This document shows, piece after piece, positions 1-64,000 of a DNA stretch of 64,000 nt. This stretch comes from Pseudooceanicola marinus (lineage in GTDB: Bacteria > Pseudomonadota > Alphaproteobacteria > Rhodobacterales > Rhodobacteraceae). Under the pieces are notes generated by a model, which saw only the letters and a list, made by a program, of their open reading frames with translations, was not told the DNA's origin and made no database searches. How positions within the stretch are numbered: position 1 is the stretch's first letter; every line of letters starts with the position of its first letter. The stretch covers positions 682,001 through 746,000 of the forward strand of contig NZ_JAIVMC010000001.1 in assembly GCF_020177265.1 (NCBI RefSeq), written 5' to 3'. Made by a program: the position numbers and the translations under genes.

Positions 1-1008
1 CTTGTTGCCGGCCGCCAGTTCGGCCACCATGACGCCTTCGTGGCTGGCCTTGTGCGCCAGCCAGGGGGCCCCGGCGATGTCGCCGATGGCATAGACGCCC
101 TCGACCCCGGTGCGGCAATATTCATCGACCACCACGTGGGTGCGGTCGACCTTGATGCCCTGCTCTTCCAGGCCAAGGTTCTCGACGTTGCCGACGATGC
201 CCACGGCAGAGATCACGGTGTCGAACTCGTGCTTCTCGACCTTGCCGCCGACCTCGATATGGGCCGTGACCTTGCCCTTGGCGCGGTCCAGCTGCTTGAC
301 CATGGCCTTCTGCATGATCTTCATGCCCTGCTTCTCGAACTGCTTCTTGGCGAACTTCGAGATTTCCTCGTCCTCCACCGGCAGCACGCGGTCCATGACC
401 TCGACCACGGTCGTGTCGGCGCCCAGGGTGTTGTAGAAGCTGGCGAATTCGATGCCGATGGCGCCCGATCCGATGACCAGAAGCTTCTTCGGCATGCGCG
501 CGGGTTTCAGCGCGTGGCGGTAGGTCCAGACCAGGTCGCCGTCGGCCTCAAGCCCCGGCAGTTCGCGGGCCCGGGCGCCGGTGGCCAGGACCACGGTCTT
601 GCCGGTCAGCTCTTCGGTGCCGTCCTTGGTCTTGACGCTGACCTTGCCCTTGCCGGCCAGCTTGGCCTCGCCCATGACGACGGTGACCTTGTTCTTCTTC
701 AGCAGGCCGCGCACGCCGCCTTCCATCTGCTTTGCCACCCCGCGCGAGCGGTCGACCACCGCGTCGAGGTCATAGCCGATCTTGTCGGCGGTCAGGCCGT
801 AGTCCTTGGCCCGCTCCATCAGGTGGAAGACCTCGGAGCTGCGCAGCAGTGCCTTGGTGGGGATACAGCCCCAGTTCAGGCAGATACCGCCCAGGTGCTC
901 GCGCTCGACCACGGCCACGCTGAGGCCCAGTTGCGCGGCCCGAATGGCGGCCACATAGCCCCCCGGGCCGGCCCCGATCACCACGAAATCGAAAGACTTG
1001 GCTGCCAT
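1..1008 (-). CDS. lpdA: Dihydrolipoyl dehydrogenase (E3), 3' end outside window
   Basis: Flavoprotein disulfide reductase that reoxidises the dihydrolipoyl arms of 2-oxoacid dehydrogenase complexes using NAD+. The 336 visible codons cover the N-terminal FAD domain (VIGAGPGG, residues 10-17), the redox disulfide motif CLNWGC (Cys43/Cys48), the NAD-binding GSGAIG motif near residue 175 and the second FAD motif YAIGDIAG near residue 315. The C-terminal dimerisation domain lies beyond base 1. The start is the ATG at 1008. A 24-bp palindrome lies 28 bp upstream and is nearly identical to one in front of pdhA at 40885, so this E3 most likely serves the PDH encoded 40 kb away. Family assignment is very secure; assignment to PDH rather than the 2-oxoglutarate complex is inference. 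Confidence 0.96.
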   Translation of the reverse strand, partial: MAAKSFDFVVIGAGPGGYVAAIRAAQLGLSVAVVEREHLGGICLNWGCIPTKALLRSSEVFHLMERAKDYGLTADKIGYDLDAVVDRSRGVAKQMEGGVRGLLKKNKVTVVMGEAKLAGKGKVSVKTKDGTEELTGKTVVLATGARARELPGLEADGDLVWTYRHALKPARMPKKLLVIGSGAIGIEFASFYNTLGADTTVVEVMDRVLPVEDEEISKFAKKQFEKQGMKIMQKAMVKQLDRAKGKVTAHIEVGGKVEKHEFDTVISAVGIVGNVENLGLEEQGIKVDRTHVVVDEYCRTGVEGVYAIGDIAGAPWLAHKASHEGVMVAELAAGNK

Positions 1009-1036
1009 ATGCCCCTCCGCTGCACCTTCGGTTTCC

Positions 1037-1060
1037 AGATAGTTTGACGTTAAACTATCT
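1037..1060. promoter_or_regulatory. Palindromic operator upstream of lpdA (PDH-regulon candidate)
   Basis: Half-sites AGATAGTTTGAC and GTTAAACTATCT form a 24-bp inverted repeat with a single mismatched pair. It lies 28 bp upstream of the lpdA start. The same palindrome (22 bp, again one central mismatch) occurs at 40885-40906 upstream of pdhA. An AT-rich palindrome shared by two PDH-related promoters in GC-rich DNA strongly suggests a dimeric repressor site. The regulator is not identified; a MarR-type winged helix protein would fit the geometry. Confidence 0.75.
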
Positions 1061-1237
1061 GCCAGCAGGCGACAAGCATGCGCGGAACCTCCGGCAAGGT
1101 TTGCGCCGAAAGGCCGCTATGCGTCCGGCGAAACCCGGATCGCCCTCACGCCGAACCTAGCGGGTCGCGGCGCCCTGTCAAACCGAGCGAAGGTCGCGGC
1201 CCGGCGCGCGGGCGGAGGACGGCCTGCCCCCGAATGC

Positions 1238-1268
1238 AAGAACGCCGCCCCGGTGGACCGGAGCGGCG
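1238..1268 (-). terminator. Hairpin terminator downstream of the DUF924 gene
   Basis: An 11-bp stem (CGCCGCCCCGG at 1243-1253 with CCGGAGCGGCG at 1258-1268, one G-T wobble) and a 4-base loop. Reading the - strand it is followed by TTCTT, reading the + strand by CCTTTT. It sits 27 bp beyond the DUF924 stop codon and is the only structure between that gene and lpdA. Confidence 0.65.
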
Positions 1269-1294
1269 CCTTTTCATCAACCCGTCCTGAGGCC

Positions 1295-1876
1295 TCAGCC
1301 GGCCGCGGCCTCGACACTGCGCACGGTCTCGCCGTAGCCGCCTTTCGACAGATAGGCGGTTTCCGAAGCGGTGCTGTGCCGTTGCAGCGCCTCGTTGCGA
1401 TAGGGGAAGCGACCGAAGGTGCGGATCACCTCGCGGTGCGCCTTGGCATGCTTCAGGTTCGCCTCGCCGGTTTCGGGCATCCGGTCCAGCATCAGGCGCA
1501 CGCAGCGTTCCTGGTCGCAGAGGTTTTCCGAATGCATCATCGGCAGGTAGAAGAACTGCCGCGCCGGTTCGTCGATCCGCATGTCGAAGCCATGATCGAT
1601 CGCCACCTTGGCCGCCGCCAGCGCCACCTTGTCGCTGTCGAAGGCCCGGCCCTGGCCCCGGAACATGTTGCGCGGGAACTGGTCCATCAGGATGACATAG
1701 GCCAGGGCCCCGCTGGGATAGGTCAGCCACAGACCATAGGCGCCTTCGCAGGCATGGGCCCAGGCCGCGCCGAACCGGCTGCGGATCTCGGCATCCATCT
1801 CGTCGGTGGACTGATACCAGCCCTTGGGGCCGACCTCATCCAGCCAGTAGGACAACACGTCTTCGGGGGCAATCAT
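1295..1876 (-). CDS. DUF924 family protein
   Basis: A 193-residue protein that I recognise as DUF924, a helical family of unknown biochemical function found across proteobacteria and eukaryotes. Typical features are the N-terminal VLSYWLDEVGPKGWY, the central MDQFPRNMFRGQGRAF block (about residues 65-80) and the HSENLCDQ segment (about 115). No signal peptide or membrane segment is visible. The ATG at 1876 is preceded by GAGGAG at good spacing. It lies downstream of the MFS gene in the same direction, about 100 bp apart, with a hairpin terminator after it. Function remains unknown. Confidence 0.85.
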   Translation of the reverse strand: MIAPEDVLSYWLDEVGPKGWYQSTDEMDAEIRSRFGAAWAHACEGAYGLWLTYPSGALAYVILMDQFPRNMFRGQGRAFDSDKVALAAAKVAIDHGFDMRIDEPARQFFYLPMMHSENLCDQERCVRLMLDRMPETGEANLKHAKAHREVIRTFGRFPYRNEALQRHSTASETAYLSKGGYGETVRSVEAAAG

Positions 1877-1966
1877 GGCTATCTCCTCTTTCGCGATTGC
1901 GCCATTTCGTCCAGCGTTACAAAGTTTTCACAATATTGGAACGGGAGATTTTCGCCGTTACGGGAT

Positions 1967-1978
1967 GTGAGCGCTCAC
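1967..1978. promoter_or_regulatory. Perfect 12-bp palindrome between MFS and DUF924 genes
   Basis: GTGAGCGCTCAC is a perfect palindrome overlapping the stop codon of the MFS gene and lying about 90 bp upstream of DUF924. It matches the core of the symmetric lac operator, which is typical of LacI-family recognition in general. It could be an operator for DUF924 or a chance sequence; no LacI gene is present in the window. Confidence 0.3.
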
Positions 1979-3252
1979 GCGCCATTTTCGTCACGCGCGG
2001 CCTCTTCGGCCGCCTCTTCCGCGGCCTCATATGCCCATTCCTGCGCCGCCTCGACGGCCACGGAGGTGGCCGACATCAGCACCGGCGCGTAGGCGCCCGC
2101 CTCGTCCACGCCCACCGAGGGGCGTTGCGTCATGCGGTAGAAGGCATAGCCGGCGGTCGCCAACAGCAGCACCGCGATGAACAGGAAGAACCCCCCGGGC
2201 CCGGCCAGGGTCATGGCGTAACCGGTCAGCAGCGGACCACCGATGGCGCCCAGGCCGTTGACGAACATCATGCCCGCGCTGCCCGCCGCCATCTGGTCAT
2301 GCTCCAGCAGGTCATTGAGATAGGCCAGAAGCAGCGAATAGAGCGGGTTGGTCATGCCGCCGATGAAGAAGGCCGCGATCAGCAGTGCCACGTAGCTGCC
2401 GCCGAAGATGAAGCCGAGGAAGGCGCCGGTGCCACCGATGATCGCCTCGATCGCGATCAGCAGACGCCGGTCCAGCCGGTCCGACAGCCAGCCCAGCGGA
2501 TAGAGGGTGACCATGGCGCCAACGTAGAACATGGCGATAAACAGGGAGATCTGCGGCAGTTGCAGCCCGGCCTGGGTGCCGAAAACCGCCGCCATGCCGA
2601 ACTGCGCCGAGAAGGCGCCGCCCACCAGGAAGACGCCCACGAAACTGAGCGGCGAGGTCTGGAACAGCTCTTTCAGCGACATCGGCCTGGTACTGTCGAA
2701 GGCCGGCGTGGGCGAGATGGACAGCAGAATCGGCGCAAAGGAGATCGAAACGAGGATCGAGGGTACGATGAACAGGATGAACCCGGCCGGGTCGCCCAAC
2801 AGCAGGATCCCCTGCGCGGCCATGATCCCGGCCACCTGCACGAACATGTAAAGCGCCAGCGACTGGCCCCGCGTCTCGTTCGTGGCGGCGTTGTTCAGCC
2901 AGCTTTCGGCGACCACGTAAACGCCCGAGAAGCAGAAACCGATGATGACCCGTTCCACCGCCCAGGCCCAGGGATTGGGGAACGCGGGGTAGAGGATCAG
3001 CACGGCGGAAATGAACGAGGCCAGCGCGGCGAAGACCCGCACGTGGCCGACGCGGCGGATCATCTCCGGCGCCATGCGCGACCCGCCCAGGAAGCCGGCG
3101 AAGTAGGCCGACATGACCAGCGACATCTCGAAGGTCGAGAAGCCCTCGATCTCGCCACGCACACCCAGCAGTGTCCCCTGCAGGCCGTTGCCCAGCATCA
3201 GCAGCATGAGGCCCAGCAAAAGAGCCCAGGAGGTTCCCAGAACCTGAATCAT
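1975..3252 (-). CDS. MFS transporter, YcaD-like
   Basis: A 425-residue inner-membrane transporter with about 12 hydrophobic segments. The N-terminal half (LQGTLLGVRGEIEGFSTFEM, then the loop ending with a Gly/Arg-rich turn near residue 65) and the segment GVYVVAESWLNNAATNETRG (about 118-137) resemble Escherichia coli YcaD and related MFS members of unknown substrate. The C-terminal 35 residues form a soluble Ala/Glu-rich tail (EAAEEAAEEAA). The ATG at 3252 begins immediately at the first membrane helix. The queA stop lies 74 bp upstream on the same strand, so the two genes may be cotranscribed. Substrate cannot be inferred. Confidence 0.88.
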   Translation of the reverse strand: MIQVLGTSWALLLGLMLLMLGNGLQGTLLGVRGEIEGFSTFEMSLVMSAYFAGFLGGSRMAPEMIRRVGHVRVFAALASFISAVLILYPAFPNPWAWAVERVIIGFCFSGVYVVAESWLNNAATNETRGQSLALYMFVQVAGIMAAQGILLLGDPAGFILFIVPSILVSISFAPILLSISPTPAFDSTRPMSLKELFQTSPLSFVGVFLVGGAFSAQFGMAAVFGTQAGLQLPQISLFIAMFYVGAMVTLYPLGWLSDRLDRRLLIAIEAIIGGTGAFLGFIFGGSYVALLIAAFFIGGMTNPLYSLLLAYLNDLLEHDQMAAGSAGMMFVNGLGAIGGPLLTGYAMTLAGPGGFFLFIAVLLLATAGYAFYRMTQRPSVGVDEAGAYAPVLMSATSVAVEAAQEWAYEAAEEAAEEAARDENGA

Positions 3253-3326
3253 TCGCGTGTCTCCTCTGGACGCTTCGCGGCGGCGGCGGGCACGGGGATC
3301 AGGTCCCGTGGCCCATGGATTTCACG

Positions 3327-4379
3327 TCAGGACGCGGGGATCAACAGCGAGGCATCGCCGTAAGAGAAAAACCGGTAGTTCCGCGCAATGGCATGGTCGT
3401 AGATCGCCCGCACCCGGTCCGTGCCCATCAGGGCCGAGACCAGCATCATCAGAGTGGATTTCGGCAGGTGGAAGTTGGTCATGAGGGCATCTGCCACGGC
3501 GAAGGTGAAACCTGGGTAAATGAAGATGTCCGTCTCGCCGCGCCAGGGGGCGATGGCGCCACTCTCCCGTGCCGCGCTCTCGATCAGGCGCAGGGCCGTG
3601 GTGCCCACCGGGATCACCCGCCCGCCGGCGGCCCTGGTCGCGGCGATTTCCGCCGCCGCAGCTTCGCTGACATGCCCCCATTCGGCGTGCATGCGGTGCT
3701 TTTCCACGTCCTCGACCTTCACCGGCAGGAAGGTGCCCGCGCCGACATGCAGGGTGACATAGGTCAGCTCCACGCCCTTCTCCTTCAGCCGCGCCAGCAA
3801 CTCGTCATCGAAATGCAGCGAAGCGGTCGGCGCGGCGACGGCTCCGGTGTTGCGGGCCCAGACGGTCTGATAGTCCTGCTTGTCCTGGGCATCGGGGGCG
3901 CGCAGAGCGGCGATATAAGGTGGCAGGGGCATCTGGCCGGCCTCGGCCAAGGCCGCATCGAAATCACCCTCGGCCTCGAAGGCCAGGATGCCCTGGCCCT
4001 CCTCCTTGGCCTCCAGCCGGGCGGAAAGGCGCGGGGTAAATCGGATGACCTCGCCTTCACGGATCTTCTTCAGCGGTTTCAGCAGCGCCGCCCAGGTGCC
4101 CTCGGCGCGCGGCTCCAGCAGGGTCACCTCGATCCGCGCCTCGGTCTCGCCCTGGTCCGAGCTGCGCTTGCGGGTGCCCGACAGACGCGCCGGGATCACC
4201 TTGGTGTCGTTCAGCACCAGCCGGTCGCCGGGACGCAGGTAATCGCCCAGATCGCGCACGATGGCGTCGGTGATCCGGTCGCCCTCGGCCACCAGCAGCC
4301 GCGCGGAGGAGCGCGGGCGCGCGGGACGTGTCGCGATCAGCTCTTCGGGCAGGTCGAAGTCGAAATCGGAAAGCTGCAC
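3327..4379 (-). CDS. queA: S-adenosylmethionine:tRNA ribosyltransferase-isomerase
   Basis: A 350-residue cytoplasmic enzyme of queuosine synthesis. It transfers and isomerises the ribosyl part of AdoMet onto preQ1 in tRNA, giving epoxyqueuosine. Family signatures are the N-terminal [24 protein letters not shown], the [12 protein letters not shown] motif (about residues 55-66), [12 protein letters not shown] (about 227-238) and the C-terminal [12 protein letters not shown] block (about 302-313). Length matches the family. The ATG at 4379 fits homologues. It is followed by an MFS gene and preceded by the large AsmA-like gene, all on the - strand. Confidence 0.97.
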
Positions 4380-4489
4380 CTGGCGCTCCTGTGGTGGTCT
4401 CGGTTGGGTTTGCGGGCCTCGCGCAGAAGGCTGTCGCGGCGTCCGCTACACCCTCGGCCCGCCGGGCGCAATGGCGCCGCCGCGCCGCG

Positions 4490-7400
4490 TCACTGCCCGC
4501 CCGGGTCGGGCGGCGGACGGCGGAAGATTTCGCGGAACATCGCCGGGGTGAAGATCGACAGCGGGTTCACCCGCACGCGCGGCGCCGACGCCGGGCCGTC
4601 GATGTCGAAGTTGAACCCGATCAGCCCCTCGCCCTTGCGGGTCAGCAGCGCGCCGATACCGTTGAGCATGTAGAGAGGGGAGACCACCCCCTGCATCCGC
4701 AGCTGGTCCGCCGCCATGTCGTAGACCCCGTCAAGCGACACCCCCATGGAGGCACCGACCGCGCTGGCGCGGGTCACGGTCAGCCGGTCGGGAGACAGGC
4801 GGAACTCGGCCTCTACCGTGCCGAAGAGGATGCCGGGGCCCGAAAGCTGTTCCAGCAGCCCGACGATGCTCAGCGCGTTCAGCAGCTCGGCCACCGCACC
4901 GGCCTCCTGGATGCGGATGTCGGTGATGCGCAGGCTGCCGTCGTAGGTGCCCGGCGCGCCCGTGGGCACGAGATCCAGCACCAGGGCGCCACCGTTGCCG
5001 CGTTTGAGATACCCCGCGTCGGCCAGCGCGGCGCTGGCATCCGCCGCCTCGATGCGGATACGCCCGCCATCCAGCTGCGCGACAACCTCGGCGCCACCGT
5101 TGATGCGCCCGCGGAAACGGCCCTGCCCGCGCGCCGTACCGCCCGCCGACAGCGCCCCGCGCAGCCCGGTGACCGCCAGCGTGTCGGTGATCTGCAGCCG
5201 GTCCAGCGCCACGTCCAGCGCGCCTGATCCCCCCTCCTGCGGCAGGTCGGGCATCTGCGTCAGGTCGACCCGCCCGCCGGTCAGCGCCAGCCCCGGGGCC
5301 TGGCCGGCGCCGCGCGGCGTCACCTGTGCGGACACGTCCAGCCAGCGGCCAGCCGCCAGCCGGTCCAGGCGAACCGTCCCCAGCGTACCGCCCTGGGTGG
5401 CGGTCAGAGCCCCCGACAGAGCCAGCCCCGGGGCCTCCAGCCGCATCGCCTCCACCCGGACACCATCGGGGCCCATCTCGCCCTCGGCGCGGACCGTGCC
5501 CGTGGCGGCCTGCGACAGCGACCAGCCCAGCGACGGCACCGACAGGCCCAACCCCGCCAGGTCGCTTTCGATCTCGAAGCGCATCGGCGCATCGCGTGGC
5601 AGTTCCAGCGACAGGTCCGCCTGCGACGCGCCGCGCAGGGTGCCGGGCGGCAGGGCAAGGCCCAGCCCTTCGGCGCCCTCGGCATCCAGCCGCAGCCGTG
5701 CCGCGACCGTCGACGGCCCCGAGCCGGGGCCGATGTCCGTCTGCCACGCCCCGTCGAAGCCCACGCCGTCCAGCGTGCCCTGCCCAGCCACCCGCAGATG
5801 ATCGTTGCCCCCCGTCACCTGCAACAGTGGCGCGCGCAGCACATGGCCCGGCGCCAGGGTGTCGCTTTCCACGTCGCGCACCTCACCCGCGTAGCTCAGC
5901 GAAATCGCCTCCAGCGGCACCTTCTTCATCAGCGGCAGTTTTAGAGACGCAGCAAGCCGGGCCTGCCCCTGCGCCAGGTCCGGGCTGCGCCCCGACTTGC
6001 TCAGCAGGTTCAGCGGATCGCGGTCGAGCAGGGTCAGCATGTCACCCAGGGCCCCGGTCAGCCGCAGACCCAGCTCGCCATCGGCGGGTTTCTGGCGCAC
6101 GTTCGGCACCACAAACGTGCTGCCCGCGGCGTCGATGCGCCCGCCCCCCGGCACCTCGGCATGGCCGGCATCGGCCTGCACGGCGAAACGGCGGTTCGAC
6201 AGGACCGCGCGCCCCCGGGCCTGCTGCAACGGCGGCATGGTTTTCATGAAGATCAGCGTGGTGTCGTCGAAATCGAACCCAAGCTGGATCTGCGGCGGGG
6301 CGTCCTGCGCCGCGCGCAGGCCGAACTGCAGGTTCGTCAGCCGCGCCTCCAGCAGGTTGCGCGCCACCCAGTCGCGGCTCTTGACCGCCACCGCCGGCGG
6401 CCAGAAGCCCAGCACATCGTCGGGCGACAGCGTGGCGCCGGGTCCCCCGCCCCCCTCCGCGTCCTGACCCGCAGCGGTCAGCGCCCCTTCCAGCCCCAGG
6501 CTCCAGCCCGTGTCGTCCGCCACCAACTGCCCGTCAGCCCGCATCACATGCTCGCCTTCGGTCAGGATCAACTCGCCGAGGGACAACTCGAAGGGATCGA
6601 AGCGCAGGCGCAGGTCCGCCTCCGCCCGTTCCAGCCGCAGGGGCGCGGCGAAGATGTCGGCGGGGTCCGCGACGATTTCGCTCGCGGCCAGCTGTCCCGT
6701 CATCTGCACCCCGCCGTCGGGCGCCGTGCCCAGGCGGAAGGCGCCCTCGGCCAGCAGCGACACGACCGGGCTGGCCACCGACAGCTCGCTGAACCGCAGC
6801 ATCTGCGTCGCCGGATCGAAGGAGAAGTAGCTGCGCGCACTGTCGAAGGGGATCGGCCGCGTGCCTTCCGAGGGGCGCACCACCCCGCGCCCGATCTGCA
6901 GCGTGGCGTAGAGCGGGCCGACCGCGCCGTCCTCCTCCAGCGACAGGCGCAGCGCGCCCGACAGCGGCGCGCGCAGCACCCCCAGCCAGGCCAGCGCCGG
7001 GCTCTGGGTCGCCAGGTCCTCGGCCGGCATGTCCTCCACCGACAGCTGGAACTCGCCCGAATTGCTGTCGAGACGCGTGGTATAGCTGGTCTCGATCAGG
7101 GTGGCATAGCTGCGCCCGCCCAGCAGGGAGAAGTCACCCCGGATCACCAGCGCGGCGCCGTCCCGGTCCAGCACGATGCGCCCGCCGTCGACCGACCAGG
7201 ACCGGTCGGCGCGCAGATCCTCGTAGACCAGGGTCAGGCCCAGCCCCTCGATCCGGTCCAGCGCGGCCAGATCGCGTGTCGCCAGCGAGGCCTTCAGCTC
7301 GGCCAGCACCAGGGCGATGTCGCGTTCACGTGCCTCGGCGCCCTGGTCCGGCGACATCAGGTCGAAGCGACCGTCGGCATTGCGCCGCACCCGCAGCTGC

Positions 7401-7813
7401 GCGCCCTCCACCGCGATCTCCTGCGGCTGCAACCGCCCCCGCAGCAGCGGGCCGGGCGCCAGCCGCGTCGTCGCCTGGTTCAGCACCACGCGCGAGCCGG
7501 TCTCGGGCAGGATCATGTTCAGGTCGCGCACCCGAAGGCGCGGATGCCAGGCCTCCTCGAAAACCACCGACAGCTCGCTGAAGGCGATCTCAAGCCCCGG
7601 CACCTGGGCCTCCAGCCGGGTCTCGATCCGCTCGCGCAGCCAGGGCGGTGCCACCAGCGGCTCTCCCCGCAGAAGGAAGCGCAACCCGCCGAGCCCCGCG
7701 CCCAGCCCCGCCAGCAGCACCAGCAACAGCAGCACCCGTGCCAGCCGGCTCAGCACGCGATGGTGCCTCGGCCTGGCTGCCAGAGCCTGCGGCTGCGGCT
7801 TCAGCTTGTGCAT
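4490..7813 (-). CDS. AsmA/YhdP-like envelope protein (DUF3971 type)
   Basis: A 1107-residue protein with one N-terminal membrane anchor (a Leu/Val-rich segment at about residues 27-46 after a basic stretch) and a very long periplasmic body of beta-rich repeats with frequent LRL/LSL/GA.L motifs. The C-terminal 200 residues have the AsmA_2-type end (GILFGTVEAEFRLS, MAADQLRMQGVVSPLYMLNGIG). Relatives of YhdP/TamB are thought to form bridges carrying phospholipids between inner and outer membranes. Upstream in-frame ATGs exist to 7957, but the ATG at 7813 gives a normal anchor and leaves room for the divergent bcp promoter. Role in lipid transport is by family analogy only. Confidence 0.85.
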   Translation of the reverse strand: MHKLKPQPQALAARPRHHRVLSRLARVLLLLVLLAGLGAGLGGLRFLLRGEPLVAPPWLRERIETRLEAQVPGLEIAFSELSVVFEEAWHPRLRVRDLNMILPETGSRVVLNQATTRLAPGPLLRGRLQPQEIAVEGAQLRVRRNADGRFDLMSPDQGAEARERDIALVLAELKASLATRDLAALDRIEGLGLTLVYEDLRADRSWSVDGGRIVLDRDGAALVIRGDFSLLGGRSYATLIETSYTTRLDSNSGEFQLSVEDMPAEDLATQSPALAWLGVLRAPLSGALRLSLEEDGAVGPLYATLQIGRGVVRPSEGTRPIPFDSARSYFSFDPATQMLRFSELSVASPVVSLLAEGAFRLGTAPDGGVQMTGQLAASEIVADPADIFAAPLRLERAEADLRLRFDPFELSLGELILTEGEHVMRADGQLVADDTGWSLGLEGALTAAGQDAEGGGGPGATLSPDDVLGFWPPAVAVKSRDWVARNLLEARLTNLQFGLRAAQDAPPQIQLGFDFDDTTLIFMKTMPPLQQARGRAVLSNRRFAVQADAGHAEVPGGGRIDAAGSTFVVPNVRQKPADGELGLRLTGALGDMLTLLDRDPLNLLSKSGRSPDLAQGQARLAASLKLPLMKKVPLEAISLSYAGEVRDVESDTLAPGHVLRAPLLQVTGGNDHLRVAGQGTLDGVGFDGAWQTDIGPGSGPSTVAARLRLDAEGAEGLGLALPPGTLRGASQADLSLELPRDAPMRFEIESDLAGLGLSVPSLGWSLSQAATGTVRAEGEMGPDGVRVEAMRLEAPGLALSGALTATQGGTLGTVRLDRLAAGRWLDVSAQVTPRGAGQAPGLALTGGRVDLTQMPDLPQEGGSGALDVALDRLQITDTLAVTGLRGALSAGGTARGQGRFRGRINGGAEVVAQLDGGRIRIEAADASAALADAGYLKRGNGGALVLDLVPTGAPGTYDGSLRITDIRIQEAGAVAELLNALSIVGLLEQLSGPGILFGTVEAEFRLSPDRLTVTRASAVGASMGVSLDGVYDMAADQLRMQGVVSPLYMLNGIGALLTRKGEGLIGFNFDIDGPASAPRVRVNPLSIFTPAMFREIFRRPPPDPGGQ

Positions 7814-7955
7814 CAGGGTCCTGCGCCTCTTGGTGGATCGGCCGGGTTCGGGTGACGGGCGGATCGGGGCCGGGTTTTCGCACCCGGCACGTTTCATTCT
7901 GCTCTGCCTGCCGGTAATAGGGAAGGCAGCCCGACACGACAAGAAAGGCCAGGCC

Positions 7956-8423
7956 ATGTCTCAAGAACTCGACGGCAAGAAAGCGCCGGATTTCACCCTT
8001 CCCCGCGCCGGTGGCGGCGAGGTGACCCTGTCGGCGCTGCGCCCCGCGCCGGTGGTGCTGTTCTTCTACCCCAAGGACGACACGCCGGGCTGCACCACCG
8101 AGAACAAGGATTTCACCACACTGGCGGATCAGTTCGAGGCCGCGGGCGTAAAGGTCCTGGGCGTCAGCAAGGACCCGGTGGCCAAGCACGAGAAGTTCCA
8201 GGCCAAGCATGAGCTGGCGACCGAACTGCTGTCGGACGCCGAGGGCACGGTCTGCGAGGACTACGGCGTCTGGAAGGAAAAGAAGATGTACGGCAAGACC
8301 TTCATGGGGATCGAGCGGACCACCGTGCTGATCGACGGCGAAGGCACCGTGGTGCGCGTCTGGCCCAAGGTGAAGGTCGCGGGCCACGCCGAGGAGGTGC
8401 TGGCCGCGGCCAAGGCACTGTGA
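7956..8423 (+). CDS. bcp: Thiol peroxidase, Bcp-type peroxiredoxin
   Basis: A 155-residue AhpC/TSA-family enzyme that reduces H2O2 and organic hydroperoxides. The peroxidatic Cys46 lies in the DTPGCTTEN motif. There is no Cys five residues later as in E. coli Bcp; the candidate resolving Cys is Cys100 in TVCEDYGVW, a layout common in alphaproteobacterial members. The KEKKMYGKTFMGIERTT block follows. The ATG at 7956 gives the standard length; the larger open frame upstream is antisense to the AsmA-like gene. It is transcribed divergently from that gene and is followed by a dispersed repeat. Confidence 0.95.
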   Translation: MSQELDGKKAPDFTLPRAGGGEVTLSALRPAPVVLFFYPKDDTPGCTTENKDFTTLADQFEAAGVKVLGVSKDPVAKHEKFQAKHELATELLSDAEGTVCEDYGVWKEKKMYGKTFMGIERTTVLIDGEGTVVRVWPKVKVAGHAEEVLAAAKAL

Positions 8424-8441
8424 GCCGGGAGACGAGCTGAC

Positions 8442-8484
8442 GCGGGGGCCAGCCCCCGCACCCCCGGGATATTTCCGGCCAACA
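8442..8484 (+). repeat. Dispersed intergenic repeat, copy A
   Basis: An 8-bp hairpin (GCGGGGGC / GCCCCCGC, 2-base loop) is followed directly by ACCCCCGGGATATTT and a CCAACAAATGA tail. The order of hairpin, CCCCCGGGA and A-rich tail recurs at 26784 and 40630 in the same orientation, always between genes. From general familiarity this resembles a short repeat scattered through many Rhodobacteraceae genomes. It may also act as the bcp transcript end. Confidence 0.65.
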
Positions 8485-8539
8485 AATGACAGGGGCGCCG
8501 GTCCCGGCCGCGGGCCGGAGCGCAGGATGGGACAGGACG

Positions 8540-9349
8540 ATGAAAACTCTTGCAGAGATGGCGGTCGAGGTGCTGACCACCGCCGATGGCCGGGAAAAGA
8601 CTGCGCTGTCGCACCGGCACGCCGCCACCTGGTTTGCCGCGCGCGCCGCCGGTGAGGAGATCCCGATCGGTCAGGCCGCGCCACCGCTGCGCCCGGCCCG
8701 GCCCGAAAAGCCTGAGCTGCTGGACCCGCGCGAGGTGCCCCGCCGCCGCCCCGGCAGCCCGCAGGGGCGCATCGCCATCCTGCATGCGGTGGCCCATATC
8801 GAGCTGAACGCCGTGGATCTGCACTGGGACATGGTCGCGCGCTTCACCCACGTCCCCTTTCCCATCGGGTTCTACGACGACTGGGTGAAATCGGCGGATG
8901 AGGAATCGAAGCACTTCAACCTGATCTGTGACTGCCTGGAAAGCCTCGACAGCCACTACGGCGCCCTGCCTGCCCATGCCGGCATGTGGCGCGCCGCCGA
9001 GGATACCGTCGACGACATCTACGGCCGCCTGGCCGTGGTGCCCATGGTGCTGGAGGCGCGCGGCCTGGATGTGACGCCCAACATGATCGAGGTCTTCCGC
9101 AAGGCGCAGCTGCAGAACGTCATCGACGCGCTGGAGGTGATCTATGCCGAGGAAGTGGGTCACGTCGCCTATGGGTCGAAATGGTTCAACTTCCTCTGTG
9201 GTCGCGACGGGCTGGACCCGAAGCCGAAATTCCACGAGCTGGTCCGCCACTATTTCCATGGCGCGCTGAAGCCGCCCTTCAACGAGGAAAAGCGCGCCGA
9301 GGCGGGGCTGCCGCCGGACTTCTACTGGCCACTGGCGGATCAGCTCTGA
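8540..9349 (+). CDS. DUF455 family ferritin-like protein
   Basis: A 269-residue protein of the DUF455 family, which adopts a ferritin-like four-helix fold. Putative di-metal ligands are visible in HAVAHIELNAVDLHWD (about residues 92-107), SADEESKHF (about 132-140), VLEARGLD (about 170) and YAEEVGHVAYGSKWF (about 203-217), giving the paired Glu and ExxH-type motifs of di-iron carboxylate proteins. The ATG at 8540 is chosen because homology begins there; an upstream in-frame ATG at 8486 would overlap the end of the repeat. Activity is not known; some distant relatives act on tRNA (MiaE-like), but that is only an analogy. Confidence 0.85.
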   Translation: MKTLAEMAVEVLTTADGREKTALSHRHAATWFAARAAGEEIPIGQAAPPLRPARPEKPELLDPREVPRRRPGSPQGRIAILHAVAHIELNAVDLHWDMVARFTHVPFPIGFYDDWVKSADEESKHFNLICDCLESLDSHYGALPAHAGMWRAAEDTVDDIYGRLAVVPMVLEARGLDVTPNMIEVFRKAQLQNVIDALEVIYAEEVGHVAYGSKWFNFLCGRDGLDPKPKFHELVRHYFHGALKPPFNEEKRAEAGLPPDFYWPLADQL

Positions 9350-9443
9350 CCCGGCACACCCCCGAAACAGGTGCAAACCCGGGCGCGCGGACAGTCTCGA
9401 TCGCCTGCCAGACCCTTGCAAATGAGCATTTTTCGGCAACTTC

Positions 9444-9464
9444 CCGCCAAGATCGGCGGATTTT
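9444..9464 (+). terminator. Weak hairpin terminator after DUF455
   Basis: CCGCC at 9444-9448 pairs with GGCGG at 9455-9459 and is followed by ATTTT. The stem is only five base pairs, so this is a weak candidate. The rest of the 9350-9596 interval contains a run of nine G at 9477-9485 and no gene that I can support. Confidence 0.4.
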
Positions 9465-9596
9465 CCCTGCTTCGGCGGGGGGGGGACCCAAACACCTTGC
9501 CCGACGGCAGACGCGCGGGTAACTGGGTTCAGGCGCCTGAGGTGGGGACCTCGCGACGGGCGCAAAAGGACGGGACAAAGAGGGATACGGGACCTC

Positions 9597-10922
9597 GTGA
9601 GAACCAGGCTAGAGATCCGCATGAGAGCGTTTCTGGAAAAGCATTTTCCGGAACGCAGGGTTTTTCTCCGCTCCGACGCGGACACACGGTTCATCCGGCT
9701 TCAGCCGATGACCCAGATCATCGCCGCGGCGGGCGGGACCATGATCGTCTCCTGGACGATCATCGCCACCGCGATCCTGCTGATGGACAGCATCGGATCG
9801 GGCAACTACCGCGAACAGGCGATGCGCGACCAGCAGACCTTCCGCGAAAGTCTGAACGCCATGGCCGCCGAACGCGACCTGCGCGAGCAGGAGGCGCTGG
9901 CGGCACAGGACCGGTTCAACACCGCGCTGGAGCGGATCTCGGTCATGCAGACCGAACTGCTGCAATCGGAGGCGCGCCGCGGCGAGCTGGAGACCGGCAT
10001 CGACGTGATCCAGTCCACCCTGCGCAAGACGCTGGACGAACGCGACGAGGTTCGCGCGGAACTGGCGGCCCTGCAGGCACCTTCGGAAAACGGTGAGCGC
10101 GAGGCGCTGCCGGCCTATGCCGAAGACACGCTGAACGTGCTGACCGCCGCCCTGTCGGAAACCGCCGAGGAACGCGACGCCACCGAACGCGGCGCCCAGG
10201 ACGCCCTGGCCCAGGCCGACGAGATGGCCGAGCGCATCGCGCTGATGGAAGACCAGAACGACGCGATCTTCCGCCAGCTGGAAGAGGCGATGACCGTTTC
10301 GGTGGAGCCGCTGGACAAGATGTTCCGCGCCGCCGGTATGAACACCGACACCCTGATCGACCAGGTGCGCCGTGGCTATACCGGGCGCGGCGGTCCGCTG
10401 ACGCCCATCTCCTTCTCGACCATGGGCGAGGTCTCCTCGCCCGACACCGAGCGCGCCAACGCCATCCTCGAACGACTGGAAGAGCTGGACCTCTACCGCA
10501 TCGCCGCCGAGAAGGCGCCCTTCGCGATGCCGGTGCATGGTCGCTTCCGCTACTCCTCGCAGTTCGGCACCCGTCGCGACCCGAAGACCGGCGGCATCCG
10601 CCAGCACTACGGCACCGACATGGCCGCCCCGGTGGGCACGCCCCTTTACGCCGCCGCCGATGGCGTCGTGACCCATGCCGGCTGGTCCTCGGGCTATGGC
10701 CGCCTGGTGAAGATCAAGCATGACTTCGGCATCGAGACCCGCTACGCCCATATGTCGCGCCTCGGCGTGAGCGTGGGAGAAAGAGTCTCGCGCGGGGAAC
10801 GTATCGGTGATATGGGAGCTTCGGGACGCGTGACCGGCCCCCACCTTCACTATGAAATCCGTGTGGGTGGCAAACCCGTGAACCCCATGAATTATATCAA
10901 GGCGGCAAGAGATGTTTTCTAA
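9597..10922 (+). CDS. M23 metallopeptidase with N-terminal DUF5930-type region
   Basis: A 441-residue membrane-anchored LytM/M23 endopeptidase for peptidoglycan. A short cytoplasmic start is followed by one membrane helix (about residues 39-64), a long coiled coil rich in Glu/Arg/Ala (about 70-235) and a C-terminal M23 domain. The zinc motif HYGTDMAAP (about 343-351) and HLHYE (about 420-424) are intact, so it is predicted active. The start is GTG at 9597; ATG at 9621 is possible. It overlaps the bactofilin gene by 11 bp, an arrangement known in other Alphaproteobacteria, where the bactofilin positions the hydrolase. Confidence 0.92.
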   Translation: MRTRLEIRMRAFLEKHFPERRVFLRSDADTRFIRLQPMTQIIAAAGGTMIVSWTIIATAILLMDSIGSGNYREQAMRDQQTFRESLNAMAAERDLREQEALAAQDRFNTALERISVMQTELLQSEARRGELETGIDVIQSTLRKTLDERDEVRAELAALQAPSENGEREALPAYAEDTLNVLTAALSETAEERDATERGAQDALAQADEMAERIALMEDQNDAIFRQLEEAMTVSVEPLDKMFRAAGMNTDTLIDQVRRGYTGRGGPLTPISFSTMGEVSSPDTERANAILERLEELDLYRIAAEKAPFAMPVHGRFRYSSQFGTRRDPKTGGIRQHYGTDMAAPVGTPLYAAADGVVTHAGWSSGYGRLVKIKHDFGIETRYAHMSRLGVSVGERVSRGERIGDMGASGRVTGPHLHYEIRVGGKPVNPMNYIKAARDVF

Positions 10923-11424
10923 GAGCAAAATCAACGAACCGGGTCCCAAGACCGCAGAGAACAGCGCCCCGGCAGCAACGGCCGATGCGGCTCCGAAGTC
11001 CAAGCCCGCGCCCGATTTCAAGCCCTCCGCCCCCAAGGCGAAGCCGCCGGCGTCGGTTCTGTCCTCGGATCTGCACATCACCGGCAACCTGAAGACCACC
11101 GGTGACATCCAGGTCGAGGGCACCGTCGAAGGCGACATTCGCGCGCATCTGCTGACCGTCGGCGAAAGCGCCACGATCCGCGGTGAGGTGACCGCCGACG
11201 ACGTGGTCATCAACGGCCGCATCATCGGTCGCGTGCGTGGCCTGAAGGTGCGCCTGACCTCGACCGCCCGTGTCGAAGGCGACATCATCCACAAGACCAT
11301 CGCGATCGAAAGCGGCGCCCATTTCGAAGGCTCCGTGCAGCGTCAGGACGATCCGCTGTCCTCCGGCACCAAGCAGCAGCAGGCCCCGGCCCGCAAGCCC
11401 GCCGCACCGGCCTCCGAGGGCTGA
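10912..11424 (+). CDS. Bactofilin
   Basis: A 170-residue cytoskeletal protein that polymerises without nucleotide and scaffolds cell-wall enzymes. Residues 1-50 are a disordered Lys/Ala/Pro-rich tail, about 50-145 form the right-handed beta-helix of short repeats (SSDLHITGNLKTTGDIQVEG, GESATIRGEVTADDVVING), and the last 25 residues are a disordered Gln/Pro/Ala tail. It starts inside the end of the M23 peptidase gene, which implies translational coupling and a shared complex at the inner membrane. A strong terminator follows 33 bp after the stop codon. Confidence 0.95.
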   Translation: MFSKSKINEPGPKTAENSAPAATADAAPKSKPAPDFKPSAPKAKPPASVLSSDLHITGNLKTTGDIQVEGTVEGDIRAHLLTVGESATIRGEVTADDVVINGRIIGRVRGLKVRLTSTARVEGDIIHKTIAIESGAHFEGSVQRQDDPLSSGTKQQQAPARKPAAPASEG

Positions 11425-11457
11425 CCCCCGCAAGGCCCGGATGGCCCCCAGATCCCG

Positions 11458-11489
11458 AAAGCCCCGGCGCGCCGCGACCGGGGCTTTTT
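11458..11489 (+). terminator. Intrinsic terminator of the M23-bactofilin operon
   Basis: Stem AAAGCCCCGG (11458-11467) with CCGGGGCTTT (11478-11487), a ten-base loop and TTTTT overlapping the 3' side. It is placed just after the bactofilin stop. Confidence 0.9.
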
Positions 11490-11552
11490 GCTGTCCGACA
11501 CCTCGGTTGCGCCGGTTCCCCCTCGCCGCGACCGCCGCCCGGCTGCCCGGTG

Positions 11553-11685
11553 CCACAGCTCCTGTTGCTGGACGAACCAACTGGACCGTCCGGGGCTGCA
11601 GATGCTGGAGAGCTACGACGGCGCGGTGGTCGCGATCAGTCACGACACCGCCTTCCTCGATGCCCTGCGCCCCAACCGGGGGTGA
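11553..11685 (+). pseudogene. Decayed C-terminal fragment of an ABC-F-type ATPase
   Basis: The Walker B and DEPT sequence PQLLLLDEPT is readable at 11553-11582. One frame over, from 11596, comes LQMLESYDGAVVAISHDTAFLDALRP and a stop at 11683. In intact ABC-F proteins these parts are continuous (DEPTN.LD, then SHD as the H-loop), so a small indel at about 11580 has shifted the frame. No Walker A or signature motif is found upstream, where the bactofilin terminator lies. This is therefore the stump of a deleted ATPase gene and cannot be functional. Confidence 0.75.
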
Positions 11686-11959
11686 TCTCGCTGAGGAACT
11701 GACCTACAGCGGTCTCATCCTGCCTAATTTTAGATCACTTCTTGCCGTCGATGGCGCGTCCGATCACCGGCAGCGGCCCGGGACCGGCCCCGCTGTCCCG
11801 TGGCACAGCCCCCTGACAACGCAGCAAAACAGATGCCGCAGCGGCAGTCCGGGCGCACCTCATAACATGTGCGCATAATCAAAGAAGGCATTGATATTTG
11901 CGTTATGGCAACCGAAACCGCCTAATCGCCCAAAGTTTTCCAGCGACGGTGCGAGCAAG
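11686..11959. other. Intergenic region ahead of the catabolic island
   Basis: No open frame that I can support. The last 100 bp become AT-richer than the surroundings and contain CATAAC (11861-11866) and GTTATG (11902-11907), an inverted repeat 35 bp apart, with a further CATAATCAAA at 11874. A similar TATAAATCAAA occurs in the LysR/hcnA divergent promoter at 23150. This is the likely promoter and control region for the + strand operon, possibly under the same LysR regulator. Confidence 0.4.
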
Positions 11960-13087
11960 GTGAAAGATCTGGGCGAATGGGATATCGTGGTGATTGGCGG
12001 CGGGCTTGTCGGCACGGCCACGGCGCTTGGCATGGCGCGCGACGGGGCGCGGGTGCTGATCCTCGACGCCGCCGACACCAGCTTCCGCGCCAGCCGCGGC
12101 AATTTCGGACTGGTCTGGGCGCAGAGCAAGGGCGCGGGCAGCCGCGACTATGCCACCTGGACCCGCAGCGCCGTGCGCGACTGGACCGCCCTTCAGGATG
12201 AGCTGCGCGAGCTCTCCGGGGTCGACACCCATTACCAGACCGGCATGGGCCTGCACCTGTGCCTGGGCGAGGCCGAATACGACAAGCGCGCCGCGATGAT
12301 CGGCAAGGTCGCGGCGCATGACCTGCCGGGCGACGACGTGCACATGATCGACCACGACGAGGTGGCCGAGATCCTGCCCGGCATCGGCCCAGAGGTCACC
12401 GGCGCCTCCGTCTCCTCTCTCGACGGGGCCTGCCACTCTCTGTCGCTCTACCGTGGCCTCAGCCTCGCGGCGCAGGCGGCCGGGGCGACCCTGATCTCCA
12501 ACGTGGCGGTCACCGCCATCAAGCCGCAGGATGCGGGCTATCTGGTGGAGGCGGCCGAGCTTTGCGCCCGTGCCGACCGCGTGCTAATTGCCGCCGGACT
12601 GGCGACCAACGCCCTGGCCGAACCCTTCGGCTTCCCGAAGATCGTCAAGCCGCAGAAGGGGCAGATCCTGGTGACCGAGCGCGCCGATCCGGTCGTGCCC
12701 GTCGTGACCTCCGGTATCCGGCAGACCCCCGAAGGCACGATCCTGATCGGAGACACGAAAGAAGAAACGGACGAGGACCGTTCCACCGGCGCCGGCATGA
12801 GCCAGCTGGCCCGCCGCGCCGCGCGGCTGTTCCCGGCCATCGGCAAGCTGCGGATCGTCCGGAGCTGGGCGGCCCTGCGGGTCCTGACGCCTGACGGCTT
12901 CCCCGTCTACGATGAATCCCCGACCCACCCGGGGGTATTCGTGGCCACGACCCATTCCGGGGTGACGCTCGCCCCGGCGCACCGTGGCCCCCTGGCCCAA
13001 TGGATCCTCAACGGGCAGAAGCCGCCCGAGTTTTCCAGTTTCACGGCCCAGCGTTTTCAACAAGAAACCGAAGCACCAACAGGATGA
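11960..13087 (+). CDS. FAD-dependent amine/D-amino acid oxidase-type oxidoreductase
   Basis: A 375-residue DAO-family flavoprotein. The N-terminal dinucleotide motif VVIGGGLVGTATALGMARDG is followed by an acidic strand end LILDA, and the C-terminal block has the usual VATTHSGVTLAPAHG-like FAD contact (here VATTHSGVTLAPAHRG). It should oxidise a secondary or primary amine to an imine, passing electrons to O2 or a membrane quinone. The start is taken as GTG at 11960, directly before KDLGEWDIVVIGGG; a TTG at 11891 is less likely. It is the first gene of the + strand operon and touches the TRAP gene dctP (stop to start 5 bp). The actual substrate is unknown. Confidence 0.85.
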   Translation: MKDLGEWDIVVIGGGLVGTATALGMARDGARVLILDAADTSFRASRGNFGLVWAQSKGAGSRDYATWTRSAVRDWTALQDELRELSGVDTHYQTGMGLHLCLGEAEYDKRAAMIGKVAAHDLPGDDVHMIDHDEVAEILPGIGPEVTGASVSSLDGACHSLSLYRGLSLAAQAAGATLISNVAVTAIKPQDAGYLVEAAELCARADRVLIAAGLATNALAEPFGFPKIVKPQKGQILVTERADPVVPVVTSGIRQTPEGTILIGDTKEETDEDRSTGAGMSQLARRAARLFPAIGKLRIVRSWAALRVLTPDGFPVYDESPTHPGVFVATTHSGVTLAPAHRGPLAQWILNGQKPPEFSSFTAQRFQQETEAPTG

Positions 13088-13092
13088 AAGCA

Positions 13093-14088
13093 ATGAAACA
13101 GACCCATCTCTCCCTCGTGGCCCTCGCCGCCGCCGGCCTGCTCTCCGCCGCACCGGCCAGCGCCCAGGTCAGCTGGACCTTCGGCGGCATCAACCCGCCC
13201 GGCGCGCCGGTCACCCAGGCCTCCAAGCGCTTCGCGGAGCTGGTCACCGAACGCACCGAAGGCCGCGTGACGGTCGATTTCTACGAAGGCTCGCAACTGG
13301 GCTCCGGCCCGGCCCAGATCGAGGCCATGGCCGTCGGCGCGCAGGAAGGCTACATATCTTCCGGTTCCAACGCGTCGAACCTGGTGCCCGAGTTCGGCGT
13401 CGTCGACATTCCCTTCGTCTTCGAAAGCCAGGAGCACTTCCTGAACTTCATGGAAAGCGACCTGGCGAGCGAGCTGAAGGACACGCTGCGCGACGATTTC
13501 AACGTGCGTATCTTGGCCACCAACTGGTTCCGCCTGCCGCGCGTATTCCTGACCAAGGATGACTGCGTCACCGGCCCCGAGGACATCGCCGGCAAGCGCG
13601 CCCGCGCGCCGGGTCTGCCGATGTTCATCGCTGGCTGGGAAGCCATCGGCACCGTGCCCGTCACCATCTCCTACGGCGAGACCTACATGGGCCTCAGCCA
13701 GGGCGTGGCCGACATGGCGGAAAGCGCCGGCGAACAGATCTATTCCTCCAAGTTCTACGAGGTCCTGCCCTACGTCACCGACGCGCGCATGATGTTCCCG
13801 CAGAACTCCGTCTACGTGGCCGAAAGCGCCTTCCAGATGCTGTCGGACGAAGACAAGGAGATTGTCACCCAGGCCGCCGAGGACGCGGGCGACTACTTCG
13901 TCGAGCTGGTGACCGAACAGACCGCGCCGAACCGCGCCACCATGGAAGCCGAGGGCGTGACCTTCTGCGAGATGTCGGACGAGACCCGCGCCGAATTCAG
14001 CGAACTGGTGTCGCAATCCGTACCGCACTTCGAGGAAGAAGGCCTGCTGCCCGAAGGATGGTGGGACGAAATCCAGGCCATGAAGTGA
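13093..14088 (+). CDS. dctP: TRAP transporter substrate-binding protein
   Basis: A 331-residue periplasmic solute receptor of the DctP family. Residues 1-25 form a clear Sec signal peptide ending ASAQ. Family features follow: SKRFAELVTERTEGRVTVDFYEGSQLG (about 37-63), the conserved Arg in the segment ILATNWFRLPR (about 138-148), GKRARAPGLPMFIAGWEAIGTVPVTISYGETYMGLSQGVAD (about 169-209). The ATG at 13093 follows AGGA with 8-bp spacing; an ATG three codons earlier overlaps the preceding stop. A stable hairpin follows this gene before dctQ, as is common for the more abundant receptor. Ligand is unknown; context suggests a carboxylated lactam or N-substituted amino acid. Confidence 0.94.
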   Translation: MKQTHLSLVALAAAGLLSAAPASAQVSWTFGGINPPGAPVTQASKRFAELVTERTEGRVTVDFYEGSQLGSGPAQIEAMAVGAQEGYISSGSNASNLVPEFGVVDIPFVFESQEHFLNFMESDLASELKDTLRDDFNVRILATNWFRLPRVFLTKDDCVTGPEDIAGKRARAPGLPMFIAGWEAIGTVPVTISYGETYMGLSQGVADMAESAGEQIYSSKFYEVLPYVTDARMMFPQNSVYVAESAFQMLSDEDKEIVTQAAEDAGDYFVELVTEQTAPNRATMEAEGVTFCEMSDETRAEFSELVSQSVPHFEEEGLLPEGWWDEIQAMK

Positions 14089-14112
14089 TCGCGGCACTCG
14101 CCTGATCCCCCC

Positions 14113-14146
14113 GGCGTGCCGGCCCTGTGCCGGCACGCCCCCTTTT
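14113..14146 (+). terminator. Hairpin between dctP and dctQ (partial terminator)
   Basis: A perfect 10-bp stem GGCGTGCCGG (14113-14122) with CCGGCACGCC (14130-14139), a seven-base loop, then CCCTTTT. Placed between receptor and membrane genes it probably lowers read-through or protects the upstream mRNA so that DctP outnumbers DctQM. Confidence 0.7.
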
Positions 14147-14168
14147 CTGCTAGCCGGAACACCTGACC

Positions 14169-14681
14169 ATGACCCATCTGCTCACCGGTCTGCATCGCCT
14201 GACCCTCTGGCTGTGCACGGCCCTTGCCGTCGTGATCATCTGCGCCCTGACCGTCCAGATCACCTCGCGCTACGTCTTCAACGCGCCCGTCCACATGACC
14301 GATGACATCGCCGAGGTGTCGCTGATCTGGCTGACGTTCCTGGGGGCCGCCGTGGTCTATCGCGAAGGCGGCCATATCGGCCTCGACCTGATGAGCGACC
14401 TGAAGAACCAGGCCCTGCGTCGCGGTCTGCAGATCTTCCTGCACCTGTGTGTGATCGGCGTCCTGCTCTACGCGCTGACCCAGGTCCAGGCGCTGAAACC
14501 ACTGATGTCCCGGCTCGACTTCGGCACCCTGCCCCGCAGCCCCTTCACCTCGAAGTTCGCGCTGATCGTCCTGCCCTACGGCATCGGAGCCGGGCTGACC
14601 GTGATCTTCGCCATCGAGGCCATCGTCAACGAATTGCGCGGCCGCAACGATACGCCCGGCACCAACAAGGCCGTCCAATGA
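14169..14681 (+). CDS. dctQ: TRAP transporter small permease
   Basis: A 170-residue DctQ-type membrane protein with four hydrophobic segments (about residues 13-35, 48-70, 87-109 and 128-150). The family motif of an acidic SLIWLTFLGAAVVYREGGHIGLD region (about 54-76) is present. It forms the membrane complex with DctM, whose ATG overlaps this stop codon by 4 bp, implying translational coupling. Confidence 0.92.
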   Translation: MTHLLTGLHRLTLWLCTALAVVIICALTVQITSRYVFNAPVHMTDDIAEVSLIWLTFLGAAVVYREGGHIGLDLMSDLKNQALRRGLQIFLHLCVIGVLLYALTQVQALKPLMSRLDFGTLPRSPFTSKFALIVLPYGIGAGLTVIFAIEAIVNELRGRNDTPGTNKAVQ

Positions 14682-15967
14682 CCACTGCCATCTTCCTGAT
14701 CCTCTTCTTCGGCCTGCTGATCCTCGGCCTGCCGGTCGCCTATACCATGCTGGTGACCTCGGCGATCTACATCCTGATGACCGGCCTGCCCGAGATCCAG
14801 CTGACCATGCGCGCCGCGGGCGGCATCGAGAGCTTCTCGCTGCTGGCGATCCCGATGTTCCTGCTGGCCGGCAACCTGATGAACGGCATGGGCGTGACCG
14901 AGCGGATCTTCAACTTCGCCGGCGTCCTGGTGCGCCACATCACCGGCGGCCTGGGCCACGTCAACGTTGTTGCCTCGATCCTCTTCGCCGGCATGTCCGG
15001 CTCGGCCGTGGCCGACGCCGGCGGCCTCGGCTCGGTCGAGATCAAGGCGATGGAGAACGCGGGCTATTCCAAGCGGTTCTCGGCCGCCGTCACCGCCGCC
15101 TCCGCCACCATGGGCCCGATCATCCCGCCCTCGATCACCCTGGTCGTCTATGGCTTCCTCGCCGAGGAATCCGTCGGGCGCCTGTTCCTCGGCGGTGCCC
15201 TGCCGGGCCTGCTGTCGGGCTTCGGCCTGATGGTCATCGTCTACCTGCTGGTGAAAAGCGGCCACGAAACCGCCCCGCGCCTGCCGCGTGCCAGCCGTCA
15301 CGAGGTCTGCCGGGCCTTCTGGCGCGCCCTGCCCGCGCTGATGGCCCCGGTCATCCTGCTGGGCGGTATCCTGGGCGGTGTCTTCACCCCCACCGAGGCC
15401 TCCGTGGTCGTCGTGGTCTACATCCTCATCATCGGCACCATCTCGATGGGCTTCAGCCTGCCGCAGATCCGCAACGCCCTGCTGGGTACCGTGCGCACGG
15501 CCTCCTCGACGCTGTTCATCATCGCCGTCTCCGCCGTCTTCGGCTGGATCATCTCGATCCAGCGCCTGCCGGTCGAACTGGTGACGCTGATGGAAGACCT
15601 CTTCGTGTCCAAGGCCGCCGCCATCGCCGTGATCATCGTGATCCTGCTGGTCGTCGGCATGTTCATGGAGGTTCTGGCCGCGCTGGTGCTGCTGGTGCCG
15701 ACGCTGCTGGCCATCGCCGCCAGCTTCGACATCGACACCGTGCACCTGGGCGTGACCGTGGTCGTGACCATGATGATCGGCACCATCACCCCGCCCGTCG
15801 GCCTCGTCCTCTATACGGTGATGTCGGTCTCGGGCGTGCGCATGGGCGAGCTGACCCGCTCCCTGGCGCCCTTCTACCTGGCGATGGTCATCGTCGCCCT
15901 GCTGGTCGCCTTCATTCCGCAGATCACGCTTTTCCTTCCGAACCTGCTGATGCCGACCGCTCAGTAA
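14678..15967 (+). CDS. dctM: TRAP transporter large permease
   Basis: A 429-residue DctM protein with about 12 hydrophobic segments, the ion-coupled translocation subunit. Typical blocks are ETLPVAYTML-like (GLPVAYTMLVTS, about 16-27), the AGMSGSAVADAGGLGSVEIKAM region (about 104-125) and ATMGPIIPPSI (about 144-154). The C-terminal GTITPPVGLVLYTVMSVSG (about 367-385) is also conserved. The ATG at 14678 overlaps the dctQ stop. Downstream, hyuA begins after 36 bp, so transporter and hydrolase are very probably one transcript. Confidence 0.95.
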   Translation: MTTAIFLILFFGLLILGLPVAYTMLVTSAIYILMTGLPEIQLTMRAAGGIESFSLLAIPMFLLAGNLMNGMGVTERIFNFAGVLVRHITGGLGHVNVVASILFAGMSGSAVADAGGLGSVEIKAMENAGYSKRFSAAVTAASATMGPIIPPSITLVVYGFLAEESVGRLFLGGALPGLLSGFGLMVIVYLLVKSGHETAPRLPRASRHEVCRAFWRALPALMAPVILLGGILGGVFTPTEASVVVVVYILIIGTISMGFSLPQIRNALLGTVRTASSTLFIIAVSAVFGWIISIQRLPVELVTLMEDLFVSKAAAIAVIIVILLVVGMFMEVLAALVLLVPTLLAIAASFDIDTVHLGVTVVVTMMIGTITPPVGLVLYTVMSVSGVRMGELTRSLAPFYLAMVIVALLVAFIPQITLFLPNLLMPTAQ

Positions 15968-16003
15968 CCAGATAATCAACCGATCCAAAGGGACCCAAGT
16001 ACT

Positions 16004-18028
16004 ATGTACCGTATTGGTTTCGACGTGGGTGGCACATTCACCGACTTCACGGCCCTCGAGGCCGGCAGTGGCCGCGCCATTCACTTCAAGACGTCCTCCA
16101 CGCCGCATGATCCCTCCGAGGCGATCGAGACCGGCCTGCGTCACTATGTCGAAGAGCTGGGCGTCGCCCCCGACGCGTTCGAGTTTGTCGGCCATGGCAC
16201 CACGGTGGCCACCAACATGGTGATCGAACGGCGCGGCGTGCCGACCGGGCTGATCACCACCAAGGGCGCGCGGGACGTTCTGGAGATCGGGCGCCAGACC
16301 CGCCCGCATCTCTTCGACTACGCGATCACCAAGCCCGAGCCGCTGGTCGAACGCTACATGGCGCTGGAGGTCAGCGAACGGCTGAACGCCGATGGCGAGG
16401 TGCTGGAGGCGCTGAACGAGGACGAGGTTCGTGCCGCCGCCGAAACCCTGCGCGACGCGGGCGCCGAAGCGGTCGCCGTCTGCTTCCTGCACGCCTACCG
16501 CGACGGGCGCCACGAACGCCGCGCCGCCGAGATCGTGCGCGAGGTGATGCCCGAGGCCTATGTCTCCATCTCCTCCGAGGTCCTGCCCGAGTTCCGCGAG
16601 TTCGAGCGGTTCTCCACCACCGTCATCAACGCCTATGTCGGCCCCCGCATGGACCGCTACCTGCAACGTTTCCTGCAGCGCCTGGCGGACATCGGCATCG
16701 AAAGCGCCCCGCGCACGATCCATTCCAACGGCGGCCTGATGTCGGTCGAGTCGGTGCGCAGCTTCCCCGTCCGCACCTGCCTGTCCGGCCCCGCGGCCGG
16801 CGTCGTGGGCGCGGCCAAGGTGGCCGGCGTCTCCGGCTATCCCAACATCGTCACCTATGACGTGGGCGGCACCTCCACCGACGTGTCGCTGGTCGAAGGC
16901 GGTCGCCCGGCCTTCACCACCTCGCGGCTGGTGGCGGACTACCCCGTGCGCTGCCCGATGCTGGACATCAACGTGATCGGCGCCGGTGGCGGCTCCATCG
17001 CGGCGCTGGACGATGCCGGCGCGCTGAAGGTCGGCCCCCGCTCTGCCGGCGCCTACCCCGGCCCCGTGGCCTATGGCCAGGGCGGCACCGAGCCGACGAC
17101 CACCGACGCCAACCTGGTGCTGGGCCGCCTGGCCTCCGACACCCTGCTGTCGGGCCGGATGCAGGTCGATACCGAGGCCGCACGCAAGTCCATCGAAGAG
17201 GGCATCGCCACCCCGCTGGGCCTGACCGTGGAAGAGGCCGCCCTGGGTATCCTGCGCATTGCAGTGGCCAACATGGGCCGTGCGATCCGTGCCGTCTCCA
17301 CCGAGAAGGGCCACCGACTGCAGGACTTCGCCCTCTTCGCCTATGGCGGCGCGGGTCCGCTGCATGCCGCTGCCGTGGCCGTGGAAACCGGCATGAAGTC
17401 GGTGATCGTGCCGGCCCAGCCGGGCACCATGTGTGCCCGCGGCATCCTGCTGTCGGACGTCGGCTTCGACTTCGTGCGCACCGGCGTCTCCACCGCGTCG
17501 CGGGACAGCTGGCCCGAGATCGGCGCCGCCTTCCACGAGATGACGGGCCAGGGCGACGCCTGGCTGGAAAACGAGGGCGTGCCGGCCGACCGCCGCTCCA
17601 TGCTCTACGTGGTCGATGCGCGCTATGACGGGCAGAACCACGAGGTGCAGGTGCCGCTGGATGGCCCCGAGGCCAGCTACGACACCTTCCTCGACGGGTT
17701 CCGCGCCGCGCACCGCCAGGAATACGGCTACGACATCGAGGACCGCGCGGTCGAGATCGTCAACCTGCGCCTGTCGGTGAAGGGCGCCTCGGCGGCCTCG
17801 GCCGACAACGATCACACCCCCGAAGACCGCGACCCAGTGGTCGGGTCGCGCCAGGTCTATTTCGATGGCGGCTGGTACGAGACCAGCATCTACGAACGCG
17901 CCTGCCTGCCCGTCGGGCCCTACGTCGAAGGCCCCGCCATCATCCAGGAAATGTCCTCGACCACCATCGTGGAGCCGGGCCAGCGGCTGCGCGTGGATGC
18001 GTCGGGCACCATGATTATCGAGGTCTGA
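16004..18028 (+). CDS. hyuA: Hydantoinase/oxoprolinase A subunit
   Basis: A 674-residue HyuA-family subunit, the ATP-binding partner of N-methylhydantoinase, 5-oxoprolinase and acetone carboxylase-type enzymes. The N-terminal RIGFDVGGTFTDFTAL (residues 3-18) is the ASKHA-fold phosphate loop, VGHGTTVATNMVIERRG (about 63-79) and the second phosphate motif TYDVGGTSTDVSLVEGG (about 284-300) follow, then FALFAYGGAGPLHAAAVA (about 443-460). Full length for the family. It lies 3 bp before hyuB. These enzymes use ATP to open a cyclic amide; which ring is cleaved cannot be read from the sequence. Confidence 0.93.
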   Translation: MYRIGFDVGGTFTDFTALEAGSGRAIHFKTSSTPHDPSEAIETGLRHYVEELGVAPDAFEFVGHGTTVATNMVIERRGVPTGLITTKGARDVLEIGRQTRPHLFDYAITKPEPLVERYMALEVSERLNADGEVLEALNEDEVRAAAETLRDAGAEAVAVCFLHAYRDGRHERRAAEIVREVMPEAYVSISSEVLPEFREFERFSTTVINAYVGPRMDRYLQRFLQRLADIGIESAPRTIHSNGGLMSVESVRSFPVRTCLSGPAAGVVGAAKVAGVSGYPNIVTYDVGGTSTDVSLVEGGRPAFTTSRLVADYPVRCPMLDINVIGAGGGSIAALDDAGALKVGPRSAGAYPGPVAYGQGGTEPTTTDANLVLGRLASDTLLSGRMQVDTEAARKSIEEGIATPLGLTVEEAALGILRIAVANMGRAIRAVSTEKGHRLQDFALFAYGGAGPLHAAAVAVETGMKSVIVPAQPGTMCARGILLSDVGFDFVRTGVSTASRDSWPEIGAAFHEMTGQGDAWLENEGVPADRRSMLYVVDARYDGQNHEVQVPLDGPEASYDTFLDGFRAAHRQEYGYDIEDRAVEIVNLRLSVKGASAASADNDHTPEDRDPVVGSRQVYFDGGWYETSIYERACLPVGPYVEGPAIIQEMSSTTIVEPGQRLRVDASGTMIIEV

Positions 18029-18031
18029 GCC

Positions 18032-19750
18032 ATGACTGACACAAGCAAACCCGCCCTCTCCGATCCCATCGCGATGGAGGTCTTCACCAACCGGCTGCTG
18101 GCCGTGGCCGACGAGATCGGCACCTCGATGATCCGCGCCTCCTTCTCCTCCAACATCAAGGAGCGGAAGGACTGTTCGGTGGCCCTGTTCTCCGCCGACG
18201 GGCGGCTGATTGCACAGGCCAGCCACATCCCGCTGCACCTGGGCTCGCTCATGGGGTCTGTCGGTGCGGTGCTGAAGGCCTACCCTGCCGAGACGATGCG
18301 CGAAGGCGATGTCTTCATCTGCAACGACCCCTATGTCGCGGGTGGCACGCACACCCCCGACATCTCTGTGGTGACCCCGGTCTTCGCCGACGGGCGGCTG
18401 CGCTACTTCACTGCCAACATCGGCCACCATTCGGACGTGGGCGGCACCGTCCCCGGCTCGATCCACGGCGGCGCCACCTCGATCTTCGAGGAAGGCCTTC
18501 GCCTGCCGGTGATGAAGCTATTCCGCGAAGGCGTCCTCGACGAGGACCTGCTGCGGATGATCTCGCTCAACTCGCGCTCCTCCGAGGAACGCTGGCTGGA
18601 CATCAAGGTGCAGGCGGCGGCGAACGAACGTGGCGCGCGGCTGATGCGCGAACTGGCCGACACCCTGGGCGCCGACAAGGTCGACGCGCTGGTCGAGGAC
18701 CTCTTCACCTATACCGCGCAGCGACTGCGCAACCGCATCGCGGAGATGGAGGACGGCACCGCCACCTTCCATTCCAAGATTGAAAGCGACGGCCTAGGCC
18801 CGGTCGAGGTACCGATCCAGGCCAATGTCACCGTGAAGGGCGACCGCCTGATCGTCGATTTCGAAGGCACCGGCCCGCAGGCCCGCGGTGGTCTGAACGT
18901 GGTGGCCTCGGCGCTCAACGCCTCGGTCTACTACGTGGTGAAGACGCTGCTGGACCCCTACCTGCTGCCCAACTCCGGCATGTTCGACGGGGTGGAAATC
19001 TCCGCCCCCGAGGGCAGCCTGCTGAACCCGCGGCAGCCGGCAGCGACCGGCGCCCGCTCGATCACCTGCAACAAGGTGGTGCGCGCGTTGATCGGGGCCT
19101 TCTCGCAGCTGCTGCCCGAGGAACGCGGCCAGGCCGCCGGCCAGGACATCGTCCCGGTCATGGTCTTCGCCGGCAAGCGGCGCGGACGCGACGAGGGCTA
19201 CGTCTACCTGGAATCCATCGGCGGCGGCGCCGGGGCCCGCGCCCTGGGCAACGGCATGGACGGGGTGCACGTGCATGTCACCAACTCCTCCAACCTGCCC
19301 ATCGAACCGCTGGAGATCGAATATGACCTCCTCGTCGATGAATATGCCCTGGTCGAGGACAGCTCCGGTGCCGGTCGCTATCGCGGCGGCATGGGGATCG
19401 CGCGGCAGATCTCGGCGCCCAATGGCGGGGTGATCTTCACCGCCCGCTCCGACGGCCACCGTGAAGGCGCCCCCGGCGCCAAGGGCGGCACCGAGGGCCG
19501 CCCGGCGCGCCTGGTGAAGAACGCCGGCGGCGACCACGCCGAGGAGCTGAGCCCGATGATCGCCAACCTGTCGCTGGACGCAGGCGAGAACGTCCGGCTG
19601 GAGACCCCGGGCGGCGGCGGCTACGGCGACGTGGCGGCGCGCGACGCGGCGGCCCTGGCGGGCGATCTGCGCGACGGCCGGATGAGCCGCGAGCGTGCCG
19701 AGACGCTTTACGGCAAGGCCAAGCTGGAGGAGGCGCTGGCCCAGGTCTGA
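18032..19750 (+). CDS. hyuB: Hydantoinase/oxoprolinase B subunit
   Basis: A 572-residue HyuB-family catalytic partner of HyuA. Conserved parts are the early IAMEVFTNRLLAVADEIGTSM (about 10-30), FICNDPYVAGGTHTPDISVVTPVF (about 98-121), TANIGHHSDVGGTVPGS (about 129-145) and the Gly-rich C-terminal segment ETPGGGGYGDV (about 530-540). It is the last gene of the + strand operon; a terminator follows and faces the ridA terminator of the converging operon. Confidence 0.93.
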   Translation: MTDTSKPALSDPIAMEVFTNRLLAVADEIGTSMIRASFSSNIKERKDCSVALFSADGRLIAQASHIPLHLGSLMGSVGAVLKAYPAETMREGDVFICNDPYVAGGTHTPDISVVTPVFADGRLRYFTANIGHHSDVGGTVPGSIHGGATSIFEEGLRLPVMKLFREGVLDEDLLRMISLNSRSSEERWLDIKVQAAANERGARLMRELADTLGADKVDALVEDLFTYTAQRLRNRIAEMEDGTATFHSKIESDGLGPVEVPIQANVTVKGDRLIVDFEGTGPQARGGLNVVASALNASVYYVVKTLLDPYLLPNSGMFDGVEISAPEGSLLNPRQPAATGARSITCNKVVRALIGAFSQLLPEERGQAAGQDIVPVMVFAGKRRGRDEGYVYLESIGGGAGARALGNGMDGVHVHVTNSSNLPIEPLEIEYDLLVDEYALVEDSSGAGRYRGGMGIARQISAPNGGVIFTARSDGHREGAPGAKGGTEGRPARLVKNAGGDHAEELSPMIANLSLDAGENVRLETPGGGGYGDVAARDAAALAGDLRDGRMSRERAETLYGKAKLEEALAQV

Positions 19751-19777
19751 TCCGACCAGCCCGCCCCAGAGAACATG

Positions 19778-19811
19778 GAAACGCCCGCCGCAGTCTCGCG
19801 GCGGACGTTTC
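19778..19811 (+). terminator. Terminator after hyuB
   Basis: Stem GAAACGCCCGCCGC (19778-19791) with GCGGCGGACGTTTC (19798-19811), one internal mismatch, six-base loop, followed by TGTTTGT. It ends the dctPQM-hyuAB transcript. Confidence 0.75.
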
Positions 19812-19880
19812 TGTTTGTGCCGTTCCGTTGCCTGCAGGAGCCCCCTCCCCCTCGGCCATCCTGATACGAAGCGCCCACGA

Positions 19881-19908
19881 AAAAAGCCCCCCGCGCATGC
19901 GGGGGGCC
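19881..19908 (-). terminator. Terminator after ridA (- strand)
   Basis: On the - strand GGCCCCCCGC, a short ATGC loop and GCGGGGGGC are followed by TTTTTT. It lies 24 bp beyond the ridA stop and is a textbook intrinsic terminator. Confidence 0.9.
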
Positions 19909-19931
19909 CGTCGGGGAGAGGGGTCTGCGCC

Positions 19932-20276
19932 TTACTTGGCCGCGATCGTGGTGACCTCGACCAGGGTGCCCTCAGACAGCTCGGCGCCACCGATGTAGGC
20001 GCGGACGGGGAAGTTCTCGGCGTCCAGCCATGCCGTCCAGGCCTCGTTGAAGCCGGCCTTCTGGTCGTAGGCGGCGGAATAGATCATCACCTGCAGCAGC
20101 TTGTCCTTCGAGGTGCCGGCCATCGCCAGCAGCTCATCGAGCTTGCCGAAGATCTCCTCGGCCTGGCCCTTCATGTCCTTGCTCTTGTCGCTGGCGACCA
20201 GGCCACCGATGTAGACGGTATCCCCGTGTTCGACGACGCGGTGGTGGATCTTGCCGGGGATGTGACGGGTGATCAT
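19932..20276 (-). CDS. RidA family protein (YjgF/YER057c/UK114)
   Basis: A 114-residue Rid-family protein. Members hydrolyse reactive imine/enamine intermediates made by PLP enzymes and FAD amino acid oxidases. Recognisable parts are YIGGLVASDKSKDMKGQAEEIFGKLDELLAMAG (about 22-54) and the C-terminal VEVTTIAA. The RidA-type active-site Arg of the RxxV segment is represented by NFPVRAYIGGAELSEGTLVE (Arg about 92). It is the last gene of the hcnA-hcnB-hcnC-ridA operon and its ATG overlaps the preceding stop by 4 bp, so it very probably clears the imine formed by that dehydrogenase. Confidence 0.92.
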   Translation of the reverse strand: MITRHIPGKIHHRVVEHGDTVYIGGLVASDKSKDMKGQAEEIFGKLDELLAMAGTSKDKLLQVMIYSAAYDQKAGFNEAWTAWLDAENFPVRAYIGGAELSEGTLVEVTTIAAK

Positions 20277-21424
20277 GAAACTCTCCTGTTCTGAGTTCGG
20301 GCTTCGTCGGGGATCGCGAAGCGGGTGAGGGTAAAGGGCGCGATCTCGGGCGGCATGCGCCCGGTCGCGATCAGTTCGGCCATCAGCGCGCCCGTCGCCG
20401 GGCCGAGCTGGAAACCATGGGTCGAGAAGCCGAAGGCGTGAAAGGCCGTATCGTGGCGCGCGGATCGGCCGATCACCGGCAGGCGATCGGGGGTGCGCCC
20501 CTCGATGCCGGACCAGCTGCGCTGGATCACGGCACCGGCCATGATCGGGAAGATCTCCCGCGCGGTCCGCGCGGTCTGGGTCATCTCGCGGAAATTGATG
20601 TCGGTGCGATTGCGGGCCGGGTCGGCCCGGCCCAGGCGCCCGCCGCCGATCACCACGGTGCCGTTCGGCATCTGCTTGAACGACAGCGGCCGCTGCGCGG
20701 TGCCGACCACCGCCGTGCAGAAGGGGCGCATGCGCTGCGTGACCAGCATCAGCGGCGCGACGGGTTCGAGGGGCACATCATCGCCGATGCGGGCCGCGAT
20801 CTCTCCGCCCCAGGCGCCGGCACAGTTCAGCACGCGCCCGGCGGTCCAGGTGGCCTCGTCGGTCTCGGCGCGCCACAGCCCGGCCTCGTGCCGCAAGCGG
20901 CGCACCGGCTGGCCCTCGTGGATCCGCACGCCGGCCGCGCGGGCCTGGCGGGCGAAGACGCGGGTGGTCTGGAAGGGCTGCGCAAAGCCATCCTCCGACA
21001 CCAGCGCCCCGATGCAATGCGCGGCCACCGCAGGCAGCAGGGCCCGCAGCTCGGCCCGGTCGATCAACCGCTCATGGCTGAAGCCGGCGGCGTGCATCCG
21101 CGCCACGCGGGCAGCGAGAACGGCCATGTCCGCCTCGCTTTCGGCCACCTTAACCTGCGGGACGGGCTGAAAGCCGCAGTCCTCGCCAGTGATGTCGGAA
21201 ATACGATGCCACATGCGCATGGACCGCTCCGACAGAGGCACCTCCGCCAGGTCACGCCACAGGCGCCGCACGCCGCCGGCATTCACGCCCGAGGCATGGC
21301 GCGCCACGCTGTCCTTTTCCAGCAGCGTCACGCGCAACCCCGCCTTGGCGGCAAAAAGCGCCGCGGCGCAGCCATGCAGGCCGCCACCGATCACCAGGAG
21401 GTCGGACGCCGGGTTGGTCGTCAT
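20273..21424 (-). CDS. HcnC-like FAD dehydrogenase subunit (DAO family)
   Basis: A 383-residue DAO-family flavoprotein with LLVIGGGLHGCAAALFAAKAG near the N-terminus and the segment VARHASGVNAGGVRRLWRD (about 41-59) typical of HcnC/opine oxidase beta subunits. The C-terminal FGFSTHGFQLGPATG block (about 342-356) contacts FAD. It follows HcnB- and HcnA-like subunits with 4-bp overlaps. Such three-subunit enzymes include hydrogen cyanide synthase, nopaline/octopine oxidase and D-hydroxyproline dehydrogenase; all oxidise a C-N bond. No epimerase or deaminase of the hydroxyproline route is nearby, so the substrate remains open. Confidence 0.87.
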   Translation of the reverse strand: MTTNPASDLLVIGGGLHGCAAALFAAKAGLRVTLLEKDSVARHASGVNAGGVRRLWRDLAEVPLSERSMRMWHRISDITGEDCGFQPVPQVKVAESEADMAVLAARVARMHAAGFSHERLIDRAELRALLPAVAAHCIGALVSEDGFAQPFQTTRVFARQARAAGVRIHEGQPVRRLRHEAGLWRAETDEATWTAGRVLNCAGAWGGEIAARIGDDVPLEPVAPLMLVTQRMRPFCTAVVGTAQRPLSFKQMPNGTVVIGGGRLGRADPARNRTDINFREMTQTARTAREIFPIMAGAVIQRSWSGIEGRTPDRLPVIGRSARHDTAFHAFGFSTHGFQLGPATGALMAELIATGRMPPEIAPFTLTRFAIPDEARTQNRRVS

Positions 21425-22800
21425 TCGTCGTCCGGCGTGAAGGCGGCAAGTTCGCTCAGCGGCAGCGGTTTCAGCGGCGGACGGATGCGGAAATAACCGG
21501 TGTCGCCCGGGCTGCGCCCGCTGCTTTCGGCCACCAGCCCCGTCACGGCGAGCCCGCAGACCCGGCCCTGGCAGGGCCCCATGCCTGTGCGCAGGAAGGA
21601 TTTCACCTGGTTCGGTCCCGGCGCATTGGCGCGGGCCGCCGCACGGATCTGGCCCGCAGTCACCTCCTCGCAGCGACAGATCGTCGTGTCATCCGAGGGC
21701 GCCAGGGCTTGCGCCGACGGTGCATAGAGCGTTTCCAGGAAGGGCCGCACGGCCGCGTCCCGGGCCAGGGCGCGTTGCAGCGACGTGATTTCAGGCGAGG
21801 CCCGGCGACCGGCCTTCTCGGCCACCCGCAGACCCGTCAGCCGACCCGCCAGTGCGGCGGAGCGCGCCCCGCGGATCCCCGCCCCGTCGCCGGCCACGTA
21901 GAGACCGGGCACCGAGCTTTCGCCGTAGCTGTCGCAGACTGGCACGAAGGCCTTCTGCCGCCCGTCCCAGCGGTGCGCGCAGCGCATCAGCCGGGTGACC
22001 TGCTGGTTCGGAACGACCCCGTGGTGCAGGCCCGCACTTGCCGTCTCGATCCGGTGCGTCTTGCCCCGCGAGGTGAAGGAGACGGCCTCCAGCCGCTCGC
22101 GGCCCTCCAGCTCGATGTCGCGGGCATCGCGATAGATCGGCACGCCGGCGCGGCGCAACTTGGCCAGCAGCCCGGCGCCCTTGGTCAGGTAGCCCAGCCC
22201 GCGCAGCGCGCGCGGCAGGTGTTTCATCGCCCGGGCGTAGTTCGCCATGGGCACGGTTTCCACGATCGCCCTGGGCGGGCGCCCGGCCGCGACCAGCTGC
22301 GCCGCCAGCAACAGTTGCAGCGGGCCGCAGCCGACCAGCACCGGATCCTCGGCCAGCACCCCCGCACTTTTCATCAGGATCTGAAGCGCCCCGGTCGTCG
22401 TCACCCCCGGAAGGGTCCAGCCCGGCAGCGGCATCGGCCGCTCCAGCGCGCCGGTGGCCACCACCAGCGCATCAGCCTCGATCACATGCGACCGCCCGTC
22501 GTGGGAATAGGACAGGGCAAACCCGGCCTCGATCTCCTCGATATGCCAGACCGTGGCACCCGCCAGATGCACGGCTTCACTGGCGCCGAAGGCCCGGGCG
22601 AGATCCGCCCCGGCCTGGTAGTCGGGGCCAAGCAGGGTCTGCCGGGCCGCGGGGGCGCGGGTGACATCGCGGTAGATCTGACCGCCCGGGCGCGGCGCTT
22701 CGTCCAGCAACGTCACGCGCAGCCCGGCCTCGGTGGCGGCGACGGCGGCGGCCATGCCGGCGGGGCCGGCCCCGACGATGCAAAGGTCCTGACGTGTCAT
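21421..22800 (-). CDS. HcnB-like FAD/NAD(P)-binding subunit with BFD-type [2Fe-2S] domain
   Basis: A 459-residue subunit of the same dehydrogenase. Residues 5-25 have the first nucleotide motif CIVGAGPAGMAAAV, about 160-175 the second (VLVGCGPLQLLLAAQL), and the C-terminal 90 residues hold a BFD-like iron-sulfur domain with CRCEE (about 377-381) and GMGPCQGRVC (about 410-419), supplying four Cys. Together with the HcnA-like gene upstream and HcnC-like gene downstream (both overlapping by 4 bp) it should carry electrons from the substrate flavin to an acceptor in the membrane. Confidence 0.88.
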   Translation of the reverse strand: MTRQDLCIVGAGPAGMAAAVAATEAGLRVTLLDEAPRPGGQIYRDVTRAPAARQTLLGPDYQAGADLARAFGASEAVHLAGATVWHIEEIEAGFALSYSHDGRSHVIEADALVVATGALERPMPLPGWTLPGVTTTGALQILMKSAGVLAEDPVLVGCGPLQLLLAAQLVAAGRPPRAIVETVPMANYARAMKHLPRALRGLGYLTKGAGLLAKLRRAGVPIYRDARDIELEGRERLEAVSFTSRGKTHRIETASAGLHHGVVPNQQVTRLMRCAHRWDGRQKAFVPVCDSYGESSVPGLYVAGDGAGIRGARSAALAGRLTGLRVAEKAGRRASPEITSLQRALARDAAVRPFLETLYAPSAQALAPSDDTTICRCEEVTAGQIRAAARANAPGPNQVKSFLRTGMGPCQGRVCGLAVTGLVAESSGRSPGDTGYFRIRPPLKPLPLSELAAFTPDDE

Positions 22801-23078
22801 GCGGCACCCTTCTGGCGCTGAACCACCATGCCGTCCCGGATCTCGGTCATGCAGGCCTGACGGTTCGGCAGCCCGTCGATGGTGACCAGGCAGTCAAAGC
22901 AGGCGCCCATCATGCAATAGGGGGCACGGCTGTCACCGCTGACCGGCGTGCTGCGGAACGATCCGACGTTGCCGGCCAGCAGGGCCGCGGCCACCGTCTC
23001 CCCCGCCTGCGCCTGCATCGGCCTTCCTTCGAAAGTGAACTGGACCGGCGCCGTGACTGGTTCGCTACGCGTATACAT
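22797..23078 (-). CDS. HcnA-like [2Fe-2S] subunit
   Basis: A 93-residue plant-ferredoxin-type protein. The cluster ligands are in YCMMGACFDC (C-x4-C-x2-C) with the fourth Cys in NRQACMTEI about 15 residues on, and AGETVAAALLAG precedes them. This is the small iron-sulfur subunit of HcnABC/opine oxidase-like dehydrogenases. The ATG at 23078 is preferred; the in-frame ATG at 23141 would add a non-conserved leader reaching into the divergent promoter. First gene of the - strand operon, divergent from the LysR gene with 120 bp between. Confidence 0.88.
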   Translation of the reverse strand: MYTRSEPVTAPVQFTFEGRPMQAQAGETVAAALLAGNVGSFRSTPVSGDSRAPYCMMGACFDCLVTIDGLPNRQACMTEIRDGMVVQRQKGAA

Positions 23079-23147
23079 TGCAGGTGGCTGGCTCTTCGTT
23101 GTGGTCGGGAAACTGTCGGTTCCGGGCCAGTTTCCTTGCAAGCCACC

Positions 23148-23168
23148 CTATAAATCAAATAACAATAG
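23148..23168. promoter_or_regulatory. Candidate LysR operator in the hcnA/lysR divergent region
   Basis: CTAT (23148-23151) and ATAG (23165-23168) form an inverted repeat separated by 13 bp, matching the T-N11-A layout of LysR-type recognition sites. The region is markedly AT-rich compared with its flanks. It lies 31 bp upstream of the LysR start and 70 bp upstream of the hcnA start. Confidence 0.5.
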
Positions 23169-23198
23169 CACCGATCAGCATGCAGGAAAGTTATACAG

Positions 23199-24086
23199 AT
23201 GTTGTCGCAGCGCGCGCTCGAAGCCTTTCACACCGTCCTTGAATGCGGCAGCGTCTCCGGCGCGGCAGAGATCATGCATGTGTCGCAACCCGCAGTCAGC
23301 CGTCTGATCCGCGACCTGGAGACCCGGACGGGCCTGCGTCTGTTCACCCGCTTCGGCGGCCGGATCGTGCCGACGACCGAGGCGCGGCAGCTGGCGGTGG
23401 AGGTCGAACGCGCCTTCGTCGGCCTCTCGGCGATCGAGAAGACGGCCCGCGACATCCGGCTGGGCAAGCAAAGCACGGTGTCCATCGCCGCCATGCCCGC
23501 CCTGGCCCACTCGATCCTGCCCGACACGATGGTGGACTTGCTGGCCAAGCGGCCCGATTTCCGCATCTCGCTGGAATCCATGCAGACCCACAACGTGATC
23601 CGGCGCGTTGCCACGCGGCAGAGCCAGCTGGGCTTCACCTCCCCCACGCGGCACGAGCATGACATTGACCTGATCCGGACGATCGAACTGCCCTACCTGT
23701 GCATCCTGTCGGCCGACCATCCGCTGGCGGCCCATGACCAGCTCAGTTTCGATGACTTCCTCGGGCATTCGGTCGTGGCCTTTGCCGACAATACCGCGAC
23801 GGGCAGCATGATGAACCGCGCCTTCGCCCAGATGAAGCAGAGCCCCGATATCGTCGCACGTTCGCACCTGTCGACGATCGTCTCCGCGCTGGTGCTGCGC
23901 GGGCTGGGGGTGTCACTGGTCGACCCCTTCACGGCGCGGGTGCATGCCGATCACGGCGGCGTCGTGCGGCCCTTCCAGGGCACGCCGCCTTTCCGCCTGG
24001 CCATCATCCGTCCGCGGGGCATGGTCCTGGGCGCCGATCTGGAGGTCCTGCTGGAAACCTTCGAGGGCTGCCTGGCCAGCTACTAG
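23199..24086 (+). CDS. LysR-family transcriptional regulator
   Basis: A 295-residue regulator with an N-terminal winged helix-turn-helix (ALEAFHTVLECGSVSGAAEIMHVSQPAVSRLIRDLE, about 6-41) and a C-terminal periplasmic-binding-like effector domain (about 90-290). It is divergent from the hcnA-hcnB-hcnC-ridA operon, the standard position for a LysR protein controlling its neighbour, and it probably responds to the substrate of the island. It converges with the HNH gene. ATG at 23199 begins directly with the conserved MLSQRALEAFHTV. Confidence 0.94.
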   Translation: MLSQRALEAFHTVLECGSVSGAAEIMHVSQPAVSRLIRDLETRTGLRLFTRFGGRIVPTTEARQLAVEVERAFVGLSAIEKTARDIRLGKQSTVSIAAMPALAHSILPDTMVDLLAKRPDFRISLESMQTHNVIRRVATRQSQLGFTSPTRHEHDIDLIRTIELPYLCILSADHPLAAHDQLSFDDFLGHSVVAFADNTATGSMMNRAFAQMKQSPDIVARSHLSTIVSALVLRGLGVSLVDPFTARVHADHGGVVRPFQGTPPFRLAIIRPRGMVLGADLEVLLETFEGCLASY

Positions 24087-24136
24087 GCCGCCGGTACGCT
24101 CGGTCTTCGCAGGTCACGGCCCTGGAGTTCAGGGGA

Positions 24137-24721
24137 TCAGGCTTCCAGCTCGGCGTCCCAGTAGAGGAAGTCCAGCCAGCTGTCGTGCAGGTGGTTGGGC
24201 GGGAACCGGCGGCCCATGTTGCGCAGTTCCTCCGCCGAGGGCGGGCGCGGCGGCTTGCGCAGGCTCATCCCCGCGCGGCGCAGCGACTTGGACCCCTTGC
24301 GCAGGTTGCAGGGCGCACAGGCGGCCACCACGTTTTCCCAGCTGGTGATCCCGCCCGAGGCGCGCGGCACCACGTGATCGAAGGTCAGATCCCCCTTCGC
24401 CCCGCAGTACTGGCAGCAGAATTCATCCCGCAGAAAAAGATTGAAGCGCGTGAAGGCCACGCGCTTCTGAGGTTTCACGTAATCTTTGAGGACGACGACC
24501 GAGGGGATCCGTATCTCGGTACTGGGGCTGTGCACCCAGGTGTCGTATTCGGCCACGATATCGACCCGGTTAAGCCAGGCCGCCTTCACCGCCTCCTGCC
24601 AGGGCCACAGCGACAGCGGGTAATAGGAAAGGGGTCTGTAATCCGCATTCAGCACCAGCGCCGGGTGCTGTTTCAGGAACGCCGGTTCCCGTACGAATTC
24701 GCGTCTGAAGTCTCCGTCCAT
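24137..24721 (-). CDS. HNH endonuclease family protein
   Basis: A 194-residue protein with a C-terminal HNH domain: zinc Cys pair CQYC (about 99-102), the catalytic DHVVPRASGG (about 112-121), NVVAACAPCNLRKGSK (about 127-142). The N-terminal part PALVLNADYRPLSYYPLSLW is characteristic of a widely conserved, chromosomal alphaproteobacterial HNH family without phage association. Start ATG 24721 is chosen because the family begins at DGDFRREFVREPA; an ATG at 24787 is in frame. Its cellular role is unknown; neighbours give no clue. Confidence 0.85.
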   Translation of the reverse strand: MDGDFRREFVREPAFLKQHPALVLNADYRPLSYYPLSLWPWQEAVKAAWLNRVDIVAEYDTWVHSPSTEIRIPSVVVLKDYVKPQKRVAFTRFNLFLRDEFCCQYCGAKGDLTFDHVVPRASGGITSWENVVAACAPCNLRKGSKSLRRAGMSLRKPPRPPSAEELRNMGRRFPPNHLHDSWLDFLYWDAELEA

Positions 24722-24955
24722 CGTCACAAGTGCTCCCGCCCTGCCTGCCGTCTTCAGCACCAGAGCGGGGAGACCCGCCCCAGCCATGAGTCAACTATAT
24801 ATCGCGTCCAGAACCTGGCAAGCCCCACGATCTGCAATTGACCTGCCTCTGCTCTACCGGGATTGCGTAACGCTGAAATGACAACCATCGGCGGTTATCC
24901 ACAGGGCAGGCCCTGGGGCACTGGCCGGCGGCGCGGCGGGGGCTATCTTTGGGGC

Positions 24956-25396
24956 ATGCAAGACGAAACGCCCCTTCCCCCCGCCCCGCCCGAGGCCCTG
25001 CTGGAAGCTGCGCTTTACGCAGAGGACCTCGACACCACCGCCCGCTTCTACGCCGATGTGTTAGGCCTGCCCGAAATCGCCCGGGTCGAGGACCGGCATG
25101 TCTTCTTCCGCGTGGGAAACATGGTGCTGCTGCTGTTCCAGCCGCTGGCCACCGCCGCCGGGGGCAGCAACCCCGAGCTGCCGGTGCCGCCCCATGGTTG
25201 CCGCGGTGAAGGGCACCTGTGCTTTTCCGCCTCCGCCGCCGAGATCCACGCCTGGCAGGAGCGGCTGGAGGCCGCGGGTGTGCCGGTCGAGGCCGACTTC
25301 CACTGGCCGAACGGCGCCCGGTCGATCTATTTCCGCGACCCGGCCGGCAATTCGCTGGAGTTCGCCGAACCGCGCCTGTGGTTCGATGAGGTCTGA
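24956..25396 (+). CDS. VOC (glyoxalase/bleomycin-resistance fold) family protein
   Basis: A 146-residue protein of the vicinal oxygen chelate superfamily. Two beta-alpha-beta-beta-beta modules are readable: LEAALYAEDLDTTARFYADVLGLP (about 15-38) with VFFRVGNMVLLLFQP, and GEGHLCFSASAAEIHAWQERLEAAG (about 82-106) ending SIYFRDPAGNSLEFAEP (about 123-139). Conserved His84 and Glu in the last strand could bind metal. The family covers glyoxalases, dioxygenases and resistance proteins, so the reaction is not assignable. Confidence 0.9.
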   Translation: MQDETPLPPAPPEALLEAALYAEDLDTTARFYADVLGLPEIARVEDRHVFFRVGNMVLLLFQPLATAAGGSNPELPVPPHGCRGEGHLCFSASAAEIHAWQERLEAAGVPVEADFHWPNGARSIYFRDPAGNSLEFAEPRLWFDEV

Positions 25397-25404
25397 GCTG
25401 GCGC

Positions 25405-25425
25405 CGGGGCGGCTTGGCCGCCCCG
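25405..25425. terminator. Bidirectional hairpin between convergent genes
   Basis: A perfect 9-bp stem CGGGGCGGC / GCCGCCCCG with a TTG loop lies between the VOC gene and the esterase gene that face each other. There is no clear T-run on either side, so its strength as a terminator is uncertain. Confidence 0.5.
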
Positions 25426-25446
25426 TCCGGGCTCAGGCTTGGCCCC

Positions 25447-26112
25447 TCAGAACCCGCATTTGTCGCGCATGAAGGCCAGCGCCACCGACAGGCCGTCGGG
25501 GGCAATGCCATGGGCGGTGCCTTCCATGATATGGGCAAAGACCTCGCGGAACTTCGCCTCTTGCAGGGCCTCGGCAGCCAGCGGCAGGGATTGCGGCGGC
25601 ACCACGTCGTCCTGATCGCCATGCACCAGCAGCACCGGCATCCGCGACACTGTCTCATCCGCCAGCAGCTCCGGGTTCAGGATCCGGCCCGAGAAGCCGA
25701 CGACGCCCGCGACCGGATCTTCGCGCCGGGGCGCCACGTGCAGGGCCATCATCGTGCCCTGGGAGAAGCCAAAGAGACAGACCTGTTCCGGCAGCAGGTC
25801 CTCATCCACCATCAGCGCATCGAGGAAGGCGTTCAGGTCATCGACCGAAGCCATCATCGAGCGTTCCGCTTCCTCGTCGGAAGATCCGTCCATCCAGGGG
25901 ATCGGGAACCACTGGAACCCGCCGGGGTTCACCGCCATCTCCTCGGGGGCATCGGGAGCCACGAACAAGGTGTCGGGCAGATGTTCCGACAGCGGATCGG
26001 CCAGCCCCAGCAGATCAGCGCCATTGGCGCCATAGCCATGCAGGAACACCACCGCAGATCGCGTATCCCCCGAGAGCGGCGCGCGCCGCTCGGCATTCAG
26101 AACCCGTGTCAT
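25447..26112 (-). CDS. Phospholipase/carboxylesterase family alpha/beta hydrolase
   Basis: A 221-residue serine hydrolase. The oxyanion motif FLHGYGANGADLLGLAD (about 24-40), nucleophile elbow GFSQGTMMAL (Ser about 117), acid in VHGDQDDVVP (Asp about 170) and His in GTAHGI (about 203) make a full catalytic triad. Family members include carboxylesterases and acyl-protein thioesterases. The ATG at 26112 overlaps the stop of the AlkA-type gene by 4 bp, so the two are translated from one message although they do not share an obvious function. Confidence 0.92.
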   Translation of the reverse strand: MTRVLNAERRAPLSGDTRSAVVFLHGYGANGADLLGLADPLSEHLPDTLFVAPDAPEEMAVNPGGFQWFPIPWMDGSSDEEAERSMMASVDDLNAFLDALMVDEDLLPEQVCLFGFSQGTMMALHVAPRREDPVAGVVGFSGRILNPELLADETVSRMPVLLVHGDQDDVVPPQSLPLAAEALQEAKFREVFAHIMEGTAHGIAPDGLSVALAFMRDKCGF

Positions 26113-26735
26113 GTGACCCCTTCCCGTTTCTTCTCTCGCGCGTAGTGGCTCCACAGGAGCCTGGCGGCAACTCCGCGCCAGGGTGCCCAGGGGGCGGCCC
26201 GCGCGCGCAACGCGGCCTCGCTCGGCCGCTCGGACAATCCGTAGAGGAGGCGCGTGGCCTCCTGCAAGGCCAGATCGCCCGCCGGGATCAGATCGGCACG
26301 GCCAAGCGCCGTGGTGCCGTAGATCTCTGCCGTCCAGCGGCCGATGCCCGGCAGGGCCACCAGCCGGTCAATCAGCGCCAGATCGTCCAGCGCGGCCAGC
26401 CCGTCGAAGTCGATGCCCGCGCCCGCCAGGGCCAGGGCATAGCGGATCTTCGGCCGCGACAGCCCGCAGGCGCGCAGCCCCTCCTCGCCCGCGGCCAGGA
26501 TCGGGGCCGGCTCGGTCAGCCCGGCCGCCTCCAGCCGTGCCCAGATCGCGGCGGCCGAGGCGGTCGAGACCTGCTGCCCGACGATCGCCAGCAAGAGCGT
26601 GGCAAAGCCCGGCGGCCTGCGTCTCATGGGCGGCAACGGGCCGCTGGCGGCGACCTGCGCCAGCCCCTCGTCACGGGCCGCCAGCCAGTCCACGCCCCGC
26701 GCCAGCACTTCTTCGCTTTCCAGGATCTCGGCCAT
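26109..26735 (-). CDS. DNA-3-methyladenine glycosylase II (AlkA-type, HhH-GPD)
   Basis: A 208-residue base-excision repair enzyme. The HhH motif LVALPGIGRWTAEIYGTTAL (about 132-151) and the catalytic Asp in LIPAGDLALQ (about 157-166) are intact. LLLAIVGQQVSTASAAAIWARL (about 48-69) is the usual family block. It lacks the N-terminal AlkA domain, as in the short alphaproteobacterial and archaeal type forms. It removes alkylated purines such as 3-methyladenine. The ATG at 26735 is selected; the open frame further upstream runs through a dispersed repeat and the antisense of cobA. Confidence 0.92.
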   Translation of the reverse strand: MAEILESEEVLARGVDWLAARDEGLAQVAASGPLPPMRRRPPGFATLLLAIVGQQVSTASAAAIWARLEAAGLTEPAPILAAGEEGLRACGLSRPKIRYALALAGAGIDFDGLAALDDLALIDRLVALPGIGRWTAEIYGTTALGRADLIPAGDLALQEATRLLYGLSERPSEAALRARAAPWAPWRGVAARLLWSHYAREKKREGVT

Positions 26736-26783
26736 GTCACCCCCGTTCGCGGCACAGCATAGGGTCCACCGGGCGAAGGGAAA

Positions 26784-26845
26784 GGGGGCTCTGCCCCCGC
26801 CGCCCTGCGGGCGACTCCCCCGGGATCTTCCCCGCAAAGAGAAGA
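26784..26845 (+). repeat. Dispersed intergenic repeat, copy B
   Basis: GGGGGC-TCT-GCCCCC hairpin, a second small hairpin CGCCCTGCGGGCG, then CTCCCCCGGGATCTTCC and a GCAAAGAGAAGA tail. Same layout and direction as the copies at 8442 and 40630. It occupies the middle of the 320-bp gap between the glycosylase gene and cobA; apart from it I see only GC-rich sequence without a gene. Confidence 0.7.
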
Positions 26846-27056
26846 CGGGAACGCGGCGCAATGCCCCGGCAGCGCGCCCGGCGCCCTGCCTGGCGCCGCG
26901 ATGGCGGCCTGTGGCGGGGGAGGAGCGCGGAACGATATTTGGGTCTGCGGGCGCGCCATGGAACGCCGGTTCGGGGGGCCAAGGGGCGCGCGCGACGGGG
27001 TTCTTATTGCCGCATGCCCCTAGGCCGGTGCCGGGGCGCGCGCGTATATTGGGCGC

Positions 27057-27899
27057 ATGAAAGACATCGCGCTCCCCCCCTCGAACTGGCCTGACATGGA
27101 ACCCGGATGGGTCTGGCTCTGCGGCGCCGGCCCCGGTGATCCCGGGCTGCTGACCCTGCATGCGCTGAACGCGCTGCGCCAGGCCGACGTGGTGGTCTAT
27201 GACGCGCTGGTCAGCCCCGAGATCCTCGACTGGGCGATGAACGCCGAGCTGGTCTATGCCGGCAAGCGCGGCGGCAAGCCCTCGGCCAAGCAGCAGGACA
27301 TCTCGCTGAAGCTGGTAGAACTGGCCAAGGCCGGCAAGCGGGTGTTGCGGCTGAAGGGGGGCGATCCCTTCGTCTTCGGGCGCGGCGGGGAAGAGGCGCA
27401 GACGCTGCTGGCCCATGGGGTCAACTTCCGCATCGTGCCGGGCATCAGCGCCGGCATCGGCGGGCTGGCCTATGCGGGCATTCCCGTCACGCACCGCGAC
27501 GTGAACCAGTCGGTGACCTTCGTCACCGGCCATGACCACACCGGCCAGGCGCCCGGCTCGCTGAACTGGCGGGCGCTGGCGGAAGGCGCGCAGGTGCTGG
27601 TGATCTACATGGGCATGAAGCACGCCCGCCATATCGCCAATGAGCTGATGGCCGCGGGCCGCCCGGGTGATGAGCCGGCCGCCGTGGTCTGCAACGCCAC
27701 CACGCCGGACCAGCAGGTGCTGGAAACGACCCTTGAGAACCTGGCCGACGACATCGAGGCGTCGGACCTGCAGCCGCCGGCGATCCTGTGCATCGGTCAC
27801 AACGTGAAGATGCGCGAGGCGCTGGACTGGCAGGCGCTGGCCGAGGGCGCCGCGCCGCGCTCGCTGGACCCGCTGGGCGTCAAGACCCAAGGCGCCTGA
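27057..27899 (+). CDS. cobA: Uroporphyrinogen-III C-methyltransferase (SUMT)
   Basis: A 280-residue AdoMet-dependent enzyme that methylates uroporphyrinogen III at C-2 and C-7 to precorrin-2, the branch point to siroheme and cobalamin. Signatures are WLCGAGPGDPGLLTLHAL (about 20-37), VVYDALVS (about 46-53), RLKGGDPFVFGRGGEEA (about 98-114) and GIPVTHRDVNQSVTFVTGHD (about 140-159). It is a stand-alone form without the CysG siroheme synthase part. No cobalamin or nitrite/sulfite reductase genes are adjacent and no riboswitch was recognised upstream. Confidence 0.95.
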   Translation: MKDIALPPSNWPDMEPGWVWLCGAGPGDPGLLTLHALNALRQADVVVYDALVSPEILDWAMNAELVYAGKRGGKPSAKQQDISLKLVELAKAGKRVLRLKGGDPFVFGRGGEEAQTLLAHGVNFRIVPGISAGIGGLAYAGIPVTHRDVNQSVTFVTGHDHTGQAPGSLNWRALAEGAQVLVIYMGMKHARHIANELMAAGRPGDEPAAVVCNATTPDQQVLETTLENLADDIEASDLQPPAILCIGHNVKMREALDWQALAEGAAPRSLDPLGVKTQGA

Positions 27900-28062
27900 C
27901 CCGGATCCGCACCGGCGGTGCCCTTCGGCCCGTCAGGGTGCGAGCGTAGACGGCGGAGCACGATAGCGGCCGCGCGCCGCGCACAATCATCCACACGATC
28001 CCGCATGGCCCGCGTCATGCTGGCACTTGCCGCACGCGCGAAGCCGGGCTACGGCTTCGTCC

Positions 28063-29301
28063 ATGACCGAGACGACATACTCCCCCGATACCGATGCCCG
28101 CGCCCGCCGCAACGTGGTGGTGCTGGTGGCGGCCCAGGCCATCCTGGGCGCGCAGATGCCGATGATCTTCACCATCGGGGGGCTGGCCGGGCAGAGCCTG
28201 GCGCCCAACCCCTGCCTGGCGACCATGCCGATCTCGATGATCGTGCTGGGGTCCATGCTCTCGGCCACGCCGATGTCGGCGCTGATGCAGAAACGCGGGC
28301 GCCGCTTCGGCTTCTCGGTCGGCACCGTCATCGGCGCCCTGGGCGCGCTGGTCGCAGCCTTCGGATTGTTCCAACAGAGCTTCGTCATCTTCCTGCTGGG
28401 CTCGCTGCTGACCGGCACCTACATGTCGACGCAGGGCTTCTTCCGCTTCGCCGCCTCCGACACCGCCAGCCCGGAGTTTCAGCCCAAGGCGATCTCCTAC
28501 GTGATGGCGGGCGGGCTGCTGGCGGCGCTGATCGGGCCACAGCTGGGTAAGCTGACCAATGACGCGCTGATCGTGCCCTTCATGGGCACCTACCTTCTGG
28601 TGATGGGGCTGAACCTGCTGGGCCCGGTCCTCTTCAGCTTCCTCGACATTCCGCGCCCCGAGGCGCATCCCCCCGGCACCGCCGCCCCTGCCCCGGGTCG
28701 CAGCCGGTGGGAGCTGATCACCACGCCGCGCATCCTGGTGGCTGTGATCTGCGCCATGGTCTCCTACGCGCTGATGAACCTGGTGATGACCTCCACCCCG
28801 CTGGCCGTCGTCGGCTGCGGATTTGAGACCACTAATGCCGCCGACGTGGTCAGCGCCCACGTGCTGGCCATGTATGTGCCCAGCTTCTTCACCGGCCACG
28901 TGATCGCCCGCTTCGGGGTGGAAAAGGTCGTGGGCGCGGGGCTGGTGATCCTGGCCGCCGCAGGGGCCGTCGCCCTTCAGGGCGTGCAGCTGGAGAACTT
29001 CTTCGGCGCGCTGATCCTGCTGGGCATCGGCTGGAACTTCGGTTTCATCGGGGCAACGACGATGCTGGCACAAAGCCACACGAAGGAAGAGCGCGGCCGC
29101 ATGCAGGGCCTCAACGACCTGATCGTCTTCGGCGGCGTGACCGCGGCCTCCTTTGCCTCGGGCGGGCTGATGAACTGCTCCGGTGCCTCGGCCCAGGCCG
29201 GTTGGAGCGCGGTCAACCTGGCCATGGCACCACTTCTGGCGCTTGCCGGTGGCGCGCTGATCTGGCTGGTGCTACGACCGAAGGATGAAGCGGAGGCCTG
29301 A
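28063..29301 (+). CDS. MFS transporter
   Basis: A 412-residue inner-membrane transporter with about 12 hydrophobic segments. The loop after helix 2 has the MFS motif form MSALMQKRGRRFGF (about 73-86). The N-terminal 20 residues are hydrophilic. Sequence resembles proteobacterial MFS_1 members often annotated as drug/metabolite exporters, but there is no substrate evidence. ATG at 28063 gives a normal topology; an upstream ATG at 28027 is in frame. CutA follows after 44 bp in the same direction. Confidence 0.87.
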   Translation: MTETTYSPDTDARARRNVVVLVAAQAILGAQMPMIFTIGGLAGQSLAPNPCLATMPISMIVLGSMLSATPMSALMQKRGRRFGFSVGTVIGALGALVAAFGLFQQSFVIFLLGSLLTGTYMSTQGFFRFAASDTASPEFQPKAISYVMAGGLLAALIGPQLGKLTNDALIVPFMGTYLLVMGLNLLGPVLFSFLDIPRPEAHPPGTAAPAPGRSRWELITTPRILVAVICAMVSYALMNLVMTSTPLAVVGCGFETTNAADVVSAHVLAMYVPSFFTGHVIARFGVEKVVGAGLVILAAAGAVALQGVQLENFFGALILLGIGWNFGFIGATTMLAQSHTKEERGRMQGLNDLIVFGGVTAASFASGGLMNCSGASAQAGWSAVNLAMAPLLALAGGALIWLVLRPKDEAEA

Positions 29302-29345
29302 GCGCCCCGCCCGAGCCCGAACCCGAGCCCTGCGAGGAGGACCGG

Positions 29346-29660
29346 ATGATCTTAGAGGTTGAAACACTCTGTCCCGCCCGCGGCGTGGCCGACCGGATCG
29401 CCGCGCATCTGCTGGAGGCGCGGCTGATCGCCTGCGCCAACCGCTCGCGCACCGTGGTCAGCCTCTATCGCTGGGAAGGCGAGGTCCGCGCGGAGGAGGA
29501 ATATTCCCTGCGCGTGAAGACCCGGATCGAGCTTGCGGATGCGGTCGAGGCGGCGATCGTGGAGTTGCATCCCTACGAGCTGCCCGCGGTGCTGCGCCAT
29601 GAGGTGCAGGCCAATGCGGGCTACGAGGCCTGGGTCCTCGCGGAGACGCGCGAGGCCTGA
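29346..29660 (+). CDS. cutA: CutA-family divalent cation tolerance protein
   Basis: A 104-residue trimeric ferredoxin-fold protein of the CutA1 family. Conserved pieces are LEARLIACANRSRTVVSLYRWEGEV (about 24-48), EEEYSLRVKTR (about 50-60) and the HPYELPAVLRHEV segment (about 75-87). The start ATG at 29346 follows a strong GAGGAGG ribosome site. The family was linked to copper tolerance in E. coli, but its true function is unsettled. Confidence 0.92.
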   Translation: MILEVETLCPARGVADRIAAHLLEARLIACANRSRTVVSLYRWEGEVRAEEEYSLRVKTRIELADAVEAAIVELHPYELPAVLRHEVQANAGYEAWVLAETREA

Positions 29661-29682
29661 CGGCCCCCTGTCCCGCGCGGGA

Positions 29683-30480
29683 TCACCAGCGCCCGAGGCT
29701 GGCCCGCAGCAGGCCCAGCCGGGCCGCCAGCGGCGCTGGATCGAGCGCCGCATGTTTCACCCGCGCCGGTTCCTTGCGTGCCAGTTTCAGCACCATCGCC
29801 GCCTCGGGCGCGAGGGACAAGAGCGGCGCCGCCGCCTTGCCGACCGCCCCCCGCTGCGCCCGCGCGGCGGCCAGTCGCGTCAGGGCCTCGTCCGCCAGAT
29901 CCCGCACCGTGCTTTCGCGCCCGTCAGGCAGCGGCATCCGCTGTGCATTCTCCAGCTCGGGGATGGCGCGGAACCAGGCGGCCAGGCCCAGGGCAAAGCC
30001 CGCGTCGGCGGCCACGGCTTCGGGCAGGTCACCGCCCAGCATGCCGGCCCCGGCGCGCAGCAGACCGGCAGAGGTCGCATCCAGGTAGCGGCGGAAATGG
30101 GCGTCATCCTCGAAGGGTTCCTTCCAGATGTCCCAGCGACGCGCCTCGATCAGCCCATCCAGCACCCCGGCTCCCTCCGGCGTCAGGTAATGCGACAGGG
30201 GCGTCACCACCTCGTGCCGCCGAATGCCCTCGCCCTTGCCGATCTCCTCCAGCGCGTCGCGCCACCATTGCAGGCGCATCTCGGCGATCATCGGCTCCTG
30301 CGTGACCCAGGGGGCGCGGCTGACCTCGATGTTGAAGGCATAGAGCGCGAAAAGCGCCGGGCGGGCCGACACCGGCGCGGCCATGGTGGCGCGGAAGCGG
30401 GGCACGTCACCGCGTTCCACCAGTTCGGCACAGGCGGTCAGGTCGTCGGACCAAGGGGCGGCGGGGGAGGAAGAGGTCAC
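29683..30480 (-). CDS. Squalene/phytoene synthase-fold protein (NDUFAF6-like)
   Basis: A 265-residue protein of the trans-isoprenyl diphosphate synthase fold. LFALYAFNIEVSRAPWVTQEPMIAEMRLQWWRDALEEI corresponds to the first Asp-rich helix region, but the DxxxD metal-binding pattern of true phytoene synthases is not preserved (Glu and Asn occupy the positions) and no second DxxxD is evident. It best matches the NDUFAF6-like branch, assembly factors for respiratory complex I, rather than a carotenoid enzyme. The GTG at 30480 with GGAG upstream is preferred; ATG at 30531 is in frame. No carotenoid genes are adjacent. Confidence 0.78.
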   Translation of the reverse strand: MTSSSPAAPWSDDLTACAELVERGDVPRFRATMAAPVSARPALFALYAFNIEVSRAPWVTQEPMIAEMRLQWWRDALEEIGKGEGIRRHEVVTPLSHYLTPEGAGVLDGLIEARRWDIWKEPFEDDAHFRRYLDATSAGLLRAGAGMLGGDLPEAVAADAGFALGLAAWFRAIPELENAQRMPLPDGRESTVRDLADEALTRLAAARAQRGAVGKAAAPLLSLAPEAAMVLKLARKEPARVKHAALDPAPLAARLGLLRASLGRW

Positions 30481-30604
30481 GGGCGGTCTCCGGTCAGGCG
30501 GGCGGCGGCGCAGGGGAGTCGGGGCGCGCACGCCGCGTTGCGGCGGGAGGTATCAGAGCGGCAGGCGGCTGCCCAGCCCCCTGCCCTCTCGTCCCCCAAA
30601 CGGA

Positions 30605-32233
30605 TCACTCCCCGGCCCGCGCCTGGGCGGGCGGCGCCTGCATCAACCGCCAGGTGACGGCATCCACCAGAGCCTCGAAACTGGCATCGACTATGTTGGC
30701 CGACACGCCCACGGTGGACCAGCGGCGGCCCTCACCATCCTCGCTGTCGATGATGACGCGGGTGACGGCCTCGGTGCCGCCTTGCGTGATACGCACCTTA
30801 AAATCGACCAGCCGCATGTCGTCGATCTGGCACTGGTACTTGCCCAGATCCTTGGCCAGCGCCTTCCACAGGGCGTTCACGGGGCCGCGGTCATTGCCGT
30901 CCTCGTCCAGGCTTTCCGACACCGACAGGATCTTCTGCCCGTCGACGATGGTGGCGACCACGGCCTCCGACACGGTCACGCTTTCGCCGCGCGCGTTGCG
31001 GCGCCGTTCTATGCTGACGCGGTAGCGGTCGACCTCGAAGAAAGCGGGCAGCTGACCCAGCACGTGGCGCGCCAGCAGTTCGAAACTGGCCTGAGCGCTG
31101 TCGTAGGTATAGCCGCGATCCTCCCGCGCCTTCACCTCGGAGAGCATCTCCGGCAACGCCGGGTTACCCTTTTCCACGGTGATCCCCGTCTCCTCCAGCC
31201 GGCGGCGCAGGTTCGACTGCCCGGCCTGGTTGGACATGGGGATGATGCGTTCGTTGCCGATCACCGAAGGATCCACGTGTTCGTAGGTCGAGGGGTCCTT
31301 CAGGATCGCGCTGGCATGCAGGCCAGCCTTGTGGGCGAAGGCGGAGGCCCCGACGAAGGGCGCCTGTTTCACCGGCACGCGGTTCAGGATGTCATCCAGC
31401 TGGCGCGAGATCGGCGTCAGGTTCACCAGCGCCTCGCGCTTCACCTGCGTCTCGTAGGTCGACGCATAGGGCTCCTTCAGCAGCAGCGTCGGGATCAGCG
31501 TTACCAGGTTGGCATTGCCGCAGCGTTCGCCAAGGCCGTTCAGCGTGCCCTGGATCTGGCGCACGCCCGCATCGACGGCGGCCAGGCTGCCCGCCACCGC
31601 ATTGGCGGTGTCGTTGTGGGTGTGGATGCCCAGCCGGTCGCCCGGCGCACCGGAGGCGATGACGTCGCGCACGATGTCCCCGATCTCCACCGGCAGGGTG
31701 CCGCCGTTGGTATCGCACAGCACCACCCAGCGAGCGCCGGCGTTCAGCGCCGCATGGACACATTCCAGCGCATACTCCCGGTTGGCCTTCCAGCCGTCGA
31801 AGAAGTGTTCGGCGTCGAACAGCGCCTCGCGCCCCTCGGCCACCATGTGCCCGACGGAGCGGGAGATGTTGTCGAGGTTCTCCTCCAGCGTGATGCCGAG
31901 CGCGGTGGAGACGTGGAAATCATGGGTCTTGCCCACCAGGCAGACGGCGGGCGTGCGGGCGTTCATCACGGCGGCCAGCACGTCGTCGTTTTCCGCCGAG
32001 ACGCCCGCGCGCTTGGTCATGCCGAAGGCGGTCATGGTGGCGCGGGTTTCGGGTGCGGCCTCGAAGAAGGCGCTGTCAGTCGGGTTGGCCCCGGGCCAGC
32101 CGCCCTCGATGTAGTCGACCCCCAGCTCGTCCAGCATTTCCGCGATGCGGATCTTCTCGGGGGTGGAGAACTGCACCCCTTGGGTCTGCTGCCCGTCGCG
32201 CAGGGTCGTGTCGTAGAGATAGAGACGTTCCAT
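30605..32233 (-). CDS. cimA: (R)-citramalate synthase
   Basis: A 542-residue DRE-TIM metallolyase that condenses pyruvate and acetyl-CoA to citramalate, the threonine-independent entry to isoleucine. The N-terminal LYDTTLRDGQQTQGVQFS (about 6-23) carries the Arg-Asp-Gln active-site motif, LGIHTHNDTANAVA (about 199-212) and LNGLGERCGNANL (about 231-243) are the metal and glycine-rich loops, and the last 130 residues form the regulatory LeuA allosteric domain. Length and the GWPGANPTDSAFFE block (about 45-58) mark it as CimA rather than LeuA or homocitrate synthase. No other branched-chain genes adjoin it. Confidence 0.94.
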   Translation of the reverse strand: MERLYLYDTTLRDGQQTQGVQFSTPEKIRIAEMLDELGVDYIEGGWPGANPTDSAFFEAAPETRATMTAFGMTKRAGVSAENDDVLAAVMNARTPAVCLVGKTHDFHVSTALGITLEENLDNISRSVGHMVAEGREALFDAEHFFDGWKANREYALECVHAALNAGARWVVLCDTNGGTLPVEIGDIVRDVIASGAPGDRLGIHTHNDTANAVAGSLAAVDAGVRQIQGTLNGLGERCGNANLVTLIPTLLLKEPYASTYETQVKREALVNLTPISRQLDDILNRVPVKQAPFVGASAFAHKAGLHASAILKDPSTYEHVDPSVIGNERIIPMSNQAGQSNLRRRLEETGITVEKGNPALPEMLSEVKAREDRGYTYDSAQASFELLARHVLGQLPAFFEVDRYRVSIERRRNARGESVTVSEAVVATIVDGQKILSVSESLDEDGNDRGPVNALWKALAKDLGKYQCQIDDMRLVDFKVRITQGGTEAVTRVIIDSEDGEGRRWSTVGVSANIVDASFEALVDAVTWRLMQAPPAQARAGE

Positions 32234-32380
32234 CAGAGCCCTCCTCCGGCCCGTTGGCGAGCGAAGCTCGGGTGTCTTTGAGTGGTGAGGTCAGGTTTCG
32301 AGGACCCAACCGAGGCGCGCAGCGGCTCGGGCCGCGCCCGGCCGCCCCCCCGGGTGGTTTGCCCTGCATCCATTGGAACG

Positions 32381-32467
32381 CCCGTGATGCCTGCATCACG
32401 GGCAGCGCCCGACCCGCCGCCCCCCAGGGCGGGCGCTACACGCCCCCCCTCGGGCCGGGCGCTGCCC
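32381..32467. repeat. Structured intergenic element with nested hairpins
   Basis: Between cysS and cimA lie a perfect hairpin CCCGTGATGC-CT-GCATCACGGG (32381-32402) and an overlapping longer inverted repeat GGGCAGCGCCCG (32400-32411) with CGGGCGCTGCCC (32456-32467), whose interior can fold again through GCGCCCG and CGGGCGC. There is no T-run. It could be the cysS transcript end or a REP-like mobile repeat; the gap (32234-32486) holds no gene. Confidence 0.6.
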
Positions 32468-32486
32468 TCTGTTGAGCAGGGCCACA

Positions 32487-33854
32487 TCACAGCAAACCTT
32501 CCAGCTTGGCCGCGTCGAAATCGGCGCCGGGCAGAAGCTCCACCCCAGCCTTTGACATGCGCACCTCGACCCCGGCGGCAATCAGCGCCTGTTTCATCGC
32601 GTCGACCTTGGAGAAATCCTTGGTCTGCAAGGCCTCTTCGCGGGTCGCGGCCAGTGCCTCAGCGTAGGTCGAAAGGTCCGCCTGCGGCGCCTCGGCCCAG
32701 CTTCCCAGCTCCTCCGTCAGCAGCCCGAGGAACTGCGCCGAGGCCTTCAGCTCCGCCGCATCGCCTGCGCCTGCCAGCTTGTGCAGCTCGGCCACGGCGC
32801 CGGCGGTGTTCAGGTCGTCGGCCAGCGCCGCCACGACGGCCTCCGAAACCTCGCCCGCCTCGACGCCCGCGACCAGACCACGCCACTTGCGCAACGTGGC
32901 CTCCGCCTCGGCGCGCTTCTTCTCGGTCCAGTCCATCGGCTTGCCGTAGTGCGTCCCGAGGAACACCATCCGGATCACCTCTCCCGGCACGCCCTGATCC
33001 AGCAGATCCCGCACGGTAAAGAAGTTGCCCAGCGACTTGGACATCTTCTTGCCCTCGACCTGCAGCATCTCGTTGTGCAGCCAGTAGTTGGCGAACTTCC
33101 CCTTCGGATGGGCGCAGCAGCTCTGGGCGATCTCGTTTTCGTGGTGCGGGAACTGCAGGTCGATGCCGCCGCCGTGGATGTCGAAACTGTCGCCCAGAAG
33201 CTCATAGCTCATGGCGGAGCATTCGATGTGCCAACCCGGACGCCCCCGGCCCCAGGGGCTGGCCCAGCCCGGCGTACCCTCGTCCGAGGGTTTCCACAGC
33301 ACGAAATCCATCGGATCGCGCTTGTAGGGCGCGACCTCGACCCGGGCGCCGGCGATCATGTCCTCGACCGAGCGGCCCGACAGCCCACCGTAGGCCTTGT
33401 AGCTGTCGACGGAGAAGAGCACGTGGCCCTCGGCGGCATAGGCGTGGCCCTGGGCGATCAGCATCTCGATCATGGCGATCATCTGGCCGATGTATTCGGT
33501 CGCGCGCGGCTCATGGGTGGGGCGCAGGGTGCCGAGGGCGTCCATGTCCTCGTGATACCAGGCGATGGTCTCATCCGTGATATCGCGGATCTTGCGGCCC
33601 GTGGTCTCGGCCTTGGCGTTGATCTTGTCGTCGACGTCGGTGAAGTTGCGCACATAGGTCACATGCTCGGGCCCGTAAACATGGCGCAGCAGGCGATAGA
33701 GCGCGTCGAAGACCACCACGGGACGGGCGTTGCCCAGGTGGGCGCGGTCATAGACCGTGGGACCACAGACATACATCCGGACGTCGGCCGCGTCGATCGG
33801 CTCGAACGGCTCCTTCTTGCGCGTCTTCGAATTGTGCAGCCTGATCTCGACCAT
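32487..33854 (-). CDS. cysS: Cysteinyl-tRNA synthetase
   Basis: A 455-residue class I aminoacyl-tRNA synthetase. The HIGH-like motif is in [16 protein letters not shown] (about 30-45), zinc ligands are Cys30, the Cys in GWHIECSAM (about 214) and the His pair in LQFPHHENE (about 238-246), and [10 protein letters not shown] (about 271-280) is the KMSKS loop. The ATG at 33854 has GAGGAG five bases upstream. That ribosome site can pair with CGCTTCCTCG at 33927-33936, and a 15-codon frame with two Cys codons lies further upstream, so expression may be sensed through Cys-tRNA supply. Followed by cimA on the same strand. Confidence 0.97.
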
Positions 33855-33858
33855 GTCT

Positions 33859-33936
33859 CGCTCCTCGACGGTCCCGTGACGGGGTTTGCCCGCGGGCGGC
33901 TTATCAGGATGTTCCGGATCAGGAAACGAGGAAGCG
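33859..33936 (-). promoter_or_regulatory. Candidate translational attenuator of cysS
   Basis: In the RNA, CGCUUCCUCG (33936-33927) can pair with CGAGGAGCG (33867-33859), nine base pairs with one bulged U, burying the GAGGAG ribosome site of cysS. The pairing partner begins 17 bases after the stop codon of the upstream peptide frame at 33953. A CCCG-TCA-CGGG hairpin and a CGCGGGC/GCCCGCG stem lie in the loop. This is the layout expected for ribosome-stalling control. Confidence 0.5.
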
Positions 33937-33952
33937 GCCCGCGAGAGAATTC

Positions 33953-34000
33953 TCAGCAGGGAATGATGCAGCCGGTAATGATGGCGATCATGTGCTTCAT
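33953..34000 (-). CDS. Putative 15-residue leader peptide of cysS
   Basis: The frame encodes [15 protein letters not shown] followed by TGA. Two of the last five codons are TGC (Cys) and the final sense codon before the stop is Cys. AAGGA lies 8 bases upstream of the ATG, better than chance placement. It starts 59 bp beyond the stop of the phosphoesterase gene and ends 98 bp before cysS. I infer a regulatory leader whose translation stalls when Cys-tRNA is scarce; the product itself probably has no function. It is too short to be supported by coding statistics. Confidence 0.5.
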
Positions 34001-34059
34001 GCGCCGATCCTTAGCCTGTCGGGCCGGGCCTGCCAAGGGGGATGATGCACCCCGCGCGG

Positions 34060-34845
34060 TCAGAGATGCCCCAGGGTGACGGCGCGGGCCCAGTCCTCGC
34101 GCCCCTCGGCGCGGGCACGGGCGGCCATGGCAGTGCTGTCGTAGGGGACATGGCGATGGCTGACCTGCCACCCTTCAGCCCGGCGTTCGACCAGGGCATA
34201 GCTGGCCAGCGGGTGCCCGGCGGCCACCACATGGGGCACGGGCGCCGTGTCGTTGTAGGCCGGGCAGCCGACCGAGCCGGGGTTCAGGAGCATCTGGCCC
34301 GTGGACAATGCCCAAAGACCGGGCAGATGGGTATGGGCGCAGATCAGCAGGGGCGCGGTGGTGCCGCGGGCCTCCTCGGCCATGTCCTGCGGCGCGCGCA
34401 GCTGCACCTGACCGTCGTCATCCACCCCATGGGTCCAGTAGCGGTCATCGGCGCGGGGCGTGGCGTGCCAGGCCTGCACGTCACCGAAATCCAGCCCCTC
34501 GGGCAGCCCGGCCAGCCAGCGGAAGGCGGCGGCGTCGAGCGCCGCATGGGCGACCCGGTCCGACGGCCCCAGGGCGGAAGCTGGCCCTTCCAGAAGGTAA
34601 CGATCATGGTTGCCACGCAGGGCGTGACAGTCCAGCGGCAGCAGCAGCTCGGCCGTGCCGGCCGCATCCAGCGGGCCGGAGAAATGGTCGCCCAGCACCA
34701 GCAGCGCCGCCGAGGCCGGCAGCACCAGCCGCAGATCCGCCAGCACCGCGCGCAGGGCGTCGCTGTTGCCGTGCACATCGGCCAGCACCGCGAAGCGGTC
34801 GGGCAGCGCGGGGCGGGGTTCCAGGGAAAGAAGCGGGCCGGTCAT
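34060..34845 (-). CDS. Calcineurin-like metallophosphoesterase (YfcE/MJ0936 type)
   Basis: A 261-residue metal-dependent phosphoesterase. Metal motifs are all present in order: FAVLADVHGNSDALRAVL (DxH, about 18-35), LVLGDHFSGP (GD, about 47-56), ALRGNHDRYLL (GNHD, about 73-83), LLICAHTHLPGLW (GHTH-like AHTH, about 167-179) and LLNPGSVGCP (about 188-197). Likely a cytoplasmic phosphodiesterase or phosphatase of unknown substrate. ATG 34845 gives the family length. It is upstream of the cysS leader in the same direction. Confidence 0.92.
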   Translation of the reverse strand: MTGPLLSLEPRPALPDRFAVLADVHGNSDALRAVLADLRLVLPASAALLVLGDHFSGPLDAAGTAELLLPLDCHALRGNHDRYLLEGPASALGPSDRVAHAALDAAAFRWLAGLPEGLDFGDVQAWHATPRADDRYWTHGVDDDGQVQLRAPQDMAEEARGTTAPLLICAHTHLPGLWALSTGQMLLNPGSVGCPAYNDTAPVPHVVAAGHPLASYALVERRAEGWQVSHRHVPYDSTAMAARARAEGREDWARAVTLGHL

Positions 34846-34949
34846 GTCAGCAGCCTGACCCGCGGACCCGGTCCGAGACAAGCGCAAAAACCCTTGCACC
34901 ACGGCCCGCTCTGCCCGACGCTCCGCCCAAGAGCCGACAGGAGAGCCCG

Positions 34950-35774
34950 ATGCACGACCCCGCCCCCGCCTTCCGCGCCCTGCACCGCAAGGGACAGCCC
35001 TTCGTCCTGGCCAACGCCTGGGACGCCGGATCGGCCCGGATGCTGGCCGCGCTTGGCGCCCAGGCCATCGGCACCTCCTCCGCCGCCTTCGGCTTCACTT
35101 TGGGCCGGCCCGACGGCAACGTCACCCGGGACGAGGCCCTGGCCCATGCCGAGGCGCTGGTGGCCGCCACGCCCCTGCCCGTCTCGGGCGATTTCGAGAA
35201 CGGCTATGGCGACGACCCCGACACGGTGGCCGAAACCGTGCGCCTGGCGGCCGAGGCGGGGCTGGCCGGCATCTCGATCGAGGACAATCCGCCGGGCGGC
35301 GCGACCTCCTACGATCACGACCTGGCGGTGGAACGGATCCGCGCGGGCGCAGCGGCGGCGCGCGCCCTGCCCGGTGACTTCGTGCTGGCGGCGCGGGCCG
35401 ACGGGGTGATGAACGGCACCTACGACATGGCGGAGGCGCGGGCCCGCTGCGCGGGCTACGAGGCCGCCGGCGCCGATGTCCTCTACGTGCCTGGCCCGCC
35501 CAGTTTCGAGGATCTGCAGGCCCTGGTCGAAAGCACCGACCTGCCCGTCAACGCCCTGGCCGCCGGCCACCTGGCCAGCTACGCGGCCGAGGATTTCGCC
35601 CGTATCGGCGTGGCGCGCATCTCCCTCGGCTCGGCCCTGGCGCGGGCGACGCATCGCGTCATCATCGACGCCATGCAGGAGCTTTACGAGGACGGCAGCT
35701 TCTCCAAGCTAAAGAAATCCGTGGCGGGCGACGTGGTCGACGCGCTGCTGCTGAAAGGCGCGCGCCCCGACTGA
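34950..35774 (+). CDS. Isocitrate lyase/PEP mutase family protein
   Basis: A 274-residue TIM-barrel lyase of the PEP mutase/oxaloacetate decarboxylase group. PFVLANAWDAGSARMLAALGAQAIGTSSAA (about 17-46) carries the substrate-binding AWDAGSA motif, PVSGDFENGYGDD (about 77-89) the metal-binding Asp residues, and GISIEDNPPGG (about 109-119) the barrel strand with Glu-Asp. The Cys of methylisocitrate lyase (KKCGH) is missing, so a carboxyphosphonoenolpyruvate-mutase-like or 2,3-dimethylmalate-type role is possible. ATG 34950 follows ACAGGAG. Divergent from the phosphoesterase gene. Confidence 0.9.
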   Translation: MHDPAPAFRALHRKGQPFVLANAWDAGSARMLAALGAQAIGTSSAAFGFTLGRPDGNVTRDEALAHAEALVAATPLPVSGDFENGYGDDPDTVAETVRLAAEAGLAGISIEDNPPGGATSYDHDLAVERIRAGAAAARALPGDFVLAARADGVMNGTYDMAEARARCAGYEAAGADVLYVPGPPSFEDLQALVESTDLPVNALAAGHLASYAAEDFARIGVARISLGSALARATHRVIIDAMQELYEDGSFSKLKKSVAGDVVDALLLKGARPD

Positions 35775-35783
35775 GACGCGCCC

Positions 35784-36401
35784 TCAGGCCTGGCCCGGCT
35801 GACGGCTGGCCAGCAGCAGCAGGCCGAACAGCACCATGCCGCCGCCCGAGGCGCGCTGGAACCAGTGCATGCGACGAGAGGCGAAGCGCGCGGCGAAACG
35901 GCCTGCCAGGGCGTAAATGGTGATCGCGCAGGCCTCCAGCCCCAGAAACAGGGCCCCGAGGGTGGCGTAGCTGGTCCAGTAGGCCTGCGTGTCCACGAAC
36001 TGCGGGAAGAAGGCGGCGAAGATCAGGATCGCCTTGGGGTTGCTGACCGCCGCCAGCCCCTCGCGCCGGGCCGCCTGACGCAGGCTGGCGGGCACATGGC
36101 CCTGCCCCTGCGCATCCACCGTCGGACGGGTCCGCAGCAGTTTCACGCCCAGCCACAGCAGGTAGAGCGCGCCCGCCACCTTCACCACCCCGAACAGAAG
36201 CGCCGAGGTCGACATCAGCACGCCAAGCCCAAGGGCGCTGGCGGCAATCATCGGCACGAAGGCCGCCAGCCGGGCCATCGCGGCGGTCAGGGCGAATGCC
36301 ACGCCGCGTTCCGCGCCGTGGGTCAGCGACAGCAGGTTGTTCGGCCCGAACGCCAGGTTCAGGGCGAAACAGGCAGGGATGAAGACCAGCAGGTCGATCA
36401 T
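35784..36401 (-). CDS. LysE/RhtB family amino acid exporter
   Basis: A 205-residue membrane protein with about six hydrophobic segments. The N-terminal FALNLAFGPNNLLSLTHGAERG (about 12-33) has the GP.N signature of the LysE/RhtB family, and SNPKAILIFAAFFPQFV (about 119-135) is the second hallmark. Exports an amino acid or derivative that cannot be specified. ATG 36401 is used; the longer frame to 36464 would add a charged leader. Converges with the PEP-mutase-family gene, with 9 bp between stops. Confidence 0.92.
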   Translation of the reverse strand: MIDLLVFIPACFALNLAFGPNNLLSLTHGAERGVAFALTAAMARLAAFVPMIAASALGLGVLMSTSALLFGVVKVAGALYLLWLGVKLLRTRPTVDAQGQGHVPASLRQAARREGLAAVSNPKAILIFAAFFPQFVDTQAYWTSYATLGALFLGLEACAITIYALAGRFAARFASRRMHWFQRASGGGMVLFGLLLLASRQPGQA

Positions 36402-36520
36402 GGGGGCACTCCGCAGCAAATCCGCGCGTGATAGAGCATATCCGCGCGCCCCAGGCCAGACCACGCGCGCCCGCCCGACCGACCCCGCAGCCCAACCGGG
36501 CCACAGGCCGACACCGGAAT

Positions 36521-36552
36521 GAAGAACGGCCCCGGCGTTTCCACCGGGGCCG
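36521..36552 (-). terminator. Terminator of the cyclophilin operon
   Basis: On the - strand CGGCCCCGG, an eight-base loop and CCGGGGCCG are followed by TTCTTCATT, 22 bp after the cyclophilin stop codon at 36575. Confidence 0.8.
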
Positions 36553-36574
36553 CTGTGTCACGCCCGCAGGCGCC

Positions 36575-37135
36575 TCAGTCGGTGACGGTGACCGTCTGCA
36601 TCATGTCGGGCTCGCCCGCGACCGCCCCGCTGCGGCCCTGGCCGCGCTTGATCTGGTCGACGACCTCCATGCCCGAGGTCACTTCGCCGACGACCGTGTA
36701 CTGGCCGTTCAGCGAGGGATACTCGGTGAACATGATGAAGAACTGCGAGTTGGCGCTGTCGGGGTCCGAAGACCGCGCCATGCCGACGACACCCCGGGTG
36801 AAGGGGATGTCGGAGAACTCGGCCGGCAGATCCGCATAGTCGGAGCCGCCGGTGCCGGCGCGGCGCATGTCGCCCCCCTCGGAGGGGTTGCGCGCGTATT
36901 GCACGTCGCCGGTTTGGGCCATGAAGCTCTCGATCACGCGGTGGAAGTAGACGCCGTCATAGGCGCCTTCTTCGGCCAGGGTGGTGATCCGTTCCACGTG
37001 CTGCGGGGCAACATCGTCGAACAGCTCCACATGGACGGTGCCATTGGCCTGGCCCGCGATCTGAATGTCCAGACCGGTGGCCAGCGCCGGTCCCGCCAGC
37101 GCCACCAGGGCCGCGGAAAGGGCCAGCTTACGCAT
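36575..37135 (-). CDS. Periplasmic peptidyl-prolyl cis-trans isomerase (cyclophilin)
   Basis: A 186-residue cyclophilin with an N-terminal Sec signal peptide ([19 protein letters not shown], cleavage near residue 19). Catalytic-core motifs are VYFHRVIESFMAQTGD (about 62-77, with the active-site Arg and Phe) and NSQFFIMFTEYPSLNGQYTVVGEV (about 128-151). It assists proline isomerisation of exported proteins. Its start overlaps the end of a second, unsigned cyclophilin gene by 8 bp, so cytoplasmic and periplasmic copies come from one message. Confidence 0.95.
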   Translation of the reverse strand: MRKLALSAALVALAGPALATGLDIQIAGQANGTVHVELFDDVAPQHVERITTLAEEGAYDGVYFHRVIESFMAQTGDVQYARNPSEGGDMRRAGTGGSDYADLPAEFSDIPFTRGVVGMARSSDPDSANSQFFIMFTEYPSLNGQYTVVGEVTSGMEVVDQIKRGQGRSGAVAGEPDMMQTVTVTD

Positions 37136-37634
37136 CGGCGGCCACCTTCACGGAGATCATCATGTCGGGATCCGCCGGCGGCTCGCCCTTGGTGATCGCG
37201 TCGACGTGCTCCATTCCCTCGATCACGCGGCCGTAGACGGTGTACTGGCCGTTGAGGAAGTGGTTGTCCTTGAAGTTGATGAAGAACTGCGAGTTGGCAG
37301 AGTTCGGGTTCTGGCTGCGCGCCGCGCCCAGGGTGCCGCGATCGTGGGGCAGCTTGGAGAACTCGGCCGGCAGGTTCGGCAGGTCGGACCCGCCGGTGCC
37401 CGCCATGCGCAGGTCGAAGCCCTCGTTCTTGTTGCCGTTCTTCACGTCGCCGGTCTGGGCCATGAAACCGTCGATCACGCGGTGGAAGACAACGCCGTCA
37501 TAGGCACCGGCGCGGGCCAGTTCCTTCATGCGTTCGGAATGCTGGGGCGCCACGTCGGGCAGCAGCTCGATGGTGACGGTGCCGTTCTTCAGCTCCATCA
37601 CGATGGTGTTCTCGGGGTCCTTGATCTCGGCCAT
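37128..37634 (-). CDS. ppiB: Cytoplasmic peptidyl-prolyl cis-trans isomerase (cyclophilin)
   Basis: A 168-residue cyclophilin without signal peptide. [21 protein letters not shown] (about 48-68) and [24 protein letters not shown] (about 112-135) are the active-site blocks. It is about 50% identical by eye to the exported copy immediately downstream, suggesting tandem duplication and gain of a signal peptide. ATG 37634 is the start; an ATG at 37667 is in frame but lacks conserved sequence. Divergent from pgk. Confidence 0.94.
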
Positions 37635-37771
37635 GTGCCAGTCTCCTTCCGGTGTTTGCGCCAGCATTATGCAGATGTGACCCGATTGCCAAGGCGGGCT
37701 GGTTGACCATGGGCCGGGAAGCGGCCATCACTGGTCCGACCAAGACGCCAAACGCATCCGGGAGAACCTCT

Positions 37772-38956
<1,185 letters not shown>

Positions 38957-38991
38957 TCCGCGACAGACGGGCCGATCGAAACACGCAGAAG

Positions 38992-39017
38992 CGCCGTCCC
39001 CTCGGGGGGCGGCGTTT
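38992..39017 (+). terminator. Terminator after pgk
   Basis: CGCCGTCCCC (38992-39001) pairs with GGGGCGGCG (39006-39014) with one bulged T, then TTTCGCGTTTCG. Confidence 0.7.
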
Positions 39018-39185
39018 CGCGTTTCGCCGTCCTTTTCCGCGGTGATCCGCCCGCCGGACGGGGGCCGCGGGCACGTTAGCGCAACCTGAATTGCCAGCGT
39101 TACACAGCTCGCCTAGGAAGGGGGCAGAGGGGGACCGCACCGCGCGGACCCGATTGGTGTAACCCAAGAATTTCAGGCGAAACAC

Positions 39186-40109
39186 ATGTCCGACACGATG
39201 CAGGCCGAGATGGTCAAATCCGATCCCGCTATGGCGGAACAGATGCGCTCCGGCGACGGGTTCATCGCCGCGCTCGACCAGAGCGGCGGTTCGACCCCGA
39301 AGGCGCTGAAGCTCTATGGCGTGAGCGAGGATGCCTATTCCAACGACGCCGAGATGTTCGCCCTGGTCCACGAGATGCGCGCCCGGATCATCAAGTCGCC
39401 GGCCTTCAACGGCAACAAGGTGATCGCGGCGATCCTGTTCGAGCGCACCATGGACGGCGAGATCGACGGCACGCCGGTTGCCGAATACCTGTGGAAGGAA
39501 TGCCGCGTGGTGCCGCTGCTGAAGGTCGACAAGGGCCTGGCCGCCGAGGAGGGCGGCGTGCAGCTGATGAAGCCAATGCCCGACCTGGACGCGCTGTGCG
39601 AACGCGCCGTGGCCAAGGGGATCTTCGGCACCAAGATGCGCTCGGTGGTCAGCGCCGCCGCGCCCGAGGGGATCAAGGCCGTGGTCGCCCAGCAGTTCGA
39701 GGTGGGCAAGCAGATCCTGTCGCACGGGCTGATCCCGATCATCGAGCCGGAGGTGACGATCAGCATCCCCGACAAGGCCGAGGCCGAGGATCTGCTTCGC
39801 GATGCCATCCTGGCCCAGCTCGACGCCCTGCCCCAGGGCACCCAGGTGATGCTGAAGCTGACGCTTCCGGAGAAGGACAACCAGTACAAGCCTCTGGTCG
39901 ACCATCCGGCCGTGATGCGTGTCGTCGCGCTGTCGGGCGGCTATGCCCGCGACGAGGCGAACGAGCGGCTGTCGCGCCAAACCGGCATGATCGCCTCCTT
40001 CAGCCGCGCCCTGACCGAAGGCCTGTCGGCGGATCAGTCGGACGAGGAATTCGACCAGACCCTGGCCACCTCGATCATCTCGATCTACGACGCCTCCGTC
40101 GCCGGCTAA
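39186..40109 (+). CDS. fba: Fructose-bisphosphate aldolase class I
   Basis: A 307-residue Schiff-base aldolase cleaving fructose 1,6-bisphosphate into two triose phosphates. It closely follows the short class I form known from Staphylococcus: GFIAALDQSGGSTPKALKLYG (about 26-46), SPAFNGNKVIAAILFE (about 72-87), VPLLKVDKGLA (about 108-118), LIPIIEPEV (about 183-191) with the catalytic Lys in MLKLTLPEK (about 223-231), and VVALSGGYARDEAN (about 248-261). No metal ligands of class II enzymes. It is flanked by a terminator and the ftsB control region. Confidence 0.95.
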   Translation: MSDTMQAEMVKSDPAMAEQMRSGDGFIAALDQSGGSTPKALKLYGVSEDAYSNDAEMFALVHEMRARIIKSPAFNGNKVIAAILFERTMDGEIDGTPVAEYLWKECRVVPLLKVDKGLAAEEGGVQLMKPMPDLDALCERAVAKGIFGTKMRSVVSAAAPEGIKAVVAQQFEVGKQILSHGLIPIIEPEVTISIPDKAEAEDLLRDAILAQLDALPQGTQVMLKLTLPEKDNQYKPLVDHPAVMRVVALSGGYARDEANERLSRQTGMIASFSRALTEGLSADQSDEEFDQTLATSIISIYDASVAG

Positions 40110-40132
40110 CCCCGGGTTTCCAGAAGGATTTC

Positions 40133-40158
40133 AGGGGCGTCCACCGGGCGCCCCTTTT
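40133..40158 (+). terminator. Terminator after the aldolase gene
   Basis: Stem AGGGGCG (40133-40139) with GCGCCCCT (40148-40155), loop of about eight bases and TTTT (40155-40158). Confidence 0.8.
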
Positions 40159-40173
40159 GTCTGGCCCTCTCAC

Positions 40174-40236
40174 GAATCTTTTTGCGTGATCGTCACGATT
40201 GGGGATTCACATCGCGAATCACCTGTGGCATGATTC
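40174..40236. promoter_or_regulatory. Cluster of four GANTC (CcrM) sites upstream of ftsB
   Basis: GAATC at 40174, GATTC at 40204, GAATC at 40216 and GATTC at 40232 lie within 63 bp, ending 39 bp before the ftsB start. GATTC/GAATC at 40204/40216 also form an inverted repeat. GANTC is the methylation site of the cell-cycle DNA methyltransferase CcrM in Alphaproteobacteria; base composition alone predicts about one per 300 bp here. Confidence 0.6.
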
Positions 40237-40275
40237 GCCTACACCGCCCGACAGAGGCGGGTCATTGAGGCAAGC

Positions 40276-40575
40276 ATGAGCAACGAGTCGCGCCCGGCAT
40301 TCGGGCTGTTTCTTTATTTCGGCGCCATCCTGATGTTGGGGATGTATTTCACCTTTGCCGCCGTGCAGGGGGAATACGGTCTGTTCCGACGGGCAGAGGT
40401 GGTGGCCGCGAATGAAGATCTCAGCGCGGAGCTGGCGCGGCTCGACAGTCGCATCGAGGAGATGGCGAACAAGACCGCCCGTCTTTCCGATGACTACCTG
40501 GATCTCGACCTTCTCGACCAGCAGGCCCGCGATGTTCTGGGCCTGGTGCGCGTGGACGAGTTCGTCCTGCGCTGA
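40276..40575 (+). CDS. ftsB: FtsB/DivIC-type septum formation initiator
   Basis: A 99-residue single-pass division protein. One membrane helix (about residues 9-29) is followed by a periplasmic coiled coil (AEVVAANEDLSAELARLDSRIEEMANKTARL, about 40-70) and the short C-terminal domain LLDQQARDVLGLVRVDEFVL. It bridges FtsQ and FtsL in the divisome. Its position between fba and pdhA is the usual one in Alphaproteobacteria. ATG 40276. GANTC sites upstream suggest cell-cycle timing. Confidence 0.93.
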   Translation: MSNESRPAFGLFLYFGAILMLGMYFTFAAVQGEYGLFRRAEVVAANEDLSAELARLDSRIEEMANKTARLSDDYLDLDLLDQQARDVLGLVRVDEFVLR

Positions 40576-40629
40576 GGCGCCCTCCCCTCCATCGACATGA
40601 TTGATGTGCTGTCCGGATCGGACGGCCAC

Positions 40630-40692
40630 GGGGCTCTGCCCCTAGAGCCTGCGGTTCAACACCCCCCCGGGACACTCCTACCAAAGAGAACT
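40630..40692 (+). repeat. Dispersed intergenic repeat, copy C
   Basis: GGGGC-TCT-GCCCC hairpin (40630-40642), then AACACCCCCCCGGGACACTCC and a CCAAAGAGAACTC tail. Same architecture and strand as copies A (8442) and B (26784). It lies in the 367-bp ftsB-pdhA interval; the rest of that gap is GC-rich spacer to about 40840, then the pdhA promoter. Confidence 0.7.
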
Positions 40693-40849
40693 CATGGGTC
40701 CGCGCCTGCGCCCGTGCGCGCTCAGAGATTACGCGCGCAGTGGCGCGGCGCCGGACGGCCAGATCGGCGCCCGAGGCGAAAGGCCCATGGACAAGGGCGA
40801 AAACCCCTCTAGTCTTGCACTGACGGCAACCCGGCCAACTGCGGTGATT

Positions 40850-40878
40850 TTGACCCTCGCATCACGGGCGGTTATGCT
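40850..40878 (+). promoter_or_regulatory. Predicted sigma-70 promoter of pdhA
   Basis: TTGACC (40850-40855) and TATGCT (40873-40878) are separated by exactly 17 bp. The expected start point (about 40885) coincides with the first base of the palindromic operator, so a bound repressor would block initiation or clearance. Confidence 0.65.
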
Positions 40879-40884
40879 GTAGGA

Positions 40885-40906
40885 GATAGTTTAGCGTTAA
40901 ACTATC
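40885..40906. promoter_or_regulatory. Palindromic operator at the pdhA start point
   Basis: GATAGTTTAGC / GTTAAACTATC form a 22-bp inverted repeat with a single central mismatch. Differs at only two bases from the lpdA palindrome at 1037-1060. It ends 36 bp before the pdhA ATG. Confidence 0.8.
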
Positions 40907-40942
40907 CAAGATTTGCATTTCGACTCACGGGGAGGACACCGC

Positions 40943-41956
40943 ATGGCGACCCGCAAATCCGCAGCCAAGCCGAATGTTTCGGCGGATGAGCTGAAGAAAT
41001 ATTACCACGACATGCTGCTGATCCGGCGCTTCGAAGAGAAGGCGGGCCAGCTTTACGGCATGGGGCTGATCGGTGGCTTCTGTCACCTCTACATCGGCCA
41101 GGAAGCCGTTGTGGTCGGCCTGGAAGCCGCGGCGAAGGAAGGCGACAAGCGCGTCACCTCCTACCGTGACCACGGCCACATGCTGGCCTGCGGCATGGAT
41201 CCCAACGGCGTCATGGCCGAGCTCACGGGCCGCGAAGGCGGGTATTCCAAGGGCAAGGGCGGCTCCATGCACATGTTCTCCAAGGAGAAGGACTTCTACG
41301 GCGGCCACGGCATCGTTGGCGCCCAGGTGCCGATCGGCACCGGCCTGGCCTTCGCCGACAAGTACCTGGGCAACGACCGCGTCTCCTTCGCCTACTTTGG
41401 CGACGGCGCGGCCAACCAGGGCCAGGTCTACGAGAGCTTCAACATGGCGGCCGTCTGGAAGCTGCCGGTGATCTTCGTGATCGAGAACAACCAGTACGCC
41501 ATGGGGACCGCGCAGAAACGCTCGACCTCCTCGGCCGAGATCTACAAGCGCGGCGAACCCTTCGGCATCCCCGGCCAGCTGGTCGACGGCATGGACGTGC
41601 TGGCGGTCAAGGAAGCGGGCGAGAAGGCCGTGGCGCACTGCCGCTCGGGCGAAGGCCCCTACATCCTGGAAATCAAGACCTACCGCTATCGCGGCCACTC
41701 CATGTCGGACCCGGCGAAATACCGGACCCGCGAGGAAGTGCAGAACATGCGCGAGAAGCATGACCCGATCGAGCACATCCGCCAGATGCTGATCGACGGA
41801 AAGCACGCCACCGAGGACGACCTGAAGTCGATCGACAAGACGATCAAGGACATCGTCAACAACTCTGCCGATTTCGCCAAGGAAAGCCCCGAGCCCGCGC
41901 TCGAGGAGCTGTGGAGCGACATCTACGCGGATGAAATTCCGCAGCACGACGCCTGA
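40943..41956 (+). CDS. pdhA: Pyruvate dehydrogenase E1 component, alpha subunit
   Basis: A 337-residue thiamine-diphosphate subunit. The TPP motif runs from [10 protein letters not shown] to [11 protein letters not shown] (about 153-190). [18 protein letters not shown] (about 47-64), [13 protein letters not shown] (about 72-84) and the regulatory-loop region [17 protein letters not shown] (about 250-266) are intact. Together with PdhB it decarboxylates pyruvate and acetylates the E2 lipoyl arm. ATG 40943 is preceded by GGGGAGGA. First gene of pdhA-pdhB-pdhC; gaps of 13 and 12 bp. Predicted to be controlled by the palindrome at 40885. Confidence 0.97.
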
Positions 41957-41969
41957 GGGAGGATCGCAA

Positions 41970-43358
41970 ATGCCTACTGAAGTTCTGATGCCCGCCCTCT
42001 CTCCGACGATGGAAGAAGGCACCCTGGCCAAATGGATGGTCAAGGAAGGCGACACCGTGTCGTCCGGCGACATCCTGGCCGAGATCGAGACCGACAAGGC
42101 GACGATGGAGTTTGAAGCCGTCGACGAAGGCACCATCGGCAAGATCCTCATCGAGGAAGGCACCGAGGGCGTAAAGGTCAACACCCCGATCGCCGTGCTG
42201 CTGGAAGAAGGCGAAAGCGCCGACGACATCGGCGAGGTCTCCGCCGCTCCCTCCGCCGACAGCTCCGACGACAGCGACGAGGAGGAGGCCCCGGCCCCCG
42301 CCAAGGCGCCCGCCGCCGCCAGCGCCCCGGCCGAGGTCAAATCCAACGCCTCACCCGACTGGCCCGAAGGCACGGAGATGAAGGAACAGACCGTCCGCGA
42401 GGCCCTGCGCGACGCCATGGCCGAAGAGATGCGCGCCGATGAGCTGGTCTATGTCATGGGTGAAGAGGTGGCCGAATACGAAGGCGCCTACAAGGTCACC
42501 CAGGGCCTGCTGGACGAGTTCGGTTCGAACCGCGTCGTCGACACGCCGATCACCGAGCACGGCTTTGCCGGTCTAGCAGTCGGTGCCGCCTTCGGTGGCC
42601 TGAAACCCATCGTCGAGTTCATGACCTTCAACTTCGCCATGCAGGCGATGGACCAGATCATCAACTCCGCCGCCAAGACGCTCTATATGTCCGGTGGCCA
42701 GATGGGCGCGCCCATGGTCTTCCGCGGCCCGAACGGCGCCGCCGCCCGCGTGGCCGCCCAGCACAGCCAGGACTACGCATCCTGGTACGCGCATATCCCG
42801 GGCCTGAAGGTCGTCATGCCCTACTCCGCCTCGGATGCGAAGGGCCTGCTGAAACAGGCGATCCGCGATCCGAACCCGGTGATCTTCCTGGAAAACGAGA
42901 TCCTCTACGGCCGCTCCTTCGAGGTGCCGGTGCTGGATGATTTCACCATTCCCTTCGGCAAGGCGCGCATCTGGCGCGAGGGCAGCGATGTCACCATCGT
43001 CTCCTTCGGCATCGGCATGCAGTATGCCCTGCAGGCCGCCGACAAGCTGGCCGAGGATGGCATCAGTGCCGAGGTCATCGACCTGCGCACCCTGCGTCCC
43101 ATCGACTACGACACGGTCATCGCCTCGGTGATGAAGACCAACCGCTGTGTCACCGTCGAGGAAGGCTTCCCCGTCGGCTCCATCGGCAACCACCTGTCGG
43201 CCACGATCATGGAACGCGCCTTCGATTACCTCGACGCGCCCGTGCTGAACTGCACCGGCAAGGACGTGCCCATGCCCTATGCCGCCAACCTCGAGAAGCT
43301 GGCGCTGGTGACCACGGATGAGGTCATCGCGGCGGTGAAGAAAGTCACCTACCGCTAA
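41970..43358 (+). CDS. pdhB: Pyruvate dehydrogenase E1 component, beta subunit, with lipoyl domain
   Basis: A 462-residue fusion typical of Alphaproteobacteria. Residues 1-78 form a lipoyl domain whose lipoylated Lys43 is in [11 protein letters not shown] Ser/Asp/Glu then Ala/Pro-rich linker (about 85-125) leads to the transketolase pyrimidine domain ([14 protein letters not shown], about 140-153; [19 protein letters not shown], about 194-212) and the C-terminal domain with [13 protein letters not shown] (about 371-383). The first 80 residues are nearly identical to those of PdhC, so gene conversion between the two lipoyl domains is likely. Confidence 0.97.
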
Positions 43359-43370
43359 GGAGAGAGAGCA

Positions 43371-44729
43371 ATGCCCACGGAAATCCTGATGCCCGCCCTC
43401 TCTCCGACGATGGAAGAAGGCACGCTGGCCAAGTGGCTGGTGAAGGAAGGCGATACGGTCAGCTCGGGCGACCTGCTGGCCGAGATCGAGACCGACAAGG
43501 CGACCATGGAATTCGAGGCCGTCGACGAAGGTGTCATCGGCAAGATCCTCGTCTCCGAAGGCAGCGAAGGCGTGAAGGTGAACACCCCGATCGCCGTGCT
43601 GCTGGAAGAGGGCGAAAGCGCTGACGACATCGACAGCGCCGAGGCGCCCAAGTCGGAAGCGAAATCCGAGGCCAAGGCCGACGACGGTGCCAAGGCAACG
43701 GACAAGGTTCCCGGCGCCGGTACCCAGGGCGGCGCGGCCGCAGGCACCGGCAAGACGCCGGACACCCCTGCCCCCGCAGCCCCCAAGGATGCCGACGGCA
43801 AGCGCATCTTCGCTTCGCCCCTGGCGCGCCGCATCGCCGCGCAAAAGGGTCTGGACCTGGCCAGCCTGAAGGGCTCCGGCCCGCATGGGCGGATCGTGAA
43901 GGCCGATGTCGAGGCCGCGGAGGCCAAGCCCGCCACCGCCAAGTCCGAGGCCGCCGCGCCGAAGGCCGAAGCCGCGGCCCCGGCCGCTGTCGGCACCGGC
44001 CCTTCGACCGAAGCCGTCCTCAAGATGTACGAGGATCGCGAGTTCGAGGAGGTGAAGCTGGACGGGATGCGCAAGACCATCGCCGCCCGCCTGACCGAGG
44101 CCAAGCAGACCATCCCGCATTTCTACCTGCGCCGCGACATCAAGCTCGACGCGCTGATGAAGTTCCGTGCCCAGCTGAACAAGCAGCTGGAAGGCCGGGG
44201 CGTGAAGCTGTCGGTCAACGACTTCATCATCAAGGCCTGCGCCCTGGCGCTGCAGTCCGTGCCGGATGCCAATGCCGTCTGGGCCGGCGACCGGGTGCTG
44301 AAGCTGAAGCCGTCGGACGTGGCCGTGGCCGTGGCGATCGAAGGGGGCCTGTTCACCCCGGTGCTGAAGGACGCGGACATGAAGTCGCTCTCGTCCCTGT
44401 CGGCAGAGATGAAGGACCTGGCGGGCCGTGCGCGCGACCGCAAGCTGGCGCCGCATGAATACCAGGGCGGGGCCTTCGCGGTCTCCAACCTCGGCATGTT
44501 CGGCATCGACAACTTCGACGCGGTCATCAACCCGCCGCATGGCGCCATCCTGGCCGTCGGCTCGGGCGTGAAGAAGCCGGTCGTGAACGACGAGGGCGAG
44601 ATCGAAGTGGCAACGGTGATGTCCGTCACCCTGTCGGTCGATCACCGCGTCATCGACGGGGCTCTCGGCGCCGAGCTGCTGAAGGCCATCGTCGAGAACC
44701 TGGAAAACCCGATGGTGATGCTGGCCTGA
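43371..44729 (+). CDS. pdhC: Dihydrolipoamide acetyltransferase (PDH E2)
   Basis: A 452-residue E2. Lipoyl domain 1-78 with Lys43 in [10 protein letters not shown]; flexible Ala/Pro/Lys linker; peripheral subunit-binding domain ([31 protein letters not shown], about 144-174); second linker; catalytic domain from about 225 with the active-site [14 protein letters not shown] near the C-terminus (about 424-437). It forms the core of the complex and hands acetyl groups to CoA. A strong terminator follows, then two AhpD-like genes which may use the same lipoyl groups as reductant. Confidence 0.98.
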
Positions 44730-44757
44730 CGCCAGGCGCCCGTCGCGAATAACAATG

Positions 44758-44794
44758 AAACGCCCGCGAGGAGAGATCCTTGCGGGCGTTTTTT
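44758..44794 (+). terminator. Terminator of the pdhABC operon
   Basis: AAACGCCCGC plus AAGGA-type extension (44758-44772) pairs with TCCTT-GCGGGCGTTT (44777-44791), followed by TTTTTT. A strong intrinsic terminator. Confidence 0.92.
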
Positions 44795-44893
44795 CATGTC
44801 CGGACGCCGGTTTGGTGACCTAGTCACAGACCCTGGCGCGCGCCCGGGTCTAGACCGGTCCAGCGGGAGGAGAACCGCACCGAAGGACCCGTC

Positions 44894-45226
44894 ATGGACT
44901 GGAAAGACTACCTCGACGACACGTCGGACGCTTTGAACCGTATCCGCAAGGTCAAACCCCAGATCGGCGAAGGCTTCACCGCCCTGCACAAGGCCACCAT
45001 GGCGCCCGGCGCCCTGTCGACGAAGGAGAAAGAGCTGCAGGCTCTGGCCATCGGCATCTCGCAACGCTGCACCGATTGTATCGGCTTCCACGTCCGCGCC
45101 GCGCAGCGCGCCGGCGCCACCCGCGAAGAACTGATCGACACCATCGGCGTCGTCGTGATGATGGGCGGCGGCCCCGCCTACATGTACGGCGCCAAGGCGA
45201 TCGACGCCTGGGATGATCTGGGCTGA
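44894..45226 (+). CDS. AhpD-like carboxymuconolactone decarboxylase family protein, copy 1
   Basis: A 110-residue all-helical protein of the CMD/AhpD family. KELQALAIGISQRCTDCIGFH contains Glu47, Cys59, Cys62 and His66 with exactly the spacing of the mycobacterial AhpD proton-relay and redox disulfide (Glu-x11-Cys-x2-Cys-x3-His). The family includes lipoate-dependent peroxidase partners. It lies directly after pdhC and just before a paralogue; the start ATG 44894 aligns with the paralogue. I infer a thiol-disulfide role fed by dihydrolipoyl groups of PDH, unproven. Confidence 0.9.
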   Translation: MDWKDYLDDTSDALNRIRKVKPQIGEGFTALHKATMAPGALSTKEKELQALAIGISQRCTDCIGFHVRAAQRAGATREELIDTIGVVVMMGGGPAYMYGAKAIDAWDDLG

Positions 45227-45288
45227 CCGCCCCATCCTCCGACTTTCGCCGCCCCGGGCGGCGACCCATCAAGCGAAGGACACAGACG

Positions 45289-45624
45289 ATGGACTGGAAT
45301 GACATGCTCGGCGACACGACCAAAGGTCTGCGCGAGATCAAGAAGGTGAAACCGGAGATCCAGAAGGGCTTCGGCGCGCTGCACAATGCGGTTCTGGACG
45401 AAGGCGTGCTGTCGGTGAAGCACAAGGAGCTGCAGGCGATTGCCATCGCCGTCGCCATGCGCTGCAACGATTGCATCGGCTCGCACATCGTCTCGGCGAT
45501 CAAGGCCGGCGCCACCCGCGAAGAACTGGTCGATACCCTGGGCGTCGCCGTCCTGATGGGGGGCGGCCCGGCCTATATGTACGCGGGTCATGCCATCGAC
45601 GCCTGGGACGACCTGTCGGACTGA
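45289..45624 (+). CDS. AhpD-like carboxymuconolactone decarboxylase family protein, copy 2
   Basis: A 111-residue paralogue of the preceding gene, about 60% identical by eye over its whole length and with the same catalytic set (Glu47, Cys59, Cys62, His66 in KELQAIAIAVAMRCNDCIGSH). Both end in AIDAWDDL. The 62-bp spacer and GCGAAGGA ribosome site suggest cotranscription. Tandem copies may form hetero-oligomers or act on different oxidants. Confidence 0.9.
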   Translation: MDWNDMLGDTTKGLREIKKVKPEIQKGFGALHNAVLDEGVLSVKHKELQAIAIAVAMRCNDCIGSHIVSAIKAGATREELVDTLGVAVLMGGGPAYMYAGHAIDAWDDLSD

Positions 45625-45735
45625 TCCGGGCCCTGCGGCGCGGCCCCGCTGCCTCGCGGGCTTTCGCCCGTGCCCCCTTCCGGTTCCCGTCCGGGCGGCC
45701 TAGGGTCGCCCGGCACGCAAAGACCCGGAGGCCGC

Positions 45736-46824
45736 ATGCCCATCACCCACTACGGCGTCTGGACCGGCACACCGGTACGGGTGGATGCGGAACGGGCCGA
45801 CCAGGACGCCGAAAGCCCCCATATCCACCTCTACTTCGAGGATGGGACGCCGGGGCGTTTCGACGGGGCCAAGCAGGCGGCGATCAACGTGAAATCGCTG
45901 ACCGCCGTGTCGGAACTGGTCTACTGGCACCTGCCCGACCTGCGCCACCCGCTGACCCAGGCCCTGGCCGAACTGCCCGATGGCTTTCGCCGGCTGACCA
46001 GCAAGCCCGGGGGCGCGGCGCTCGACTACATCCGCTCGAACATCCTCGATTTCAGTGCCGGGCGCGTGTTGCCCCATGACCTGCCCGGGCGGCAGCCCAA
46101 CGACCTGATCGACTTCGTCCTGCCGGAGCTGCGCGCGGCCATCGCCCTGGGCGCCCGGGTGCATCTGCTGGGGGAACCCTATGACGATCTTCAGGGGCTG
46201 CACGACCTGCACATGAACCAGGGCAGCCATGGCCGCTTTCGCAAGGACAACGGGCCGTGGCAGGACGGCGCCGTGCTGCTGCACTACCCGCATGAAGACC
46301 GCTATGCCGGGCTTTTCTTCGCCTTCGTCAGCCAGGCCGTGCACACCCACGACCGTACCGGCCACCCCCTGCCCGGCGCCGAGAGCTTCGCCGATCTGCT
46401 GGGTTTTCAGGCCGCCGCGCCTGAGGCCGGCACCGCGGGCTGGCTGCCCGAGGCGCCGCCCGCCCTGCCCGACCGCCGCGTGGCGATCATGGGGGCGCTG
46501 GTCAATCCGCGCGGGTCCGACATCTTCCCCGAGGAGCTGGATCAGCCCGAAAGCGTCTACTTGGTGAACCGCTCGGCCGAGGGGCTGTCGCTGGCGGGCT
46601 GGTCGATCGTCAACACCATGGGCGAGGCCCGGGTGCTTTCGGGTGATGCCTGGCTGGCACCGGGCGCGGTGCTGACGGTGCCCATGAAGGGTGTCAGCCT
46701 GTCGAACCGCGGCGGCACGATCACCCTGCTGGATCCGGCCGGGCTGAAGGCCGATGGCGTCAGCTATACCGCCGCCGAGGGCAAGCCCGAGGGCCGCATC
46801 CTGACCTTTCGGCCAGGCTACTGA
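45736..46824 (+). CDS. DUF2278 (YukJ-type) protein with lamin-tail-like C-terminal domain
   Basis: A 362-residue protein. Residues 1-225 match DUF2278, recognised by MPITHYGVWTGTP, SPHIHLYFEDG (about 27-37), and the LHDLHMNQGSHGRFRKDNGPWQDGAVLLHYP block (about 154-184), with many conserved His and Asp suggesting a metal or nuclease-like site. Residues about 250-362 (VAIMGALVNPRGSDIFPEE, ESVYLVNRSAEGLSLAGWSI, GGTITLLDPAG) have the pattern of a lamin-tail/LTD beta sandwich. No signal peptide. Function is unknown; isolated between the AhpD pair and cysE. Confidence 0.82.
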   Translation: MPITHYGVWTGTPVRVDAERADQDAESPHIHLYFEDGTPGRFDGAKQAAINVKSLTAVSELVYWHLPDLRHPLTQALAELPDGFRRLTSKPGGAALDYIRSNILDFSAGRVLPHDLPGRQPNDLIDFVLPELRAAIALGARVHLLGEPYDDLQGLHDLHMNQGSHGRFRKDNGPWQDGAVLLHYPHEDRYAGLFFAFVSQAVHTHDRTGHPLPGAESFADLLGFQAAAPEAGTAGWLPEAPPALPDRRVAIMGALVNPRGSDIFPEELDQPESVYLVNRSAEGLSLAGWSIVNTMGEARVLSGDAWLAPGAVLTVPMKGVSLSNRGGTITLLDPAGLKADGVSYTAAEGKPEGRILTFRPGY

Positions 46825-46848
46825 TACCGCCGGGCCATCGCGCGTGAA

Positions 46849-46871
46849 AAAGGGCGCCCGGGGCGCCCTTT
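46849..46871. terminator. Bidirectional terminator between DUF2278 and cysE
   Basis: AAAGGGCGCCC (46849-46859) and GGGCGCCCTTT (46861-46871) form a palindrome able to make a hairpin with a short loop, flanked by A-rich and T-rich ends on both strands. The two genes converge on it. Confidence 0.75.
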
Positions 46872-46899
46872 GCTCTTCGCTGTCGTGATCCGGCCGGGG

Positions 46900-47706
46900 T
46901 CAGCTGTTGCCCAGCAGTTGGTCCATGCTCAGCGCCGGCTGATCGCAACCCGCCTTGCCGACGATCTTTGCCGGCACACCGGCCACGGTCGTGCAGGGCG
47001 GCACCTCGTGCAGCACCACCGACCCGGCCGCAATGCGCGAGCAATGGCCGACCCTGATGTTGCCCAGCACCTTGGCGCCCGCGCCGATCAGCACACCATC
47101 CTCGATCTTCGGGTGGCGGTCTTCCTCTTCCTTGCCGGTGCCGCCCAAGGTCACCGAATGCAGCATCGAGACGTTGTCGCCCACCACGGCGGTTTCACCC
47201 ACCACGATGGAATGGGCGTGGTCGATCATGATCCCCTTGCCGATGCGGGCAGCGGGATGGATGTCGATACCGAAGACCTCGGAATTGCGCATCTGGAAGA
47301 AGTAGGCCAGGTCCTTGCGCCCCTCCTTCCACAGCCAGTGCCCGATACGATGCGCCTGCACCGCCTGGAAGCCCTTGAAATACAGCAGAGGCTGGATGAA
47401 GCGATGGCAGGCGGCGTCGCGGTCATGGATCGCCACGATATCGGCCCGCGCCGCATGGGCGATGCCCGGATCGGAGGAGATCGCCTCATCGCAAATCTCG
47501 CGCAGAAGCTGGCCGGGCATCTCGTCCGAGGCCAGTTTCATCGCGACGCGGAAGGCCAGCGCGCGTTCGATGGAGGGGTGGTGCAGGATGGTGGAGTGGA
47601 CCAGCCCGCCCAGGAGCGGCTCAGCCGCCACGGCCTCGTCGGCCTCGCGCAGGATGCGGTCCCAGACGGGGTCGAGCTCCGCCAGCTTGGGGTTGCTATG
47701 TGCCAT
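46900..47706 (-). CDS. cysE: Serine O-acetyltransferase
   Basis: A 268-residue left-handed beta-helix acetyltransferase that makes O-acetylserine for cysteine synthesis. The N-terminal helical domain (about 1-140) and hexapeptide repeats (VFGIDIHPAARIGKGIMIDHAHSIVVGE, about 145-172) are normal. Catalytic His in DHAHS (about 164-168) and NVSMLHSVTLGGTGKE (about 177-192) are present. ATG 47706 has the family start. It lies directly downstream of the GTA cluster, a linkage seen in many Rhodobacteraceae. Confidence 0.96.
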   Translation of the reverse strand: MAHSNPKLAELDPVWDRILREADEAVAAEPLLGGLVHSTILHHPSIERALAFRVAMKLASDEMPGQLLREICDEAISSDPGIAHAARADIVAIHDRDAACHRFIQPLLYFKGFQAVQAHRIGHWLWKEGRKDLAYFFQMRNSEVFGIDIHPAARIGKGIMIDHAHSIVVGETAVVGDNVSMLHSVTLGGTGKEEEDRHPKIEDGVLIGAGAKVLGNIRVGHCSRIAAGSVVLHEVPPCTTVAGVPAKIVGKAGCDQPALSMDQLLGNS

Positions 47707-47856
47707 GGTCTTTTCCCGTTGCGGGCCTGGGGACGGCCCTGGATATGTCTTGACCATAGCAGATAGGCGCGTCGGGGAAAATGCAAAGCCGTGACACACC
47801 CGATCACGAACGGGAATGCCACGGCTGAGGATCTTTCGATTGGCTGATGACAGCTT

Positions 47857-50800
47857 TTACGCCTGGAAGGCCAGCCGCGCCCCTGCGCCAGGGCCGAAAC
47901 TGGCCGAGACCTGCGCCACCTCCAGTTCCGCCAGCCCGCTGAGGCCATCGGCGGATTGGGCAGCGGCGCTGTAGGTCCAGCCCGTCGCCTCGACCGTTTC
48001 CTCGCGTATCACGGCGCCGCCTTGGCGGATCCGCAGCAGGAAGGACAGGCTTTCCTCGCCCAGGGGCACCTCGGCCAGATCCCAGCTGTCGCCCTCGATC
48101 CGCGTGCGCCGCATCCAGCTGAAGGCGATGTCGCCGCCCCCTGCCGGTGTCGCCCGCAAATGACAGGGCGCATAGGGTTTCAGCCCGATCCCGTCGAAGG
48201 CCAACACCTCGTGCAGGTAACTGGGGTCATCGGGGCCGCGCTGCGCCGGGCCGATGCGATAGTGCCGCGCCAATCGCCGCTGGCTGGGCGCCAGGGTGAT
48301 CTGTTCCGGCACCCCGTTCAGCAGCACCACCCAGGACCCTTCCGGCCAGACCTCGGGCATCAGCGCCTCCGATCCCAACTGCCCGCGCAGGCGGTGGCTC
48401 AGCAGATAGCTGCGTTCCCCGGTCAAGACGGCGTCGCGGAACTGGAACAGCTCCCAGTTGCCGGGCTGACCGTCCCCGATGGCCATGAGGTTCGCCCCCG
48501 ACAGCAGGGCCTCCTCCACAACCGAAGCCAGCGCGCCGGAGGTCAGCGTGACCCCCAGGGGGGCGCCCCGGTCCACCCGGCCTGCCGGGCCGCGCGCCAG
48601 GTCGGTCGTGGTCACCCCGATGGTTGCCCGCGCCTCCAGCACCCGGTCCAGCTGATATCCCGCGTCAGAGGCCGAAGCATAGACCGCCGCCGCCCCTGGC
48701 CAGGGCTCCGCCGTCACCGCGATATGCGGGGCATGGGGCACCTCGTCGCCGCGCATCAGCGGCAGGTCCAGCCACAGGGGCAGGACCGGCAACGGCGGTG
48801 TGTAGGGCGTGACCCGGGGCACGGTTTCGACCAGAGCTCCAGGTTCGTAGATCTCGGCGGCGATGCGCACCGCCTCCACCTGGCTCAGGACGCCATGTTC
48901 GGCCCGGTCGATCCGGTAGAGCGCATGGCCCGTCTCCTCGGCCACCTCGACCACATCTCCCGCCCCGATCTCCCGCCGCGAGGGCGGCAGCGCAAAGCGC
49001 AGCGTGTCCCGCGCCACCCGCGCCTCCGCCAGCCAGCGTTCGACCACCTGCCGGCCCTCGCCCCGGCTCATCGCCAGGGGAATCTCGCTCCCGGCGACGC
49101 TGCGACTGTCGTCATCGGGCAGGATCGCCTCCTCGGTGATCGCCTCGAACTCGCCACCCGCCTCCACGAAGCGCAGGCGCACGCGGCCCGCCATCTCCGC
49201 CTCGGGCGCGCGCTGGCGTTCCAGCGTGCCCTCCAGCTCGGGTGAGACCGCAAGTTCCTCCGGCTCAACCCGCGCATCCACGCGCCCGTCGCGCATGATG
49301 AATCGGATCACCCCGTCGCGTTCCACCGCGTCGAATCCATAGCGCAGCATCAGCGGCTGAAGCGCGGCGCGCGGCGTGCGCAATTCATCGTCCAGATAGC
49401 CGCTGACAACACCGTAGAGACCGCTGACGTCGTAATGCTGCAGCCCGGCCGCCTCGCATATTTCGCTGACCACCGAGGCCAGGGAGCGCGACGACGCCCG
49501 CCCGGTGATCCAATGCCCCGCCGCATGGTTGCCACCGTCGCTCCACAGCTCGCGATTGTTGGGGAACACGGGATAGGGCCGCGCGTCCCAGGCCCAGACG
49601 AAGGCGCGCGTCATGTCCAGCATCGGCCCGCCGTATTCCACCGACAGCGGGTTGTGCGACGGGTCGGTCCAGTAGTCGAGCATGACCCGCAGGTACTGCT
49701 GCTGGATCAGCTCGTCCCGTGCGCCGGTCGAGTAGTACGGCACGGCACTTTCCGAGCTCTTCGGATCGAGGAACTTGTTCGGCTGGTTGGTGCCCTTGTC
49801 GACGGCCGCGCAGCCCAGTTCGGTGAACCAGATCGGTTTCGACTGCGGCACCCAGTCGGTCGGCACCTCCTGCCGCACCCCGTCGATCCTTTCGTGGTGA
49901 TCGTTCAGCCACCAGTTCCGCAGGTCCTTCACCCGCCAGACCCAGGGCTCCCCATGGGCGCCATCCGTGATCGGCGTGCGGATCTGCGCCGCCCGGGCCT
50001 CCGGCGAATGGTAGTACCAGTCGTAAAGCTCCCCGCCCTCGATATTGCCCGCAAGGTAGGCCGGATCGTAGATCGTGGCGTGGTCAGCGGCATCCAGGTG
50101 CGCGTCACCCTCGCGCCAGTCGGACAGGGGCAGGTAATTGTCGATCCCGATGAAGTCGATCTCCGGATCGGACCACAGCGGGTCGAGGTGGAAGAACCTG
50201 TCGCCGGTGCCGTCCTGCGGCTGGTAGCCGAAATATTCGCTCCAGTCGGCGGCATAGCCGATCTTCACCTCCGGCCCGAGGATCGCCCGCACCTCGGCCG
50301 CCAGCGCCCTCAGCTCGGCCACGGCAGGGAAGGTGTTGTCCGCCCCGCGCAGTTGGGTCAGCCCGACCATCTCGGACCCGATGCAGAAGCTGTCGACGCC
50401 GCCGGCTGCCGCGCAAAGGGCCGCGCAATGCAGGATGAACCGGCGGAAGCCCCATTCGTTCGGGCCGCTGTAGCTGACATGCCCGCCCCAGGTGCTGAAA
50501 TCCGAGGCTGACGCGGTGCCGAAGAAGTCTGCGACCTCCTGCGCGGCGAGGGCCGTGCCATCGGGCGAACCGGGCCGCCCGGGGCCCTGTGATCCGGTGA
50601 TCCGTCCCCGCCAGGGCAGATGCGCCTGCCCCTCCTCGTCGCCGTAGGGATCGGGCAAGCTGTTGCCCGCGACCTGGTCCATCAGGATGAAGGGATAGAA
50701 CATCACCGCCTTGCCACGGGCCTGCAGCGCCTGGATCGACTCGATCACCGAGGCATCTGCGGGCGTGCCGCCATACAGCAGTTCGTCCGCCTCGTCCCGC

Positions 50801-51792
50801 ACTACCAGTTCCGCCGTTCCCCGGGTCAGCCCGGCCACGCGCCAGGGCATCTGCTTTCCGTCGAACTTGCGCTGTTCGACCTTGGGGCGGATCGTGCAGT
50901 CTCCACAGCGCAGGTCATCGCCGAACCAGCTGACGATCAGCGACACGGCCTCGCAGCCGGTCAGGCTGTCATCCAGCTGATCCAGCGCGGTGGCCAGATC
51001 ACTTTGACCGGAGGCGGAGTTCAGATTGGCCTGGCCGACGTTCCCGGCGCCATAGTCATAGGTCACATGGCGGGTCGCCAGCGCATATTCGCCGCTGCCC
51101 GGCATCAGGGCCACGGCCCGCACAGCATGGGCCACCTCCTCCTCCGCCTCGGGCAGCGAAAGCGGGGCGGGCCGGATCACCTCGAAGGTGAACTGCGGCA
51201 CCCGGTTGCCGAATTGCTCCAGCTCCAGGTCCTCGAAGACGACATAGGCCGTGCCACGATAGGCCGGCACCTTGCCGGCGCCCTCGACCGCCTCCATCTT
51301 CGGGTCCGGCAACTGGTCGGCGCTGCCCGTGTAGACGTGCATGCCCAGGTCCGCCGGGGCGACCTCGGCCCCGTCGGCCCAGATCCGCCCCACGCCCGAG
51401 ATCTCACCCTCGCAGAGCGCGACAGCCAGGCTGACAGAATAGGAATAGCGGGTCACCTTCGGGCTGGCCGGGCGCCCGCCCTTGCCGCCGCCCCCGCCAG
51501 AGGTCTCGGCGGTCTCACGGAACTCCGAAGCCCAGATGACCTGACCGGCCACGCGCATCCGCCCGTAAAGCCGCGCGATCGGATCGCCCTCGCCCACGCC
51601 AGTCAGGCGGAACCGCTCCACCCGGCCCGTTTCCACCGCCTCTGCGCCCTGCCCCATGAGCCGCTGGTCGATGACACGCCCCAGGGTCGCGCCGACGAAC
51701 CGCCCGGCGGCCACCGCCGAGAGCCCCAGGACGGAGCCGCCGATAGAGCCGCCGATGGCCGCACCGGCGGCGGAAAGAAGAACCGTTGCCAT
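47857..51792 (-). CDS. g15: GTA host-specificity/tail megatron protein (RcGTA g15)
   Basis: A 1311-residue tail-tip protein of gene transfer agents. A Gly/Ala-rich hydrophobic N-terminus is followed by a baseplate-type region (about 50-330), a GTA TIM-barrel-like domain (about 390-760; FCIGSEMVGLTQLRG, IDFIGIDNYLPLSDWREGD, KPIWFTELGCAAVDKGTNQP) resembling glycoside hydrolases, and a phage-tail domain to the end. It contacts and probably degrades or binds recipient surface polysaccharide. Last gene of the cluster; 12 bp after g14. The two catalytic Glu candidates (GSE and TELG) are retained. Confidence 0.94.
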   Translation of the reverse strand: MATVLLSAAGAAIGGSIGGSVLGLSAVAAGRFVGATLGRVIDQRLMGQGAEAVETGRVERFRLTGVGEGDPIARLYGRMRVAGQVIWASEFRETAETSGGGGGKGGRPASPKVTRYSYSVSLAVALCEGEISGVGRIWADGAEVAPADLGMHVYTGSADQLPDPKMEAVEGAGKVPAYRGTAYVVFEDLELEQFGNRVPQFTFEVIRPAPLSLPEAEEEVAHAVRAVALMPGSGEYALATRHVTYDYGAGNVGQANLNSASGQSDLATALDQLDDSLTGCEAVSLIVSWFGDDLRCGDCTIRPKVEQRKFDGKQMPWRVAGLTRGTAELVVRDEADELLYGGTPADASVIESIQALQARGKAVMFYPFILMDQVAGNSLPDPYGDEEGQAHLPWRGRITGSQGPGRPGSPDGTALAAQEVADFFGTASASDFSTWGGHVSYSGPNEWGFRRFILHCAALCAAAGGVDSFCIGSEMVGLTQLRGADNTFPAVAELRALAAEVRAILGPEVKIGYAADWSEYFGYQPQDGTGDRFFHLDPLWSDPEIDFIGIDNYLPLSDWREGDAHLDAADHATIYDPAYLAGNIEGGELYDWYYHSPEARAAQIRTPITDGAHGEPWVWRVKDLRNWWLNDHHERIDGVRQEVPTDWVPQSKPIWFTELGCAAVDKGTNQPNKFLDPKSSESAVPYYSTGARDELIQQQYLRVMLDYWTDPSHNPLSVEYGGPMLDMTRAFVWAWDARPYPVFPNNRELWSDGGNHAAGHWITGRASSRSLASVVSEICEAAGLQHYDVSGLYGVVSGYLDDELRTPRAALQPLMLRYGFDAVERDGVIRFIMRDGRVDARVEPEELAVSPELEGTLERQRAPEAEMAGRVRLRFVEAGGEFEAITEEAILPDDDSRSVAGSEIPLAMSRGEGRQVVERWLAEARVARDTLRFALPPSRREIGAGDVVEVAEETGHALYRIDRAEHGVLSQVEAVRIAAEIYEPGALVETVPRVTPYTPPLPVLPLWLDLPLMRGDEVPHAPHIAVTAEPWPGAAAVYASASDAGYQLDRVLEARATIGVTTTDLARGPAGRVDRGAPLGVTLTSGALASVVEEALLSGANLMAIGDGQPGNWELFQFRDAVLTGERSYLLSHRLRGQLGSEALMPEVWPEGSWVVLLNGVPEQITLAPSQRRLARHYRIGPAQRGPDDPSYLHEVLAFDGIGLKPYAPCHLRATPAGGGDIAFSWMRRTRIEGDSWDLAEVPLGEESLSFLLRIRQGGAVIREETVEATGWTYSAAAQSADGLSGLAELEVAQVSASFGPGAGARLAFQA

Positions 51793-51804
51793 GAAAGTAC
51801 CTCG

Positions 51805-52245
51805 TCAGGAGATCGGGTCGGGAAAGCGGAAGGCCGCCACGATGCGTCGGCGCCAGGGATCGCTCAGCGGGCTTTCGACCACCGCGTGGCCGGAATAGGC
51901 GTGGATGAACCGGGGCGCCTTGCCGTCCTGCGACAGGATGCCGAGGTGTTTGGCGACCGCATCCGCCCGCATCCGGAACAGAAGCACGTCGCCAGGCTCC
52001 GGCACGCCCGGGCACGGGTGCAGGTGCCGCAGGGCCGCGCGCCAAAGGCGCTCGTCCCGCTGCGGCTCGGACCAGTCGGGCGTATAGGCCGGCACCTCTT
52101 CCGGCTCCGCCCCCAGGACCTCCCGCCAGACCCCGCGCAGGAGGCCGAGGCAGTCGGTCCCCGCCCCTTGAACGGAGCCCTGATGCCGGTAAGGCGTACC
52201 GATCCAGCCGCGCGCGGCGGCCACGAAAACCTGCCCCCGGCTCAT
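51805..52245 (-). CDS. g14: GTA NlpC/P60 peptidase (RcGTA g14)
   Basis: A 146-residue cell-wall peptidase of the tail. Catalytic Cys is in GAGTDCLGLLRG (Cys about 32) and His in VAKHLGILSQDG (about 99), with FIHAYSGHAVVES supplying the polar third residue. It cuts peptidoglycan peptides during DNA entry. ATG overlaps the g13 stop by 4 bp. Confidence 0.94.
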   Translation of the reverse strand: MSRGQVFVAAARGWIGTPYRHQGSVQGAGTDCLGLLRGVWREVLGAEPEEVPAYTPDWSEPQRDERLWRAALRHLHPCPGVPEPGDVLLFRMRADAVAKHLGILSQDGKAPRFIHAYSGHAVVESPLSDPWRRRIVAAFRFPDPIS

Positions 52246-53126
52246 CGCCGCGACCCGCCGCCGGAGCCGCCGCTACGGGCGGGGTGAACGGTCAGCCAGT
52301 CCTCGCCCGGGATGTCCGGAAACCCCTGGTAGTTCAGAATGTTGTCGAACTTGGCGCCGCAAGTGTCGAACCGCTTGTCGCAGCCCGCCTCCAGCAGATA
52401 TCTCGCCCCGTCGCCCGGGGACGTGGCCAGCGGGGTCCACAGCTCGATCTCCCGCCCCTCGCCGGTGTCACGATCACCCTTGATCGGCACCATCAACCCG
52501 GCGGCCGGTCCGCTTCGGACCTCCAGCCGCCCATGGGTGAACCACCCCTCGGCATACCCTGCCAGCGGCGGAAAGCGCAGGGTCGACAGGTCCGTGACCT
52601 CCACTGCTTCGACCTCCAGGCGGTAGCCGGGGTGATCCAGATCCACGGCGCAGCCCGCCCCGCCCAGCACCGCTCCGCAGGGCTTGCGATAGACCCGGCC
52701 CATCGGTTGGTTCAGCACCTCCGACAACCCGCGAAGCTCGGCGCGGAAGGCACCGGCGGCGCGGGTTATCTCTCCGATCGTCCCGCGAAACACCTGCTGG
52801 CGCTCCTCCGGGGCGGCCCAGTTGACCAGCCAGGCGACGATCTCCGCGCCGTCGAACCGGCCCGCCTCGATGTCCTCCTCGCTGAGGGCTGCGTCGCTGA
52901 GCGCGCCGATGGCCTCGCTATTGTCGACCGACAGGCCCGTGCCCTGTTGCAGTGCGGAGGCCGACAACCCGGTATCGGCACGAAAGGCGATCCCATCGAA
53001 ACTCAGGTCGCGGTCATGGTCGGTGAACCCCATCACCGGGCCGTCGCGCCGGGTGATCGCCCAAGCGTGGCAGGTGGTCGTGGCACCGCTTTGGAGATGG
53101 GCTGAAAGCGCAGCATCAAAGGACAT
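52242..53126 (-). CDS. g13: GTA tail hub protein, DUF2163/phage BR0599 family (RcGTA g13)
   Basis: A 294-residue protein. The N-terminal DUF2163 domain (GATTTCHAWAITRRDGPVMGFTDHDRDLSFDG, about 13-44) is followed by the BR0599 C-terminal domain rich in Cys (CGAVLGGAGCAVDL, about 147-160; CDKRFDTCGAKFDN, about 250-263), which binds an iron-sulfur cluster in the RcGTA tail structure. Stop of g12 and start of g13 share one base. Confidence 0.93.
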   Translation of the reverse strand: MSFDAALSAHLQSGATTTCHAWAITRRDGPVMGFTDHDRDLSFDGIAFRADTGLSASALQQGTGLSVDNSEAIGALSDAALSEEDIEAGRFDGAEIVAWLVNWAAPEERQQVFRGTIGEITRAAGAFRAELRGLSEVLNQPMGRVYRKPCGAVLGGAGCAVDLDHPGYRLEVEAVEVTDLSTLRFPPLAGYAEGWFTHGRLEVRSGPAAGLMVPIKGDRDTGEGREIELWTPLATSPGDGARYLLEAGCDKRFDTCGAKFDNILNYQGFPDIPGEDWLTVHPARSGGSGGGSRR

Positions 53127-53758
53127 CAGACCCGCACCTCCACCACCGGCACATTCGGCACGTCGCCTGCCCGGAAGGAGGCGACCGAGGTCTGGATGCG
53201 GTCGGTGTCGAACCGCACCGGCACGTCGAACTCGAACCCGGCGGTGACCTCCATGCCCAGCTTGGGCGGCTCGGCGAAGGTCACGCTCCCGGTCGTCGTG
53301 TCGACCTCGTAGTGGATCCCCTCCTGCAGTTCGTCGTCCTCGACGCCCGCGCGCACCGTCCCGGCCACCGGCTTGGTGATCGGCCGGGCGTAACTCTGCG
53401 CGCCCGAACGATAGACCTTCATCAGCGGAAAGGCCCGCGTCTCGCCGTCGCCCAGGGCAATGACCTGGTCGCGGAAATCCACTTCCGCACTCGGCAGGCA
53501 GGACCGGAAATCCGCCCAGTCCTTCCAGCGGAACCCATGCAGCTGGCCCTGACGCGCCTCGAAAAAGGCAATCAACACCTCGACATCGTCGAGCGAACGC
53601 ATGGAAACCCCGGCATCATAGCGCCGCCGGGAATGGGCCCAGGGGGTGTTGCGCTCCTCGAAGCCGTTGGCAAGCGTCACCACCTCGGTGCGCCGCTCAG
53701 GCCCCCCGGTGGATCCGAAGGACAGGTTGGCGGGAAAGCGGACCTCGTGAAAGGACAT
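53126..53758 (-). CDS. g12: GTA distal tail protein, DUF2460 (RcGTA g12)
   Basis: A 210-residue DUF2460 protein forming the distal tail ring. Family marks are FHEVRFPANLSFGSTGGPERRTEVV (about 3-27), EERNTPWAHSRRRYDAG (about 34-50) and FFEARQGQLHGFRWKDWAD (about 66-84). ATG 53758 is the conserved start; the longer open frame is antisense noise. Confidence 0.94.
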   Translation of the reverse strand: MSFHEVRFPANLSFGSTGGPERRTEVVTLANGFEERNTPWAHSRRRYDAGVSMRSLDDVEVLIAFFEARQGQLHGFRWKDWADFRSCLPSAEVDFRDQVIALGDGETRAFPLMKVYRSGAQSYARPITKPVAGTVRAGVEDDELQEGIHYEVDTTTGSVTFAEPPKLGMEVTAGFEFDVPVRFDTDRIQTSVASFRAGDVPNVPVVEVRV

Positions 53759-53768
53759 GGCGACCTCC

Positions 53769-54392
53769 TCAGCGGTTGCGCTGGCCGCGCGACAGCGCCC
53801 GGCCCATCTGTGCGGCGATCTGGCTCTGGGACCGGCGGAAGCCCTCGACATCCGGGGTGGTCACGTTGATCACCACGTTCACCGGGCGCCCGCCACCTTC
53901 CATCCGCACGCCGAGCGACCCGTCAGTTCCGCGCGACAGCGGCATGATCGCCTCCGGCCCCGCCTCGCCCATCAGGCCGGTGGCCCCGCGCATTGGGAAA
54001 TAGGTGGGGGAAGAAACGACGCCGCCCTTCGCAAAGGGCAGCACGCCCTGCACCAGACTGCCGACCCCCTGGGCGATCATTCCCCCGAAGTGGTCCGTGA
54101 CCGGTTTCACAGCCGCCGAATAGGCCGCATTCGACATCGACATGGCGACGGTCCGCATGGCGTCCGATAGCTTCATCCCGTCGAACAGCACGCCGTCCAG
54201 CGCCCGGCGCAGCCCCCGGCTGAGGCCCCGCTCCAGGGTCTGCACATCCTTGCCGGTCTCGGCCAGGGCGGCACGCATCCGGCGCAGCTCACTGTCGAAC
54301 CCGGCCGCCATGTCGGCGGCACCGCCCAGGCTGTCGTCCAGACTGTCCACCTGCGCCTGCAGCGCCTCCAGTCCGTTCAGTTGATCACTCAT
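53769..54392 (-). CDS. g11: GTA tail tape-measure protein (RcGTA g11)
   Basis: A 207-residue tape measure, very short compared with siphophages and consistent with the short GTA tail. Heptad-rich helix 1-75 (LEALQAQVDSLDDSLGGAADM), a hydrophobic central part, then the tape-measure C-terminus FAKGGVVSSPTYFPM and GLMGEAGPEAIMPLSRG (about 133-165). ATG overlaps the g10.1 stop by 8 bp. Confidence 0.92.
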   Translation of the reverse strand: MSDQLNGLEALQAQVDSLDDSLGGAADMAAGFDSELRRMRAALAETGKDVQTLERGLSRGLRRALDGVLFDGMKLSDAMRTVAMSMSNAAYSAAVKPVTDHFGGMIAQGVGSLVQGVLPFAKGGVVSSPTYFPMRGATGLMGEAGPEAIMPLSRGTDGSLGVRMEGGGRPVNVVINVTTPDVEGFRRSQSQIAAQMGRALSRGQRNR

Positions 54393-54603
54393 CTCGCTCT
54401 CCCTTGCCCATGGCGGACGTGCCATCCGGATAGGCGGCCAGCAATTCGTCCAGACGCGACCGGCCCAAGGCTGCGGCCGCCCCTTGCCGCTCTCCCAGCA
54501 TCAGGCGCAACTCGGCAGGCGTCAGTGCCCAGAACTCTGCCGGGCGCAGACCCAGGCCGCGCAGACCGGCCTGCATCAAGGCGGGCCAGTCCAACCCGCT
54601 CAC
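54385..54603 (-). CDS. g10.1: GTA tail assembly chaperone-type protein (RcGTA g10.1)
   Basis: A 72-residue protein of the small phage tail assembly chaperone family (TAC_6 type), with WPALMQAGLRGLGLRPAEFWALTPAEL matching the family core. Overlaps g10 by 4 bp and g11 by 8 bp. Small size and position, rather than motifs alone, support the call. Confidence 0.85.
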   Translation of the reverse strand: MSGLDWPALMQAGLRGLGLRPAEFWALTPAELRLMLGERQGAAAALGRSRLDELLAAYPDGTSAMGKGERDE

Positions 54604-54923
54604 CCCGCGCCCTCCGGCAGGGCAAAGGCACGGGCCATCAGTTCGGCCGCCTTGCGCGCGGCCTGCATCGGCCCGCCCTCGATCTCGGCCTGCATCAGGT
54701 CCTCGGGCCGCCCCTGCCAGCCGCCACCGCGCAGGCCGGCCACAATCAGTGCCAGCACGTCGCGGGTGGAAAAGGCCCCGGCCTCGAACCGCTCCGCCAG
54801 CTCGACCAGACCGCCGGCCTCCAACAGCGTTTCCAGCTCCGCCAGCGCGCCCAGGGTCAGCTTCATCACGTGGCGCTGCCCGTCCAGGATCAGCGCCACT
54901 TCTCCGGCATGAGGATTGGCCAT
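54600..54923 (-). CDS. g10: GTA tail chaperone family protein (RcGTA g10)
   Basis: A 107-residue protein of the GTA TAC family: GEVALILDGQRHVMKLTLGALAELE (about 7-31) and FSTRDVLALIVAGLRGGG (about 51-68). Located between the major tail and tape-measure genes, where tailed phages keep their assembly chaperones. No frameshift site joining it to g10.1 is apparent. Confidence 0.88.
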   Translation of the reverse strand: MANPHAGEVALILDGQRHVMKLTLGALAELETLLEAGGLVELAERFEAGAFSTRDVLALIVAGLRGGGWQGRPEDLMQAEIEGGPMQAARKAAELMARAFALPEGAG

Positions 54924-54924
54924 A

Positions 54925-55341
54925 TCAGAGCGCCTTAAAGTTCAGCGCGCCAGCCGAGGCCATCGACAGCTCGTAGGTCGCCTCGCCATTATGGGCGCCG
55001 GCGTATTCGATTGAGGTCACCTGGAAAGGCCCCTCGATGATGCCGAAATCGGGGATCACCACCTGAAAGTTCGGCGTCTCCCCGTCGAAGAAGATCTGCC
55101 GCGCACGTTCGTCACTGCCCGCGTCCCGGAAGACACCGGATCCGCTCAGGCTCGCAGACCGCACGCCAGCTCCGGCCAGCAACTCGCGCCAGCCGCCCTG
55201 ACTTTCCAGGCTGGTCACATCGACCGTTTCCGCGTTGAAACTCAGCCGCGAGGCGCGCAGCCCCGCCAGCGTCTCGAACAGACCGGCGTCGGTCATGTCC
55301 ACCTTGATCAGAAGGTCCTTGCCATTCTGCGCCACCATCAT
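54925..55341 (-). CDS. g9: GTA major tail tube protein (RcGTA g9)
   Basis: A 138-residue phage tail tube protein (phage_tail_2 type). AQNGKDLLIKVDMTDAGLFETLAGLRASRLSFNAETVDVT opens the fold and the C-terminus ends FQVTSIEYAGAHNGEATYELSMASAG. Two ATGs (55341, 55338) follow GGAG; the first gives five-base spacing and is used. Confidence 0.93.
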   Translation of the reverse strand: MMVAQNGKDLLIKVDMTDAGLFETLAGLRASRLSFNAETVDVTSLESQGGWRELLAGAGVRSASLSGSGVFRDAGSDERARQIFFDGETPNFQVVIPDFGIIEGPFQVTSIEYAGAHNGEATYELSMASAGALNFKAL

Positions 55342-55360
55342 CGTCACTCCGTCGAAAGGG

Positions 55361-55771
55361 TCAGGTATCGTGGACCCGCGCGCGATAGCGCAGGTCGATG
55401 CGGCGCAACTGCCCCGCTTCGTCGCGTCGTGCGCGGGCCTTCAGGAAATGCAGGCCCGCCAGGACGCCGCGCGACAGCGCCGGCAACGGCTGATCCAGCG
55501 CATCGCTGACCGCCGCCGCCACCGCCTTGGCCGTCTGAAACCCCGCCTCCGAGGTGACGACCGAGATCACCAGGTCATGCTGTGCGCCGCCGCCACACAT
55601 GGTGGACCAGTCGCGCGCCTGCTCGGGCCCCAGGGCCACATAGGTTTCGGGGGCCGGGCCGGCGGGCGGCGCGTCGAAGATCGCGTTGCCTACAAGGGTC
55701 GAGAGACCGGGGTCCGCCGTCAGCCGGCTGTAGATCGCTTCCTGCAGCGCAGCGGCCATCGCATAGCTCAT
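55361..55771 (-). CDS. g8: GTA tail terminator/completion protein, DUF3168 (RcGTA g8)
   Basis: A 136-residue DUF3168 protein. ALQEAIYSRLTADPGLSTLVGNAIFDAPPAG (about 8-38) and the RIDLRYRARVHD C-terminus are characteristic. It joins head and tail. ATG 55771 overlaps the g7 stop by 4 bp. Confidence 0.92.
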   Translation of the reverse strand: MSYAMAAALQEAIYSRLTADPGLSTLVGNAIFDAPPAGPAPETYVALGPEQARDWSTMCGGGAQHDLVISVVTSEAGFQTAKAVAAAVSDALDQPLPALSRGVLAGLHFLKARARRDEAGQLRRIDLRYRARVHDT

Positions 55772-56103
55772 GCCAGAACCTCCTCGCGGGCACGGCACAG
55801 CAGGTAGCGGCCCGAGGCATCGCTTTCCTGCACCCCATCGATCAGGTAGATCCGGGCGTCGTCGCGAAATCGCTGACCCGGCTGCGGACGGCTTTCGGCC
55901 CCCTGGGCCGCGCCCCGCACTGTGATCTTCAGGCGCTGCTGATGGCTGGCCAGTCCGGCCCGATCCCGGGCTGCGCCCGATCCCGGCCGCACCTCGGCCC
56001 ACAGCGTGCCCAGGGCTTCCCAGCTGCCGGTGTAGCCGCCGCTGCCATCGGGCTGGCGTACCTCATGTTCCAGCACCAGGGGGCGGGTCAGACGCGGGCT
56101 CAT
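55768..56103 (-). CDS. g7: GTA head-tail joining protein (RcGTA g7)
   Basis: A 111-residue phage head closure/stopper protein. LEHEVRQPDGSGGYTGSWEALGTLWAEVRPGSG (about 11-43) is the standard family pattern. ATG overlaps the g6 stop by 4 bp, continuing the coupled gene chain. Confidence 0.92.
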   Translation of the reverse strand: MSPRLTRPLVLEHEVRQPDGSGGYTGSWEALGTLWAEVRPGSGAARDRAGLASHQQRLKITVRGAAQGAESRPQPGQRFRDDARIYLIDGVQESDASGRYLLCRAREEVLA

Positions 56104-56699
56104 GCGCCACCTCCCAGGCCGATCCGGATCGGTCGGTACCGCTCCAGCAGCGCAGTGACCCCGAAGGGTGTACAGCCTTTGCCAAGCGCCACATCATGCC
56201 GGTACTCATAGTAATGCGCCGCCATCAACAGCACCGCCTGCGCCATGTCCGGCGGGACCGTGCTCCAGCTGCGTGCGGCCCCAGCAGTGACAAGAACTTC
56301 CGCGCGCCCGCCCTCGGACAGCTTGGGCAAGGCGCCAGTCACGGCACGCAGGCGAGGTTGCAAAGGATCCGGCTGCAGATCGTAATCCTCCTGCGCCTCC
56401 ACCGTCTCGCCCCCTGCCGCGTCGATTAGCGTGACGCTATCCACCGAGACCACCGGCGCGATCGGGAACGGCTGTCCGTCGGGATGGCTCCAGGCGTGGA
56501 CGATCCAGCGAAACTGGCGCTGGAAGATCACCTGCCCGGTGCGTCCCTCGATCGCCGACAGCGCCGCGCGCAGATACCCCTCCAGGATACCGTCCTGCGC
56601 GGTGTCCTCGGCGAACCCGCTGCCCAGATGCAGATGCTGTTTCAGCGGCGTGATCGGAAGCAGATCCGCATCCACCTGGCTGACTTCAATCAAGATCAT
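56100..56699 (-). CDS. g6: GTA head-tail connector/adaptor (RcGTA g6)
   Basis: A 199-residue connector protein of the HK97 gp6-like family: LKQHLHLGSGFAEDTAQDGILEGYLRAALSAIEGRTG (about 19-55) and the C-terminal helix PDMAQAVLLMAAHYYEYRHD (about 156-175). It sits under the portal. A 167-bp gap separates it from the capsid gene and contains a perfect hairpin just behind the capsid stop. Confidence 0.92.
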   Translation of the reverse strand: MILIEVSQVDADLLPITPLKQHLHLGSGFAEDTAQDGILEGYLRAALSAIEGRTGQVIFQRQFRWIVHAWSHPDGQPFPIAPVVSVDSVTLIDAAGGETVEAQEDYDLQPDPLQPRLRAVTGALPKLSEGGRAEVLVTAGAARSWSTVPPDMAQAVLLMAAHYYEYRHDVALGKGCTPFGVTALLERYRPIRIGLGGGA

Positions 56700-56829
56700 G
56701 GTCGTACTCCGATACCCGGAACCTGCGCCCCAGCCGTTCACGGCGGGGCTGATACCCTCGACGCGTGCCTCCGAACGCTGCTCGGACGGAGGGAGCTGCT
56801 GGACAGCGCCGAAAGAGACACGCGCCCGA

Positions 56830-56851
56830 CAGGGCCGGTCACCCGGCCCTG
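56830..56851 (-). promoter_or_regulatory. Hairpin behind the capsid gene
   Basis: A perfect 9-bp stem CAGGGCCGG / CCGGCCCTG with a four-base loop lies 16 bp after the capsid stop codon on the - strand. It has no T-run, so it more likely stabilises or punctuates the capsid message than terminates it. Confidence 0.55.
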
Positions 56852-56866
56852 CCGATCCGTCACGCC

Positions 56867-58048
56867 TCAGGAAGTGGCGAACTTCAGCAGCTTGATCGCG
56901 GCGAAGTCACTGACGTCCCCGCCGACGCGCTTGGTCGCATAGAACAGCACGTGGGGCTTGGCGCTGAACGGGTCGCGCAGCACACGCAGGTCGGGGCGCT
57001 CCGCCACGGTGTAGCCGGCGCGGAAGTCCCCAAAGGCGATGGAATAGCTGCCGCCGGCGATGTCGGGCATGTCCTCAGCGATCAGCACCGGATAGCCCAT
57101 CAGGCGCGCGGGTTCCCCGGCCGACAGCCCGTCCGACCATAGGAAGCGACCGTCGAGATCCTTCAGCTTGCGCACAGCGCCCGCGGTCTTCGAGTTCATC
57201 ACGAAGGTCCCGTTGGCGCGGTAGCGGGCGCCCAGGGAATAGACCAGGTCAACGATCGCATCGGCCGGGTTGGTCGCGTCGAAATCACCCGAGGTACCGG
57301 TGACCACGTAGCCCAGGTTGCCCCAGGACCAGCTGTCCTCGGCCACCTTCGTCTGGGTCAGGAAGCCGGTCGGCTTGTCGGTGCCATCGCCGTTGATGAA
57401 GGCGTCGGCCTCGGCGCGGGCGAACTTGTCGCTGATGCGCTCGGCCAGCCAGCCTTCGACGTCGAAGGCGCTGTCATCCAGCAGCCGCTGACTTGCCTTA
57501 GGCAGGGCCGACAGCTCGAACAGCTCGATCGAAATGCGATCGACGCCCGGCGTCGTGGTCTCGGTCACGCTGGTTTCGTCGTTCCAGCCGGCGCCCATGT
57601 CCGTGGTGTCGACCAGAACATCGTAGGAGGTGGCATTCACATGCACCACGTTGGCGACTTGGCGGATCGACGCCGCGCCCAGCAGGGACGAGCTGATCTT
57701 GTCCGAGGTCTGCGGATCCAGCAGGTAGCCACCGTCACCGGTGACGGCCAGCGCCTTGCCCTCGAGTTCCAGGCCGCGCAGGCCGTCGTCGTCGCCGGTC
57801 CGCAGGTAGGCACCGATGGCCTTCTGATGCGGGGCCTCGGTCTCGGCAGCAGAGGCAAGCGCCGGACGCGCCGCGGTCAGGGATTTGCGATCAAGCATGG
57901 TCAGTCGGCTTTCCTGTTGTTGAAGTCGTGCATCAATATCGGAACGGAAGCCCTTGAACTCCCGCATGAAATCCGAAACTGCGGATTTCACCTCAGCCAC
58001 CGGGGAGAGGCACTCCCCGGTCCGAGGACTGGTCTCGGTATTCCCCAT
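56867..58048 (-). CDS. g5: GTA major capsid protein, HK97 fold (RcGTA g5)
   Basis: A 393-residue HK97-family capsid precursor. Residues about 10-100 are a charged coiled-coil delta domain removed by the g4 protease; the mature shell protein follows (DGGYLLDPQTSDKISSSLLGAASIRQVA, about 106-133; YVVTGTSGDFDATNPADAIVDLVYSLG; ERPDLRVLRDPFSAKPHVLFYATKRVGGDV near the end). Three consecutive ATGs (58054, 58051, 58048) follow GGAGGAG; the third has six-base spacing and is used. Confidence 0.95.
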   Translation of the reverse strand: MGNTETSPRTGECLSPVAEVKSAVSDFMREFKGFRSDIDARLQQQESRLTMLDRKSLTAARPALASAAETEAPHQKAIGAYLRTGDDDGLRGLELEGKALAVTGDGGYLLDPQTSDKISSSLLGAASIRQVANVVHVNATSYDVLVDTTDMGAGWNDETSVTETTTPGVDRISIELFELSALPKASQRLLDDSAFDVEGWLAERISDKFARAEADAFINGDGTDKPTGFLTQTKVAEDSWSWGNLGYVVTGTSGDFDATNPADAIVDLVYSLGARYRANGTFVMNSKTAGAVRKLKDLDGRFLWSDGLSAGEPARLMGYPVLIAEDMPDIAGGSYSIAFGDFRAGYTVAERPDLRVLRDPFSAKPHVLFYATKRVGGDVSDFAAIKLLKFATS

Positions 58049-58082
58049 CATCATCTCCTCCGATGGATCGTGGGAGAGCGCC

Positions 58083-58646
58083 TCAGCACTCGCCCAATTC
58101 GGTGCCCGCGGCCCGGAAGGCCGCCGCCACTTCACGCAGGGCATTGTCGGTCGGGGTGTCCCCCTTGGCCGCGACCCGCGCACTGGGCAGCATCGGGAAG
58201 GTCACCAGGGACACCTCCCAAAGCTCCAGTTCCGTCAGGAGCCTGCGGCCCCCCTCGTCCTTCGCGGCCCGCTTGGTGCGATAGCCGATGGACAACCCGT
58301 CGATGGCACCGGCGCGCACCAGGGCGGCGGCCTCCCGGCCCTTCGCCACGCTGTCCAGAAGACGTCCCTTCACCCACAGGCCGGTTTCGTCCTCGCGGAT
58401 TTCGTCCCAGACGCCGATCGGCTGGGCCGGGTCGTGCTGCCACAGCATCTTCACCCGCCGCCCCTCTGCCGCGATCCGTGACAGAGAGCCCGCATAGGCG
58501 CCCTTGGCCACCACGTCACCGCCCTGGTCACAGGTGCCGAACCGCGAGGCGTAGCCCTCGATCTGCAGCCCGTCCGCATCCACCACCAGCTCGGCGTCGA
58601 AACGGTGGAACTTGCACTCCAGCCCAGTAAGCTCCTGAATATCCAT
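58083..58646 (-). CDS. g4: GTA prohead protease (RcGTA g4)
   Basis: A 187-residue HK97-type serine protease that trims the capsid. EGYASRFGTCDQGGDVVAKGAYAGSL (about 29-54), VKMLWQHDPAQPIGVWDEI (His about 70), GAIDGLSIGYRTKRA (Ser about 116) and LWEVSLVTFPMLPSARV (Glu about 141) carry the catalytic residues. ATG 58646 follows GGAGAG. Confidence 0.94.
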   Translation of the reverse strand: MDIQELTGLECKFHRFDAELVVDADGLQIEGYASRFGTCDQGGDVVAKGAYAGSLSRIAAEGRRVKMLWQHDPAQPIGVWDEIREDETGLWVKGRLLDSVAKGREAAALVRAGAIDGLSIGYRTKRAAKDEGGRRLLTELELWEVSLVTFPMLPSARVAAKGDTPTDNALREVAAAFRAAGTELGEC

Positions 58647-58669
58647 CACTCTCTCCATCCCGCGCCGCA

Positions 58670-58912
58670 TCACGGCAGCTGTTCGATGATTGACTGGAAG
58701 GCCTGAGCCAGGATCACGCCGACGATGCCGAAGACGGTCAGCCACAGGCGTTTTTCCAGCCGTTCCAGCAATTGCTCCAACCGTTCGATCCGGCCGTGGA
58801 GCCCCTCGATCTGCATCCGCGACAGGCGTTCATGCGCCTCCAGCCGCAGCGAGGGACCACACTCGAAGGCCTCGTAGCCGCCCGCACGCCGCGGATCGCG
58901 GGCCTCACTCAT
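58670..58912 (-). CDS. g3.5: Small GTA membrane protein (RcGTA g3.5)
   Basis: An 80-residue protein with an acidic/basic N-terminus (RRAGGYEAFECGPSLRLEAHERLSRMQ), a coiled-coil region (HGRIERLEQLLERLEKRLW) and one C-terminal hydrophobic helix (LTVFGIVGVILAQAFQSII). It overlaps the portal stop by 8 bp. Same position as g3.5 of RcGTA. The hydrophobic end could be a membrane anchor; no enzymatic function is evident. Confidence 0.85.
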   Translation of the reverse strand: MSEARDPRRAGGYEAFECGPSLRLEAHERLSRMQIEGLHGRIERLEQLLERLEKRLWLTVFGIVGVILAQAFQSIIEQLP

Positions 58913-60095
58913 CGCCAGCGTCCTCGACCGGCAGCCCAAGCAGGGCGCGTTTTTCGGCCCGCGTCAGGAAGTCGGCATTGGCCACCCGGTTCCATTGCGC
59001 ATCCCGCTCGGCCGCCAGGGCCGGGACGTGGTCCAGATCGGGACCCAGCCGCAGATCCTCCCCGCTGAACCGCTCCAGCCACTCGCCGATCGCGGCGGTG
59101 ACGCGGGTTGCCAAGGGCAGCACCGTCAGCCGGTAGAAGGCCCGATGCGCCTCCTGATAGTTGGCATAGGTCGCCTCGCCGGGGATCCCCATCAGCATGG
59201 GCGGCACACCGAAGGCCAGGGCGATCTCCCGCGCGGCGGCCTCCTTGGTCTTCTGGAACTCCATGTCGGAGGGGCTGAACCCCATGGGCTTCCAGTCCAG
59301 ACCGCCTTCCAGCAGCATCGGCCGGCCGGCATTGGCGGCGCCCTGATGGTGCATCTCCATCTCGCTGACCAGGCGGTCGTACTGGTCTGCACTCATGACG
59401 CCCTCGCCATCGACGCCGCTGTAGACGATCGCCCCCGAAGGACGCGCGGCATTGTCCAGCAGCGCCTTGGACCAGCGCGAGGCGCTGTTGTGCACGTCGA
59501 CCGCCTGGGCCGCCGCCTGCATCGGCGACAGGCCGTAGTGGTCGTCCTGCGGGTGAAAGCTCTTCAGGTGGCAGATCGGCGACCGCGGCCCGGTCACGTC
59601 GAACCGGTGCTTGCGCCCGCCCACCTGGTACTCAAAGGCCACCGGCCAGCCATCGGCCCCGGGCACAAGGCTCATCCGGTCGGAACGCAGAACATGCAGT
59701 TCCACCGGAGCGCCCTCCTCTGCCGCGACCGCCTCCAGATAGCCGTTGCCCGACAGTAGGATCTGACCGTAGAGGCTTTCCAGCAGCTCGGCCCGCCCCT
59801 GCGCCGGGTTCGGCGCACGCAAGAGCCGCAACACGGGATGTTCCGCATAGCGGCGCTCTGCATCCTGCAGGACCAGCGGCAGGGCAGCGGCGGCCTCGGC
59901 GATCATCTTCACCGCGCGGAACCCCACCGGGTTACCGGCGAACCCGGTGCGGGTCAGCGAGGCCGCATCCCGCGGGCTCCAGGCGACCCGCCCGGCGGAA
60001 TGATAGGCGATCACCCGTCCCGTGGCCGAAGCCTTACGCTCCGGTGCGGCGACCGGGCCTGCGCTGTCGCGACGGAAATAGTCGATGACCCCCAT
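58905..60095 (-). CDS. g3: GTA portal protein (RcGTA g3)
   Basis: A 396-residue HK97-type portal, the dodecameric DNA channel at the capsid vertex. Marks include AGRVAWSPRDAASLTRTGFAGNPVGFRAVKMIAE (about 34-67), LESLYGQILLSGNGYLE (about 102-118), HLKSFHPQDDHYGLSPMQAAAQAVDVH (about 176-202) and the C-terminal LRLGPDLDHVPALAAERDAQW. ATG 60095 is the family start. A 230-bp gap with a terminator separates it from the terminase. Confidence 0.95.
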   Translation of the reverse strand: MGVIDYFRRDSAGPVAAPERKASATGRVIAYHSAGRVAWSPRDAASLTRTGFAGNPVGFRAVKMIAEAAAALPLVLQDAERRYAEHPVLRLLRAPNPAQGRAELLESLYGQILLSGNGYLEAVAAEEGAPVELHVLRSDRMSLVPGADGWPVAFEYQVGGRKHRFDVTGPRSPICHLKSFHPQDDHYGLSPMQAAAQAVDVHNSASRWSKALLDNAARPSGAIVYSGVDGEGVMSADQYDRLVSEMEMHHQGAANAGRPMLLEGGLDWKPMGFSPSDMEFQKTKEAAAREIALAFGVPPMLMGIPGEATYANYQEAHRAFYRLTVLPLATRVTAAIGEWLERFSGEDLRLGPDLDHVPALAAERDAQWNRVANADFLTRAEKRALLGLPVEDAGDE

Positions 60096-60248
60096 GCGTC
60101 TCTCCTTCATTGCCTTGCGGCCGTTGCCTGCCGGGCACCGCATGTCGGCGCTCCGTTGCGAAGAAATCTCTGATCAATTTCTTAAGAAGCGCCTCGGTCA
60201 CCGTGCGCTGCCCCGGCCCTCACCTCTCAACACGCTGTTCCGAAAACG

Positions 60249-60317
60249 AAAAAGGGCGCCGACCCTGCCGGATCGACGCCCCTTTCGCACTTTGCTGCAA
60301 AGCCACGGAGGCTTTGC
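60249..60317 (-). terminator. Hairpins between GTA terminase and portal genes, one terminator-like
   Basis: On the - strand, first GCAAAGCC / GGCTTTGC (60297-60317, five-base loop), then GAAAGGGGCGTCGATCC paired with GGGTCGGCGCCCTTTTTC (60249-60286, with wobbles and one bulge) running into CTTTTTCGTTTTCG. The second is a typical intrinsic terminator. The whole 60096-60325 gap also contains AAGAAAT / ATTTCTT at 60161-60185; no gene is seen. Confidence 0.7.
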
Positions 60318-60325
60318 AAATCACC

Positions 60326-61681
60326 CTAAAGTACACGCAACTGCGGCTTCTTTCGCGGTGCGGCGCTCAGCATCAGCTCATGCAGCGCCCAGACCAGGGC
60401 ATCCAGCCGGTCCGGGCTGCCCAGCCCTTCCCAGCCCTGCCGCGTCATCTGCGCCAGCTGGTCCTCCAGCGCGCCCAGACCACGGACGTGCAAGACGCGC
60501 CCCTGCTCGTAAAGCGCCGCCACGGGCTCTGCCCGGGCGGCCTTGCCCCGCACGGCACGGACCTGCTTCAGCGGCACCAACGGATCGACCTGGCGCACCA
60601 CGGCCTCCACCAGATCGCCACCCTGGTTTACCTCGGCCACGATGCGATCCGCGCCATGGCGTTCCATCGCGGCAATCGCCGCCTCGGCCCATTGCACCGG
60701 ACTGGCGGCCCGCAGGCTGGCATCTTCCAGAACATAGGCCCGCCAATCCTGCACCGGCCCCCGTGCCCGAAGGCCGGCCACCACGATCCCGCATTCGTCT
60801 GACCCGGCGTGTCCCGTCACCGGCGGATCGACCGCCACGACCACCCGGTCCAACTCGGGCACCGCATCAACCTTGGCCGCGGCCAGCATCGCCCCGGTCC
60901 AGAGCGCCCCCTCTGCCTCGCCGATCATCAACCCGTCCAGCTCTTGCCGCCCCATGCGGGTCCCCGCGTAGCGCGCGCGCACCTCCTCCAGGAAACTCTC
61001 AGCCAGGTTGGCTCGGTTGGCCTCCGTCGGCGCATGGGTCGTGACCGTTGACGGGCTGTCCAGCAGCCGCTTCAGCACGCCCACGTTGCGCGGCGTGGTC
61101 GTGACGCACACGCGGGGATCCTCTCCCAGGCGCAGGGCGAACTGCAGCATGTCCCAGGTGGCCTCCGCCCGCTTCCACTTGGCCAGCTCATCAACCCAGG
61201 CGCCATCGAACTGCGGCCCGCGCAGGGCCTCGGGATCACCGGCGGAAAAGGCCATGGCCTCCGCCCCGTTGGGCCAGACCAGCCGGCGGCGGCTGGCCTG
61301 CCACTCGGGCCGGCGGTCAGGTGGCGAGCAGGCCAGGATACCGCTTTCGCCGAAAATCATCACGTCGCGCACCTGGTCGTAGGTTTCCCCCACCAGAGCC
61401 AACCGGCTGCAGCGCCCCGGATCGCCGGGACGCGCCCCCTCGACCTGAGCGCGCACCCATTCCGACCCGGCGCGCGACTTGCCGGCCCCGCGCCCGCCCA
61501 GGATCACCCAGGACCGCCAGGCCCCCTCAGGCGGCAGCTGGTGCGGCATCGCCCAGAACTCGAACAAAAAAGGGAGAGCACGAAGCTCTCCCTCATCAAG
61601 GTCATCCAGGAACCGTTTCTGTACATCCGCATCTGCGGAGGCGATCCAGGCGGCACCCGATCGAAGCCCTTGCGGCATCGA
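60326..61681 (-). CDS. g2: GTA terminase large subunit (RcGTA g2)
   Basis: A 451-residue packaging ATPase-nuclease. Walker A is SWVILGGRGAGKSRAGSEW (about 55-73), Walker B is in FDGAWVDELAKWKR (about 143-156), and nuclease acidic residues appear in VVVAVDPPVTG (Asp about 296), IVAEVNQGGDLVE and SPDRLDALVWALHEL near the end. It packages host DNA by headful in GTAs. The start is uncertain: ATG 61681 gives the usual short N-terminus, ATGs at 61714 and 61732 are in frame, the last with GGAGG upstream. All overlap g1. Confidence 0.94.
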   Translation of the reverse strand, partial: SMPQGLRSGAAWIASADADVQKRFLDDLDEGELRALPFLFEFWAMPHQLPPEGAWRSWVILGGRGAGKSRAGSEWVRAQVEGARPGDPGRCSRLALVGETYDQVRDVMIFGESGILACSPPDRRPEWQASRRRLVWPNGAEAMAFSAGDPEALRGPQFDGAWVDELAKWKRAEATWDMLQFALRLGEDPRVCVTTTPRNVGVLKRLLDSPSTVTTHAPTEANRANLAESFLEEVRARYAGTRMGRQELDGLMIGEAEGALWTGAMLAAAKVDAVPELDRVVVAVDPPVTGHAGSDECGIVVAGLRARGPVQDWRAYVLEDASLRAASPVQWAEAAIAAMERHGADRIVAEVNQGGDLVEAVVRQVDPLVPLKQVRAVRGKAARAEPVAALYEQGRVLHVRGLGALEDQLAQMTRQGWEGLGSPDRLDALVWALHELMLSAAPRKKPQLRVL

Positions 61682-61937
61682 GGTCGATCTCGTCTCCCCC
61701 GCTCCCTGTCCCATTCCGCTGTCGTACTCCATCGAGCTTTGCCTCCATCTCCAATACAAACCGGACCCAGCTCCGGATTTCCGTACACATCCGGGTGGCG
61801 TCCTTGACGCCGTCGACCTCTCCCGCGCGCACCCTGTCCTGCACACGTTCCAGATCTGCCGAGATGTCGCGCATTTGCCGTTCGACCGTCTCGACAGCGT
61901 CCCGCAGCCGAGCTTCTTGTTTTGCGATATTGTCCAT
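61602..61937 (-). CDS. g1: GTA small terminase-like protein (RcGTA g1)
   Basis: A 111-residue mostly helical protein, first gene of the cluster. AKQEARLRDAVETVERQMRDISADLERVQDRVRAGEV (about 5-41) is a long coiled coil and the basic Arg/Cys-rich C-terminus (IGCRLDRLRRCGC) would contact terminase or DNA. RcGTA g1 has been described as the small terminase subunit. The ATG 61937 fits; the frame stays open to 62078 through the leader terminator, which I regard as chance. It overlaps the terminase by at least 80 bp in another frame. Confidence 0.85.
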   Translation of the reverse strand: MDNIAKQEARLRDAVETVERQMRDISADLERVQDRVRAGEVDGVKDATRMCTEIRSWVRFVLEMEAKLDGVRQRNGTGSGGDEIDLDAARASIGCRLDRLRRCGCTETVPG

Positions 61938-61990
61938 CGTCTGTTCTTTGCCTCGCGCATTATCGTTGTCCCCCCGACACGAGCCGCACG

Positions 61991-62023
61991 AAAAAACGGC
62001 CCTGGGGATGACCCCGGGCCGTT
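61991..62023 (-). terminator. Intrinsic terminator in the GTA leader
   Basis: On the - strand AACGGCCCGGGG (62023-62012) and CCCCAGGGCCGTT (62007-61995) form a 12-bp stem with one bulge and a four-base loop, followed by TTTTTT. It lies 54 bp upstream of g1 and downstream of the predicted promoter at 62050-62078. Confidence 0.85.
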
Positions 62024-62049
62024 CGCTCACTTGTTCCAGCATGTCACAA

Positions 62050-62078
62050 CCTATAGGCGAGACCGTACGCTGTGTCAA
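62050..62078 (-). promoter_or_regulatory. Predicted sigma-70 promoter ahead of the GTA cluster
   Basis: On the - strand TTGACA (62078-62073) and TATAGG (62055-62050) are separated by exactly 17 bp. The -35 is a perfect consensus. The start point would be near 62043, giving a leader of about 105 nt to g1, or a transcript of about 50 nt if termination occurs at 61991. Confidence 0.7.
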
Positions 62079-62126
62079 ACCGGGACAACGGGCGCAGGCT
62101 GCAAGGATCCGTTAAGACGCGGCCCT

Positions 62127-62165
62127 GAAAACGCGACAACCCGCTGCAATTGCAACGGGTTGCGC
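62127..62165 (-). terminator. Terminator after mltG
   Basis: On the - strand CAACCCGTTGCAA / TTGCAGCGGGTTG (62163-62138, one mismatch) followed by TCGCGTTTTC. It closes the fabF-mltG transcript before the GTA promoter. Confidence 0.75.
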
Positions 62166-62199
62166 ACAGCTCTTCACCTATCGCCGCAGCGGTCCGGAC

Positions 62200-63357
62200 C
62201 TACTGGTTGGCCCGTTCCGCCTCGATCTCACGCCAGCGCGCGACGTTGCGGTTATGCTCGTCCAGGGTCTCTGCAAAGGCGTGACCACCGGTGCCATCGG
62301 CCACGAAGTAGACGTAGTCGGTGGCCTCGGGGTTCACCGCCGCCTCGATCGAGGCGCGCCCCGGGTTGGCGATCGGCGTCGGCGGCAGGCCGTCGATGAC
62401 ATAGGTGTTGTAGGGCGTCTCGCCGCGCAGTTCGCTCTGGCGCAGGCCCCGGTCCAGGATGCCCTGCCCGTTGGTCACGCCGTAGATCACCGTCGGGTCC
62501 GTCTGCAGGCGCATGCCACGCTTCAGCCGGTTCTCGAAGACGGAGGCGACGGCCCGGCGCTCGTCCGGCACGGCGGTCTCCTTCTCGATGATCGAGGCCA
62601 TGATCAGCACCTCCTGCGGCGTCGCCAGCGGCAGGTCCTCCACCCGGTTCGACCAGGCTTCGGCCAGGATCGTGCTCTGACGCGCCTGCATCTCCTCGAC
62701 AACCTCGGCCACCGGCTCGCCACGCGAGAACTCGTAACTGTCGGGTGCCAGACTGCCCTCGGCCGGGATCTCCTCGATGGTGCCCTGCAGCTCCTCGATG
62801 GAGTTCAGAAGCTGCACAACCTGCCAGGAGGTCACGCCCTCGGCCATCTGCAGGCGGAACCGCGTGTCGGCAGAGGCCTGAACCTCGGTGAAGGCCGCGG
62901 GCACCTCTTCCACTTCGCCGGGCACGAAACGGGCGCGCTCGACGAAACGGGTGGTGGCCGGATCCAGCTCGCGCACCAGGACGTCCGACTGGCGGACGCC
63001 GACGCGATAGACGATCTCGGTGCCACAGGTGGAGGCACCGCCCCGGGTCACGATGTCGACGATCTCTTCCATCGAGGCACCGGCGGGCACGAGGAAGGCC
63101 CCCGCCTTCAGGTCATCGGCCTTCTCGGCATAGTCGGCGCCGATCCGGAAGATCGAGGCATGGGTCACCGCGCCCTGCTCTTCCAGGTTGGCACTGACAA
63201 CGCGCATGTTGGAGCCGCGATCCACCTGAAGGCAAATCGCCTCCGCCAGCGGACCCGGCTCCACGTATTGCCGCTGCCCCCAGATCAGGGCGCCCGCCAG
63301 CAGGAAGACGCCCACGATCAGCAGGGTGAAGCCGTTGGAGGCCACGGATTTCCACAT
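62200..63357 (-). CDS. mltG: Endolytic peptidoglycan transglycosylase MltG
   Basis: A 385-residue inner-membrane lytic transglycosylase that trims nascent glycan strands (YceG/MltG family). One N-terminal membrane helix (about 8-27), a LysM-like region, then the catalytic domain with LIMASIIEKETAVPDERRAVASVFENRLKRGMRLQTDPTVIYG (about 253-295; catalytic Glu in IIEKE) and YNTYVIDGLPPTPIANPGRASIEAAVNP (about 317-344). It follows fabF by 2 bp, the usual order in Alphaproteobacteria. Confidence 0.96.
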   Translation of the reverse strand: MWKSVASNGFTLLIVGVFLLAGALIWGQRQYVEPGPLAEAICLQVDRGSNMRVVSANLEEQGAVTHASIFRIGADYAEKADDLKAGAFLVPAGASMEEIVDIVTRGGASTCGTEIVYRVGVRQSDVLVRELDPATTRFVERARFVPGEVEEVPAAFTEVQASADTRFRLQMAEGVTSWQVVQLLNSIEELQGTIEEIPAEGSLAPDSYEFSRGEPVAEVVEEMQARQSTILAEAWSNRVEDLPLATPQEVLIMASIIEKETAVPDERRAVASVFENRLKRGMRLQTDPTVIYGVTNGQGILDRGLRQSELRGETPYNTYVIDGLPPTPIANPGRASIEAAVNPEATDYVYFVADGTGGHAFAETLDEHNRNVARWREIEAERANQ

Positions 63358-63359
63358 GA

Positions 63360-64000
63360 TCAGCGCACCTTGCCGAAGACCAGCGAGGCGTTGGTGCCGC
63401 CGAAGCCGAAGCTGTTGGACAGGGCCACGTCGATCTTGCGTTCCACCTTCGCATTGGGCGCCAGGTCCATCTTGGTCTCGACCGCGAGGTTTTCGAGGTT
63501 GATGGTCGGCGGCGCCACCTGGTCACGGATCGCCAGGATCGAGAAGATCGCCTCGATCGCGCCAGCCGCCCCCAGAAGGTGGCCGGTGGCGGATTTCGTC
63601 GAGGACATGGTGACTTCGGAGGCGTGATCACCCATCAGGCGCTCCACCGCGCCCAACTCGATGGTGTCGGCCATGGTCGAGGTGCCATGCGCGTTGACGT
63701 AATCCACGTCGGCGGCGGTCAGGCCTGCGCGCTTTAGCGCCATTTCCATGCAGCGCCGCGCGCCGTCGCCGTCCTCGGAGGGCGCGGTGATGTGGTAGGC
63801 GTCGCCCGACAGGCCGTAGCCCAGGTATTCACCGTAGATCTTCGCGCCACGGGCCACGGCGTGTTCGTATTCTTCCAGCACGACGATGCCCGCGCCCTCG
63901 CCCATGACGAATCCGTCACGGTCGGCGTCATAGGGGCGGCTGGCCTTCTCGGGCTCGTCCGGGCGCTTGGTGGACAGGGCCTTGCAGGCGTTGAAGCCCG
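63360..64000 (-). CDS. fabF: 3-oxoacyl-[acyl-carrier-protein] synthase II, 5' end outside window
   Basis: The visible 213 codons are the C-terminal half of a condensing enzyme elongating fatty acids with malonyl-ACP. The catalytic His residues are in [14 protein letters not shown] and [18 protein letters not shown], and the Gly-rich end [15 protein letters not shown] is present. The active-site Cys lies beyond base 64000. Upstream sequence reads [20 protein letters not shown] in frame, so the gene is intact where visible. Confidence 0.96.

Follow-up and report, generated by a model that had tools for sequence, protein, structure and literature searches.

The minus strand of the window, by which is meant the whole 64 000-nucleotide stretch analysed here, carries in succession a promoter, a short upstream frame (uORF, 34000–33953), a U/C-rich stretch and the cysteinyl-tRNA synthetase gene cysS (Table 1). 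The nearest named relative of this cysS is from Marivivens (78%) and the other top relatives are Rhodobacteraceae by title, names that would place the window cysS within the order Rhodobacterales. The gene upstream of the leader (34060–34902, minus strand) gives a weak match to a YfcE-like phosphodiesterase that falls below the family cut-off. Just past the cysS stop, at 32400–32467 on the minus strand, the interval that separates cysS from the citramalate synthase gene cimA contains a long inverted repeat rich in G+C (GGGCAGCGCCCGGCCCG ... CGGGTCGGGCGCTGCCC, with a single mismatch, identified by eye) and without a U run.

Table 1. Positions of the features of the cysS leader region in the window.
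Feature	Position	Strand	Remarks
-35 element TTGGCA, uORF promoter	34031..34036	minus	TTG(G/A)C enriched in 131 regions
-10 element TAAGGA, uORF promoter	34008..34013	minus	From logo and window geometry; contains AAGGA 34012-34008
uORF, 15 codons and stop	33953..34000	minus	Predicted leaderless; Cys at -5 (internal) and -1 (terminal)
P1, stop-codon hairpin	33938..33960	minus	CCUGC and GAGA of the uORF end paired with UCUC and GCGGG
A strand CUCGCGGGC	33937..33945	minus	Common to P1 and the A:B helix
Pyrimidine/U-rich tract CGCUUCCUCGUUUCCU after A	33921..33936	minus	Includes the segment 33936-33927
-35-like TTTCCT, second promoter	33921..33926	minus	Window copy of the family motif, read from the sequence
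Extended -10 TGATAAGCC, second promoter	33898..33906	minus	Adjoins B; predicted start near 33891, inside B
B strand GCCCGCGGG	33889..33897	minus	Partner of A
Shine-Dalgarno (SD) GAGGAG of cysS	33861..33866	minus	Read from the sequence
cysS, cysteinyl-tRNA synthetase	32487..33854	minus	NCBIfam TIGR00435, E=2.6e-129

The leader peptide and its conservation

The original prediction had placed a 15-codon frame ending in Cys upstream of cysS, and its coordinates and strings are correct: the frame runs from 34000 to 33953 on the minus strand, with TGC as the last sense codon. Its conservation was assessed in 149 regions comprising 29 GTDB loci (one from Cohaesibacter, the other 28 labelled as Rhodobacteraceae or placed near them), 120 of at least 192 family genomes with a cysS match and the window, minus one region (L193) that is cut at a contig end. 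A Cys-containing uORF of 9–16 codons lies upstream of cysS in 131 of these 149 regions (window included), whereas the same detector finds three on the reverse strand and, over 20 rounds, a mean of 2.1 and at most four in shuffled sequences. This rules out a chance origin of the uORF and bears out the peptide-frame conservation on which the original prediction had staked its leader. The other 18 regions have no recognised uORF at the expected place, although in L026, which is among them, a uORF lies farther upstream. Five questionable uORF calls (L106, L107, L113, L177 and L198) stay inside the 131 and were removed to give a set of 126, from which six more, with no recognisable A or B anchor, were removed to give a set of 120.

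The uORF is 13–14 codons long in 117 of the 131 regions and ends in TGA in 124. Together the 131 frames contain 375 Cys codons (343 TGC and 32 TGT), and 94 of them contain a tandem Cys pair; the window uORF lacks the tandem and has single TGC codons at -5 and -1. Counted from the stop, Ile occupies -3 in 118, Cys occupies -4 in 82 and Cys occupies -5 in 93 of the 126 sequences. Position -1 holds Cys in 63 of them, Arg in 33 and Gly in 13. A terminal Cys acting as a conserved sensor, as originally proposed, is at odds with these counts, the last residue being Cys in only 63 of the 126 sequences and the internal residue at -5 in 93. Across the family the uORF end within P1 is mostly CC-NGC-TGA, and since TGC (Cys), CGC (Arg) and GGC (Gly) all retain the pairing GC, RNA structure accounts for the terminal Cys better than sensing does. 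The last codon would serve the P1 hairpin rather than sensing, and the sensing codon is probably an internal Cys.

A covariance model built from 79 relatives, with the window left out, matches the window leader with 66.2 bits (E=2.3e-15). At E<=0.1 it also has matches in 128 of 149 family genomes, a few of them weak (e.g. E=0.058, 0.024 and 0.018), a count that is not independent, since the searched genomes overlap the training set. The model identifies no other convincing leader in the window's own genome. A candidate paralogous leader there (L352 1501–1632, minus strand, contig C13; E=1.1e-4) lies opposite a Met-rich frame, in antisense orientation, and probably resembles the leader by chance; a match at G138 C13 17794–17925 has the same length and a similar score. 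Six weaker own-genome matches range from E=0.26 to 2.7, and another lies at 14678–14789 of the window (E=0.037). An Rfam search of the window produced no match at gathering score and no T-box element upstream of cysS, and a local search returned one unrelated family (E=2.3).

RNA helices and promoter-like motifs

The strand GCGGGC can pair either with the end of the uORF, as in the P1 hairpin, or with a downstream GCCCGC roughly 37 nt further on, as in the A:B helix, and this arrangement is conserved in the family. P1 folds with a mean z of -3.30 over 120 sequences (-3.32 in the window) and the A..B region with a mean z of -2.42 (-2.48 in the window), compared with 0.00 and -0.33 for two control regions. 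The interval between A and the cysS ATG behaves in folding as a control does (mean z -0.33, 120 sequences), and the leader from 34010 to 33820 folds no better than shuffles (z +1.21).

In an alignment of 79 sequences chosen by hand from 113 references of suitable length, 92.7% of the A:B cells are paired, against at most 49.7% in slid versions, and both sides are changed in four of seven pairs, a number reached by one of 500 shuffles. Of the 79 sequences, 29 have C-G and 27 have G-C as the outermost A:B pair. For P1, 84.2% of the cells are paired, against at most 47.7% in slid versions; two of nine pairs are double-changed, which does not exceed the shuffled level (at least as many in 292 of 500 shuffles), while double-change cells number 14, versus 5.2 in shuffles. 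RNAalifold run on the same alignment with no structure given predicts six A:B pairs and nothing else, P1 being absent, and its covariation term is near zero. Exchanging strands between sequences weakens both helices, from -16.58 to -15.04 kcal/mol for A:B and from -12.25 to -10.81 kcal/mol for P1 (n=120); A and B were located by a helix search that favours A:B in absolute terms, and these swap and slide comparisons are less affected by that preselection, though not free of it. The loop between A and B measures 32–41 nt in 115 of the 131 regions, with extremes of 19 and 51. In six loci (L093, L097, L125, L182, L184 and L189) an extra short hairpin appears by eye to be inserted between the uORF stop and A.

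A logo anchored on the uORF ATG (131 regions) contains TTG(G/A)C at -36..-31 and TA at -13/-12 or -12/-11, and C precedes the ATG at -1 in 86% of the regions. Positions -10 to -5 have no more than 0.17 bits and show no purine run. The window promoter has a 17 nt spacer and a discriminator of 7, and a 17 nt spacer with a discriminator of 6–7 nt is found in 93 of 126 sequences, while six of the 126 lack the TA; this count requires TA and keeps the best-scoring spacing among several, and so leans towards a promoter model, which the logo does not. From this geometry transcription should start at or beside the A of the uORF ATG, and the uORF message would be leaderless. The AAGGA at 34012–34008, originally read as a ribosome site, overlaps the -10 hexamer TAAGGA of this conserved promoter, and the purine signal that such a reading would call for is missing from the family.

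A second promoter-like motif, TTTCCT-N17-TAAGCC (33926–33898), precedes cysS in the window. When 121 sequences are anchored on B, TTT appears at -27..-25 and TTGCTAAG at -8..-1, at a fixed distance and with little conservation of the bases between. The pattern TTNNYN-N16..18 (with TGn)-TA is found in 74 of the 131 regions with a uORF and in 12 of the 18 without one, compared with 1.2% of shuffles, and 11 of the 12 uORF-less matches have a 17-nt spacer. Regions that have a uORF carry a B-like TA-YCCGC more often (84 of 131) than regions that lack one (four of 18; Fisher P=0.0014). The 12 uORF-less regions are L005, L021, L024, L114, L123, L127, L136, L145, L147, L185, L195 and L197; three of these (L123, L145 and L147) keep GCCC(C)GC beside the motif and are perhaps recent losses of the leader. 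A cysS start downstream of 33953, which had been held in advance to speak against a leader, is thus predicted in part, at the second promoter (near 33891).

A model for the leader and its alternatives

The uORF, P1, A:B and the promoter-like motifs are conserved by computational comparison. The original prediction of a short Cys-containing leader peptide adjoining an RNA switch upstream of cysS holds in this respect, and such a unit very likely senses charged tRNA-Cys. That the leader works as a cysteine-responsive ribosome-stalling attenuator appears to us somewhat better than an even proposition. Transcription would begin at the uORF ATG, as the promoter geometry indicates, and ribosomes would load on the leaderless message. 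With sufficient Cys-tRNA the ribosome would reach the uORF stop and leave, the uORF end and A would fold into P1 with the U-rich tract behind it, and most transcripts would end there. With scarce Cys-tRNA the ribosome would pause at the internal Cys codon at -5. A ribosome with its A site on this codon should cover the message up to about the last uORF codon, which is the 5' side of P1. The leading edge of the paused ribosome should thereby free A, transcription would go on and A would pair with B. The downstream second promoter would provide basal cysS expression independent of the leader. The interpretive parts of this scheme are stalling, the direction in which control acts and the choice of termination as main output.

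At least five T in eight follow A in 72% of the 120 sequences, versus 5% of shuffles, and the window has four T in eight. Modelled stalling raises the probability of A:B from 0.16 to 0.35 as a mean of the 120 sequences; the window value goes from 0.35 to 0.55 (from 0.26 to 0.69 with another 3' end). Several observations speak against an attenuator. The window lacks the tandem Cys codons typical in the family, its own U-tract is weak and a terminator scan of 33700–34200 found none. The second promoter would bypass the leader, and 18 of the 149 regions have no recognised uORF at the expected place. P1 overlaps the stop codon, so that a terminating ribosome also hides P1 for a while. Moreover, A:B lies downstream of the U-tract and so cannot itself prevent termination at that tract.

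A function for A:B, which termination leaves without one, would be supplied by translational attenuation, in which P1 sequesters A, the cysS ribosome site is covered by other pairings and stalling lets A:B free the site. On modelled stalling the probability that the SD is unpaired does rise in the window (from 0.22 to 0.59), in a locus of the same genus (L111; 0.24 to 0.51), in L025 (0.22 to 0.59) and in L110 (0.50 to 0.80), but it moves the wrong way in L002 (0.59 to 0.16). Over the 120 sequences the stalled state exposes the SD more than the terminating state (mean +0.041, se 0.012; a change of more than 0.1 is upward in 25 and downward in 10), but against the free state the gain is only +0.017 (se 0.011; 16 up and 12 down). 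The pairing of B with the SD is slightly better for own than for swapped strands (-10.60 against -9.70, rank 0.41), yet the stretch from B to the ATG folds only weakly better than shuffles (z -0.71; +0.29 in the window), and the mean effect on SD exposure of A being present rather than absent, +0.037, is reversed in the window (0.43 and 0.49). B as a general anti-SD that A frees or blocks was rejected as weak (rank 0.41, with exposure changes of +0.037 and +0.017). Since SD exposure is flat on average and goes up in the window and L111, termination is favoured as the main output; translational attenuation through the P1/A:B switch is unlikely, although not negligible, and the modelling makes SD release possible in the genus of the window.

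The original prediction had the terminal Cys codon stall the ribosome beside a dedicated anti-SD, CGCUUCCUCG. Its segments CGCTTCCTCG (33936–33927) and CGAGGAGCG (33867–33859) can, by eye, form 9 bp with one bulged U; the duplex of the segments around these positions, at -14.8 kcal/mol, ranks first among the 120 sequences, and the pairs have probabilities of 0.21 to 0.43 in the free window leader but 0.05 with modelled stalling. The sequestering pairing can thus form in the window. It is not conserved in the family: in place of compensatory change, own pairs of CGCUUCCUCG with the SD are no better than swapped ones (-8.21 against -8.34 kcal/mol, mean rank 0.515, n=120), and the folding of the region is at control level (mean z -0.25; +0.40 in the window), so that the anti-SD was rejected as a conserved element. 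With the last residue being Cys in half of the 126 sequences, as given above, this form of the model is very improbable; the pairing is possible as a species-specific feature and, given the drop in pairing on stalling, may be one way in which the window species closes its ribosome site.

The second promoter motif is located between A and B, and 12 of the 18 regions that have no uORF retain it, as might be expected if the upstream transcript acted mainly on that promoter by interference or occlusion, with P1 and the U-tract shielding it from read-through. This would leave the conserved Cys codons and the double changes in A:B unexplained, and we regard it as improbable. Covariation alone cannot separate an RNA helix from a DNA repeat, and B adjoins the -10 region, so A and B might also constitute an inverted repeat, an operator around the second promoter; the spacing between A and B, however, varies (32–41 nt in 115 of 131, with extremes of 19 and 51) and A pairs with the uORF end as well, which makes an operator the least probable of the explanations considered.

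Distribution and relation to known systems

Beyond the family set, 60 class-level regions were fetched, together with loci from further searches. Among 50 cysS loci of other groups, 15 contain a Cys frame of some kind, in several cases a clearly poor one. A rule requiring a promoter plus a uORF selects 27 candidates in 178 loci (including Rhodobacteraceae, repeats from one locus and poor ones) and none of the 178 on the reverse strand; in 26 further loci it selects two. Clear cysS uORFs are found in Rhizobium (MKTVTCIICRKIIR and MKTVICIICRKIIR), Ensifer (MKTVICIICRKIIR), Mesorhizobium (MKTSFAICGICIIG), Phyllobacterium (MKTSSVTIITCRIIIS), Bosea (MTRAAINNRICIICR), Bradyrhizobium (MNGHLEICSICREIIS), Stappia (MTTATRNRISILIICS) and Cohaesibacter (MKTVFAHLCCIIGQIIIH), and in a further genus (L232–L234; MKTAATIWCICCTIIIS), as well as in Devosia (MKTKCTIIACIITC), whose frame passes a relaxed promoter rule only. 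The genera named here belong to Hyphomicrobiales. Most of the other loci scanned beyond Rhodobacterales have no such uORF.

Most of the uORFs outside Rhodobacterales have a TTGAC-type -35 and an ATG 6–8 nt after the -10. In 19 chosen non-Rhodobacteraceae sequences the stop is TAG (17) or TAA (two) and lies in a hairpin, typically GCTAGC..GCTGGC; the 19 were picked by hand, most of them through a rule demanding a stop-codon hairpin of -8 or better, so that the hairpin is partly selected for, and they are not independent, L047/L057/L062, L067/L069, L232–L234 and L060/L328 looking like near relatives. The A:B region of these sequences has a mean z of 0.95; the helix is clear in L056, L060 and L328 and unconvincing in at least L043, L047, L057, L062 and L329, so its presence outside Rhodobacteraceae is suggestive only.

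We give an even chance to a broader proposal, that a leaderless cysS attenuator is older than Rhodobacterales and shared with Hyphomicrobiales. In it a uORF starting at its ATG and a three-strand switch (uORF end, A and B) would control one of two tandem cysS promoters, combining an unregulated basal supply with a cysteine-tuned one, as an alphaproteobacterial counterpart, probably convergent, of a mycobacterial type described below. If so, two large alphaproteobacterial orders would tune the cysteine-charging enzyme through the speed at which its own product is used. The regulatory message would begin with a start codon, making leaderless translation an amino-acid supply device outside Actinobacteria, and one short sequence, one amino acid and two tandem promoters would offer a ready test system. 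Two corrections would also follow: the motif would not be confined to Rhodobacterales, and the sensor codons would be internal, with the last codon serving the hairpin.

Transcription attenuators of the trp/his type combine a leader peptide that contains control codons with two RNA helices that exclude each other. The cysS leader resembles them in the Cys codons of its leader peptide and in the alternative helices P1 and A:B, but differs in that its terminator-like hairpin overlaps the uORF stop and is followed by an imperfect U-tract, with the alternative partner situated beyond that tract. Translational attenuators of the erm type, the analogy drawn in the original prediction, link leader-peptide stalling to ribosome-site access; here SD exposure is no consistent result of modelled stalling across relatives, being predicted in the window and L111 but not as a mean of the 120 sequences.

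The original prediction regarded a cysS attenuator in Rhodobacteraceae as undescribed, but the leader matches uORFC-8-2 of Brewer et al. (2021; PMC8632094), so that the central part of the finding has already been published as a prediction. The paper gives 145 examples, exclusively upstream of cysS in Rhodobacterales, with an AUG-started uORF, conserved Cys codons (usually in tandem, mostly codons 14–15), two prominent stems and a 3' U run, and independently proposes that tRNA-Cys charging is sensed through stalled ribosomes, with transcription attenuation as the outcome. The window leader is likewise directly upstream of cysS and has an AUG-started uORF with Cys codons. It departs from that account in several respects. 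Here the Cys pair most often occupies positions -5 and -4 of a 13–14-codon frame, and the window uORF is without the tandem, which we treat as usual rather than defining. The two stems may correspond to P1 and A:B, the two supported helices here, which share strand A; the U run may have its counterpart in the T-rich tract (at least five T in eight in 72% of 120, four in the window, where the terminator scan is negative). The word 'leaderless' does not occur in the main text of that paper, and neither a second cysS promoter nor a strand common to two alternative helices is found in its available part. As far as the literature searched extends, the leaderless promoter geometry, the second promoter, the strand common to two helices and the wider spread are new.

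The nearest functional parallel, by analogy, would be the mycobacterial Cys-rich leaderless uORFs. Leaderless poly-cysteine short ORFs lie upstream of cysteine-related genes in mycobacteria, according to Shell et al. (2015; PMC4633059), and a Cys-rich leaderless uORF has been described as a cysteine-responsive attenuator there (Canestrari et al., 2020, as cited in PMC9031893). The cysS leader resembles this type in its Cys-containing uORF, and promoter geometry predicts that its transcript would likewise begin at the ATG. The contiguous Cys codons of the mycobacterial type are present in 94 of the 131 uORFs but not in that of the window, and the phylum, the genes (e.g. cysA2) and the sequence are different; the target here is a tRNA synthetase, with a P1/A:B switch.
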